Below are positions 1-43,310 of a DNA stretch of 43,310 nucleotides, in pieces; the first letter of the stretch is position 1; every line of letters begins with the position of its first letter. A program made the position numbers and the translations under genes. Origin of the DNA: Paludibacter sp. GTDB taxonomy: Bacteria > Bacteroidota > Bacteroidia > Bacteroidales > Paludibacteraceae. Under the pieces are notes generated by a model. The model saw only the letters and a program-made list of their open reading frames with translations. It searched no databases and had not been told where the DNA came from. The stretch spans positions 1-43,310 of the forward strand of contig JAQUYE010000019.1 of assembly GCA_028691965.1 (NCBI GenBank), in the 5' to 3' direction.

Positions 1-1117
1 CGATCTCTTCGAACAATCCGTCGATTCCCTTCGGAGGCACGACACCGGTGGAAAGAACCACCATGTCGTGTTCGGCTTCCATGAGCTTACCGGTGTTAAT
101 GTCTTCGTAACGAAGGATAAGGTCGCCGCCTTCCTTTTCGGTTATGCGGCCAATTTTTCCTTTTACAAAGTTTACTCCCATGCCTTTTGCCTGCTGATAG
201 AACTCTTCGAATCCTTTCCCAAACGAGCGGATATTGATGTAGTAGATGGTCACATCAGCCATTGGCAATGCGCCCATCAGGAGCTGTGCCTGTTTGATGG
301 AATACATGCAGCAGATCTGTGAGCAAATCGGATTGCCGATGGTGGCATCGCGGGAGCCTACACATAATACATAGGCCAGTCGATCAGGCATTTTGCCGTC
401 GCCCGGACGAAGAATGGTATTAAACGGACGGGTAGGAGCCAGCTGGCGTTCCATCTGCATGGCAGTAATAATATTCTTATACTCACCAAAGCCGTAACGA
501 GGCATTTTCTTAGCATCGAACAGGTCGAACCCGGTAGCCAGAATAACAGTCTTTACGTGCAGGTTCATAGTTTCCGGTTCCATGGTGAAGTCGATACAGT
601 TGGTCGGACATACCTTCTCGCACGCACCACAAAGGGTACAGTTGTCGATATCGATGGCTGCAGCTTTCGGACTGGCAATGCTAAAGGGGATGAAAGCGGC
701 TTTGCGACCTACCAGACCGTACTGGTACTGGTCGGTAACGCTTACCGGACAAGCCTGCTCGCAAAGCTGGCAGGAGGTACAGTCGGCTACATGAACATAT
801 CGTGGTTTTTTGATTACTTTCGCTACAAATTCGTTATCGCTCACCTTGCGGATACTTCCGACTTCCGATCCCGTGAAGATGGTAATATTCGGATGACGCG
901 ATATCTCGGAGATCTTCGGAGTGGTAATACAGGCGGAGCAGTCGAGGGTAGGGAATACCTTGCTCAGCATGATCATCTTACCGCCCACGGATAAATCCTT
1001 TTCTACGAGCAATACCTTGTAACCCGTTACGGCCAGGTTGAGAGCAGCCTCACTGCCCGCAATGCCGGCACCGATTACCAGTGCGTCGTAGGTGATGTTT
1101 TTTATCGTGTTTTCCAT
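1..1117 (-). CDS. HdrA-like FAD/iron-sulfur oxidoreductase (partial, C-terminus outside window)
   Basis: This is the N-terminal ~372 residues of a heterodisulfide reductase subunit A-type flavoprotein, read from the reverse complement. It opens with an FAD-binding Rossmann motif (VIGAGIAGSEAAL, about residue 14). The HdrA signature cysteine stretch LDCSACITTPK follows, then two ferredoxin-type clusters (CTSCQLCEQACP and CTLCGACEKVCP) and the later HdrA block CVGSRD...CSQICCMYSIKQA. HdrA proteins carry FAD plus several 4Fe-4S clusters and act as the electron-bifurcating or electron-distributing hub of Hdr complexes in the cytoplasm. The ATG at 1115-1117 shares one base with the TAA of the mvhD-like gene upstream, so the two are translationally coupled. 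It is the last visible gene of the dsrE2-tusA-mvhD-hdrA operon; HdrB or HdrC partners could lie beyond position 1. The family is secure; the physiological electron donor and acceptor are not known. QmoA-type proteins are close relatives and an alternative label. Confidence 0.9.
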   Translation of the reverse strand, partial: MENTIKNITYDALVIGAGIAGSEAALNLAVTGYKVLLVEKDLSVGGKMIMLSKVFPTLDCSACITTPKISEISRHPNITIFTGSEVGSIRKVSDNEFVAKVIKKPRYVHVADCTSCQLCEQACPVSVTDQYQYGLVGRKAAFIPFSIASPKAAAIDIDNCTLCGACEKVCPTNCIDFTMEPETMNLHVKTVILATGFDLFDAKKMPRYGFGEYKNIITAMQMERQLAPTRPFNTILRPGDGKMPDRLAYVLCVGSRDATIGNPICSQICCMYSIKQAQLLMGALPMADVTIYYINIRSFGKGFEEFYQQAKGMGVNFVKGKIGRITEKEGGDLILRYEDINTGKLMEAEHDMVVLSTGVVPPKGIDGLFEEI

Positions 1118-1524
1118 TAACTATGCCGTGTTTTAAGTAAATACTCATTAAAGCTTTTTACCTGTTTTACAAACGATGCACTACACACCGAACAGATGGC
1201 CGCCATACGAAGACGTGCGGGATCCAGTTCGCTTTCTTTCATCAGGTTGTGTGTTTTCGAGACCAGATTACCGGTTTTTTCGGTACACGACTCTCCATAT
1301 ACACAGTCGCTACCATCAGCAGCAATAAAAACGCCATCGAAGCCTTTTTCATAGGCATACAGAATCCAGCTGGGTTTGATGGCACTGGAACAGGGAACAG
1401 AGATGGTATAGACGGTAGGAGGATAATGTAATTTCAGAAGTCCTGCCATATCAATGGCAGGATCTGAAATCTTCTCAGTGGAAAATACAAGTATCTTCGC
1501 ACTCTTGGCGTTTATTTCTCCCAT
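1117..1524 (-). CDS. MvhD/FlpD-like hydrogenase iron-sulfur (delta) subunit
   Basis: This 135-residue protein fits the FlpD/MvhD family (methyl-viologen-reducing hydrogenase delta subunit), a small iron-sulfur protein that passes electrons to or from HdrA. Its cysteines sit where the family has them: C45 (VPCSSAIKPSWILYAYEKG), C74 and C80 (SDCVYGESC), and C111/C114 (CSVC). The phrase 'AYEKGFDGVFIAADGSDC' matches the family core of a helix followed by a strand and a cysteine loop. The length is typical for stand-alone members. It lies 11 bp after tusA and overlaps the start of hdrA by one base, so it should be co-translated with HdrA. No hydrogenase large or small subunit is visible, which suggests that it connects HdrA to something other than a hydrogenase. 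Confidence 0.85.
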   Translation of the reverse strand: MGEINAKSAKILVFSTEKISDPAIDMAGLLKLHYPPTVYTISVPCSSAIKPSWILYAYEKGFDGVFIAADGSDCVYGESCTEKTGNLVSKTHNLMKESELDPARLRMAAICSVCSASFVKQVKSFNEYLLKTRHS

Positions 1525-1535
1525 AGCTGGAATAC

Positions 1536-1787
1536 TTATTTCTTACGTAAGTAAATTTTGAAATAACCGTTTTCTTCTACGGTTCCCAGGAATTCGTGTC
1601 CTTGTTTGGTACACCATTTCGGGATGTCAACCTTGGTTCCTTCGTCGGCCGAAAGTACTTCCATTACATCACCTGCTGCTACGCCGCCGATTGCTTTCTT
1701 TGCTTCCAATAGTGGCCCCGGACAAGCTGTTCCACGTGCGTCTACTGATTTTGCTACTGCTACTGCTTTTAATTCTTCCTGTGTCAT
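1536..1787 (-). CDS. tusA: TusA-family sulfur-carrier protein
   Basis: An 83-residue protein of the TusA/SirA/YedF family. These proteins carry sulfur as a persulfide on one conserved cysteine and hand it to partners in tRNA thiolation, molybdenum cofactor synthesis or dissimilatory sulfur metabolism. The hallmark CPGP motif is present at residues 22-25 (ARGTACPGPLLEAKKAI), with C22 as the predicted persulfide carrier. A second cysteine, C59, follows in PKWCTKQGHE. The C-terminal half has the expected pattern for a two-layer alpha/beta fold and ends in KIYLRKK. It sits between the dsrE2-like and mvhD-like genes, the arrangement seen when TusA serves a sulfur-transfer chain rather than tRNA modification. 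The name is by family; its specific partner is inferred from position. Confidence 0.9.
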   Translation of the reverse strand: MTQEELKAVAVAKSVDARGTACPGPLLEAKKAIGGVAAGDVMEVLSADEGTKVDIPKWCTKQGHEFLGTVEENGYFKIYLRKK

Positions 1788-1812
1788 GATTGTAATTATT
1801 AATTGTTAGTTG

Positions 1813-2379
1813 TTAGATGAATAGTTGGATGCTGCTTTCGCCGGCTTCGGCAACAAAGGTTGCGGCACCTGCCATACGCAGATCGGGATAGTCGATAAAT
1901 TCTTCCTTTTTGAAGCCCATTAGTCCTGCCGACATTTCGCAAACGGTAATCTCAATACCCAGTTCGCCCGCTTCTTTGAACATCTGGTCGATCGACATTA
2001 CGTTTTGTTTCTTCATCAGGTACTTAATCATTACCGGACCCATACCGGCCATGTTCATATTCGAGAGTTTTAGTTTGTTGTACCCGCGCGGGAGCATGAA
2101 GCCAAACATCTTCGATATAAAGTCTTTTCCTTCGGCTTTCTTTCGTGCATCACGAAGTGCTGAAAGCGACCAGAACGAAAAGAATAGTTTCACTTGCGTG
2201 TCCATGGCAGCGGCAGCAATGCTGATAACCATGGCAGCCATAATTTTGTCGAGATCGCCCGAAACGACCGCTATCGACAGTTGATCTTTACGATTGTTCT
2301 CCAGTTGGTCGACCCGTTTCTGCAACGCTTCTATCTGTTCGATAAGTTGTGCAGCTGTAGGTTCTGATGATGTGCTCAT
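1813..2379 (-). CDS. DsrE2-like (DsrE/DsrF/DrsH family) sulfur-transfer protein
   Basis: A 188-residue protein with a DsrE2-type domain, a family often annotated as 'peroxiredoxin family protein' and linked with TusA and rhodanese in sulfur trafficking. Residues 10-30 form a short amphipathic, probably coiled-coil helix (LIEQIEALQKRVDQLENN). The domain starts at LSIAVVSGDLDKIMAAMVIS and contains a hydrophobic helix, then a FFSFWSLSALR segment and a large MFGFML...NMAGMG loop. The conserved cysteine is C147 in ITVCEMSAGLMG, the expected persulfide site. It is the first gene of the minus-strand operon and has a TATCTTTG -7 box at 2411-2418. Twenty-five bases separate it from tusA, and that gap contains the TTAATTG/TTAGTTG heptamers also seen near 37800. 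Confidence 0.85.
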   Translation of the reverse strand: MSTSSEPTAAQLIEQIEALQKRVDQLENNRKDQLSIAVVSGDLDKIMAAMVISIAAAAMDTQVKLFFSFWSLSALRDARKKAEGKDFISKMFGFMLPRGYNKLKLSNMNMAGMGPVMIKYLMKKQNVMSIDQMFKEAGELGIEITVCEMSAGLMGFKKEEFIDYPDLRMAGAATFVAEAGESSIQLFI

Positions 2380-2410
2380 AAATAGGATAAGTTTTAGTTG
2401 TTGACTGAAG

Positions 2411-2418
2411 CAAAGATA
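2411..2418 (-). promoter_or_regulatory. -7 promoter box for the dsrE2-tusA-mvhD-hdrA operon
   Basis: The reverse strand reads TATCTTTG, a perfect match to the Bacteroidetes -7 consensus TAnnTTTG, about 32 bp before the dsrE2-like start codon. I see no clear -33 TTTG at the right distance. Confidence 0.65.
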
Positions 2419-2470
2419 GGGATTCGTTCAATACGATGCTGATAATCAGGCGTGCAGATGCGTATCTTAT

Positions 2471-2490
2471 TTTGTGATAAATGTCACAAA
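2471..2490. promoter_or_regulatory. Rex- or CRP/FNR-like operator, perfect inverted repeat
   Basis: TTTGTGA (2471-2477) and TCACAAA (2484-2490) form a perfect 7-bp inverted repeat with a 6-bp spacer. The core TGTGA-N6-TCACA is the CRP/FNR-family consensus. The same bases match the outer half-sites of the Rex operator, TTGTGA...TCACAA in an 18-bp frame. Its centre lies about 75 bp upstream of the predicted dsrE2 start point and about 97 bp upstream of the DUF1599 start point. That spacing favours an activator of the sulfur operon, but it does not exclude Rex. Confidence 0.6.
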
Positions 2491-2563
2491 AACATAGGTG
2501 TTCAGATCAGTTACTTTCCTGTTCTTTATTGGTTTTTTAACAGGAAATCTGTGAAAAAATATA

Positions 2564-2571
2564 TATCTTTG
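2564..2571 (+). promoter_or_regulatory. -7 promoter box for DUF1599 operon
   Basis: TATCTTTG matches the Bacteroidetes -7 consensus and lies 29 bp before the ATG at 2601. A T-rich stretch lies near the -33 position, but there is no exact TTTG. Confidence 0.65.
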
Positions 2572-2600
2572 CAAGTCATTTAGTATCAAATTCAGTTTCC

Positions 2601-3143
2601 ATGTCGAAAACAAGTACACAATACGATCAGGCAGCTGCACAGTGTCGTGATCTGTTCACGAAAAAGTTAAAGGATTACGGTTCGTCCTGGCGCATTATGC
2701 GTTCACGGTCGGTTACCGATCAGATATTTATCAAGGCAAACCGCATCCGCAGTATAGAGATTAAGGGGGTTACCAAAGTGGATGAAGGAATTCGATCGGA
2801 ATTAATTGGCATTGTAAACTACGGCATCATTGGTCTTATTCAGTTGGAAAAGGGGATCTCGGATGAAGACGACATGACCAACGACGAAGTGATTGCCCTT
2901 TATAACAGCTTGCTTCAGCAGGCGAAGGACTTAATGATGAATAAAAATCATGATTACGATGAAGCCTGGCGTTCGATGCGTACCGAGTCGTACACGGATT
3001 TGATTTTGATGAAGATTAAACGGACCAAACAGATTGAGGATAATCAGGGAGTGACGCTTGCCTCGGAAGGAATAGATGCGAATTATTTTGATATGATTAA
3101 CTATGCCATCTTTGGTCTGATAAAAATGGAGGAGAATAGTTGA
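2601..3143 (+). CDS. DUF1599 (nucleotide-modification-associated) protein, internally duplicated
   Basis: A 180-residue soluble protein made of two copies of one ~70-residue helical domain (about 16-83 and 108-177). The copies share the pattern C/A-x-DL...K-x-DY...W-x-MR-x-x-S-x-TD...K-x-x-R...Q/EG, then a closing helix NYGIIGLIQLE or NYAIFGLIKME. This fits DUF1599, which has been proposed as a nucleotide-modification-associated domain; no reaction is established that I know of. There is no signal peptide. It is the first gene of a plus-strand run, and its stop overlaps the TTG start of the next gene. The family call rests on the repeat pattern and on the usual Bacteroidetes neighbours (membrane DoxX/MauE-like protein, then tpiA). 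Confidence 0.75.
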   Translation: MSKTSTQYDQAAAQCRDLFTKKLKDYGSSWRIMRSRSVTDQIFIKANRIRSIEIKGVTKVDEGIRSELIGIVNYGIIGLIQLEKGISDEDDMTNDEVIALYNSLLQQAKDLMMNKNHDYDEAWRSMRTESYTDLILMKIKRTKQIEDNQGVTLASEGIDANYFDMINYAIFGLIKMEENS

Positions 3144-4300
3144 ATTTAGGAAGAAAAAGAAGACATCCACGTACCACAGGGCCTGCCTTCTCAAGTACCA
3201 GGCAGGGCAGATTTACATTACATTTGTTGCGGATACTGACAAGTGCCGTATTTATTTTCTCAGGAATCGTAAAAGCGGTCGACCCCCTGGGTACCGTATA
3301 TAAGATAGAAGATTACCTGCAGGCTTTCGGAGTCGACTGGATTCAGGTATCGGTGGTGGCTTACCCTGCTGCTTTTTTATTGATAGCTCTGGAGTTGATG
3401 ATTGGTATTCAACTGCTGTTTATGGTCCGGTTCAGGCTATCGACTTTGCTTGCCTTCCTGTTTATTGTAGTGATGACTCCACTCACGCTTTACATAGCGC
3501 TTTACAACCCGGTGACCGATTGCGGGTGCTTTGGTGATGCAATTACCATTTCGAATTGGCAGACTTTTGCAAAGAATATGGTACTGCTGTCCATTACGCT
3601 GGTGTTACTGCTATCACGGGCTAAGTTCAAGACTTTCTTTGTAGCCCGGGTAGAAAATGTGATTGCACTTGTTTTTCTGGTAATGGCCGGTGCCTTTATG
3701 GCCTACAACCTGATGCACCTGCCCATGCTCGATTTCCGTCCGTATAAAAAAGGAGTGGATATTAAAGCTGCCATGAAAATTCCCGAAGGGGCACCCATCG
3801 ATGAGTACACCTACAGCTTTACCTACCGGAAAGATGGCAGGCAGAAGCGTTTCGGATTAAATGACCTGCCCGATTCGACCTGGACATTCGTGGAGCAACA
3901 TTCGGAATTGATCCGCAAGGGCTATGAGCCCGAAATAAAGAGTTTCACGATTCTCGATGCTAACTTCCAGGATATCGGTGGCGATATTCTTGATTTTAAC
4001 GGAACAAGCTATCTGGTGCTGATGTATGACCTTACCCGGACTTCCGCCAGGGGGATAGCACGCATCAACGACTTGTACGCTAGCCGTGCCGACAGTCGCG
4101 GGCGGTTCTTCGGGATTACTGCTTCTTCGTCGGAAGTGGTGGCGGAATTCAAAAAACAACATAAGCTTACCTTCCCTATCTATTCGGCCGATCCTGTTTT
4201 CCTTAAAACAATCATCCGTGCTAACCCGGGTGTAGTGGTTATCACCAACGGGACGATAGTCGATAAACGTAACTGGAGAGATATAGACAACTTAAAATAA
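3140..4300 (+). CDS. BT_3928-like DoxX/MauE membrane protein with thioredoxin-like C-terminal domain
   Basis: A 386-residue inner-membrane protein. Hydrophobic helices lie at about 30-46, 70-96, 100-122, 147-160 and 170-190, followed by a soluble, probably periplasmic domain to the C-terminus. The sequence VFIFSGIVKAVDPLG in the first helix and a DCGCFGD motif (C128, C130) between helices are typical of DoxX/MauE-like proteins of the Bacteroidetes BT_3928 group. These are suspected to handle thiol redox chemistry in the envelope. The tail (GTSYLVLMYDLTRTS...) resembles a thioredoxin fold without an obvious CxxC. The start is TTG at 3140, overlapping the TGA of DUF1599, with AGGAGG seven bases upstream; no ATG lies near the N-terminus. 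A TTG near 3222 is the alternative. tpiA follows 21 bp later. Confidence 0.8.
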   Translation: MNLGRKRRHPRTTGPAFSSTRQGRFTLHLLRILTSAVFIFSGIVKAVDPLGTVYKIEDYLQAFGVDWIQVSVVAYPAAFLLIALELMIGIQLLFMVRFRLSTLLAFLFIVVMTPLTLYIALYNPVTDCGCFGDAITISNWQTFAKNMVLLSITLVLLLSRAKFKTFFVARVENVIALVFLVMAGAFMAYNLMHLPMLDFRPYKKGVDIKAAMKIPEGAPIDEYTYSFTYRKDGRQKRFGLNDLPDSTWTFVEQHSELIRKGYEPEIKSFTILDANFQDIGGDILDFNGTSYLVLMYDLTRTSARGIARINDLYASRADSRGRFFGITASSSEVVAEFKKQHKLTFPIYSADPVFLKTIIRANPGVVVITNGTIVDKRNWRDIDNLK

Positions 4301-4321
4301 ATAACAAAACAATCAAGTAAA

Positions 4322-5077
4322 ATGAGAAAGAACATTGTTGCAGGAAACTGGAAAATGAACAAGACCCTTCAGGAAGGGATGGCCCTTGCTGCCGAATTGA
4401 ACGAGGTACTGAAAGGTGCTGCTGTGAATTGTGATGTGGTAATCGGTACTCCGTTTATCCACCTGGCAAGTGTGGCTGCTGCCGTTGATGCTACCAAAAT
4501 TGGTGTGGCTGCTCAAAACTGTGCCGATAAGGAATCGGGTGCCTATACCGGCGAAATCTCAGCTGCCATGGTTAAATCGACCGGCGCTGCTTACGTGATC
4601 CTTGGTCACTCGGAGCGTCGCGCTTATTACGGCGAGACAGCTGCTATCCTTAAAACAAAAGTAGAACTGGCGTTGAAGAACGAACTCACTCCTATCTTCT
4701 GTATCGGTGAAGTATTGGCCGAACGCGAAGCTGAAAAGCATTTTGAGGTAGTGAAAGAACAAATCGAAGCTTCTTTATTCGACCTGTCGGCTGAAGATTT
4801 CGGTAAGATTGTACTTGCTTACGAACCGGTTTGGGCAATTGGTACAGGTAAGACTGCCAGCTCTGCTCAGGCTCAGGAAATGCATGCCTTTATCCGTCAG
4901 ACACTGGTGGCTAAATTTGGTAAGGAAGTAGCCGATAACACTTCTATCCTTTACGGTGGTAGCTGTAATCCTGCTAATGCTAAGGAATTGTTTGCCAATC
5001 CGGATGTAGATGGTGGTTTGATAGGTGGTGCTTCGTTGAAGGTGGCCGACTTTAAAGCTATTATCGACGCATTTTAA
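4322..5077 (+). CDS. tpiA: Triose-phosphate isomerase
   Basis: A full-length 251-residue TIM barrel that interconverts dihydroxyacetone phosphate and glyceraldehyde 3-phosphate in glycolysis and gluconeogenesis. The active-site residues are all visible: N9 and K11 in GNWKMNK, H96 in LGHSERR, and the catalytic base E168 in [12 protein letters not shown]. The phosphate-binding loops ILYGGSC and GLIGGAS are present near the C-terminus. The length is normal for bacteria. The gene lies 21 bp after the BT_3928-like gene and 7 bp before radA, so it is probably co-transcribed with both. Confidence 0.98.
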
Positions 5078-5084
5078 GTAAGTC

Positions 5085-6467
5085 ATGGCAAAAACTAAAT
5101 CGGTGTATGTGTGCCGTAACTGCGGCAACGACTCTCCTAAATGGATCGGTAAATGTCCGGCCTGCGGAGAATGGAACACGTACGTGGAAGAAATTCTCAC
5201 GAAGGAAACAAAACAGCAGGTACAGTTATCCGGTTTAGAAATTCCAAAATCCAAACCCATTCTGATTTCAGAAATTGAAACAGAAGAAGAAGTCCGCATC
5301 GATACCCGGTCGCCCGAGCTGAACCGGGTACTCGGTGGCGGTCTTGTTCCGGGATCGCTGGTGCTGATAGGTGGCGAACCGGGCATCGGTAAATCGACCC
5401 TGGTGTTGCAGGTGGTACTTAATCTCACCGGTAAACGTATATTATATGTGTCGGGCGAGGAGAGTGTAAAGCAAATAAAGCTAAGGGCCGAGCGGCTCAA
5501 GGGCTTTAATCCCGATTGCTTTGTGGTGAGTGAGACGGCCCTGGAGCAGATCTTTACGCATATCCGCAGCACGGAACCCGATCTGGTAATTGTAGATTCC
5601 ATCCAGACGGTATCCACCGAAACCATCGATTCGTCGCCCGGAAGTGTATCGCAGGTACGCGAATGTGCAGCTGCCCTGCTAAAATACTGCAAGACATCGG
5701 CTGTGCCGGTACTGTTGATCGGTCACATCACCAAAGAAGGCAGCATTGCCGGTCCGAAGGTGCTGGAACACATTGTGGATACCGTACTTCAGTTTGAAGG
5801 TGATCAGCATTATATGTACCGCATCCTTCGTTCGATAAAGAATCGTTTCGGTTCTACTGCCGAACTGGGCATCTTTGAAATGCAGCAGAGCGGACTGCGC
5901 GAAGTGAGCAATCCCTCCGAATTACTACTCTCACAAAACCACGAAGGACTGAGTGGGGTAGCCATTGCTTCGGCTATAGAAGGTATTCGTCCGTTTCTGA
6001 TTGAAGTGCAGTCGCTGGTAAGTTCGGCAGCCTATGGTATGCCGCAACGTTCAGTCACCGGCTTTGATTTGCGACGACTAAACATGCTGCTGGCTGTGCT
6101 CGAAAAGCGTGCCGGCTTTAAACTGGCTCAAAAAGACGTGTTCCTTAATATTGCCGGTGGCATCAAGGTGGTCGATCCGGCCATCGACCTGGCAGTGATG
6201 GCAGCGGTGTTGTCGTCGAACCTCGACATCCCGCTCGAAAAACATACCTGCATGGCAGGTGAAGTCGGACTCTCGGGCGAAATACGTCCCATTAACCGTA
6301 TCGAACAACGCATACGGGAAGCCGAGAAGCTGGGTTTCACCAAAATGGTTATCCCCTGGTTTGAGATGAAGGGGATCAACCTTTCCAATACGAAGATTGA
6401 ACTGATACGGGTGCGGAAAGTTGAGGAGGCATTTCGGGAGCTATTTAAGAAATCAATCAACAAGTAA
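5085..6467 (+). CDS. radA: DNA repair protein RadA (Sms)
   Basis: A 460-residue RadA/Sms ATPase, a RecA-related helicase that helps branch migration and processing of recombination intermediates. The domains are in the usual order. A four-cysteine zinc finger (C10, C13, C24, C27) comes first, then Walker A GGEPGIGKST at residues 96-105, Walker B LVIVDSIQT, and the RadA-specific KNRFG motif at 252-256. A Lon-protease-like C-terminal domain begins at about 290 (SLVSSAAYG...VFLNIAGGIKV). It is full length with nothing missing. It follows tpiA by seven bases and is the last intact gene of this run. Confidence 0.97.
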   Translation: MAKTKSVYVCRNCGNDSPKWIGKCPACGEWNTYVEEILTKETKQQVQLSGLEIPKSKPILISEIETEEEVRIDTRSPELNRVLGGGLVPGSLVLIGGEPGIGKSTLVLQVVLNLTGKRILYVSGEESVKQIKLRAERLKGFNPDCFVVSETALEQIFTHIRSTEPDLVIVDSIQTVSTETIDSSPGSVSQVRECAAALLKYCKTSAVPVLLIGHITKEGSIAGPKVLEHIVDTVLQFEGDQHYMYRILRSIKNRFGSTAELGIFEMQQSGLREVSNPSELLLSQNHEGLSGVAIASAIEGIRPFLIEVQSLVSSAAYGMPQRSVTGFDLRRLNMLLAVLEKRAGFKLAQKDVFLNIAGGIKVVDPAIDLAVMAAVLSSNLDIPLEKHTCMAGEVGLSGEIRPINRIEQRIREAEKLGFTKMVIPWFEMKGINLSNTKIELIRVRKVEEAFRELFKKSINK

Positions 6468-6494
6468 GAACTTGCATTTAATTTATTAATCAGC

Positions 6495-6999
6495 ATGAAT
6501 ATCCGAAAGCGACGGTTGAATACTGTTGGTGTTAAGTTGAGCAGCTTTATTATCAGTGTATGCCTGATTAGCCTGGCTGTTGGTTGTGAGAAAATTATAC
6601 TTCCCGGAGTTCAAACACTTGATGTGCAGGATGTGAAGTATACATCTATACAGGTACAGGGAAGTGTGATTTCGGACGGAGGAGGGGCGCTATTTGCCAA
6701 AGGATTCTGTTGGAGCAGGTGGAAAATTAAAAGCAACCGGGACAGTTCACTGGAATATTCCGAATGCTGATGCAACCAATGAATCTGGATTCAATGGATT
6801 GCCGGGAGGTTACCGAAGTTACGTAAACGGGGTCTGTTTTAGTATACGTGATAATGCAAGCTGGTGGACTTCAACTCCTGTAAGTGAAGCCAAAGCTCTT
6901 TCGTACCATATAACATTATATAAAACAAGTGATGTTCAGATCATAGACAATAATAAGAACTATGGTTTGTCGGTTCGATGTATATTGAATGAAGAATAG
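6495..6999 (+). pseudogene. Decayed lipoprotein gene with FISUMP (TIGR02145-like) C-terminus, internal deletion and frameshift
   Basis: Two overlapping frames together make one broken gene. The first (from 6495) has a lipoprotein signal peptide ending LAVGC. A fibronectin-like repeat fragment follows, reading TLDVQDVKYTSIQVQGSVIS-DGG, then AKGFCWS. Around 6714-6717 the homology jumps to another frame that reads AGGKLKATGTVHWNIP, NATNESGFNGLPGGYR and finally NNKNYGLSVRC. This is the C-terminal half of the 'Fibrobacter succinogenes major paralogous domain' found in many Bacteroidetes surface lipoproteins. The middle of the gene appears to have been deleted, leaving the two parts out of frame. 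An intact relative would have several fibronectin-like repeats and the first half of the FISUMP domain. Expression of a functional product is unlikely. Confidence 0.75.
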
Positions 7000-7045
7000 G
7001 TCAGCAATACAATTAACATATTCTCCAAAAAAACACAGCATTTAT

Positions 7046-7075
7046 TTTGCGATTTCAAAAATTGTCGTATCTTTG
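7046..7075 (+). promoter_or_regulatory. Promoter of the tRNA-Val pair (-33 TTTG, N18, -7 TATCTTTG)
   Basis: TTTG at 7046-7049 and TATCTTTG at 7068-7075 are separated by 18 bp. This is the best match to the Bacteroidetes housekeeping promoter in the window, and it lies 39 bp before the first tRNA. Confidence 0.85.
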
Positions 7076-7114
7076 CACCGCTTTAGTCGAAAAGCATAGA
7101 ACAAAAGAAAGAAC

Positions 7115-7189
7115 GGGCGTTTAGCTCAGCTGGTTCAGAGCATCTGCCTTACAAGCAGAGGGTCGGCGGTTCGAATCCGTCAACGCCCA
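7115..7189 (+). tRNA. tRNA-Val (UAC), copy 1
   Basis: The acceptor arms GGGCGTT (7115-7121) and AACGCCC (7182-7188) pair perfectly, with discriminator A at 7189. The anticodon stem TCTGC/GCAGA encloses loop CTTACAA, with anticodon TAC at 7150-7152, and the T-arm contains GGTTCGAATCC. The 3' CCA is not encoded as such (the gene is followed by CCCA). Confidence 0.97.
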
Positions 7190-7226
7190 CCCATTCATTC
7201 TTTCTCACATCTAAAAAACACACTTC

Positions 7227-7301
7227 GGGCGTTTAGCTCAGCTGGTTCAGAGCATCTGCCTTACAAGCAGAGGGTCGGCGGTTCGAATCCGTCAACGCCC
7301 A
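7227..7301 (+). tRNA. tRNA-Val (UAC), copy 2
   Basis: An identical copy of the first tRNA, 112 bp downstream, with anticodon TAC at 7262-7264. A 37-bp spacer separates the two. The pair shares one upstream promoter and one terminator, so they are probably processed from a single transcript. Confidence 0.97.
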
Positions 7302-7316
7302 CACTAAACAAATTCA

Positions 7317-7346
7317 AAAGGTTGAACGCAATGTTCAACCTTTTTT
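7317..7346 (+). terminator. Rho-independent terminator after tRNA-Val pair
   Basis: AAAGGTTGAAC (7317-7327) and GTTCAACCTTT (7333-7343) form a perfect 11-bp stem around a 5-base loop, followed by a T-tract to 7346. Confidence 0.9.
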
Positions 7347-7385
7347 ATTTTAAGCCAAAATGATGGTTATCTGTGAATAATCTTG

Positions 7386-7393
7386 TAAATTTG
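7386..7393 (+). promoter_or_regulatory. -7 promoter box for gltX
   Basis: TAAATTTG matches TAnnTTTG 29 bp before the gltX ATG and downstream of the tRNA terminator, so gltX has its own promoter. The -33 region (GATGG) is weak. Confidence 0.6.
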
Positions 7394-7422
7394 CGTTCTA
7401 TTATTCAATTTTTTAGTTCAAC

Positions 7423-8949
7423 ATGAGAAAAGTCAGAGTGAGATTTGCTCCCAGTCCGACCGGCCCCCTGCATATCGGAGGTGTTCGTACTGCTTTGTAT
7501 AACTACTTATTTGCCCGTAAACACGGTGGTGATATGCTCCTGCGTATCGAGGATACTGATTCGGCCCGCTTTGTTCCCGGTGCAGAAGATTATATTGTTG
7601 AGGCCCTGGACTGGCTGGGCATCACCATCGATGAAGGAGTAGGTGCAGCCACTGAAGGAACGCATGCTCCCTATCGCCAAAGCGAACGGAAAGCGATCTA
7701 TCGTCAGTATGTGGATCAGTTATTAGAAGCAGGGAAGGCCTATATAGCTTTCGACACTCCTACCGAACTGGAGGTTAAACGTGCTGAGATTGCCAATTTC
7801 CAGTACGACGCTTCTACCCGTATGTCGATGCAAAATTCGCTGACACTTCCGGCCGACGAAGTGGCAAGGAAAATAAGCGAAGGGGAGAATTATGTTGTTC
7901 GTATAAAGATAGAACCCAATCAGGATATACTTGTAAACGACCTGATTCGTGGTGAGGTGAGTATTAACTCGTCGGTTATTGATGATAAGGTGTTGTATAA
8001 GGCTTCCGACGAATTGCCGACCTATCATCTTGCCAATGTGGTGGATGATCATTTGATGGAGATTACGCATGTGATTCGCGGTGAAGAGTGGTTACCCTCG
8101 GCGCCCCTGCATGTGTTACTATACCGTTACCTGGGCTGGGAAGCTGAGATGCCTGCCTTCGCCCATTTACCTTTGTTGTTGAAACCCGACGGAAACGGAA
8201 AGCTGAGCAAACGCGACGGTGATCGTCTTGGATTCCCGGTGTTCCCGCTCAACTGGAACGACCCGAAATCGGGCGACCTGTCATCCGGTTATCGCGAAGC
8301 CGATTATTTTCCTGAAGCTGTTGTTAACTTCCTTGCCTTCCTGGGATGGAACCCGGGTACCGAACAGGAAATCTTCTCCATGGAAGAACTGATTGAAGCT
8401 TTCTCGCTCGACCGCGTTAGCAAAAGCGGGGCTAAATTCGATTTTGAAAAGGGAAAATGGTTTAATCACCAGTACCTGCAGCTAAAGTCGGTTGACGAAA
8501 TTACCGACCTGTTTCAGCATTATTTAATTGAATCAAAAGATCTTATTGAAGATAGTGATAAGGTTCGGAAAGTGGTAGAGCTGGTACGCGAACGTGCCCA
8601 CTTTGTCCATGAACTCTGGGATCAGTCTTACTTCTTCTTTACTGCTCCCGACGAATACCTGGAAGCAGATGTGAAGAAACGCTGGAAGGCGGATTCGCCC
8701 ATCCATATGCGGGAATTGTCGGAACTCCTCGAAAGACAGGATGATTTTAGTGCTGCTGTTACCGAAGAACTGGTGAAGAACTGGTTACAGGAAAAGGGGT
8801 ACGGTATGGGTGCAGTGATGAATGCTTTCCGACTCAGCATAGTGGGTGCTTCAAGAGGTCCGCATATGTTCGATATCATCGGACTTATCGGAAAGGATGA
8901 AACCCTCCGTCGACTTCGTCGGGCGGTAAATGTATTGGGAGCCAACTAA
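7423..8949 (+). CDS. gltX: Glutamyl-tRNA synthetase
   Basis: A 508-residue class I aminoacyl-tRNA synthetase that charges tRNA-Glu (and possibly tRNA-Gln, if an amidotransferase is used). The N-terminal Rossmann fold has the HIGH-type motif HIGG at residues 17-20 in [19 protein letters not shown]. The KMSKS-type motif is KLSKR at 260-264. The zinc-free middle domain and C-terminal helical anticodon-binding domain follow with normal length. It has its own promoter box and sits directly after the tRNA-Val pair. The next gene begins five bases after its stop. Confidence 0.98.
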
Positions 8950-8953
8950 GACT

Positions 8954-10273
8954 ATGCCGAGACCCAGGGTTCTAATAATTACCTATTACTGGCCTCCTTC
9001 GGGAGGTGCCGGGGTGCAGCGCTGGGTGAAGTTTACCAGGTACCTGCGCGACTTTGGCTGGGAGCCTGTAGTCTATATCCCCGAGAACCCCGAATATCCG
9101 GCACTGGATGCTACTTTTGCGAACGACTTGCCCGAAGGGCTGGAAGTGCTTAAACGTCGGATATGGGAACCTTATAGTATCTATCGTAAATTAACCGGAA
9201 AAGGTGACCAGCCTATCAATGCTGGCTTTATATCCGAAAACGGAAAAAAAGGCTGGAAGGATAAACTGTCCATCCGCATCCGTGGTAATCTGCTGATACC
9301 TGATCCGAGAATGTTCTGGATTCGTCCCTCGGTTCGCTACCTCAGCCGGTATTTGCATGAGCATCCTGTTCAAGCCATCGTAACTACCGGTCCGCCGCAT
9401 TCGATGCACCGCATCGGATATGGTATAAAAAAGCAGTTCCCCGGTTTACCCTGGGTGGCCGACTTCCGTGATCCGTGGACGAATATCGACTTTTATCACG
9501 AATTAGGACTTACCCGCTTGTCGGATGCTATTCACCACCGCATGGAGCGACAGGTGGTGCAGTCGGCCGATGCTGTTGTAGTTGTTTCAGTTGGTATGAA
9601 AGAAGAATTCAGCTTGCTGAACCCCAACCGGCTGGTGATGATCCCCAACGGGTTTGATACCGCTGATGTGCAACCGACCGGTGCAGCCCCTGATCAGCAG
9701 TTTACCATATCGCATATCGGTACCATGAATGCTGCCCGCAATCCGGAAGTTATCTGGAAGGCTATCCGGCAGTTGTGCGACGAGAATATCTTCTTCAAAA
9801 AGGATGTGAAGATACAACTGATCGGAAAGGTCGATTTCTCGGTGCTCGAATCACTGAAGCACTACGACCTGGAGGAGAAGGCCGAAAAAACGGATTACCT
9901 GCCGCATGCTGAAGCAATACAACGCCAGCAATCGTCGCAGGTTTTGCTGTTGATCATTAATAATACGCCGAATGCCAAAGGCATACTCACCGGTAAGTTC
10001 TTCGAATACATTGCTTCGGGCAGACCGGTATTGGGAGTGGGACCGTCGGATGGTGATGCGGCACAGGTACTCAACGAGACTGGTGCAGGCAGGATGATTG
10101 ATTACGAAGATCTTGAAACTGCAAAAAAAGTGCTGCTCGAATGGTATGCCTTGTACCAGGAGAATCGCCTGAAAGTAGCAACTGCGAATGTTGATAAATA
10201 TTCACGTCGCTCGCTCACCGGGAAGCTCACAGAATTACTGCAGGAACTACATGATAAACACGCTACAACATGA
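8954..10273 (+). CDS. Glycosyltransferase family 4-like protein
   Basis: A 439-residue GT-B glycosyltransferase. The N-terminus RVLIITYYWPPSGGAGVQR is the donor/acceptor opening typical of Bacteroidetes GT4 enzymes, and the second Rossmann half includes TISHIGTMNAARNPEVIWKA. The family EX7E-like region follows (GKFFEYIASGRPVLGVGPSD), in which the glutamate of FFEYIA is expected to contact the nucleotide sugar. I chose ATG 8954 over an ATG 24 bases earlier inside gltX because conserved sequence starts right after it. Its stop overlaps the wecB start (ATGA at 10270). It is the first gene of a glycan-synthesis cluster; the sugar transferred cannot be read from the sequence. Confidence 0.88.
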   Translation: MPRPRVLIITYYWPPSGGAGVQRWVKFTRYLRDFGWEPVVYIPENPEYPALDATFANDLPEGLEVLKRRIWEPYSIYRKLTGKGDQPINAGFISENGKKGWKDKLSIRIRGNLLIPDPRMFWIRPSVRYLSRYLHEHPVQAIVTTGPPHSMHRIGYGIKKQFPGLPWVADFRDPWTNIDFYHELGLTRLSDAIHHRMERQVVQSADAVVVVSVGMKEEFSLLNPNRLVMIPNGFDTADVQPTGAAPDQQFTISHIGTMNAARNPEVIWKAIRQLCDENIFFKKDVKIQLIGKVDFSVLESLKHYDLEEKAEKTDYLPHAEAIQRQQSSQVLLLIINNTPNAKGILTGKFFEYIASGRPVLGVGPSDGDAAQVLNETGAGRMIDYEDLETAKKVLLEWYALYQENRLKVATANVDKYSRRSLTGKLTELLQELHDKHATT

Positions 10274-11340
10274 AACGAATTATGACCATAGTAGGTGCCC
10301 GTCCTCAGTTTGTGAAGGCAGCAACCCTTAGCAGGGAGTTTGCCCGGGTGGGGATAGAAGAGAAGATAATACATACCGGACAGCATTTCGATGCGAATAT
10401 GTCGGAGGTGTTCTTTACCGAGATGGAAATCCCAAAGCCCTCCTATCAGCTCGATATAAACGGAGTCGGGCACGGAGCTATGACAGGGCGCATGCTCGAA
10501 GGTATAGAAACAATATTGCTCAATGAAAAGCCGGATGCGGTATTGGTGTACGGCGATACGAATTCGACCCTTGCCGGAGCACTGGCAGCTGCCAAACTGC
10601 ATATTCCGGTGGTACATGTGGAAGCCGGCCTGCGTTCGTTTACTATGCAGATGCCCGAAGAGATTAACCGGATTCTGACCGACCGTATCTCAACCGTCTT
10701 GTTTTGTCCAACAGATACAGCACTCAACAACCTCGCCGCCGAAAGATTTGACAAACTGCCCGTCACCATTATAAAGAATGGCGATGTGATGCAGGATGCG
10801 GCTCTCTTTTATGCTCAGAAGGCAGCCGAAAAGGCTACGGTTATGAAGCAACTGCCGGTACAGCAATTCGCATTGGCTACGGTACACCGTCAGGAAAATA
10901 CCGACGATCCGTCCAAACTAAAAGAGATAGTAGAGGGCCTGAATGTCCTTCATCGCGAACTGCCGGTAGTGCTGCCCTTGCACCCCCGTACCCGTAACAT
11001 CCTTAATCAATCGGGCTTAAAGGTCGATTTTATAACCATCGATCCGGTTGGTTATTTTGATATGATTAGTCTGCTGCAACACTGCGACCTGGTAATTACC
11101 GATAGCGGAGGAGTGCAGAAGGAGGCTTTCTTCTTTGGGAAGCATTGCATCACCCTGCGCGAACAGACCGAGTGGGTAGAGCTGGTGGAACAGGGCTATA
11201 ACCGACTGGCAGGAAGTGATCCGGAATTGTTGATGAGTGCATATCGTCATTTCATGCAACACCGGTCCGACTTTACAGTCGACCTCTACGGTAAAGGAAA
11301 AGCAGCTGCTATGGCTGTGGAGTGGATAAATGCGTGGTAG
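10270..11340 (+). CDS. wecB: UDP-N-acetylglucosamine 2-epimerase (non-hydrolysing)
   Basis: A 356-residue enzyme that interconverts UDP-GlcNAc and UDP-ManNAc for surface polysaccharide synthesis. Motifs of the WecB family are clear: GARPQFVKAATL at the N-terminus, GDTNSTLAGALAA with D96, HVEAGLRS with E118, MPEEINRILTD with E131, TVHRQEN with H206, and ITDSGGVQKEAFFFGK near the C-terminus. These correspond to the catalytic and UDP-binding residues known in the E. coli enzyme. It overlaps the preceding glycosyltransferase by four bases. No UDP-ManNAc dehydrogenase (WecC) is present in the window, so UDP-ManNAc may be used directly or processed by enzymes encoded elsewhere. Confidence 0.95.
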   Translation: MKRIMTIVGARPQFVKAATLSREFARVGIEEKIIHTGQHFDANMSEVFFTEMEIPKPSYQLDINGVGHGAMTGRMLEGIETILLNEKPDAVLVYGDTNSTLAGALAAAKLHIPVVHVEAGLRSFTMQMPEEINRILTDRISTVLFCPTDTALNNLAAERFDKLPVTIIKNGDVMQDAALFYAQKAAEKATVMKQLPVQQFALATVHRQENTDDPSKLKEIVEGLNVLHRELPVVLPLHPRTRNILNQSGLKVDFITIDPVGYFDMISLLQHCDLVITDSGGVQKEAFFFGKHCITLREQTEWVELVEQGYNRLAGSDPELLMSAYRHFMQHRSDFTVDLYGKGKAAAMAVEWINAW

Positions 11341-11392
11341 ATTTTAGTATCCCGTTATTTTTCACGTATTTTACACTTCAAAGTAACCGTAT

Positions 11393-12466
11393 ATGTTTTA
11401 TCACTTTTTTACCGGCGAAAGCAATTATAGTAAAGCATTCCTGGAGCTATTAGAGAAAATAGCCAATCCTGCCGAGCACCTGATCGTGTTTGGCTTTGCA
11501 CGCAGGCAGAATAAAGGTATCCGTTACTCTGAGAAACTGGCAGGTAGAATTAAGTACCTTACAAAAGCAGGTGATTTGCTGTATGTGGTGAAACATCTTC
11601 CTGCGGCCGACTGGATATACCTTCATTACCTGGCCTATGATCCTTCGCTGCTATACTGGTCGTTAAACAAATCCCTTGTTCAACGCAGCACCTGGGTAGT
11701 GTGGGGTAACGATATCTATTCTTATTATAAACGAAACAAGAATCTCAAAACCCGCATATACGAGGTCTTACGTAAGCGTATTATTTCAAATTTTACAGAG
11801 ATTGCCGCCTTTGTAGAGGAAGATTATGACCTTATCAAAAAGCTATACACTACCAGGGCCGGATACATTCCTATTCTGTATCCTATTCCTGTAAATACCG
11901 AACACCTGGATGCAGCAAAGGCAACGAGCTCATCTGAATGTCCTGTTTTCCTGATTGGGAACTCCGGCGATCCTTCCAATCTTCACCTTGAAATGATTGA
12001 TTACCTGGGTCGTTTTTCTACCGAAGAGTTTATTGTTAAGTGTCCGTTGTCGTATGGTGCCGGTGTGAACTATCAGGCAAAAGTAATCGAATACGGGAGG
12101 AAAGTGCTGGGCGATAAGTTTGTGCCGGTAACGGAGTTTATGGATGCCGAAGCCTATGCACGCTTACTGGCCGGTGTTGATGTGGCATTAATGAATCACC
12201 GCCGGCAACAGGGACTGGGTAATATTATGGCATTGATGTACCTGGGTCGTAAGGTATACCTGCGCTCCGATATTAGTTCCTATTATTATTTCAGGCGCAA
12301 TAAGCTGGAAGTATATGCTATTGAAACCATTCCCACACTCAGTTACGAGGAGCTTGTTCGTCCCGTTGAGGATGCGGAACATACAATCCCGTTGATTTCG
12401 GAACTTCTTTCTTTCACGAATTATAAGCAACTTTGGAGTCACCTTCTTAATAAACACATCTCATGA
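11393..12466 (+). CDS. TDP-Fuc4NAc:lipid II transferase (WecF-like) glycosyltransferase
   Basis: A 357-residue protein that resembles the WecF/RffT family (glycosyltransferase family 56). In enterobacteria that family adds 4-acetamido-4,6-dideoxygalactose to the lipid-linked common antigen intermediate. Supporting stretches are the short N-terminus MFYHFFTGESNYSKAFLELL, WVVWGNDIYSYYKRNKN, and the C-terminal donor-binding segment ALMNHRRQQGLGNIMALMYLGRKVYL, which is very characteristic. The next two genes encode a sugar aminotransferase and an acyltransferase, the enzymes needed to make a 4-acetamido sugar, and this supports the call. It lies 52 bp after wecB and overlaps the aminotransferase start by four bases. 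Donor and acceptor in this organism are inferred. Confidence 0.8.
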   Translation: MFYHFFTGESNYSKAFLELLEKIANPAEHLIVFGFARRQNKGIRYSEKLAGRIKYLTKAGDLLYVVKHLPAADWIYLHYLAYDPSLLYWSLNKSLVQRSTWVVWGNDIYSYYKRNKNLKTRIYEVLRKRIISNFTEIAAFVEEDYDLIKKLYTTRAGYIPILYPIPVNTEHLDAAKATSSSECPVFLIGNSGDPSNLHLEMIDYLGRFSTEEFIVKCPLSYGAGVNYQAKVIEYGRKVLGDKFVPVTEFMDAEAYARLLAGVDVALMNHRRQQGLGNIMALMYLGRKVYLRSDISSYYYFRRNKLEVYAIETIPTLSYEELVRPVEDAEHTIPLISELLSFTNYKQLWSHLLNKHIS

Positions 12467-13551
12467 TTAATGTCACAAAGACCTATCTTCCGAATCGGGA
12501 AAAGTTTAACTGCTACGTCGACCAGATCTTTGAAAGCGGATGGTTAACCAATAACGGTAGGGTGTTGCAGGAGCTGGAACGCCAACTGGCGGCTTACCTG
12601 GGTGTGGAGCATTTGTTGCTGGTATCCAACGGTACGCTTGCCCTGCAGATTGCCTACAAGGCCCTGGGCATCACAGGAGAGGTGCTTACCACTCCCTTTT
12701 CGTTTGTTGCCACCACCAGCTCGCTGGTATGGGAAAACCTGACACCCGTATTTGTAGATATCGACCCGGTGAGTTTTAATATTGATCCGGATAAACTGGA
12801 AGCAGCTATTACCGAGCGGACAACGGCCATCCTGCCGGTGCATGTGTTTGGCAATGCCTGTGAAGTAGAAAAGATTGATGAGTTGGCTCAGCGCAGGGGT
12901 TTGAAAGTAATCTATGATGCTGCTCATGCCTTTAGTGTGAACCGTAACGGAAAGAGTCTTCTTAACTATGGTGATGCTTCGGTGTTAAGTTTTCACTCCA
13001 CAAAGATATTCCACACCATCGAAGGGGGAGCTATCATTTTTAAACGGAAGGAAGATTATGAGAAGGCTTGCCTGATGATTAACTTCGGGATATCCGACTA
13101 CGACAAGGTGGATATGCTGGGAATTAATTGTAAGATGAACGAGTTCCAGGCTGCCATGGGATTATGCGTGCTGTCGGAGATGGACGATATACTGGAAGGC
13201 AGAAAGCGTGTGTGGGAGAAGTACCGCGCGTATTTCGCCCGGCACGGGGGTGTTGCCCTTCAACAACTTCATCCCGGCTTTAGTGATAACTATGCCTATT
13301 TCCCTGTAGTGCTTAAGGACGAGGCTACACTGCTGGCAGTTAAAAGTGAGTTGAATAGTCTCAATATCAATCCCCGACGGTATTTTTATCCTTCGCTGAA
13401 TACGCTCGGTTACCTCGAAGCCACGATGCCCTGCCCGCTTTCGGAATCGCTGGCATCCCGTATTTTATGTCTCCCCTTGTATGCCGACTTACCCGCTGAG
13501 TCACAGGAGATGATATGTTCAATAATAAGTAAACACACAACAGAAGCATGA
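12463..13551 (+). CDS. DegT/DnrJ/EryC1/StrS-family sugar aminotransferase (WecE-like)
   Basis: A 362-residue PLP-dependent aminotransferase acting on nucleotide-linked keto-sugars. The PLP lysine is K181 in SFHSTKIFHTIEGGA, the pyridine-nitrogen aspartate is D152 in IYDAAHAFS, and the N-terminal SGWLTNNGRVLQELE segment is typical of the family. Together with the WecF-like gene upstream and the acyltransferase downstream, it probably makes a 4-amino-4,6-dideoxyhexose (dTDP-linked, as in WecE). The exact substrate, a 3- or 4-keto sugar, cannot be fixed from sequence alone. It is joined to both neighbours by four-base ATGA overlaps. Confidence 0.9.
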   Translation: MINVTKTYLPNREKFNCYVDQIFESGWLTNNGRVLQELERQLAAYLGVEHLLLVSNGTLALQIAYKALGITGEVLTTPFSFVATTSSLVWENLTPVFVDIDPVSFNIDPDKLEAAITERTTAILPVHVFGNACEVEKIDELAQRRGLKVIYDAAHAFSVNRNGKSLLNYGDASVLSFHSTKIFHTIEGGAIIFKRKEDYEKACLMINFGISDYDKVDMLGINCKMNEFQAAMGLCVLSEMDDILEGRKRVWEKYRAYFARHGGVALQQLHPGFSDNYAYFPVVLKDEATLLAVKSELNSLNINPRRYFYPSLNTLGYLEATMPCPLSESLASRILCLPLYADLPAESQEMICSIISKHTTEA

Positions 13552-14117
13552 TGGAAACAAGTTTTTACACGGAAAGTGAATTGGCTGCCCTGGGTTTTAA
13601 GCAGATTGGCAAGCAGGTAATGATTAGCCGTAAAGCTTCTGTTTACAGTCCTGAGAAGATCAGTATCGGCGACCATGTGCGCATCGACGACTTTTGTATC
13701 CTGAGCGGTAATATTACCATTGGTTCGTATATCCATATTTCGGCCTATACTGCTTTGTACGGTCGCTATGGCATTGTGCTCGAAGATTTTGTAACGATAT
13801 CGGGACGGGTAATTGTGTATAGTCAGAACGACGATTACTCGGGATCGCATCTTACAAATCCGATGGTGCCAGTGGAGTATACCAATATTACCGGTGCTGA
13901 GGTAGTCTTTAAAAAACATGCCATTGTTGCCTCCGGTTCGGTTATCTTACCCGGCGTATGCATGCACGAAGGTGCCTGCCTGGGTGCCATGAGTATGGCG
14001 AAGACCGATATTCCCGAATGGACTATCTATGCAGGTATTCCTGCCAAAAAGGTGTCGCAGCGGGATCGTAAGATACTGGAGCTTGAACAGCAAATGAAAC
14101 AGAACTACGGTCGTTGA
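13548..14117 (+). CDS. Hexapeptide-repeat (left-handed beta-helix) acyltransferase
   Basis: A 189-residue O- or N-acetyltransferase of the LacA/WbbJ type. From about residue 30 it shows repeated hexapeptide turns (ISIGDHV, ITIGSYI, IVLEDFV, ASGSVILPGVCM, ACLGAMSM), and it ends with the typical YAGIPAKKV followed by a short helical tail. Coming after a sugar aminotransferase, it may acetylate the 4-amino sugar, which would parallel WecD by role although not by fold. An O-acetyltransferase role is equally possible. The last 13 bases overlap the 3' end of the convergent flippase gene. Two ATGs are adjacent at the start; the first overlaps the upstream stop. Confidence 0.87.
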   Translation: MMETSFYTESELAALGFKQIGKQVMISRKASVYSPEKISIGDHVRIDDFCILSGNITIGSYIHISAYTALYGRYGIVLEDFVTISGRVIVYSQNDDYSGSHLTNPMVPVEYTNITGAEVVFKKHAIVASGSVILPGVCMHEGACLGAMSMAKTDIPEWTIYAGIPAKKVSQRDRKILELEQQMKQNYGR

Positions 14118-15571
14118 AAGGGTGATTTAACCAGCAAAAGCTTGCTTATAATGAAGGTCCGGAAGTTGTCGTACATCGACCGGAAGAAGACCCTTACAAT
14201 TACCAGGTACAGAAGCGCAGCTCCCGCCAGTTGAGTAGCAAGGGTGGCTGCTACCGGCCAGTTAAGCAGGTTGATGAGTGCGGCTGCAGTGCCAACAAGT
14301 ATACCGGTAATGATGCCCGGAAGCAGGTTGAGCAGTTGTTGCCCGACCGGCTGATTCAGTTCTTTTTTAACAAACCATACCGATACAGGATAGGCGAGGA
14401 GCGAGCCTGCCACATAGGCCGAAAGCATATATACTATTCCCTGTTGGTATAGCAAAAAGATGCCTGTAACGATCAGCAATTTCTTTATCAGTTCGATAGC
14501 CATTGTCTTGCCCGATTTGCCGCGTGCATTCAGGGCATTGATGTTCATAACATAAAAGGGGGTCAGTATCGACGCCAGACTCATCAGCTGAAAGTAGATG
14601 ACGGCAGGTTGGAATTTCTCAGTCCATATTACGGTGATAAGCGGAAATGCACTGGCTATCAGTACGCAGATAATGGGGATAGTTACCAGCGAAGTGCGGC
14701 GGATCATTTCTCCCAGGATGCGTCCGAAGCGGGGTATATCGTTTTGAACCTGCGAGAACAGCGCAAAGGTGCTGCCGGCAAAGATGGCCTGGAAGGTATA
14801 GCTGAAGGTTTCCGAAAGCTTATTCCCCTGCGCAAATTGTCCGACTTCTGCTTTCGGGTACGAGCGTCCGAGTATGATTATAAACAGATTGTTAAACAGG
14901 ATGTTGACCAGCGATGTGAACAGGATATTCAGACTAAACTTCCAGAGTTCGCGAATCACACGAAACTCTAACATGCCCGAGGGCTTCCATCGCACTGCAC
15001 TTCGCAACAGCACCATCTTCAGCAGGTGGTTTACCGATTGCTGTACGATGAGCGACCATACCCCGGCACCCAGAAATGCAGCTATGACTCCCAATCCGGC
15101 CCCCGTGAGTATAGCGATAATGTTTATTCGGGAGATTTGTTTGAAATCGAGTGCCCGGCTTAGCTGTACGTAGGGAATCAGATAACTGGAGTTAATGATG
15201 ACTACCAGCGACATCACGCGTATCAATGCCGTTAGCTGCGGCTGACGGAAAAAGTCGCTGATGCAGGGGGCCGAGAAGAAGAGCACCAGGTACAGGAGTG
15301 CTGCCGTGGTAAGGTTAAAATAATACACCGAAGTGTAATGACCTTTGTTAATTTCGGGCTGACGAATCAGTGCTTGTCCGAAACCACTTTCGACAAGGAT
15401 AAGGGAGATAGCCACAAAGATCATGATGATACCCATCGTACCGAAGTCTTCAGGGAGTAACAGCCGCGCGAACACCAGTCCTGAAAGAAACTGAATAATC
15501 TGCTGGCCAAACCTGTCGATAGTACTCCAGGTTATGGTGCTGACCATCTTCTGTTTCAGCGCATCACCCAT
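14105..15571 (-). CDS. Wzx-type polysaccharide flippase (MOP/PST family)
   Basis: A 488-residue integral membrane protein with about 12-14 hydrophobic helices, of the lipopolysaccharide/O-unit flippase group in the MOP superfamily. The N-terminus TITWSTIDRFGQQIIQFLSGLVFARLLLPEDFG is diagnostic for the WzxC-like branch. These proteins move lipid-linked oligosaccharides from the cytoplasmic to the periplasmic leaflet. It lies 12 bp after yitT on the minus strand and converges on the glycan cluster, overlapping the acyltransferase 3' end by 13 bp. It is a natural partner for the glycan made by that cluster, although it is transcribed with leuS and yitT. No Wzy polymerase or ligase is visible. 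Confidence 0.88.
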   Translation of the reverse strand: MGDALKQKMVSTITWSTIDRFGQQIIQFLSGLVFARLLLPEDFGTMGIIMIFVAISLILVESGFGQALIRQPEINKGHYTSVYYFNLTTAALLYLVLFFSAPCISDFFRQPQLTALIRVMSLVVIINSSYLIPYVQLSRALDFKQISRINIIAILTGAGLGVIAAFLGAGVWSLIVQQSVNHLLKMVLLRSAVRWKPSGMLEFRVIRELWKFSLNILFTSLVNILFNNLFIIILGRSYPKAEVGQFAQGNKLSETFSYTFQAIFAGSTFALFSQVQNDIPRFGRILGEMIRRTSLVTIPIICVLIASAFPLITVIWTEKFQPAVIYFQLMSLASILTPFYVMNINALNARGKSGKTMAIELIKKLLIVTGIFLLYQQGIVYMLSAYVAGSLLAYPVSVWFVKKELNQPVGQQLLNLLPGIITGILVGTAAALINLLNWPVAATLATQLAGAALLYLVIVRVFFRSMYDNFRTFIISKLLLVKSPFQRP

Positions 15572-15583
15572 TCAATTGGTGTT

Positions 15584-16510
15584 TTATTTGCTTTTAATCA
15601 TTTCGAACCCTTCGCCGTAAACTCCGATAACCGACGACTGAGAGATAAAGGCATTCGGATCTACTTCCTTTACAATCCGGAATACATTAATGGATTGATT
15701 CTTGCGAACCACCACTGTGATAACTTTAATAGGTTCCTTGCTGTACCATCCCATCCCGTCGAGTATCGTCACCCCGCGCCGCATTTCTGTATTGATGCGC
15801 GTTGCAATGGCTTCGTGGTGTTTGGTGAAGATGAAAAACTGTACCGACTGCCTTACCCCGTTAAGTACCATATCTACTGCAATGGTCGAAATGGTAAGGG
15901 TGGTAAGTCCGTATACAATCTTCTCAATACTCCCGAACTCAAGAAAGTAGGACGAAGCTATTATTAATACATCGGTATAGAGCAAGGCCCTGCCGGGTGT
16001 TATATTACGGTACTTGTTCACTATCTTGGCGATAATATCCGTTCCACCCGAACTGCCGTTGTTGAGGAAAACGAGTCCTATGCCGGTACCCATCAGTAAT
16101 CCTCCCAGTACACAGGCCATAAAGCCTTCGGTTTCGTTTACAAAGAATCCACGTTCGAACTCGGGTACCACTGAAAGGAAAAAGGTGAGCATGCCAACCC
16201 CTACAATTGTACGAAAGCTAAACTGCCAGCCGATTATTTTGATGGCAACCAACAGCAGAACTACATTGATGGATAAATAAACGACAAACATTGGAATACC
16301 TGTTGCATAATATACCAGGGCAGCTACGCCGGTAGCCCCACCTCCGGTAATCTGGTAGGGGAGCAACAAGCCCTTCCACGCCACTGCATACATCAGCAGG
16401 CCGATAGCGATCAGGATCCACTCCCTTACAAGAATAAATGTTTTCTTGCCGTGGGCTTTCAGCTGTTCGTGGTTAATGATTGTACCTTTATTTTTAATTG
16501 GTTCATCCAT
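15584..16510 (-). CDS. YitT-family membrane protein (DUF161/DUF2179)
   Basis: A 308-residue membrane protein. About five or six hydrophobic helices occupy residues 30-205 (ILIAIGLLMYAVAWKGLLLP, GGGATGVAALVYYATG, GIGLVFLNNGSSGGTDIIA). They are followed by a soluble ~80-residue DUF2179-type domain (RRGVTILDGMGWYSKEPIKVITVVVRKNQ). The GGGATG and SSGGTDI repeats are the signature of the YitT family, whose transport role is not established. The gene lies between leuS (27 bp upstream) and the flippase (12 bp downstream), so the three probably form one operon. Confidence 0.9.
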   Translation of the reverse strand: MDEPIKNKGTIINHEQLKAHGKKTFILVREWILIAIGLLMYAVAWKGLLLPYQITGGGATGVAALVYYATGIPMFVVYLSINVVLLLVAIKIIGWQFSFRTIVGVGMLTFFLSVVPEFERGFFVNETEGFMACVLGGLLMGTGIGLVFLNNGSSGGTDIIAKIVNKYRNITPGRALLYTDVLIIASSYFLEFGSIEKIVYGLTTLTISTIAVDMVLNGVRQSVQFFIFTKHHEAIATRINTEMRRGVTILDGMGWYSKEPIKVITVVVRKNQSINVFRIVKEVDPNAFISQSSVIGVYGEGFEMIKSK

Positions 16511-16537
16511 GTCAATGCTTCATTTAAAGAATATAAA

Positions 16538-19294
16538 TCAGCAAACAATATTAATAATTTTACCCGGTACCACGATTACCTTTTTGATAGCCGCACCATT
16601 CAAAAAGCGCTGCGTGTTTTCATCGGCCAGGGCTATGCGTTCTACTTCCGCCTTATCCAGTGCAGCCGGCAGGCTCATGGTAAAACGTACTTTTCCATTG
16701 AAGGAAACCGGGTAGTTAATCACCGATTCAACCAGGTACTCTTCGTTGTGTTTCGGGAAGGAGGCATCGCATACCGTGCCTGAATTTCCAAGCAGGTGGT
16801 ACAACTCTTCGGCAATATGCGGAGCAAATGGTGCCAGGAGTGCTACCAGTGGTTCGAGAATAGCTTTTTTGTTGCACTTCAGACTGTACAATTCGTTTAC
16901 ACAAATCATAAAGGCCGATACCGAAGTGTTGTACGAGAAATTTTCAATATCGGTGGTTATCTTTTTAATTGTTTTGTGCAGGATCTTTAGTTCGTCGGCC
17001 GTGGGTTTCTCATCGTTGAGCATACTTTTACCATCGCGGTAGAACAGGGACCAGAGTCGTTTAAGGAAACGGTGTACTCCATCGATGCCATTTGTATCCC
17101 AGGGTTTTGATTGTTCGAGCGGACCGAGGAACATTTCGTACAAGCGAAGGGTGTCGGCTCCATACCGTTCAACGATATCGTCGGGATTTACTACATTATA
17201 CATCGATTTCGACATTTTCTCAACTGCCCATCCGCATATGTATTTGCCGTCTTCGAGAATAAACTCAGCAGTCCTGTACTCCGGATTCCAGTTCCTGAAC
17301 TGCTCCAGGTCGAGCTGGTCGTTATGCACTATGTTTACATCAACGTGAATCGGAGTTGTTTCGTATTGATCTTTCAGGTTCAGCGACACAAAGGTGTTGC
17401 TGTTTTTAATACGGTATACAAAATTACTTCTGCCCTGAATCATTCCCTGGTTAATCAGCTTCCTGAAGGGTTCTTCCTCACATACCAAGCCAAGGTCGAA
17501 CAGGAATTTATTCCAGAACCGACTGTAAATAAGGTGACCGGTTGCATGCTCGGTACCACCGATGTACAGGTCTACACTCCGCCAGTATTCGTTGGCGGTG
17601 CGACTTACCAGTTCCTTGTCGTTACCCGGATCCATGTAGCGCAGGTAGTACGCCGACGAGCCCGCAAAGCCGGGCATAGTAGATAATTCGAGCGGATAGC
17701 CTTCCTCCGTTTTCCAGTTGGCAGCTCTCCCCAGGGGTGGTTCTCCCTTTTCAGTAGGGAGGTATTTATCGACTTCGGGCAATACAAGCGGAAGTTTTGT
17801 TTCATCCAGCATATAAGGCATACCCTCCTTGTAAAAGACAGGGAAGGGTTCTCCCCAGTAACGCTGACGACTAAAGATGGCATCGCGCAGGCGGAAGTTA
17901 ACCTTCACACGTCCGATCGCTTTCTCTACAAGGTATTCCTTTGTTTTCTGAATAGCTTCCTTTACTGTTAACCCATTCAGAAATCCTGAATTCATAAGGA
18001 TGCCTTCTTTGGCATCAAAGCTTTCCTCCGACACATCGCAACCTTCGATCAAAGGGATAATGGGCAGGTTAAAGTGGCGGGCAAAGGCATAGTCGCGACT
18101 ATCATGAGCCGGAACAGCCATGATGGCACCGGTACCATAACCGGCAAGTACATAATCAGCAATCCAGATAGGAATTTCTGTTCCGCTCACCGGATTGATG
18201 GCGTAACTGCCCGAAAATACCCCCGTTACCTTACGGTCGGCCTGACGTTCACGTTCGGTACGCTTTTTAGTCCAGTCGAGATATGCCTCCACTTCTTCAG
18301 TTTGCGCAGCAGTGGTACATACCTTTACCAGTTCACTTTCGGGAGCGAGTACCATAAAGGTAACTCCGTAGATCGTGTCGGCACGGGTAGTAAAGATGTC
18401 AATTTCAACATCCGAATCCTTCAGGAAGAATTTCATTTCAGCACCTTCGCTGCGACCAATCCAGTTTTTCTGTGTTTCCTTGAGCGATTCGGTCCATTCG
18501 AGCGTGTCGAGACCCGACACCAGCCGGTTGGCATAGGCAGATACCCGCAAGCTCCATTGACGCATCACTTTTTGTTCCACAGGATGCCCTCCGCGCACCG
18601 AAAGGCCTTCGCTTACTTCATCGTTGGCGAGAACTGTACCCAGTGCCGGACACCAGTTTACTTTTAAGTCGGCCAGGTAAGCAATGCGGTAGTTTAATAA
18701 CACTTCCTGTTGCTCCTTTTCGGTGTAAGCCTTCCACTCATCGGCAGTAAAGCTGAGTTCTTCCGAGCAATGAGCCCGGATACCCTCTGTGCCTTTTGTC
18801 TCAAAATGACTCACCAGTGATGCTATCGGTTGAGCTTTCTGAAGGGTAGTATCAAAATAATGATTGAACATTTGGATAAATGCCCATTGTGTCCATTTGT
18901 AGTAATCGGGTTCGGATGTACGTATTTCACGATCCCAGTCGTAGCAGAAGCCAATCTTATCCAGTTGCTCACGGTAACGGGCAATATTGCGGGCTGTAGT
19001 TACCGCTGGATGTTGTCCGGTCTGAATGGCATATTGTTCGGCGGGTAAGCCAAAAGCATCGTAACCCATCGGATGGAGTACGTTAAAACCTTGTTGACGT
19101 TTGAAGCGACTGTAAATGTCAGAAGCTATATATCCGAGTGGATGACCTACGTGTAGTCCGGCTCCCGAAGGGTAAGGAAACATGTCTAAAACATAAAACT
19201 TTGGCTTGTCATTTCGTATATCAGTTTTATACGTTTTGTTTTCCAGCCAGTAGGTCTGCCATTTTTGCTCAATCGCTCTGAAATTATACTCCAT
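16538..19294 (-). CDS. leuS: Leucyl-tRNA synthetase
   Basis: A full-length class I synthetase of 918 residues that charges tRNA-Leu. HIGH appears as HVGH at residues 48-51 ([16 protein letters not shown]), and KMSKS as [17 protein letters not shown]. The CP1 editing domain lies between them ([19 protein letters not shown], and [20 protein letters not shown]). I chose ATG 19294 ([13 protein letters not shown]), which is where family members usually begin, over a GTG nine bases upstream. It heads the minus-strand leuS-yitT-flippase run and is divergent from rex. Confidence 0.97.
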
Positions 19295-19319
19295 AAAATT
19301 CACTTATATAATAAACGTG

Positions 19320-19327
19320 CAAAATTA
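19320..19327 (-). promoter_or_regulatory. -7 promoter box for leuS
   Basis: The reverse strand reads TAATTTTG, matching TAnnTTTG about 25 bp before the leuS ATG. Confidence 0.55.
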
Positions 19328-19342
19328 ATTAAAATATTTGAT

Positions 19343-19350
19343 TATTTTTG
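19343..19350 (+). promoter_or_regulatory. -7 promoter box for rex
   Basis: TATTTTTG matches TAnnTTTG 25 bp before the rex ATG. No TTGTGA...TCACAA repeat is seen in this 81-bp leuS-rex gap, so autoregulation by Rex through the usual operator is not evident. Confidence 0.55.
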
Positions 19351-19375
19351 CGGAACTAATCTAATTTAAGGCTAA

Positions 19376-20035
19376 ATGGCATCGAATAAAAAAGAGATAC
19401 TATTTCACGTGCCCGAACCTACTCTCCGACGGTTACCCTGGTACCTGGCATATGCCAAACTGGTGTTGAAGAACGGTGAAATGTATCTATCATCTACTCA
19501 GATTGCTAAAAACATCGCAGTAGATGCATCCATGGTAGCAAAAGATCTATCCTACGTAAATATCTCGGGTCGAACCAGGGTGGGGTATGATGTAAAGCAA
19601 CTGGTGGATGTACTCGAAGAATTCCTTGGATTTACCAACACACACAAAGCATTCCTGTTTGGAGTGGGTAGTCTGGGTGGTGCTCTTATGCACGACAACG
19701 GACTGGAACAGTTTGGTCTGCAGATTGTTGCCGGTTTTGATGTTAAGTACCAATTGGCAGGAACCTCTATCAATCATGTTCCCATTCATCATATCGATCG
19801 CTTTCTGGAGTTACAGCGACAGACGGGAGTTAACATTGGCGTGCTTACTGTACCTGTTGAAAAGGCTCAGGAAGTAGCAGAGCAAATGATTGCCGGAGGA
19901 ATTAAAGCAATCTGGAATTTTACACCCTACCGGATCAGAGTTCCTGAACATATAATCGTTCAGAATACCTCTATTTACGCCCATCTCGCAGTGATGTTCA
20001 ATCGGTTGAATGCACTAAAAGAATTAAAGTCATGA
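19376..20035 (+). CDS. rex: Redox-sensing transcriptional repressor Rex
   Basis: A 219-residue Rex protein, a dimeric repressor that senses the NADH/NAD+ ratio. The N-terminal winged helix reads PEPTLRRLPWYLAYAKLVLK...YLSSTQIAKNIAVDASMVAKDLSY, with the DNA-reading helix around residues 45-58 and the wing GRTRVGYDV. The Rossmann domain begins FLFGVGSLGGALM, the NADH-binding loop, and a C-terminal swapped helix closes the protein. The length is normal. It overlaps the FAA hydrolase gene by four bases (ATGA). Known Rex proteins bind TTGTGAANNNNTTCACAA-like sites, and the repeat at 2471-2490 in this window resembles one. Confidence 0.93.
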   Translation: MASNKKEILFHVPEPTLRRLPWYLAYAKLVLKNGEMYLSSTQIAKNIAVDASMVAKDLSYVNISGRTRVGYDVKQLVDVLEEFLGFTNTHKAFLFGVGSLGGALMHDNGLEQFGLQIVAGFDVKYQLAGTSINHVPIHHIDRFLELQRQTGVNIGVLTVPVEKAQEVAEQMIAGGIKAIWNFTPYRIRVPEHIIVQNTSIYAHLAVMFNRLNALKELKS

Positions 20036-20643
20036 AAATTATAGCAATTGGCCAGAATTACACTGAACATAATAAGGAGTTAAACAGTAAACATCCCACC
20101 GAGCCGGTTGTTTTTATGAAGCCCGACTCGGCGATACTTAAAAATAACAAACCCTTTTACCTTCCCGACTTTTCGGAAGACCTCCATTACGAAACCGAGC
20201 TGATAATTAAGATCAATCGGCTGGGCAAGCATATTGCTCCTAATTACGCTCAGCGTTATTTTGCTGAAATCGGACTTGGAGTCGATTTTACTGCCCGCGA
20301 CCTGCAGCGCAGATTAAAAGCCAGTGGTCATCCCTGGGAAGTAGCAAAGGCCTTCGATAATTCGGCTGTAATAGGCGGATTTCTTCCGGTGGCCGAACTG
20401 GGAGATATTCATCAGATTGAGTTTCGGCTCGATCTCAACGGCGTTACGGTGCAGCAGGGCAACTCCAGTGAAATGATTTTCCCTATAGAAGAGCTGATAG
20501 CGTATACCAGCCGGTTTTTCACGCTGAAAATCGGCGATATATTATTCACAGGTACACCTGCCGGCGTAGGACCGGTAAAGGTTGGCGACCGTCTGGAAGG
20601 CTATATCTTCGACAAGAAGATGTTCGATTTTAAAATTAAATAA
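20032..20643 (+). CDS. Fumarylacetoacetate hydrolase-family protein
   Basis: A 203-residue member of the FAH family of metal-dependent hydrolases, decarboxylases and isomerases. It has the N-terminal core MKIIAIGQNYTEHNKEL, a PVVFMKPDSAI strand-turn, the metal-ligand segment LHYETELIIKI (two glutamates), GLGVDFTARDLQ, and the final GDILFTGTPAGVGPV. It is the short, single-domain form common in Bacteroidetes; the substrate (a 2-oxo acid or oxaloacetate-like compound) is unknown. The start overlaps the rex stop, so the two are translationally coupled. Confidence 0.9.
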   Translation: MKIIAIGQNYTEHNKELNSKHPTEPVVFMKPDSAILKNNKPFYLPDFSEDLHYETELIIKINRLGKHIAPNYAQRYFAEIGLGVDFTARDLQRRLKASGHPWEVAKAFDNSAVIGGFLPVAELGDIHQIEFRLDLNGVTVQQGNSSEMIFPIEELIAYTSRFFTLKIGDILFTGTPAGVGPVKVGDRLEGYIFDKKMFDFKIK

Positions 20644-20720
20644 TGTTATCGTAGAATAACGGAAACAACAAAAGCATACGATAGCCGTTTTAAGTCTGAA
20701 TAGCCCTAGAACTATCCTGA

Positions 20721-23700
20721 ATGATTAATATATATCGCCGTCTGACTTTTCTTAGTTTGTTCCTGATAACGCTTCTTATCACCGGGGAGCTGTATGCCGC
20801 CATACATAGTTTTACGTCCGCCTCTGTGCTGGCCTCCGGTAAATTTGTTAAGATACGGGTTAAAGATACAGGTATTTATAAACTCACCTACGAAGATTTG
20901 AATGCCATGGGAGTGAATCCTGCCTCGGTTCGGATCTTTGGGTATGGTGGTGGCTTACTTCCTCAAAGTTTTAAAGAAGCCCGTCATGACGATTTACCTG
21001 AAGTTGCCATTTACATGGAAAAGGGTTCGGATGGCGTCTTTAACTCCGGTGATTATATCTTGTTCTATGCTCAGGGAATCGTTTCCTGGAAATTTGACTC
21101 TGCCCGTTCTTATTTCTATCATCAGCCACACCATTACGCGAACTACGGACATTACTTTGTGAGTTCCGATGCCGGTACCGGTCGCACGATTAACCTTGCA
21201 CCCGAAGAGAACCCCGGAAGCTTGCCGGTTAACCGGGTCACAACGTTTACCGACTTTACCGTCCACGAAAACGATCTCTATTCACTTACCAACTCAGGAA
21301 AAGAATTCTATGGTGAGATGTTTATGGATGTACTCCAGTTGTCGCTTAAGTTTAATTTCCCGAATAGTGTAAAAGAACCGAATGCAGTAAAAGTCCGCCT
21401 GGATGTGGCGGCCAGCTCGGTGGCGGTGTCCGACTTTCGCTTATCTTTAGCGGGGGGGCAGGAGAAACGATTACAGGTTGCCTCGCGCAGTAAAAACGAT
21501 ACCTACGAGAAAGGCCGCGATGCCAATGCCATCTTTCAGTTTCAACCTGAAGCCGACCTGCTCGATTTTCAATTAAGCTACACCAAAACGGTAGCAACGG
21601 GTAAGGGCTATCTCAATTACCTGTCGGTGAATGCCCGGCGCCAGCTCAAGCATGTAGGCTCCTGGATGCGCTTCCAAAACATCGACCATTACGCTACCAA
21701 TACCTATAATACCTATACGCTGTCGGATGCAGGATCGAACGTTAAGGTGTGGGATATTACCGATCCTGTTTCCATACAGGAAATGAAGACTACCCGTAGT
21801 GGTAATGAATTGACGTTTACTGCTTCGGCTAAGTCCCTTAGGTCGTTTGTTGCCCTGGATGTTACTGCTGCTTACCCGAAACCCGAAATAGTGGGTGTCG
21901 TGCCGAATCAAAACCTACACGCCATGGAAGCGGTGGATATGCTGATAATAACCCATCCCAGGTTTTTACAACAGGCTAACAAATTAGCCGATGCTCACAA
22001 TGCAATGGGCGAGGTGAAAGCTGGTGTGGTGACTACCGAACAGGTGTACAATGAGTTTTCATCCGGTAACCCGGATGCTACAGCGTATCGCTGGGTGCTC
22101 AAGATGCTCTACGACAGAGCCATCGATCAATCAAATCCCGATCTCCGCCCTAAAAGCGTACTGTTATTCGGACGCGGGTCGTTTAATAACCGGAATTTAC
22201 CTCACATAAGCGGCACCGGACTTGTACTTACTTACCAGACTGAGTACTCCCTTTCCGAAACACTCTCCTATGTGAGCGATGATTATTTCACCTTGCTGGA
22301 AGATCATGAAGGAACCCGCGTAGATTCCGAGAGCATGGATATGGGCGTTGGACGTTTCCCGGTAACTACCGTTCAGGAAGCGAACGACGTGGTAAATAAG
22401 ACCATCGCCTACATGCAAAATACCCGCAAGGGAATGTGGAAAAACCAGATCTGTTACCTTGCTGATGATGGTGACGGGGCGCTTCACATGCGCGATGCCG
22501 ACTCGGTGGCTGTACGTGTGGCACGTTCGAACCCAGCCTATCAGATTAATAAGATCTACCTGGATGCGTATCAGCAGTCGGTGAATGCCAGTGGCGAATC
22601 CTATCCCGTGGCAAGAGCACAATTTCACAACCTGCTGCGCAACGGGATGTTGTTTTTGAATTATGTAGGGCATGCCGGGGTTACCGGTTGGACCAACGAA
22701 CAAATATTGTCGACAGCTGATGTTAAGTCGCTATCGAATCAAAACCTGCCCTTGTGGGTGGGAGCTACCTGCGACTTCCTGCAGTTTGATAATTTAGCAG
22801 TGTCGGCCGGTGAATACGTATTACTAAATCCGGTCGGCGGAGGTATCGCTATTATTTCAGCTGCCCGTCCGGTATATGCTTCGCAAAACAAACACATCAA
22901 CCAACGAATTAATCAGTTCCTCTTTCAAAAGGAAAACGGACAACACCTCCGCCTTGGAGAAGTACTGCGCAGAGCCAAGAACAGTCTGGGCACAGAAACC
23001 AACAAGCTTTCCTATATTCTCGTGGGCGACCCCTCCGTACGGTTGAATTATCCCGATGAATACCAGGTGGTAGCCCAACAACTGAATGGTCGCATCATTT
23101 CAGGTAACGACACCCTAAGGGCACTCTCCGTAGCTACTATTAAAGGCATCATTGCCGATGCCGATGGTACGAAGCAGTCGTCGTTTTCAGGTAAAGTATA
23201 TGCCGATGTGTTCGATAAGGTACAAAAGATTCAAACCCTTGATAACGATAAGAACGGAAGCATGACCTATTACGACCGTCCCAACCGCCTGTTCTCGGGG
23301 CTTGCCGAAATTCACGACGGAGAATTTGAGATTACCTTTGCTATTCCCCGCGATATTAAATACAATTACGGGGGTGGCCGCATAAATTTCTATGCCGAAG
23401 ATACCACGATGGGCTTCGAGGCGCAGGGAATACTGGAAAGCTTTACCATAGGAGGTTCGGATGAGAACGCCGACTACGAAACAGAAGGTCCGCAAATCGA
23501 AATGTACCTGAACGTACCTTCGTTTGTGTCGGGCGACAGAACGAACGAAACGCCGCTCTTTGTTGCCAACGTGAGCGATCCGAGTGGAATTAATCAGGTG
23601 GGAAGCGGAATTGGTCACGACATTACCCTTATTGTCGACGATAACCCCGACATGATTTACACGCTCAACGATTATTACACAACAACCGTAAATGATTATA

Positions 23701-24122
23701 CCAGCGGACAGGTACGGTTTAAATTGCCGGAACTAAAATCGGGTAAACATACGCTGAAGTTCAGGGTGTGGGACTTACTGAATAATTCGTCCACGCAGGA
23801 ACTTGAATTTGAAGTCGTAAAAGGATTGGAGCCGGTAATCTTCAGGATCTCCAACTATCCGAATCCGGTTACCACCTCTACCCGTTTTGTAATAGAGCAC
23901 GATCGTCCCGAAACAGTTTTGTCGACCCGCGTAGATGTCTACGATGTTGCCGGCAAGAGGGTGTGGACCTTCAATCAGGCTACCATTGATGAAATATACT
24001 GGGATATGAGTGATGGTTTCGGCCGTCAGCTAACAAAAGGAGTTTATCTTTACCGAATCATTGTTTCAACCGGAAATGGTCAGGTCGAATCTAAATTGAA
24101 TAAACTTATTCTTACCGATTAA
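20721..24122 (+). CDS. porU: Type IX secretion system sortase PorU
   Basis: A 1133-residue surface protease of the gingipain (C25) family that cleaves the C-terminal signal of type IX cargo and transfers it to an anchor, as known for P. gingivalis PorU. It begins with a signal peptide (about residues 1-26) and has an N-terminal beta-rich prodomain-like region. The caspase-like catalytic part carries H651 in NYVGHAGVTGW and C684 in WVGATCDF, the expected dyad. The protein ends with a ~90-residue domain starting near 1043 (SNYPNPVTTSTRF...GVYLYRIIV), which resembles a type A sorting domain. porV follows after 85 bp. The long uncharacterised middle is normal for PorU. Residues and order support the call strongly. 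Confidence 0.93.
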   Translation: MINIYRRLTFLSLFLITLLITGELYAAIHSFTSASVLASGKFVKIRVKDTGIYKLTYEDLNAMGVNPASVRIFGYGGGLLPQSFKEARHDDLPEVAIYMEKGSDGVFNSGDYILFYAQGIVSWKFDSARSYFYHQPHHYANYGHYFVSSDAGTGRTINLAPEENPGSLPVNRVTTFTDFTVHENDLYSLTNSGKEFYGEMFMDVLQLSLKFNFPNSVKEPNAVKVRLDVAASSVAVSDFRLSLAGGQEKRLQVASRSKNDTYEKGRDANAIFQFQPEADLLDFQLSYTKTVATGKGYLNYLSVNARRQLKHVGSWMRFQNIDHYATNTYNTYTLSDAGSNVKVWDITDPVSIQEMKTTRSGNELTFTASAKSLRSFVALDVTAAYPKPEIVGVVPNQNLHAMEAVDMLIITHPRFLQQANKLADAHNAMGEVKAGVVTTEQVYNEFSSGNPDATAYRWVLKMLYDRAIDQSNPDLRPKSVLLFGRGSFNNRNLPHISGTGLVLTYQTEYSLSETLSYVSDDYFTLLEDHEGTRVDSESMDMGVGRFPVTTVQEANDVVNKTIAYMQNTRKGMWKNQICYLADDGDGALHMRDADSVAVRVARSNPAYQINKIYLDAYQQSVNASGESYPVARAQFHNLLRNGMLFLNYVGHAGVTGWTNEQILSTADVKSLSNQNLPLWVGATCDFLQFDNLAVSAGEYVLLNPVGGGIAIISAARPVYASQNKHINQRINQFLFQKENGQHLRLGEVLRRAKNSLGTETNKLSYILVGDPSVRLNYPDEYQVVAQQLNGRIISGNDTLRALSVATIKGIIADADGTKQSSFSGKVYADVFDKVQKIQTLDNDKNGSMTYYDRPNRLFSGLAEIHDGEFEITFAIPRDIKYNYGGGRINFYAEDTTMGFEAQGILESFTIGGSDENADYETEGPQIEMYLNVPSFVSGDRTNETPLFVANVSDPSGINQVGSGIGHDITLIVDDNPDMIYTLNDYYTTTVNDYTSGQVRFKLPELKSGKHTLKFRVWDLLNNSSTQELEFEVVKGLEPVIFRISNYPNPVTTSTRFVIEHDRPETVLSTRVDVYDVAGKRVWTFNQATIDEIYWDMSDGFGRQLTKGVYLYRIIVSTGNGQVESKLNKLILTD

Positions 24123-24168
24123 ACAATAAATCTTCTAAAATCCGTTTTTTAAAGTGCCAATAATTAGC

Positions 24169-24176
24169 TAACTTTG
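24169..24176 (+). promoter_or_regulatory. -7 promoter box for porV
   Basis: TAACTTTG matches TAnnTTTG. An ATG at 24178 is only two bases away and would precede transcription start, which supports ATG 24208 as the true porV start. Confidence 0.6.
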
Positions 24177-24207
24177 TATGATAAATAAAATTGAAATTAG
24201 TAACCTG

Positions 24208-25356
24208 ATGAAAAAGCTTTCTTTACTTCTTGCTCTCGCTGTCCTGATTCCGGCATTAGCCGTAGCTCAGACAGAAGCAGAGAATCATCCTGTCACGATC
24301 GGTGTACAGTCGCTGACTATTTCTCCTGAAGCCCGTGGAGCATCGATGGGTGATTTGGGTGCAGCGACCTCCGCTGATGTGAATTCACAATTCTGGAACC
24401 CGGCCAAATACGTTTTTACGGAAAGTAATGCCGGCCTTTCGTTTTCATTCACGCCCTGGTTACGTCGCCTGGTGGATGATATTAACCTTACTTACCTGAG
24501 TGGGTATTATAAGATCAGCGACAGAAGCGCCATCAGTTCGTCGCTGCGTTATTTTTCACTTGGTGAAGTTCCGCTGACCGACTGGCAGAATAATCCTCAG
24601 GGTACAGCTTTCCCGAACGAATTCGCTTTCGATGCAGGTTACTCACAGAAGTTATCCGATAATTTCTCGGCAGCTACTGCTCTTCGGTTGATTTACTCAG
24701 ATCTTAGCAACGGTCGTAATCTCACAGGTGGTTCCGAAACTTATGCCGGTGTAGCTGTTGCTGCCGATGTGGCTTTGTTTTACTCCAATCCTATCCCCCT
24801 GGCTACCGGCGATGCTAAATTGAACCTGGGTATGAATATATCGAATATAGGTTCTAAAATCAGCTACGACGAAGGTGCTTCCAGCTCTTTCATCCCGGCA
24901 AATATGCGTATAGGTGCTTCGTTCGAATATCCTATCGATGATTATCAGCGTATTTCGTTCAGTGCCGACGCTAACAAATTGCTGGCTCCTACGACCGACT
25001 ATGCCAAAACTGCCGAAAATATCGACTACTATAATGATATGACTTCCCTGCAGGGGATTCTTTCGTCGTTTGGGGATGCCCCGGGTGGATTTGCAGAAGA
25101 GCTGCGTGAGATTTACTGGTCGATCGGGGCCGAGTATGTTTACAACAACCAGTTTGCTATCCGTGCCGGGTATTACAACGAAGATCAGTTCAAGGGAAAT
25201 CGTAAGTACTTCACTGCAGGTGCAGGATTTAAGCTGAATGTATTCCAGCTGGATGCAGCCTATGTGGTTTCTGTTTCGCAGACCAACCCGCTGGATGGTA
25301 CACTTCGTTTCTCACTGTCGTTCGACTTGTTTGGTTTACAAAATCTGATGAGATAA
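24208..25356 (+). CDS. porV: Type IX secretion system outer-membrane protein PorV (LptO)
   Basis: A 382-residue outer-membrane beta-barrel of the FadL-like PorV family. It works with PorU as the shuttle carrying cargo from the translocon to the attachment complex. MKKLSLLLALAVLIPALAVAQ is a signal peptide. The mature start is followed by VQSLTISPEARGASMGDLGAATSADVNSQFWNPAK, a hallmark of PorV. Alternating beta-barrel strands continue to a terminal FSLSFDLFGLQNLMR. I use ATG 24208 because an in-frame ATG at 24178 lies at the promoter -7 box and would spoil the signal peptide. ispF begins one base after the stop. Confidence 0.93.
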   Translation: MKKLSLLLALAVLIPALAVAQTEAENHPVTIGVQSLTISPEARGASMGDLGAATSADVNSQFWNPAKYVFTESNAGLSFSFTPWLRRLVDDINLTYLSGYYKISDRSAISSSLRYFSLGEVPLTDWQNNPQGTAFPNEFAFDAGYSQKLSDNFSAATALRLIYSDLSNGRNLTGGSETYAGVAVAADVALFYSNPIPLATGDAKLNLGMNISNIGSKISYDEGASSSFIPANMRIGASFEYPIDDYQRISFSADANKLLAPTTDYAKTAENIDYYNDMTSLQGILSSFGDAPGGFAEELREIYWSIGAEYVYNNQFAIRAGYYNEDQFKGNRKYFTAGAGFKLNVFQLDAAYVVSVSQTNPLDGTLRFSLSFDLFGLQNLMR

Positions 25357-25357
25357 A

Positions 25358-25843
25358 ATGGATATACATTTCAGGACCGGCTTTGGCTACGATGTCCATC
25401 GGTATGCAGAAGGACGGGACTTATGGCTTGGGGGGATCAGGATTGATCACCCCATTGGCTTATTAGGACATTCGGATGCCGATGTGTTGCTGCATGCATT
25501 GTGTGATGCCCTGTTAGGGGCAGCCAACCTGCGTGATATAGGATATCATTTTCCCGATACTGCAGGCGAATACAAGAATATCGATAGTAAGATACTTCTT
25601 GCCCGGACCATGCAGCTGATTCGCGATAAAGGATATGAACTGGGAAATGCCGATTGCACGGTATGTGCCGAGCAGCCCAAGCTGAATCCCCACATCCCGG
25701 CTATGCAGCAAACCATGGCACAGGTGATGCAGGTCGATCCGGATCAGATTTCGATCAAGGCAACTACTTCCGAGAAGCTGGGCTTTGTAGGGCGCATGGA
25801 AGGCATGACTGCCTACTCATCTGTACTTTTGGTAAAGAAGTAA
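25358..25843 (+). CDS. ispF: 2-C-methyl-D-erythritol 2,4-cyclodiphosphate synthase
   Basis: A 161-residue trimeric enzyme of the MEP isoprenoid pathway that cyclises the CDP-methylerythritol 2-phosphate intermediate. Metal ligands are D12 and H14 in GYDVHRYAEG and H46 in DADVLLHALCD. The motifs GHSDADV and ATTSEKLGFVGRMEGM complete the family pattern. It begins one base after porV, so it is probably transcribed from the porV promoter, an association with no obvious functional link. Confidence 0.97.
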   Translation: MDIHFRTGFGYDVHRYAEGRDLWLGGIRIDHPIGLLGHSDADVLLHALCDALLGAANLRDIGYHFPDTAGEYKNIDSKILLARTMQLIRDKGYELGNADCTVCAEQPKLNPHIPAMQQTMAQVMQVDPDQISIKATTSEKLGFVGRMEGMTAYSSVLLVKK

Positions 25844-25906
25844 TTACTTTTGTTTTTTTGCTATACTATTTATACTTTCTGAAACATTTCGTAGGTAGAA
25901 CTTACG

Positions 25907-25914
25907 TACTTTTG
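25907..25914 (+). promoter_or_regulatory. -7 promoter box for comM
   Basis: TACTTTTG matches TAnnTTTG and lies 31 bp before the comM ATG. It sits inside GTAC-TTTT-GTAC (25906-25917), itself flanked by GTAGGTA (25891-25897) and TACCTAC (25924-25930). Confidence 0.6.
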
Positions 25915-25945
25915 TACACCTTTTACCTACTAATGAAAAGTTTCT

Positions 25946-27484
25946 ATGTTAGTTAAATGTTATGGTGCGGCTGTACAAGGTATAGGCGCAGGTATCGTTA
26001 CGATTGAAGTAAATATCAGTGCCGGAATACGCTTTCTGATTGTCGGATTACCCGATAACGCCGTCAGGGAAAGTCACGAACGAATCTCTTCGGCACTTGG
26101 TTTCTGTGAAAAGCGAATTCCCCGCATGCAGGTGGTGATTAATATGGCTCCTGCCGATATCCGCAAAGAAGGTTCAGCCTACGATTTACCATTGGCAGTT
26201 GGTATTCTGGCGGCATCGGGACAATTAAAACCGGATTTATGTCCGGATTTTCTGGTCATGGGCGAATTGTCGCTCGATGGAATGCTGAAACCCATTCGGG
26301 GGGTATTACCCATTGCCCTGAAAGCCCGCGACGAAGGATTCAAAGGAATCGTTCTGCCGCTGGAGAATGCGCGTGAAGCTGCGGTAGTAGAAGGACTCGA
26401 CGTGTTTGGAATGGCAAACCTGCAGGAGGTGATTCAGTTCTTTAACGGACACTCCTCAGCACCGCCCGTACGCTTGGATAAATCGCAACTGCTTACCGAC
26501 GAGCATCAGTTTTACGGAATGGACTTCTCGGAAGTGAAAGGGCAGGAGAGTGTAAAGCGTGCACTCGAAATTGCAGCAGCAGGTGCCCACAACATAGTAA
26601 TGATCGGTCCCCCGGGTGCCGGTAAGTCGATGCTGGCAAGGCGAATACCGACCATTATGCCGCCCCTCACCTTGCAGGAAGCGATAGAGACAACCAAGAT
26701 CCACTCGGTGGCAGGTATTACGGGCTCCGGCAATGCTTTAGTGGTGCAGCGTCCCTTCCGGAGTCCGCATCATACGATCTCTGATATAGCGCTGGTGGGA
26801 GGTGGTAACGTACCTCAACCCGGTGAGATATCGCTGGCACACAACGGAGTTTTGTTCCTGGACGAGCTACCGGAGTTTAAAAGGTCGGTGCTGGAAGTAA
26901 TGCGGCAACCCCTTGAGGACCGAAAGATACAGATAGCAAGAGCCCGGTACACCCTTGAGTATCCTGCCAGCTTTATGCTGGTGGCCTCCATGAATCCCTG
27001 TCCCTGTGGTTATTACAACCATCCCGAACGGGAATGTGTGTGTGCACCGGGCGTGGTACAGAAGTACCTGAACAGGATTTCGGGACCGTTGCTCGACAGA
27101 ATTGACATACATATAGAGATAGTTCCGGTAAATTTTGATAAATTAGCCGATCATCGGGAAACGGAACCCAGTGAGAAAATACGAAAGCGCGTTTTACGTG
27201 CCCGTGAGATACAGGAACTCCGGTTCAGCGACTGTGAAGGAGTGTACTGCAATGCTCAAATGACTTCACGGCAACTCAGGAAGTATTCGGTGCCGGATAA
27301 GGCCGGTATCGAATTATTGAAGAATGCCATGCGTCGCCTTCATTTGTCGGCACGGGCATACGACAGGATACTGAAAGTTGCGCGGACAATTGCCGACCTG
27401 GAGGATTCGTCGTCGGTAAAGGTGCATCACCTGGCAGAAGCAATTAACTATCGCAACCTCGATAGGGAAGGATGGGCAGGATAA
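25946..27484 (+). CDS. comM: YifB/ComM-family Mg chelatase-like AAA+ ATPase
   Basis: A 512-residue ATPase of the YifB/ComM family. In naturally transformable species ComM is a hexameric helicase that promotes branch migration during integration of DNA. The N-terminal domain is Lon-like (MLVKCYGAAVQGIGAGIVTIEVNIS), then the AAA+ module has Walker A GPPGAGKS at 221-228 and Walker B FLDELPEF. A cysteine-rich loop (NPCPCGYYNHPERECVCAPG) follows, then the Mg-chelatase C-terminal helical domain (LSARAYDRILKVARTIADLE). It is full length. lpxB starts 28 bp downstream. Confidence 0.95.
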   Translation: MLVKCYGAAVQGIGAGIVTIEVNISAGIRFLIVGLPDNAVRESHERISSALGFCEKRIPRMQVVINMAPADIRKEGSAYDLPLAVGILAASGQLKPDLCPDFLVMGELSLDGMLKPIRGVLPIALKARDEGFKGIVLPLENAREAAVVEGLDVFGMANLQEVIQFFNGHSSAPPVRLDKSQLLTDEHQFYGMDFSEVKGQESVKRALEIAAAGAHNIVMIGPPGAGKSMLARRIPTIMPPLTLQEAIETTKIHSVAGITGSGNALVVQRPFRSPHHTISDIALVGGGNVPQPGEISLAHNGVLFLDELPEFKRSVLEVMRQPLEDRKIQIARARYTLEYPASFMLVASMNPCPCGYYNHPERECVCAPGVVQKYLNRISGPLLDRIDIHIEIVPVNFDKLADHRETEPSEKIRKRVLRAREIQELRFSDCEGVYCNAQMTSRQLRKYSVPDKAGIELLKNAMRRLHLSARAYDRILKVARTIADLEDSSSVKVHHLAEAINYRNLDREGWAG

Positions 27485-27512
27485 TGGAATGATAACGAAA
27501 CATAGGTAACGA

Positions 27513-28646
27513 ATGAAATACTTTCTGGTAGCAGGCGAAGCATCCGGCGATATGCATGGAGCAGCATTGATGAGCGAACTGAAGCAGCTGGATGCTGCAG
27601 CTGAGTTTTGCTTTTTAGGCGGTGATGCCATGCAGGCAGTGGGAGGTGAATTGGTGAGGCATTACCGCGACATGGCCTTTATGGGTTTTGTAAATGTGGT
27701 ATTGAATGCCGGTAAGGTAGTCCGGAACTTCCGCCTGGCTAAGCAGGCAGTGCGTGCTTTTCAGCCCGATGTAGTTATCCTTATTGATTATCCGGGCTTC
27801 AACCTGAAACTATCTACTTTCGTAGTCAACGAGCTCAAACTTCCGGTCTATTATTATATTGCTCCCAAGGTATGGGCATGGAAAGCCTACCGCATCAGGC
27901 AACTGAAGCGGGAGATGAGTGGTATGTTAACCATTTTTCCGTTTGAGACTGCGTATTTTGCCGGACACGGACTGAAAGTACAGTATGTAGGTAATCCGTC
28001 GGTGGATGCTATCCATGCTTTTCTCGAAAAAGAACCTGCACCTGAAGAGATTTCACCGCAGAGAAGTGCACGAATCGCCCTGTTACCGGGTAGTCGCCGG
28101 CAGGAAATCAAAGCATGCCTGCCTGTCATGTTGCAAGCTGCCGAAGGTTTTCCTGAATACGAAGTAATCATCTCCGGTGCGCCGGGTGTAGAACCTGAGT
28201 TTTATGCTTCTTTTCTGACTAACTATCCTTCCGTCAGGGTGGTAACGGGGCAGACCTATGCGTTGGTGCGTTCGGCATCTGCTGCGATCGTGAATTCGGG
28301 GACTGCTACGCTCGAGACTGCCCTGCTGGATACTCCCCAACTGGTGGTGTATCATGTTTACGGAGGGCGACTGACCTATTGGTTGAAAGATCGGATTATT
28401 AAAACACGCTTCATTTCGCTGGTTAATATACTAATGAATAAAGAAGTAGTAAAGGAATTAGTAGCACACCTGATGACTGCCGAAAACATAGCTGCCGAAC
28501 TGGAACGCATACTGAATCATCAGGAAAAGCGGCAGCAGATGCTCGATCAGTACAGGCAATTACAACTGCAGTTGGGTCCTCCGGGCACAGCAGTCCGTGC
28601 AGCCACCTACCTGGTGGATGCGCTAAAAAATGGCCCGGGCCGGTAA
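27513..28646 (+). CDS. lpxB: Lipid-A-disaccharide synthase
   Basis: A 377-residue GT19 glycosyltransferase that joins 2,3-diacylglucosamine-1-phosphate and UDP-2,3-diacylglucosamine in lipid A synthesis at the inner membrane. The start MKYFLVAGEASGDMHGAALM is diagnostic. VILIDYPGFNLKLS, YYIAPKVWAWKAYRI, YVGNPSVDAI, LLPGSRRQEI and the sugar-nucleotide loop AAIVNSGTATLETALL complete the family motifs. It ends flush against the convergent phosphotransacylase gene, with no intergenic bases. Confidence 0.97.
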   Translation: MKYFLVAGEASGDMHGAALMSELKQLDAAAEFCFLGGDAMQAVGGELVRHYRDMAFMGFVNVVLNAGKVVRNFRLAKQAVRAFQPDVVILIDYPGFNLKLSTFVVNELKLPVYYYIAPKVWAWKAYRIRQLKREMSGMLTIFPFETAYFAGHGLKVQYVGNPSVDAIHAFLEKEPAPEEISPQRSARIALLPGSRRQEIKACLPVMLQAAEGFPEYEVIISGAPGVEPEFYASFLTNYPSVRVVTGQTYALVRSASAAIVNSGTATLETALLDTPQLVVYHVYGGRLTYWLKDRIIKTRFISLVNILMNKEVVKELVAHLMTAENIAAELERILNHQEKRQQMLDQYRQLQLQLGPPGTAVRAATYLVDALKNGPGR

Positions 28647-29543
28647 TTACATGATACAGGCAAGGGCTATGCTGTTAAATTTCGAAGTGGCAGAGTCGCT
28701 TCTGGAAGTCATCACGACCGGCTTATCGGTGCCGTACAGGATACCTCCCATTTCTGCACCAGCAAAGGTGATAACGGTTTTGTAAAACACATTAGCCGCC
28801 TCAAAGCCCGGGAATATAACAACGTCGGCATCTCCCTGTATGGCCGTCTCAACATTCTTGATAGCTCCCAGCGCAGGATTTAAGGCAAGAAATATATCCA
28901 GCGGACCATCCACGATGGCATCACCAAACAGGCCCTTGCGTGCATCTTCGAGGATTAGTTTATAATCGTCCATGAAGTTGAGTTTAGGGTTCAGCTTCTC
29001 GGTACCATGTAACAAGGCAATTTTAGGTTTCAGGATACCGAAATTCCTGGTCATGCTGATAGCATATTCTATCATAGCAATACGTTGACGGAGGTTAGGA
29101 GCAGGGATGACAGCAGGATCGCTCATAAATAACAATTTGCTGTAGGTAGGTATCTCCATAGCGGCAATAAAGGTCACCACATGACCATAGGGCACAATAC
29201 CTTTCTCCTTGTGTAAGATGGCTTTCAGTAAAACGTCGGTATTGACGAGCCCTTTCATTAAAATATCACCATCCCCCTTTTTTACCAGTTCAACCGCCAG
29301 TGCTGAAGCTTCGTACAAATCCTTACATTCCAGAAAATCGAGGAAAGGATTACTGCTTATTAACTGCAGGTCGAAGTCGGCCGGGTCGCCAATAATCAAT
29401 ACACTCACTAAACCTGCATCAACAGCCTTCACGATGGCGCCGAAGGTCTGCGTGTCAGAAGGGTTTACCACAACCAGCCGTTTGCGTTCGCTGATTTTCT
29501 GTAAGTGTTGCGTAAGTTCCGAAAATGAAGTGATTTGCAGCAT
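28647..29543 (-). CDS. Phosphate butyryl/acetyltransferase
   Basis: A 298-residue member of the PTA/PTB family, which converts acyl-CoA plus phosphate to acyl phosphate plus CoA. Typical segments are ILMKGLVNTDVLLKAIL near the middle, LLFMSDPAVIPAPN, and the C-terminal DVVIFPGFEAANVFYKTV...GAEMGGILYGTDKPVVMTSRSDS. The short form without an N-terminal regulatory domain favours phosphate butyryltransferase (Ptb), but acetyl-CoA cannot be excluded. No acyl kinase (buk or ackA) is next to it. I chose ATG 29543; a longer in-frame start at 29621 lies upstream of the TATATTTG promoter box. Its stop abuts the lpxB stop. Confidence 0.88.
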   Translation of the reverse strand: MLQITSFSELTQHLQKISERKRLVVVNPSDTQTFGAIVKAVDAGLVSVLIIGDPADFDLQLISSNPFLDFLECKDLYEASALAVELVKKGDGDILMKGLVNTDVLLKAILHKEKGIVPYGHVVTFIAAMEIPTYSKLLFMSDPAVIPAPNLRQRIAMIEYAISMTRNFGILKPKIALLHGTEKLNPKLNFMDDYKLILEDARKGLFGDAIVDGPLDIFLALNPALGAIKNVETAIQGDADVVIFPGFEAANVFYKTVITFAGAEMGGILYGTDKPVVMTSRSDSATSKFNSIALACIM

Positions 29544-29566
29544 AGTTGTTAGTTTGTGAAATTTTA

Positions 29567-29574
29567 CAAATATA
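29567..29574 (-). promoter_or_regulatory. -7 promoter box for phosphate butyryl/acetyltransferase gene
   Basis: The reverse strand reads TATATTTG, matching TAnnTTTG, 24 bp before the ATG at 29543. An 18-bp imperfect palindrome (29553-29570, TTTGTGAAATTTTACAAA) overlaps its edge and the expected start point. Confidence 0.6.
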
Positions 29575-29608
29575 GTATTTTTTATCCTACCCAAATGAAT
29601 TTTCTTTG

Positions 29609-29616
29609 TATCTTTG
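29609..29616 (+). promoter_or_regulatory. -7 promoter box for the DUF2723 operon
   Basis: TATCTTTG matches TAnnTTTG, about 71 bp before the DUF2723 start, which leaves a 5' leader of roughly 65 bases. Confidence 0.6.
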
Positions 29617-29687
29617 AGCAATTTTTTTGAGTAATCATTCAGTTTCAGGGCGGAGTTTCCCGTTTATTGTGCTCCTGAATTCTATTT

Positions 29688-32600
29688 ATGCAAATCATGA
29701 ACAGATTCCGATTTCTAAACAATCTTTTTGGGTGGATAGCTTTTGCAATTGCTGCAGTTACCTATTTGGTTACGATGGAACCAACAGCCAGTTTCTGGGA
29801 CTGTGGGGAGTTTATTTCATCGGCCTATAAGCTCGACGTAGGGCATCCCCCCGGAGCTCCGTTTTTCATGCTTACCGGTCGCTTTTTCTCGCTCTTCGCG
29901 TCCGATCCTACACAAGTAGCGCTAATGGTCAATGCCTTATCGGCTATTGCAAGTGCGTTTACCATTCTGTTCCTGTTCTGGACCATCACACATCTGGCCC
30001 GTAAAATAGTGATGCGCACCGCCGAAGAAGTTACCTTCTCCAAAATGGTAGGCGTTTTAGGTGCCGGTATGGTAGGAGCCCTGGCCTATACTTTTTCCGA
30101 TACCTTCTGGTTCTCGGCCGTCGAAGGCGAAGTGTATGCCTATTCATCGCTGTTTACAGCTGTCGTATTCTGGGCTATCCTCAAATGGGAAGATGTAGCC
30201 GATCAGCCGGGTTCCGACCGCTGGCTGATTTTCATAGCTTACCTGATGGGTATCTCCATCGGCGTTCACCTGTTGAACCTGCTGGCTATTCCGGCTATCG
30301 TGCTGGTGTATTATTTCCGCAACTACTCTAAAGTTACTCCCTGGGGTGTGGTAAGAGCGATGCTGGTATCCATAGTCATTCTGGGTGCTGTACTCTACGG
30401 TATTATCCCCGGCTTTGTGGAAGTAGCCAGCCGTTTTGAATTGCTTTTCGTAAACTCCTTCGGGATGAGCTACAACAGTGGCTTGTTTGCTTACATCCTT
30501 GTAACCCTTGCCATCCTGGTGTGGGCAATTGTCGAAACCTCGACACAGAAGAGTTACCTGCGGATGATTATCTCCTTTATGGCTTCCATCACCATCGTCG
30601 GAATACCGTTCTTTGGTACCCGCTGGTTGCTGGGAATTCTGATTATCGCAGGTCTTTCGTTTCTGCTGTTCAAGTATAAATCAAAGGTGAATGCCCGTTG
30701 GCTGAATACTGCTGTTATGATGATTACGGTTATCCTGATCGGCTATTCTTCCTATACAGTAATCGTTATCCGCTCAGCTGCCAATCCGCCGATGGATCAG
30801 AACTCACCCGATAATGTGTTTGCCCTTAAATATTACCTGAATCGTGAGCAATACGGCGACCGCCCCTTGTTTTACGGGCAGGCTTATAATGCGCCGGTGA
30901 AATTGCGCATCGAAGGGAGTACCTGTATTCCGATTTTCGAAACAGGTGCTCCTCAATATACTCCCGAACCCAAAACTACTCCCGATCAACAGGATCGTTA
31001 TTTTGTTACCGGTCATAAGATGGACTATGTGATGGACGATCGGTTCATGATGCTGTTCCCGCGTATGTACAGTACGCAACCCCATCATATCAGCGCATAC
31101 AAAGCCTGGGGAGATGTGAAAGGTAAACGGGTGAGGTTCGACTATTGCGGTCAGCAGCGCACCGAGTATGTTCCTACCTTTACCGAGAACCTCCGCTTCT
31201 TCTTCAACTACCAGCTTAACTTCATGTATTTCCGTTACTTTATGTGGAACTTCAGTGGTCGCCAGAATGATATTCAGGGCCACGGAGAGGTGGATCGTGG
31301 TAACTGGATTACAGGGTTTAACTTTATCGATAAGCAACTGGTTGGTGATCAGTCGGAACTGCCTTCTGAGTTACGGGATAACAAAGGTCGTAACAAGTAC
31401 TACATGTTGCCGTTAATACTGGGTATACTGGGTATCCTGTTCCTGGTGTACAACGGTAAAGAAGGAAAGCATAGCTTCTGGGTAACCATGCTCCTGTTTT
31501 TCCTCACTGGTATTGCTATCGTGTTGTACCTCAATCAGACTCCTTACCAGCCCCGTGAGCGTGACTATGCCTATGCGGGGTCGTTCTACGCCTTTAGTAT
31601 CTGGATTGGATTGGGCGTGTTGGGTATCATTCAGTTTGTTAAGAAATACCTGCCCGAAACAGTTACTTCGGTAGCCGTAAGTGTTCTGTGCCTTGGTGTA
31701 CCGGTATTGATGGCTGCTCAGAACTGGGATGATCATGATCGCAGTAACCGCTATGCCGCACGCGATTTTGGTCATAACTACCTTGCATCGACCGAAAAAA
31801 ACGCGATCATCTTCTCCAACGGCGATAACGATACCTTCCCCTTATGGTACAACCAGGAAGTAGAAGGTGTTCGTACCGATGTGCGTGTATGTAACCTCAG
31901 CTATTTGCAGACCGATTGGTATATTGATCAGATGAAGCGCGAGGCCTACGAATCATCGCCACTTCCGATATCATGGACTCCACAGCAGTATGTGGTGGGA
32001 ACCAACGAAGTGGTTTCAGTGCGCGAGATGGATAACCGGCCTATCGACGTAACTACAGCCTTCAAGGTGTTGCACGACCCCGAAATTAAGGTAGATGGCG
32101 AAAATATAATCCCATCAAAGCAACTCTTTATCCCGGTTAACAAGGAAGAGCTGGTGAAGTCGGGTACCATGGACTCCTCACGAGTCGACGAAATTGTCGA
32201 TCAGTTCCCCATCAATCTGAGTAAAAGCAGAATGACCAAAAGCGAGCTGATGATTATTGACATTTTGAATACCAACCAATGGAAACGTCCGGTTTATTTT
32301 GCGGTAACTGTTGGCGACGATTATTACCTTGATATGAAGGATAACTTTGAGCTGACAGGGATGGCCTACCAGGTACTTCCGCTGAACCGTCAGGGTAAAG
32401 GTCCGGGTGTCAATGTTGAGAAGATGTACGACAATATGATGAATAAGTTCAAATGGGGAAATGTTGCCGATCCGAACGTTTACCTGGATGAGAATACACT
32501 GCGGATGTGTCGTACCCACCGAATGATGTTTGCCCAGCTGGCCGGTGCGCTGGTGGCTCAAAATGATACGGTACGTGCGAAGGAAGTGCTCGACTTCTCG

Positions 32601-32912
32601 ATGGAAGTGCTTCCCCCCTCGCAGGTGCGCCACGATCTCACCTCTGCTATGCTTGCCGAAAGCTACTATGCTATCAGCGAGATGGATAAGGGGAATGAGA
32701 TTGTTGATTTTATTGCGACCGACTGTGTTGAGAACCTTAGCTGGTATTTCAGGCTTTCGACATCGCACCGCCGAAGCATCGAACGCAGAATTGGTGAAAC
32801 CTTTGGGTTGCTGAATCATGTGTTAAGTATAGCCGATCAGAACGGTCAGAAGGAGCTGGTAGAGAAATACATGCCTGCCTTCGAACAGTTCGCCAAACGG
32901 GTGAGAATGTAG
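29688..32912 (+). CDS. DUF2723 (TMEM260-like) membrane glycosyltransferase-type protein
   Basis: A 1074-residue protein. The N-terminal ~360 residues are mostly membrane helices, with a DUF2723 core: TYLVTMEPTASFWDCGEFI, AYKLDVGHPPGAPFFML and FSAVEGEVYAYSSLF. A periplasmic-type domain, a second group of helices near 570-690 and a long soluble C-terminus follow (NGDNDTFPLWYNQEVEGVRTD, then helical repeats). The family is related to TMEM260, a protein O-mannosyltransferase in animals, and the FWDCGEF acidic motif resembles GT-C active sites. A glycosyltransferase role in this organism is inference. A second ATG nine bases downstream (29697) is an alternative start. The polysaccharide deacetylase gene begins one base after the stop. 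Confidence 0.88.
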   Translation: MQIMNRFRFLNNLFGWIAFAIAAVTYLVTMEPTASFWDCGEFISSAYKLDVGHPPGAPFFMLTGRFFSLFASDPTQVALMVNALSAIASAFTILFLFWTITHLARKIVMRTAEEVTFSKMVGVLGAGMVGALAYTFSDTFWFSAVEGEVYAYSSLFTAVVFWAILKWEDVADQPGSDRWLIFIAYLMGISIGVHLLNLLAIPAIVLVYYFRNYSKVTPWGVVRAMLVSIVILGAVLYGIIPGFVEVASRFELLFVNSFGMSYNSGLFAYILVTLAILVWAIVETSTQKSYLRMIISFMASITIVGIPFFGTRWLLGILIIAGLSFLLFKYKSKVNARWLNTAVMMITVILIGYSSYTVIVIRSAANPPMDQNSPDNVFALKYYLNREQYGDRPLFYGQAYNAPVKLRIEGSTCIPIFETGAPQYTPEPKTTPDQQDRYFVTGHKMDYVMDDRFMMLFPRMYSTQPHHISAYKAWGDVKGKRVRFDYCGQQRTEYVPTFTENLRFFFNYQLNFMYFRYFMWNFSGRQNDIQGHGEVDRGNWITGFNFIDKQLVGDQSELPSELRDNKGRNKYYMLPLILGILGILFLVYNGKEGKHSFWVTMLLFFLTGIAIVLYLNQTPYQPRERDYAYAGSFYAFSIWIGLGVLGIIQFVKKYLPETVTSVAVSVLCLGVPVLMAAQNWDDHDRSNRYAARDFGHNYLASTEKNAIIFSNGDNDTFPLWYNQEVEGVRTDVRVCNLSYLQTDWYIDQMKREAYESSPLPISWTPQQYVVGTNEVVSVREMDNRPIDVTTAFKVLHDPEIKVDGENIIPSKQLFIPVNKEELVKSGTMDSSRVDEIVDQFPINLSKSRMTKSELMIIDILNTNQWKRPVYFAVTVGDDYYLDMKDNFELTGMAYQVLPLNRQGKGPGVNVEKMYDNMMNKFKWGNVADPNVYLDENTLRMCRTHRMMFAQLAGALVAQNDTVRAKEVLDFSMEVLPPSQVRHDLTSAMLAESYYAISEMDKGNEIVDFIATDCVENLSWYFRLSTSHRRSIERRIGETFGLLNHVLSIADQNGQKELVEKYMPAFEQFAKRVRM

Positions 32913-32913
32913 G

Positions 32914-33522
32914 ATGAAACTGCAGCTTCCTGATTGGTTGAGGCCTTTACTCGGTTCGGAGTTACTGTGGAGAGTGCGTCGGCCTGAAAAAAAGATTTAT
33001 CTTACCTTCGACGACGGACCGGTACCTGAGGTGACACCACAGGTGCTGGCACTGCTCGACCGCTACGGATGGAAGGCTACCTTCTTCTGCGTTGGCGAGA
33101 ATGTAGCAAAGCACCCTGAGTTGTACCGGCGGTTACAGAAGGAGGGGCATCAGGTGGGCAACCATAGTTATAATCATGTAAGGGGCTTTCGGTACAGCGA
33201 TGCCGACTATGTGGCCAATGTCGACAAGGCACGCCTTTATATCGACAGTAAGTTGTTTCGCCCTCCCCATGGCGAGTTGCGTAGAAGTCAGGCGGCACTT
33301 CTTAAAAAAGACTTTACGATAGTCATGTGGGATTTGATTACCTACGATTATGATGCAGCCATGGAGGCTGATAACATCCTGAAGTTAATCAAAAAGAACC
33401 TGCGACCGGGTTCAATCGTGGTTTTTCACGATTCGATAAAAGCACAGAAAAATGTACTGCAGGTACTGCCCAAAGCGTTGGAGTACTGGACAGAACAAGG
33501 ATATAGTTTCGGAGTATTATAA
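32914..33522 (+). CDS. Polysaccharide deacetylase (NodB homology domain)
   Basis: A 202-residue carbohydrate esterase family 4 domain protein. The catalytic and metal-binding motifs are intact: TFDDGP with D33/D34, HSYNH with H84/H88, RPPHG at 116-120, MWDLITYDYD, and VVFHDS near the C-terminus. Members remove N-acetyl groups from peptidoglycan, chitin-like or exopolysaccharide chains. There is no convincing signal peptide (MKLQLPDWLRPLLGSELLWRV), so its location is uncertain. It is directly after the DUF2723 gene and 23 bp before DUF2851. Confidence 0.92.
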   Translation: MKLQLPDWLRPLLGSELLWRVRRPEKKIYLTFDDGPVPEVTPQVLALLDRYGWKATFFCVGENVAKHPELYRRLQKEGHQVGNHSYNHVRGFRYSDADYVANVDKARLYIDSKLFRPPHGELRRSQAALLKKDFTIVMWDLITYDYDAAMEADNILKLIKKNLRPGSIVVFHDSIKAQKNVLQVLPKALEYWTEQGYSFGVL

Positions 33523-33545
33523 GTTAAACCTAAACCTGTATTACT

Positions 33546-34841
33546 ATGAAAGAGTCTGCTTTACAATATGTATGGCAGCACAAACTATTTGTGCAACAGA
33601 ATCTGATGACTACCGACGGACAATCAGTTAATGTGATTGATGTTGGTCGGTTGAATAGTGGAGGTGGTCCCGACTTCTTCAATGCGAAGATAAAACTGGG
33701 AAACACGCTATGGGCCGGAAATGTGGAAGTACATATCAACTCCTCGGATTGGTACCGGCATCATCATCAGTACGATGACGCGTATGCCAACGTAGTGCTT
33801 CATGTTGTAAAAAAAGCAGATCAGGACGTATATATTCACGGAGATAGAAAGCTTCCGCAGTTGGAATTAGTCTATCCCGAAACGGTTGAGAACAGCTTGA
33901 GTGAGTTAGAATCGGGTACCGGCAGGTTACCCTGTATGTCTTACTTATCCGATCTCTCCGACATCCATTTCCGGAACTGGAAAGAACTGTTGTTGTACGA
34001 GCGAATGGAACAAAAGGTGGAGGAAGTGCGACGCTTACTCGGGCAGTGTAGCAACGACTTTGAAGAAGTGTTTTTCAGAATACTATTCAGGAATTTCGGG
34101 TTTTCGCTTAACAGAGCAGCCTTTGAGGCCCTCTCGGGATCCCTGCCCTGGCCTGTTATCCTGAAATGCAGGCAATCACTGCAGCAAACGGAAGCATTAC
34201 TTCTCGGTCAGTCGGGCTTGTTAGAGAAGGCTTTTGCTGCTCATCCCGGCGACAATTACCTGAGTGCTCTGAATACTGAATACCACTTTCTGCGGAAGAA
34301 GTACGGACTGACACCTGTTTCAGCTTCCTTGTGGAAGTGGTTGCGCTTACGACCTGATAATTTTCCGGAACTGCGGATTGCTCAATTGTCGGCATTCCTG
34401 GCCGACGACAGAAAGCTGTTCAGGGAGCTGAGTAAGGCCGTCACAGCAGCGGAACTACTCCGGTTGCTGGAACAAACCAGGGTGTCGGAATACTGGCAGC
34501 ATCATGTTCAGGCGGGGAGAAAGCCCTCAGAAAGAACACGAAAGCCCGGCAGGCAGTCGTTGCTTGGATTGATTATTAATACAGTAATCCCCGTGATGAC
34601 CGTTTACGCCGATTACAGGGGAGATAGTTTACGGCAGGAACAGCTACTGGCCTTGCTTGATCAGCTGCCTGCCGAGAACAACCTTATTGTACGCAGGTGG
34701 GAGCAGGCCGGGATCAGGAGTACGACTGCTGCCGATTCGCAAGCCTTGCTACAGTTGTATCGAAAATATTGTGAGCCAAAGAATTGCCTTCGATGTCGCA
34801 TTGGATATCGGGTATTGACAATTGAATCTATAAAAACTTAG
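33546..34841 (+). CDS. DUF2851 family protein
   Basis: A 431-residue soluble protein of the DUF2851 family, common in Bacteroidetes and without an assigned function that I know of. Characteristic stretches are ESALQYVWQHKLFVQQNLMTTDGQSVNVIDVGRLN near the N-terminus, GPDFFNAKIKLGNTLWAGNVEVHINSSDWYRHHH, YANVVLHVV, and a cysteine-containing end (CEPKNCLRCRIGYRVL). The N-terminal part GPDF...W.GNVEIH...SDW resembles nuclease-like folds (acidic D and E-x-H residues), but I would not assign an activity. It sits between the deacetylase gene and the Ig-like lipoprotein gene, two bases before the latter's start. Confidence 0.85.
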   Translation: MKESALQYVWQHKLFVQQNLMTTDGQSVNVIDVGRLNSGGGPDFFNAKIKLGNTLWAGNVEVHINSSDWYRHHHQYDDAYANVVLHVVKKADQDVYIHGDRKLPQLELVYPETVENSLSELESGTGRLPCMSYLSDLSDIHFRNWKELLLYERMEQKVEEVRRLLGQCSNDFEEVFFRILFRNFGFSLNRAAFEALSGSLPWPVILKCRQSLQQTEALLLGQSGLLEKAFAAHPGDNYLSALNTEYHFLRKKYGLTPVSASLWKWLRLRPDNFPELRIAQLSAFLADDRKLFRELSKAVTAAELLRLLEQTRVSEYWQHHVQAGRKPSERTRKPGRQSLLGLIINTVIPVMTVYADYRGDSLRQEQLLALLDQLPAENNLIVRRWEQAGIRSTTAADSQALLQLYRKYCEPKNCLRCRIGYRVLTIESIKT

Positions 34842-34843
34842 AA

Positions 34844-36670
34844 ATGAATTGGATAAAAATTATCATAGGAAGTTTACTACTGCTGCTTATGGCTTCATGT
34901 GCCAACAGAGCCGCGGGCCCTACGGGTGGCGATAAGGACTCCATACCTCCTGTGGTGCTGCGTTCGGTTCCGGTAAACGGAGCCATTAATTATACAAAGA
35001 AAGAACTCTTTGTGTACTTCAACGAGAATGTAACCCTCGATAAAGTGACGGAGAACTTCATTATCTCTCCTCCACAGGAAGTACAGCCTATTGTAAAGGC
35101 GAATGCCAAAGTGCTGCATGTAACCATCGAAGACGAACTGCTCGACAGTACCACCTACAGCTTATTCTTTGGAAATGCAATTGTCGATTTAAACGAGAAG
35201 AATCCCCTTGAGAACTATCAGTTTGCGTTTGCAACAGGACCTGTTATTGATACCTTGCAAGTGTCCGGTAAACTGTACGATGCCTTTACACTCGATCCTG
35301 TGGCGGGTATCTTTGTGGGTTTACACGCCAGTGTTAAGGACTCGGCAATGTTCACGGATAAGTTTGTGAGGGTTACCAAGACCGACGAGTTCGGCAAATT
35401 TACCATTAAGAATATTAAAGAAGGTAGCTATACTATCTATGCCCTCGGCGATGCAAACAGGGATTTTATGTATCAACCCGGCGAGGCAGTTGCGTTTTAC
35501 CCTTCAGCAGTGGTCCCTGAAGTGCATGTGAAACAGCATTCGGATACACTGTGGACAGATTCAGTGACCATCGACACAATACTGGTGGAGCGTACAATAA
35601 GCTATGTGCCCGATACCATCGTGATGAGTTTATTTAAGGAAGACAAGAAAAGGCAGTACCTGGTGAAGACGGAGCGCCGCGAACCCTATTTGTTGTCGGC
35701 CTTTTTCAATCGCTCACAGGATTCGTTGCCAGTCATTCAGGCACTCAACTTCCCATCTGCATCCTCTTTTTTAGTGCAGGCTAATCAGGCCCTCGACAGC
35801 ATTAACTGGTGGATTCCCGATTCGTCGGTTTACTTAAAAGATACGCTGTTATTGTCGATTCAGTACATGAAGACCGACTCGCTGTTTAATTTTGTATCGC
35901 AGACAGATACCCTGAAGCTGGCGATGCGCCGGCAACCAAACTCTAAGGCAACCCCCATAGTTCCCGAACTTAAGTTATCGTCGAACCTTGCCAGTGCATT
36001 CGACCTGAACGAAGAGATCCGACTTAAATTTGACCGGCCGGTACAGTTTGCCGACACCTCACTGATTGAGTTATTGCACAAAAAAGATACCTTGCTCATA
36101 CCGGTAGCTTACAGTCTGACGCCACGTGATTCGATAGGGCTCAGCTATGCTGTCAGTTATGAACGGGAAGCGGGAGAAAGTTATGAGATGAAGGTCGATT
36201 CGGCCGCCTTTACAAGTATCTATCAGACTGTTAACAAAGCATGGAAGAGTAGTTTTAAGCTGAAGACAGCCGAAGATTATTCGTCCCTGAAGATCGTGTT
36301 AGCTCCCTATGATTCGCTGGCCATCCTGCAGGTAATTGATGCTAAGGAAAGCGTGATTCAGGAGCAGAAGGCCCTTGAAAAAGGAAATCTGTTTGAATAC
36401 CTGCAGCCCGGCGATTATTATGTGAAATTATTTATTGATGCCAATCAAAATGGCAAATGGGATCCCGGAGATTTACTGAAACGACGCTATCCCGAGAAGG
36501 TGCTTTACTACAAGAAGTCCCTTAGTCTGAAGGCCAACTGGGAACTCGAGGAAAGCTGGGATATTGGGTCGGTAGCCGATCCTTACCTGAAGCCGGATGA
36601 GCTGGATATTATAAAGAAGAAACAACCTAAGGAAGGCAAAAAGGCTGCCGGCAATAACCGGACACGGTGA
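34844..36670 (+). CDS. Ig-like domain (Big_5-type) lipoprotein
   Basis: A 608-residue probable lipoprotein. The signal peptide ends LLLMASC, with C19 as the lipid-modified cysteine, followed by the Bacteroidetes-type GPTGGDKDSIPP mature start. Residues about 37-125 (PPVVLRSVPVNGAINYTKKELFVYFNENVTL...) form a bacterial Ig-like domain of the Big_5 type. A carboxypeptidase-regulatory-like domain (KFTIKNIKEGSYTIYALGDANRDF) follows, and a second Big_5-like region (DLNEEIRLKFDRPVQFADTS) begins near 385. Its role is unknown; this architecture is widespread in Bacteroidales. It is the last gene of the plus-strand run and converges on ruvC. Confidence 0.87.
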   Translation: MNWIKIIIGSLLLLLMASCANRAAGPTGGDKDSIPPVVLRSVPVNGAINYTKKELFVYFNENVTLDKVTENFIISPPQEVQPIVKANAKVLHVTIEDELLDSTTYSLFFGNAIVDLNEKNPLENYQFAFATGPVIDTLQVSGKLYDAFTLDPVAGIFVGLHASVKDSAMFTDKFVRVTKTDEFGKFTIKNIKEGSYTIYALGDANRDFMYQPGEAVAFYPSAVVPEVHVKQHSDTLWTDSVTIDTILVERTISYVPDTIVMSLFKEDKKRQYLVKTERREPYLLSAFFNRSQDSLPVIQALNFPSASSFLVQANQALDSINWWIPDSSVYLKDTLLLSIQYMKTDSLFNFVSQTDTLKLAMRRQPNSKATPIVPELKLSSNLASAFDLNEEIRLKFDRPVQFADTSLIELLHKKDTLLIPVAYSLTPRDSIGLSYAVSYEREAGESYEMKVDSAAFTSIYQTVNKAWKSSFKLKTAEDYSSLKIVLAPYDSLAILQVIDAKESVIQEQKALEKGNLFEYLQPGDYYVKLFIDANQNGKWDPGDLLKRRYPEKVLYYKKSLSLKANWELEESWDIGSVADPYLKPDELDIIKKKQPKEGKKAAGNNRTR

Positions 36671-36727
36671 TAGATAATCCTGACGGGGTATGTTGAAATT
36701 CCCGGTTGGGTAGCTTAATAAACCTGC

Positions 36728-37330
36728 TTAGGTAGTTGGATCCGGCTCTTCGTCAGGAGCAGTATTTTGTTGTGTTCGCACCCTGGACTTATTCTTAGAT
36801 ACAAAGTCCTTCCAGCCACTGTACGAAGCATCACCTGTGGGTCGGCCCGACTGCAGAAAATGACAGTAAGCCGCTGCCAGTCCGTCGGTAGCATCCAGCT
36901 GAGGCAGCATGTCAGCGGCAGGGATATTCAGGTACCTGCGCAGCAGATCGGCCACCTGCTCCTTTGATGCACTGCCACTCCCCGTTATAGCCATTTTAAT
37001 TTTCAACGGAGCATATTCAGTAATGGGAAGGTTGCGGTAAAGGGCTGCCGACATGGCCACTCCCTGTGCCCGTCCCAGTTTAAGCATCGACTGAACATTC
37101 TTCCCAAAGAAAGGAGCTTCAATGGCCAGTGCTTCCGGTTTAAACTCATCAATCAATGATAAAGTACGGTTGAAAATCTTTTGTAGTTTTAAATAGTGGT
37201 CCTTGTATTTTTTAAGATCCAGCACACCCATCGCCAGTAGTCGCACCTTATTACCATCCACGGCAATAAGTCCGTAGCCCATAATTGTGGTTCCGGGATC
37301 GATGCCTAAAATTATTTTTTCTTTGCTCAT
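36728..37330 (-). CDS. ruvC: Holliday junction resolvase RuvC
   Basis: A 200-residue endonuclease that cuts Holliday junctions made by recombination, acting with RuvAB. The catalytic acids are visible: D11 in LGIDPGTT, E71 in [10 protein letters not shown], and D146/D149 in DATDGLA. I chose ATG 37328-37330 ([13 protein letters not shown]), because a start 60 bases further upstream adds an unrelated N-terminus. After the catalytic core there is a ~40-residue polar tail ending in PDEEPDPTT, longer than in E. coli but not unusual in this phylum. The start overlaps the stop of the DUF4286 gene by four bases. Confidence 0.96.
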
Positions 37331-37632
37331 GCGAGTACTTCCAGGGTGGTGGCAAAAAACAGAACGTTCCCCCCGAACCGGCCTGTACACACCTTCTGCA
37401 ATTCATTCCCATAACTGGTAAGCCAGTCCTGTATGTTTTCAGCCGAGGCTGTATGAAACTGCAGGGCAAACGAAATTCCATCCTCCTGATTTTCGGAATG
37501 CACTTTAGTAAGTTGGGGAGTATGAAAGATTCCGGTACCGGTAATGGAAGGGATAAATAGCGTACGAACCCATTCGTTCCAGGAAGGAATCAAGGGTTCA
37601 GTAACCAGGAATGTGAGGTTGAGTATAAACAT
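37327..37632 (-). CDS. DUF4286 family small protein
   Basis: A 101-residue protein of the DUF4286 family, whose members are short ferredoxin-fold-like proteins common in Bacteroidetes. The sequence [22 protein letters not shown] is the typical N-terminus, followed by [21 protein letters not shown] and [15 protein letters not shown] chose ATG 37632 because an ATG at 37656 falls inside the TACATTTG promoter box. It overlaps ruvC by four bases and is therefore translationally coupled with it. Its function is unknown. Confidence 0.85.
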
Positions 37633-37653
37633 GGAACGCATAAAAAATTTATA

Positions 37654-37661
37654 CAAATGTA
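37654..37661 (-). promoter_or_regulatory. -7 promoter box for the DUF4286-ruvC operon
   Basis: The reverse strand reads TACATTTG, matching TAnnTTTG, 22 bp before ATG 37632. Confidence 0.6.
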
Positions 37662-37683
37662 GTGATAATTTGCAAAACTTGCT

Positions 37684-37691
37684 TATCTTTG
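37684..37691 (+). promoter_or_regulatory. -7 promoter box for tRNA-Ala
   Basis: TATCTTTG matches TAnnTTTG 23 bp before the tRNA. A TTTG at 37669-37672 is only 11 bp away, too near to be its -33 element. Confidence 0.6.
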
Positions 37692-37713
37692 CACCGCAAT
37701 TTTAAGCAACAAC

Positions 37714-37787
37714 GGGGGTTTAGCTCATCTGGCTAGAGCGCGACACTGGCAGTGTCGAGGTGACCGGTTCGAGTCCGGTAATCTCCA
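37714..37787 (+). tRNA. tRNA-Ala (GGC)
   Basis: The acceptor GGGGGTT (37714-37720) pairs with AATCTCC (37780-37786) through two G-U pairs. One of these is G3:U70, the identity element of alanine tRNAs. The anticodon stem CGACA/TGTCG encloses CTGGCAG, with anticodon GGC at 37748-37750. The discriminator is A at 37787 and CCA is not encoded. Confidence 0.95.
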
Positions 37788-37792
37788 CTTTT

Positions 37793-37827
37793 TTAATTGT
37801 TAGTTGTTAATTGTTAATTGTTAATTG
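37793..37827. repeat. Five tandem heptamers TTA(A/G)TTG
   Basis: Five contiguous seven-base units read TTAATTG, TTAGTTG, then TTAATTG three times. The same unit occurs inverted as two CAATTAA copies at 37974-37987, and again as TTAATTG-TTAGTTG at 1799-1812 between tusA and the dsrE2-like gene. Confidence 0.85.
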
Positions 37828-37899
37828 GGGCTGCGGGATGTAGTAAGTTTGTTCTGTTAACTCATACGTTAGAAATAATTATTCAATTAAAAAGCATGT

Positions 37900-37936
37900 A
37901 AAAGGAGAAGAAATCTAAGTTTCTTCTCCTTTTTTT
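37900..37936 (+). terminator. Rho-independent terminator downstream of tRNA-Ala
   Basis: AAAAGGAGAAGAAA (37900-37913) and TTTCTTCTCCTTTT (37920-37933) make a perfect 14-bp stem with a 6-base loop, followed by T residues to 37936. It lies about 110 bp after tRNA-Ala with no gene between them. Confidence 0.88.
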
Positions 37937-37973
37937 AACTCTTCTCTGGCCATTACCTTGCTGTTAACAATAG

Positions 37974-37987
37974 CAATTAACAATTAA
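37974..37987. repeat. Two tandem CAATTAA heptamers (inverted copy of 37793-37827)
   Basis: Two CAATTAA units are the reverse complement of the TTAATTG units 150 bp upstream. The two blocks therefore enclose the terminator as an inverted pair. Confidence 0.8.
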
Positions 37988-38059
37988 TCTTCTCGTTGGA
38001 GTTGAAAGCTCCTTGTATTTGGTCAAATTGATAAAAAGCATATGCCATTTTTGCTTGTC

Positions 38060-38257
38060 ACGCCTTATATGCGTAATCCGCATACGAGATGTGATGAACT
38101 TCCATATGTCATGTGAGGGTCTTTAACATGTCATATGCGGATCTTCCACATGACATATGAGAATTTGTAACATGACATATGAGAATCTGTAACATGACAT
38201 ATGCGGATCTGTTATATGACATATGCGGGTTTGGTACATGACATATGCGGGTTTGGT
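38060..38257. repeat. Nine-unit 22-bp tandem array with ACATGACATATG core
   Basis: Nine contiguous units of exactly 22 bp start at 38060, 38082, 38104, 38126, 38148, 38170, 38192, 38214 and 38236. The best-conserved units (38148-38257) begin with ACATGACATATG or ATATGACATATG, then about 10 less conserved bases (such as CGGATCTGTT, AGAATTTGTA or CGGGTTTGGT). The first two or three units are more diverged. CATATG is itself palindromic. The unit at 38104 carries the core inverted (CATATGTCATGT), which can pair with the next unit's ACATGTCATATG with one mismatch. Confidence 0.9.
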
Positions 38258-38329
38258 ACACGAGGTGAGTTGGCCGTTTTAACCTGGCCTGATGGTTAAA
38301 TAGCATTGGTTGTTTTGGGAAGTTGCCTG

Positions 38330-38362
38330 TAAGCAAACAGGCAGGTAGGTTTAAGCAAACAG
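38330..38362. repeat. 11-bp direct repeat TAAGCAAACAG at 22-bp spacing
   Basis: TAAGCAAACAG occurs at 38330-38340 and 38352-38362, exactly 22 bp apart, just after the stop of the frameshifted minus-strand gene. GCCTGT and ACAGGC (38325-38342) can also form a short hairpin around the first copy. Confidence 0.75.
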
Positions 38363-38735
38363 TTAATTTTCCTTACGCGTTTCGGGGAATACATTGGGAC
38401 TAAACAGCGAGGGTCTGTCACAGGGAAAGGTGTAATCGGAGATCTGCACACCACGGTAAGCAATCGGTACGAAAGAAGGATACAGTCGGTGTGTTACGAA
38501 GATGAATGCAGGTTTTTTGATACATTTTGTGTGTAGAGCATACCCGGTCATATCGGATCCCCTGAGTTGCCCTTGCTATCGACAGCTTAGTAAGAGTTAA
38601 AATGGTTAATATCGACACTACTACCGGTAGAATAACGTACGACCACACCCCTAACGGAACAACAGTCGCCAGTTGCCCATCTGTAATGGAGAGTAAAAAT
38701 AACAGAAGAAGTAGTATCAGGACTTGTGCTTTCAT
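38363..38735 (-). pseudogene. Small two-helix membrane protein gene interrupted by a frameshift
   Basis: Reading from ATG 38735 gives MKAQVLILLLLLFLLSITDG, then PLGVWSYVILPVVVSILTILTLTK, two hydrophobic helices, and next LSIARATQG. At the run of four cytosines 38559-38562 (GGGG on the coding strand) the frame shifts. One base fewer would continue as SDMTGYALHTKCIKKPAFIF, then VTHRLYPSFVPIAYRGVQIS, ending FPCDRPSLFSPNVFPETRKEN and a stop at 38363. The joined product would be about 123 residues with a cytoplasmic or periplasmic tail. I do not recognise the family. The break could be a real mutation, a slippage site or a sequencing error in the homopolymer. In the current frame the protein ends with an unrelated tail near 38418. 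Confidence 0.5.
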
Positions 38736-38769
38736 GGGTGTAAATATAGGGCAGTTCAGCCGTAATAAA

Positions 38770-38804
38770 TTGCACAAATGTGGGCAATACTTGCACAATT
38801 GTGG
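38770..38804. promoter_or_regulatory. Paired near-palindromic sites TTGCACAA(A/T)TGTGG
   Basis: TTGCACAAATGTGG (38770-38783) and TTGCACAATTGTGG (38791-38804) are direct repeats 21 bp apart. Each contains a CACAA-TTGTG-type palindrome (perfect in the second, one mismatch in the first). They lie 35-70 bp upstream of the frameshifted gene start at 38735, where operator sites would be expected. Confidence 0.5.
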
Positions 38805-38838
38805 TTTTTTTAGTGGAGATCCTTGCTTACTTCCCCCC

Positions 38839-38880
38839 CAAAAAAAAAGAGGGTGACTCCCGTTTACGGATCACCCTCTT
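38839..38880 (-). terminator. Rho-independent terminator of dnaK
   Basis: On the plus strand AAGAGGGTGA and TCACCCTCTT (38871-38880) form a 10-bp stem. The A9 run at 38840-38848 supplies the T-tract on the minus strand. It lies about 20 bp after the dnaK stop. Confidence 0.85.
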
Positions 38881-38898
38881 TATTACTATACTGGTATT

Positions 38899-40815
38899 TT
38901 ACTTCACTTCTTCGAAATCGACATCGGTAACATCACCCTGTTGGTTGCTGTTATCGCCCTGTTGTCCGCCGAAGTCCTGCTGTGCGCCACCCTGAGCACC
39001 GCCCTGTGCATTCTGAGCGTTGTACATATCCTGACTGGCAGCCTGGAATACGTCGTTCAGTTCTTTTGTTGCTGCGTCGATAGCAGGGATGTCCTGACTT
39101 TTGTGAGCTTCTTTCAGTTTGCTTAAAGCACTTTCGATAGCTCCTTTCTTGTCGGCAGGTAACTTATCCCCCAGATCGGTTAATTGCTTTTCGGTCTGGA
39201 ATATCAGACTGTCGGCATGGTTCAGTTTGTCAATTTTTTCTTTTTCGCGTGCGTCAGCTTCTGCATTTGCAGCTGCCTCGTCTTTCATGCGCTTGATTTC
39301 TGCATCGCTTAAGCCCGATGAAGCTTCAATACGGATGCTCTGTTCCTTACCGGTTGCTTTATCGCGGGCCGACACGTGGAGAATACCATTCGCATCGATA
39401 TCGAAGGTTACTTCAATCTGAGGTTCACCACGACGGGCAGGCATAATGCCATCCAGGTGGAAGCGACCCAGTGATTTATTTTGGTTAGCCATCGGACGTT
39501 CTCCCTGCAATACGTGGATTTCAACTGAAGGCTGATTGTCGGCAGCAGTTGAGAAAGTTTCCGACTTTTTCGAAGGAATGGTAGTGTTCGACTCGATCAG
39601 TTTGGTCATTACTCCACCCATGGTTTCGATACCCAGCGACAGAGGAGTTACGTCGAGAAGCAATACATCTTTCACATCGCCCGAAAGCACACCACCCTGG
39701 ATAGCAGCACCTACGGCTACCACTTCGTCGGGGTTAACTCCCTTCGAAGGAGCTTTTCCAAAGAATTTCTCAACAGCAGTCTGAATAGCAGGAATACGGG
39801 TTGAACCACCCACCAGAATTACTTCATCAATGTCGCGGGTTGTTAAGCCGGCGTTTTGAAGAGCAGTACGGCAAGGTTCAATGGTACGCTGAATCAGGTC
39901 GTCGATTAATTGCTCAAATTTAGCACGGGTTAAGGTACGTACAAGGTGACGTGGAATTCCGTCTACCGGCATGATGTAAGGCAGGTTGATTTCCGAAGAA
40001 GTAGTGTTCGAAAGCTCAATCTTCGCTTTTTCAGCAGCTTCTTTCAAACGCTGAAGTGCCATAGGATCTTTGCTTAAGTCGATACCACCGTTTTCATTCT
40101 TAAACTCCTGTACCAACCAGTCGATAATACGGTGGTCGAAATCATCACCCCCTAAGTGAGTATCACCATCGGTTGATTTTACTTCAAATACACCATCGCC
40201 CAGTTCAAGTATCGACACGTCGTGAGTACCCCCACCACAGTCGAACACGGCAATCTTCATGTCTTTGTTGGTCTTGTCCAACCCATAGGCCAGGGCTGCG
40301 GCAGTAGGTTCGTTGATAATACGACGAACAGTCAGACCGGCAATTTCGCCTGCTTCCTTGGTAGCCTGGCGTTGAGAGTCGTTAAAGTAGGCAGGAACAG
40401 TTATAACTGCTTCTGTAACTTCCTGTCCCAGGTATTCTTCAGCTGTTTTCTTCATTTTCTGAAGAATGATAGCCGAAATTTCCTGTGGAGTATAGAATCG
40501 TCCGTCGATATCAACACGAGGGGTGTTGTTGTCGCCCTTGATTACTTTATAAGGTACACGACCGATCTCCTTGCTCAGACGATCGTAGGTTTCGCCCATG
40601 AACCGTTTGATGGAGAATACTGTTTTTGTAGGGTTAGTAATGGCCTGACGTTTAGCAGGATCACCTACCTTGCGTTCGCCTCCGTCCACAAAACCTACTA
40701 CTGATGGCGTTGTACGTTTACCTTCGCTGTTGGTTATCACGATAGGTTCGTTACCTTCCATTACGGAAACACAAGAGTTTGTGGTTCCTAAGTCAATTCC
40801 AATAATTTTTCCCAT
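38899..40815 (-). CDS. dnaK: Molecular chaperone DnaK (Hsp70)
   Basis: A 638-residue Hsp70 that folds and disaggregates proteins with DnaJ and GrpE. The ATPase domain begins [24 protein letters not shown]. It contains [22 protein letters not shown], and a second phosphate loop reads [14 protein letters not shown] where many DnaKs have LGGGTFD. The interdomain linker [18 protein letters not shown] is intact, followed by the substrate-binding domain and lid. The Gly/Gln-rich tail ends in DVDFEEVK. dnaJ and grpE are not adjacent. The gene is bounded by a terminator on its 3' side and by two terminator-like hairpins before it. No clear TAnnTTTG box is seen within 90 bp of the start, so the promoter remains undefined. 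Confidence 0.98.
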
Positions 40816-40904
40816 TTTTTTACTATATGTACTATGTTAGATTTTTATTTTTTTCAACGCTGAGAATCAGACAAAGCATGTGCCATGGGGTTAAATCATA
40901 AAAA

Positions 40905-40935
40905 ACCTGACAAATTTTCAGATAACCTGTCAGGT
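40905..40935 (-). terminator. Terminator-like hairpin upstream of dnaK
   Basis: ACCTGACA (40905-40912) and TGTCAGGT (40928-40935) pair over 8 bp around a 15-base loop. On the minus strand it is followed by six T residues (A6 at 40900-40905). It may stop read-through from the MaoC gene or form part of the dnaK leader. A short alternative pairing CTGA/TCAG overlaps the same bases. Confidence 0.5.
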
Positions 40936-40998
40936 GAAAGCACAAAAGCAAATCGAATACGGTAAAAAAGTCAAAAAACAACACAGTTAATAAACAAA

Positions 40999-41033
40999 CT
41001 GCTCTTCAACTACCTGATGGAGTTGAAGAGCAG
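40999..41033 (-). terminator. Terminator hairpin after the MaoC-type dehydratase gene
   Basis: CTGCTCTTCAACT (40999-41011) and AGTTGAAGAGCAG (41021-41033) form a perfect 13-bp stem with a 9-base loop, 28 bp after the MaoC gene stop. The minus strand continues T-rich (TTTGTTTATT), although without a pure T-tract. Confidence 0.75.
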
Positions 41034-41060
41034 TAAGTGATAACTGATAGACAAGTAAAA

Positions 41061-41531
41061 TTATTGCTCAATAAAATTATACAGAAAAACTATCGTAGCT
41101 TCGAAGGCTGGTTTTTTTGAGTCTTTAATTTCCATTGTTGCCTGTATCTCCGCTTTTGAAACTCCCCGGAGATTTACCAGCGAATTTAATTTGCAGCGTA
41201 CACGCACTTCGCTGTTCACTTTAACTGCTTGTCCGAACCTCAATTTCTCGATGCCGTAATTCACGGTAAGTTTCGAATTACGCACTTCCACGATTTGTTC
41301 CCACAGGTGAGGAAGAATGGAAAGGTTTAAATAACCATGCGCTATAGTTGTTGTAAACGGACTTTCTTTAGCACATCGTTCGGCATCAGTGTGAATCCAT
41401 TGATGGTCGAGGGTAGCATCAGCAAAGAGGTTAATTTGTTCCTGGGTAATTGTCAAATAATCCGAAACTCCAATTTCCTTACCGAGGAATTGCTCAAGTT
41501 CGGCATGACTGTTAACTACGATACGGCTCAT
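41061..41531 (-). CDS. MaoC-family (hot-dog fold) dehydratase
   Basis: A 156-residue hot-dog protein of the MaoC/(R)-specific enoyl-CoA hydratase type. The active-site segment is FADATLDHQWIHTDAERCAKESPF, with D42 and H47 in the positions of the Asp/His pair of PhaJ-like hydratases. IAHGYLNLSILP and VNYGIEKLRFGQAVKVNSEVRV follow, as is usual for the family. The substrate is unknown; it could serve fatty acid or branched acyl-CoA metabolism. I chose ATG 41531 because an in-frame ATG at 41624 would precede the TACTTTTG promoter box at 41604-41611. The gene is monocistronic, between a promoter and a terminator. Confidence 0.9.
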   Translation of the reverse strand: MSRIVVNSHAELEQFLGKEIGVSDYLTITQEQINLFADATLDHQWIHTDAERCAKESPFTTTIAHGYLNLSILPHLWEQIVEVRNSKLTVNYGIEKLRFGQAVKVNSEVRVRCKLNSLVNLRGVSKAEIQATMEIKDSKKPAFEATIVFLYNFIEQ

Positions 41532-41603
41532 ATAATAGGGTATTTTATAAAATAATAATTGAGTTGTCGGGTCATTAAACTGCACATTCAATTTATTTAT
41601 GTG

Positions 41604-41611
41604 CAAAAGTA
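41604..41611 (-). promoter_or_regulatory. -7 promoter box for the MaoC-type gene
   Basis: The reverse strand reads TACTTTTG, matching TAnnTTTG. It places transcription start after the alternative ATG at 41624 and leaves a leader of about 65 bases before ATG 41531. Confidence 0.6.
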
Positions 41612-41656
41612 AGTAAAAAAACAAGTATTACAAAATATATGGATGAAAAAAAATGA

Positions 41657-41688
41657 TTTGCAGATATAGAGCAATTTCTTTACTTTTG
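41657..41688 (+). promoter_or_regulatory. Promoter of pyrH-frr (-33 TTTG, N20, -7 TACTTTTG)
   Basis: TTTG at 41657-41660 and TACTTTTG at 41681-41688 are 20 bp apart. The predicted start point is less than 10 bases before ATG 41704, which rules out the in-frame ATG at 41653 and implies a very short leader. Confidence 0.7.
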
Positions 41689-41703
41689 CTAAAAAAAGAA
41701 AAG

Positions 41704-42411
41704 ATGGTGTACAATCGGATCTTACTTAAATTGAGCGGTGAGTCGCTGATGGGCGAACAGAAATATGGTATTGATCAGCAACGACTGGAAGATTATGCCG
41801 TGCAGATTGCCGACATAGTTAAGATGGGAGTGCAGGTGGCCATAGTGATAGGAGGTGGAAATATATTCAGGGGACTTAGCGGTACTTCCAAAGGATTCGA
41901 CCGGGTGCTTGGCGATCAAATGGGGATGCTGGCAACAGTAATCAATAGTCTGGCCCTGAATTCAGCGCTTCAGGCCGTGGGTATAGCTTCCAGGGTGCTG
42001 ACAGCTATCCGGATGGAGCCCGTTGGGGAGTTTTATTCCAAACAAAAGGCAATTGCATCGCTCAAAGCAGGTGAAGTTGTTATTCTTTCGGGTGGGACAG
42101 GAAATCCGTTTTTTACTACTGATACGGGTTCGTCGCTCAGAGCTATTGAAGTAGAAGCCGATATCATGCTGAAAGGTACCCGGGTAGATGGAATTTATAC
42201 GGCCGACCCCGAAAAGGATCCAACGGCTCAAAAGTTTGAAGAGATAAGTTACGACGAAATATACAACCGTAATCTGAAGGTAATGGATCTTACTGCCACC
42301 ACCATGTGTCGTGAAAATAATATGCCTATCTATGTGTTTGACATGGATACACCGGGAAATCTGAAGAAAGTACTGATGGGAGAGAAAATCGGTACACTTG
42401 TAAAAAAATAA
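41704..42411 (+). CDS. pyrH: UMP kinase
   Basis: A 235-residue bacterial-type UMP kinase (amino acid kinase fold) that makes UDP from UMP. Motifs are ILLKLSGESLMG at the N-terminus, VIGGGNIFRG, DQMGMLATVINSLAL, VILSGGTGNPFFTTDT and GIYTADPEKDPTA. I chose ATG 41704, because a longer frame from 41653 starts before the promoter -7 box. The resulting length equals that usual for the family. frr follows after 24 bp, the common pyrH-frr arrangement. Confidence 0.97.
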   Translation: MVYNRILLKLSGESLMGEQKYGIDQQRLEDYAVQIADIVKMGVQVAIVIGGGNIFRGLSGTSKGFDRVLGDQMGMLATVINSLALNSALQAVGIASRVLTAIRMEPVGEFYSKQKAIASLKAGEVVILSGGTGNPFFTTDTGSSLRAIEVEADIMLKGTRVDGIYTADPEKDPTAQKFEEISYDEIYNRNLKVMDLTATTMCRENNMPIYVFDMDTPGNLKKVLMGEKIGTLVKK

Positions 42412-42435
42412 ATAAATTAACTAATACAGTACATT

Positions 42436-42996
42436 ATGCAGGAAGTTAAACCTATTTTAAATCAAGCGGAAGAAAATATGGAAGCCGCGATTCTGTTTCT
42501 TGACGAATCCCTGGCCCATATTCGCGCCGGTAAGGCAAATCCACGTATACTTGATGGTGTGAAGGTGGATTATTATGGTTCACATGTGCCCCTGTCGAAT
42601 GTTGCGACAATTACAACTCCTGATGCTAAAACCATTACGGTGCAACCCTGGGAAAAGGCGATGATAGGAGTAATTGAAAAAGCGATTTTAAATTCAGATG
42701 TAGGTATTACCCCGATGAACAACGGAGAGCTGATCCGGTTGGGAATACCTCCGCTTACAGAAGAACGTCGTAAACAACTGGCAAAACAATCGCGTCACGA
42801 AGGAGAAGAAGCGAAAATATCAGTTCGTAATGCGCGTCGTGAGGCAATTGATAAATTGAAGAAACTTGTAAAGGATGGTCTGCCCGAAGATGTGGCAAAG
42901 GATTCTGAAAATGAGGCTCAAAAGATTCACGACACCTATATAAAGAAAATTGATGAATTGCTTGCTGCCAAGGAAAAGGAAATTATGACCGTATAA
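42436..42996 (+). CDS. frr: Ribosome recycling factor
   Basis: A 186-residue RRF that, with EF-G, splits post-termination ribosomes. Typical segments are [60 protein letters not shown] and [15 protein letters not shown]. The length is normal. It is co-transcribed with pyrH and ends before a strong hairpin at 43016-43055. Confidence 0.98.
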
Positions 42997-43015
42997 GATG
43001 CGCGTTTTTGTAAAT

Positions 43016-43055
43016 AAAGAACGGGGACTTCAACTGAATGGAGTCCCCGTTCTTT
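43016..43055. terminator. Bidirectional terminator between frr and queA
   Basis: AAAGAACGGGGACT (43016-43029) and AGTCCCCGTTCTTT (43042-43055) form a perfect 14-bp GC-rich stem with a 12-base loop between convergent genes. The A- and T-rich stem ends would serve as tails in both directions. Confidence 0.85.
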
Positions 43056-43073
43056 GTATAAGGAACAGTTCGT

Positions 43074-43310
43074 TTAAATAATTAACATAGCATCGCCATA
43101 CACGCCGAACCGGTACTTCTCGCGGATAGCTACTTCGTAGGCGTTCATTACCTGATCGTAATCGCCAAAGGCAGCTGCCAGCATTAACAAAGTAGAGTAG
43201 GGCAGGTGGAAGTTGGTGATCAGCGAATTGGCAGTGGTAAATTCGTAAGGCGGGAAAATAAATTTATTGGTCCATCCCTCGAAGGATTTGATTTTACCTT
43301 CGGTGCCTAC
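43074..43310 (-). CDS. queA: tRNA preQ1(34) S-adenosylmethionine ribosyltransferase-isomerase (partial, C-terminal 78 residues)
   Basis: The reverse strand gives an open frame running in from beyond 43310 to a TAA at 43074-43076. It reads [20 protein letters not shown], then [40 protein letters not shown]. The block [15 protein letters not shown] followed by the closing YRF..YGDAMLI is the C-terminal signature of QueA, which builds the queuosine precursor in tRNA. The N-terminal part and the start lie outside the window. Confidence 0.93.

Follow-up and report, generated by a model that had tools for sequence, protein, structure and literature searches.

A dsrE2-tusA-flpD operon of Bacteroidales predicted to encode a Qmo-like membrane complex

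The window analysed here (43310 bp) is one whole contig (C87) of a Paludibacter sp. genome. At its start lie genes for two sulfur carriers, DsrE2 and TusA, followed by genes for a FlpD/MvhD-type protein and an HdrA-type flavoprotein, and the arrangement raises the question of which redox complex the carriers serve in this organism, and in which direction it works.

A unit divided between two contigs

The four packed genes of the preliminary description were confirmed using Pfam and NCBIfam models (Table 1). The dsrE2-tusA and tusA-flpD spacings are 25 bp and 11 bp, respectively, and flpD and the hdrA-type gene overlap by 1 bp. Since the window is a complete contig, the hdrA-type gene is truncated at position 1, and the absence of visible HdrB and HdrC is explained by this truncation of the unit. 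The partial gene is 94% identical to the full-length 433-aa gene of the closest relative (locus L045), where the complete version of the unit reads dsrE2-tusA-flpD-qmoA-qmoB-93aa-qmoC.

Table 1. Features identified at the start of the contig.
Feature	Coordinates	Strand	Evidence or position
dsrE2, DsrE2-type sulfur carrier, 188 aa	1813..2379	-	Pfam DrsE_2, E 5.5e-44
tusA, sulfur carrier, 83 aa	1536..1787	-	Pfam TusA, E 5.4e-24
flpD/mvhD-type protein, presumed [2Fe-2S], 135 aa	1117..1524	-	Pfam FlpD, E 1.3e-27
qmoA-like HdrA-type flavoprotein, truncated at the start of the contig (372 of ~433 aa)	2..1117	-	NCBIfam HdrA2, E 1.6e-127
CRP/FNR-type palindrome TTGTGA-N6-TCACAA	2472..2489		92 bp upstream of the dsrE2 start

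The genes missing from the window were found on another contig of the same genome, C132 (L043, positions 121-3186). L045 carries the two halves contiguously and is the row closest to each of them (94% and 90% identity), and on this ground we infer, rather than assemble, C87 and C132 as two halves of one unit; overlap joining was tried, and the two contig ends have no 12-mer in common. The first ~120 bases of C132 do not match QmoB and have a GC content of 60%, compared with 48.8% for the operon genes of this contig, so that the contig end looks chimeric. Selenocysteine in QmoB, considered for an in-frame TGA near the C132 start, was rejected, as these bases do not match QmoB.

The gene order was analyzed in those named loci whose sequence extends 8.5 kb or more downstream of dsrE2, taken from a scan in which 80 of 341 matches were listed, all of them Bacteroidota by title. 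Among the matches listed, these named loci all (48/48) show the order dsrE2, tusA, flpD, two genes of the HdrA type and qmoC, and tblastn found tusA in every one of them. The recurrence of the same order argues that the four-gene arrangement is not due to chance, and it supports the proposed tie between sulfur carriers and HdrA/MvhD-type electron transfer in Bacteroidales. No description of a dsrE2-tusA-flpD-qmo operon was found in the literature searched, most subscription papers being outside its reach.

Subunits of the putative complex and their relatives

The preliminary description named an HdrA/MvhD pair as the redox part. The unit also includes a second, QmoB-like HdrA, a winged-helix protein of 93 aa and a QmoC-like subunit in which HdrC is joined to a membrane part. 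Because these further subunits are carried by the complete unit of L045 and by C132, the operon is predicted to encode a Qmo-like membrane complex and not a lone HdrA/MvhD pair. The gene for the HdrC-bearing, QmoC-like subunit lies outside the window. No HdrB (CCG) domain was detected by Pfam at E 1e-5 or better among the proteins that the unit encodes in the window, L045 and L047, and neither an HdrABC-hydrogenase arrangement continuing to the left, which had been named as refuting the preliminary reading, nor a hydrogenase gene was seen in the complete loci viewed.

Each carrier has a conserved cysteine: Cys147 of DsrE2 in 80/80 rows and Cys22 of TusA in 52/52 rows. The DsrE2 protein reaches 59.7 bits with the NCBIfam DsrE2 model, under its 210-bit cut-off. 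Five cysteines of FlpD are conserved in 73/73 rows, and presumably bind the [2Fe-2S] cluster typical of this family. Elsewhere in the genome, a YeeE/YedE-type transporter fragment adjoins a second tusA gene.

The unit shows an HdrA fold (E 9.5e-115 to 5odc_A). The HdrA2 scores, 426.7 bits for the partial window protein (profile positions 137-497 of 777) and 553 bits for the QmoB-like protein of L045, are below the cut-off of 1100. The QmoC-like subunit aligns end to end with the qmoC model, scoring 138.2 bits in L045 and 148.2 bits in L047, HdrC being matched too, and its histidines 213, 313 and 332 are conserved in 55/55 rows. Both scores are below the 300-bit cut-off of the QmoC equivalog NF038018; with the same model, aprBA-linked QmoC controls reached 360 and 358 bits (two Bacteroidales genomes) and 497 bits (G165). 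The predicted structure of this subunit (pLDDT 69.8) gave no match at E 0.001, NarI being found at E 2.6 with a probability of 0.63. The low QmoC scores, together with the absence of AprA, would set the complex apart from canonical Qmo, within the Qmo/Hdr kind. A quick tree, for which a plasmid search for HdrA references gave 2 records and the Ilyobacter record was used, likewise places QmoA and QmoB away from type I (SH-aLRT of the separating branch 99), with long branches flagged that make the deep order unsure.

The 93-aa ORF was also considered as a regulator only, and this was rejected because the same domain forms the QmoB C-terminus in long-form proteins (26/27, compared with 0/40 of the window's form; six of the 27 are from genomes that partly duplicate named ones, and the named loci alone give 20/21). 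Its Foldseek matches are general winged helices and denote fold likeness only (best SmtB, E 8.9e-4; DsrD at rank 45, E 1.6e-2).

In a sister lineage (20/48 loci among the matches listed), the first HdrA contains an inserted NAD(P)H-type module that is GltD/NfnL-like. As to the coupling to NADH suggested earlier, a module of this type is confined to the sister form and is absent from the window's own. The module, and the general role of HdrA-type flavoproteins as bifurcation modules, would also suit a complex that mainly links menaquinone to NAD(P)H or ferredoxin by bifurcation or confurcation, with DsrE2 and TusA only sensing or tuning it. We regard this as improbable, the least probable of the three rival readings considered here, since in all 48 loci listed, of either lineage, dsrE2 and tusA stand ahead of the redox genes, which fits a substrate role better.

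Canonical type I QmoABC resembles the present unit in its A-B-C order, two HdrA-type flavoproteins being followed by a subunit that joins HdrC to a membrane part (divided over two contigs in the present genome). It differs in that, in the present unit, dsrE2-tusA occupy the place of aprBA, FlpD has a gene of its own and QmoB is followed by a winged-helix domain. Type II QmoAB is nearer to HdrA than type I, occurs with or without Apr and Dsr, and is of unresolved function according to the accessible part of a 2023 survey (PMC10504309), which mentions no dsrE2 or tusA neighbours there; type II is set beside the present unit by description only. HdrABC-MvhD of methanogens and the HdrA2-type complexes share the HdrA fold, the FlpD/MvhD partner and the HdrC domain, whereas the present unit is without HdrB or a hydrogenase gene and its HdrC bears a membrane part. 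Systems of the sHdr type, as generally known, combine HdrA-type proteins with TusA/DsrE-type carriers; the present unit differs in its membrane QmoC and in that no HdrB was found. The YTD cluster (yedE-tusA-dsrE) and DsrEFH type II, as far as the accessible parts of the sources describe them, also join TusA and DsrE-family carriers in dissimilatory sulfur metabolism, whereas the present operon has no yedE and its partner is Qmo-like, not Dsr. Finally, other Bacteroidales have DsrE2 and TusA fused to rhodanese and a CoA-disulfide-reductase-type flavoprotein (L216); like the present unit, this fusion joins the two carrier domains to a flavoprotein, there of the pyridine-nucleotide type, but it is a single soluble protein with no HdrA, FlpD or QmoC.

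Regulation, direction and proposed function

The palindrome upstream of dsrE2 is the sole perfect copy in the window; copies with at most two mismatches number 2 in the window, compared with 2.09 expected, and are in no excess over chance. Among the matches listed, such a copy lies upstream of dsrE2 in 64/78 loci, compared with 2.9% of 1404 random 400-bp stretches, and the operon is probably controlled by a CRP/FNR-type regulator. Such control is as compatible with stress as with respiration, and TusA and DsrE-type proteins act in biosynthesis in many bacteria, so that persulfide homeostasis or detoxification, or sulfur supply for biosynthesis, could be the role instead of energy metabolism. 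This is unlikely, if the least unlikely of the rivals: a membrane HdrC plus cytochrome-b-like subunit and a chain of many clusters would be costly for detoxification, and the patchy distribution (45/393 genomes of the order Bacteroidales) speaks against a general biosynthetic role.

In line with the preliminary description, in which no sulfur-dissimilation gene was visible, AprA and DsrA over cut-off were absent from the Paludibacter genome (an AprA match below cut-off has E 2.4e-4), which is 89% complete, so that absences there weigh little. They were also absent from 30 operon genomes; among 60 relatives, two had AprA over cut-off, both of them lacking the operon, and none had DsrA over cut-off. 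The catalytic subunit of molybdopterin-type polysulfide, thiosulfate or sulfur reductases (PF00384, 1e-15) was detected neither in the Paludibacter genome nor, by Pfam, among the operon proteins, and had no match in 25/30 operon genomes; the other 5/30 have a match, as do both Seramator genomes. The Paludibacter genome also has two CoA-disulfide-reductase-like genes, below cut-off, which could reduce sulfur instead.

The operon is also present in Petrimonas sp. IBARAKI (L118), in the sister, long-HdrA form. The complete genome of IBARAKI gave no PF00384 match and a weak CoA-disulfide-reductase match, and its 16S is 99% identical to that of P. sulfuriphila, a reducer of S0 to H2S according to the accessible part of PMC5940944. 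The direction is probably reductive, judged by the phenotype of this one lineage, a carrier of the sister form. No enzyme assigned to sulfur reduction in fermentative Bacteroidales such as Petrimonas was found in the literature searched.

The same complex could work oxidatively, passing electrons from sulfide or carrier-bound sulfane sulfur to menaquinone, in the manner proposed for sHdr or a reverse Qmo. TusA and DsrE2 beside HdrA-type proteins are typical of sulfur oxidisers. The Chlorobi Qmo works in reverse, as stated in the accessible part of PMC10504309. However, the 30 operon genomes lack an AprA or DsrA over cut-off to carry sulfur on to sulfite or sulfate, and the unit has no HdrB domain. 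Moreover, the carriers named in titles are generally known as fermenters, and the single phenotype found is reductive; we consider oxidation unlikely, less so than the bifurcating link and more so than homeostasis.

The gene content and order, the conserved cofactor residues and the absence of AprA and DsrA over cut-off and of molybdopterin matches in the Paludibacter genome are observed, and we infer a substrate and a direction: with a probability of roughly 0.5, the operon encodes a molybdenum-free, Qmo-like sulfur or polysulfide reductase whose soluble partner is TusA/DsrE2 and not APS reductase, serving as an electron sink or in respiration in fermentative Bacteroidales. The complex would consist of FlpD, two HdrA-type flavoproteins, the winged-helix subunit and the HdrC-plus-cytochrome-b-like subunit. 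Sulfane sulfur (elemental sulfur, polysulfide or thiosulfate) would be loaded onto TusA and DsrE2; menaquinol electrons would enter through the QmoC-like subunit, the presence of which makes the quinone pool the obvious partner, and a second electron carrier would enter at FlpD or, in the sister lineage, NAD(P)H would do so at the inserted module. Both inputs together would reduce the protein persulfide, and sulfide would be released. On its own, menaquinol donates electrons poorly to polysulfide, which counts against the proposal. A more tentative and less probable extension is that the complex represents membrane-bound sulfur respiration of a new class, molybdenum-free and HdrA-based, which would reduce DsrE2/TusA-held sulfur intracellularly, have an exchangeable NAD(P)H input module and explain S0 reduction by Petrimonas and its relatives.

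The operon is thus a plausible, concrete candidate for the conversion of sulfur to sulfide in some anaerobic Bacteroidales. It may also give a function to HdrA-like Qmo complexes that lack Apr, the clarification of which needs experiments according to the accessible part of the 2023 survey (PMC10504309). If the proposal is true, digesters, oil wells and wet soils would have a source of sulfide that is invisible to the dsr, apr, psr and phs markers.

The dsrE2 operon and its subunits

The dsrE2, tusA, flpD/mvhD and hdrA-type genes at the left end of the window are separated by 25 bp (dsrE2/tusA) and 11 bp (tusA/flpD), with a 1-bp overlap between flpD and hdrA. This set and spacing, already proposed in the preliminary description, were borne out by the ORFs and by Pfam and NCBIfam. 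As the window is an entire contig (C87, 43,310 bp), the hdrA-type gene runs off the contig start, leaving 372 codons.

Genes of the dsrE2 operon present in the window
Gene	Position	Strand	Remarks
dsrE2	2379-1813	minus	Pfam and NCBIfam agree on family
tusA	1787-1536	minus	Pfam and NCBIfam agree on family
flpD/mvhD	1524-1117	minus	Pfam and NCBIfam agree on family
hdrA-type gene (QmoA-like)	1117-2	minus	Pfam and NCBIfam agree on family; 372 codons present

In the closest relative (locus L045, genome G033) the unit is found in one piece, encoding DsrE2, TusA (83 aa), FlpD (135), a QmoA-like protein (433), a QmoB-like HdrA (643), a 93-aa ORF and a QmoC-like protein (347). Another contig of the window's own genome, C132, carries a second HdrA-type gene without its first ~70 codons, followed by the 93-aa ORF and the QmoC-like gene. 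Because ~0.4 kb is absent between C87 and C132 and their ends have no common 12-mer, we infer that they are two halves of one unit on the ground that L045 is the nearest locus to both (94% identity for the C87 half and 90% for the C132 half). Bases 1-120 of C132 (60% GC) show no match to QmoB and are probably a chimeric contig end. The earlier interpretation was partly right: the link of sulfur carriers to an HdrA/FlpD pair stood, and the unit was found to have more subunits, the second HdrA, 93-aa ORF and QmoC-like gene of L045 and C132.

The QmoA-like protein has an FAD domain and ferredoxin-type cluster sites, and its residues 7-426 match residues 141-562 of HdrA in the solved complex 5odc (E 9.5e-115). 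The QmoB-like protein comprises the HdrA N-terminal part, an FAD domain and ferredoxin domains at the C-terminal end, and the QmoC-like protein, which also has HdrC matches, an HdrC domain and six hydrophobic stretches. The 93-aa protein, a predicted winged helix (pLDDT 83.6), was treated as a subunit of the complex, since in the sister lineage QmoB ends in this domain (26 of 27 rows; 20 of 21 for named loci alone), a fusion seen in 0 of 40 rows from the lineage of the window. Conservation was scored on the own protein and those named loci (the best 80 of 341) whose ORF met a length limit, the remainder being dropped. Cys147 of DsrE2 (80/80 rows), Cys22 of TusA (52/52), five cysteines of FlpD (73/73), and eight cluster cysteines together with His213, His313 and His332 of QmoC (55/55) are invariant. 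The middle cluster-cysteine columns of the QmoB-like protein are filled in 21 of 40 rows only; at L106, L123 and other loci this protein has ~574 aa, ~70 aa fewer than usual.

Conservation, two forms and the upstream palindrome

The tblastn-confirmed contig scan yielded 341 loci, of which the best 80, all with Bacteroidota titles, were retained; their carriers include Paludibacter, Proteiniphilum, Fermentimonas, Petrimonas sp. IBARAKI, two Seramator thermalis strains and Bacteroidales bacterium CF. The gene order proved to be conserved: among these best 80 of 341, all 48 loci with at least 8.5 kb after dsrE2 continue with tusA, flpD, hdrA, a second hdrA and qmoC. Of the 48, 28 show the window's form, in which QmoA is short and the 93-aa protein has its own gene; in the other 20, HdrA is long (926 aa in L047) and contains a GltD/NfnL-like NAD(P)H module as an insertion. 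A quick tree divides the A and B subunits in the same way, suggesting two lineages, one for each form, in which they are inherited together; this tree has SH-aLRT support only, flagged long branches and a deep order not to be relied on.

DsrE2 with at least 62% identity is present in 30 genomes, the own included, among 60 relatives. An evenly spread sample of the order had DsrE2 at E 1e-55 (the match alone, not gene order) in 45/393 genomes and 34/207 genera; in the corresponding sample of the phylum (395 genomes), the own genome alone reached this value, the next best being E 5.5e-49. G016, a near-complete genome of the same genus (single contig, 3,685,504 bp), is without a close DsrE2 and has only a 35%-identical relative.

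A perfect palindrome, TTGTGA-N6-TCACAA, lies 92 bp before dsrE2 (2472-2489) and may resemble the HcpR site known from sulfate reducers. When up to 2 mismatches are allowed, it occurs twice in the window vs 2.09 expected, so the window alone proves nothing and the support comes from conservation. Where 400 bp of upstream sequence was available (78 named loci), it is present in 64 at up to 2 mismatches (absent in 14) and in 53 at up to 1; random 400-bp stretches drawn from these loci (n=1404) gave 2.9% and 0.3%. In 66 of 74 loci, a CRP/FNR-family gene is divergently oriented no more than 1.5 kb upstream; none was seen beside the window's operon copy.

Comparison with known systems

As judged from gene content and domain matches, the operon is not canonical QmoABC, from which it differs by its QmoC (138 bits, below the 300-bit NCBIfam cut-off), the lack of AprA over cut-off and a separate position in the tree. 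G042 and G049 provide a useful within-order control: downstream of their aprBA-like genes stands QmoABC, whose QmoC scores 360 and 358 bits, no DsrA match was found, and they alone among 60 relatives have AprA over cut-off, neither having the dsrE2 operon. Counting these two, AprA matches, sub-cut-off or better, occur in 39/60, the own genome among them; DsrA exceeds the cut-off in 0/60, with weak matches in 5. Nor is the operon HdrABC by the same comparison, as no HdrB domain was found and the HdrA cut-offs were missed.

The usual alternatives are lacking, and the operon's sequences do not make it a molybdopterin reductase. PF00384 at E 1e-15 matched 20/60 genomes; of the 30 operon genomes, several of them incomplete (the own 89% complete), 5 match (G005, G032, G037, G047, G059) and 25, including the own, do not. 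A search of eight genomes at 1e-10 gave no match in Petrimonas sp. IBARAKI, Bacteroidales bacterium CF, the genome of L140 and G016, and matches in the two Seramator genomes and those of L127 and L153. CoA-disulfide reductase (TIGR03385) was over cut-off in 0/11 genomes; below it, IBARAKI reached E 9.6e-34 only and the own genome had two better matches.

Other arrangements of these domains were also observed. At the end of own contig C51 (L044 1-1847), a Sulf_transp (YeeE/YedE-type) fragment adjoins a second tusA, divergent to a CRP-family gene. In other Bacteroidales, proteins of 814-818 aa have a C-terminal DsrE2 (L063 8087-10534, L216 4983-7427, L217 5585-8041): that of L216 joins a CoA-disulfide-reductase-type flavoprotein, rhodanese, TusA and DsrE2, that of L063 matches CoA-disulfide reductase and DsrE2, and that of L217 is known by BLAST only. 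L208 7114-10906 (G132) has a rhodanese/metallo-lactamase-type gene, TusA, DsrE2 and then a ferredoxin-NrfD fusion gene; the order in L207 (G077) is alike, from ORFs only.

According to excerpts of the respective papers, TusA/DsrE carriers are coupled to YedE or Dsr (PMC12998232, PMC13293266), and in archaea type II dsrEFH genes are found alongside qmoAB (PMC13293266). The operon may belong with type II QmoAB. No description of a dsrE2-tusA-flpD-qmo operon was found in the literature searched; from its sequences, it is a conserved Qmo/Hdr variant.

Phenotype and proposed mechanism

Petrimonas is treated as S0-reducing in an excerpt of PMC9695182. As stated in parts of PMC5940944, IBARAKI was isolated from black colonies with sulfide, and its 16S is 99% identical (1403/1407) to that of P. 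sulfuriphila BN3T, in which elemental sulfur stimulates growth and is reduced to H2S. Excerpts of a P. mucosa study (PMC7768429) do not mention Hdr, TusA or polysulfide. The IBARAKI operon is of the long-HdrA form, not the window's, and its association with sulfur reduction in Petrimonas is a correlation in one lineage.

On the reading with most support, sulfane sulfur on TusA and DsrE2 would be the cytoplasmic substrate, and the complex may tie this carrier sulfur to menaquinone via QmoC. Electrons of a soluble carrier would enter via FlpD, and in the sister lineage those of NAD(P)H instead. At standard potentials, menaquinol by itself is poorly suited to donate electrons to polysulfide, so that a second, lower-potential electron source would be expected, both FlpD and the inserted NAD(P)H module being candidates. 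Whereas the anatomy of the unit, its conservation and the lack of the usual alternatives were shown directly, we infer the substrate, the quinone link, the site of reduction and the direction of the complex, which is likely reductive. The operon offers a proposed, testable basis for how Bacteroidales may reduce sulfur.
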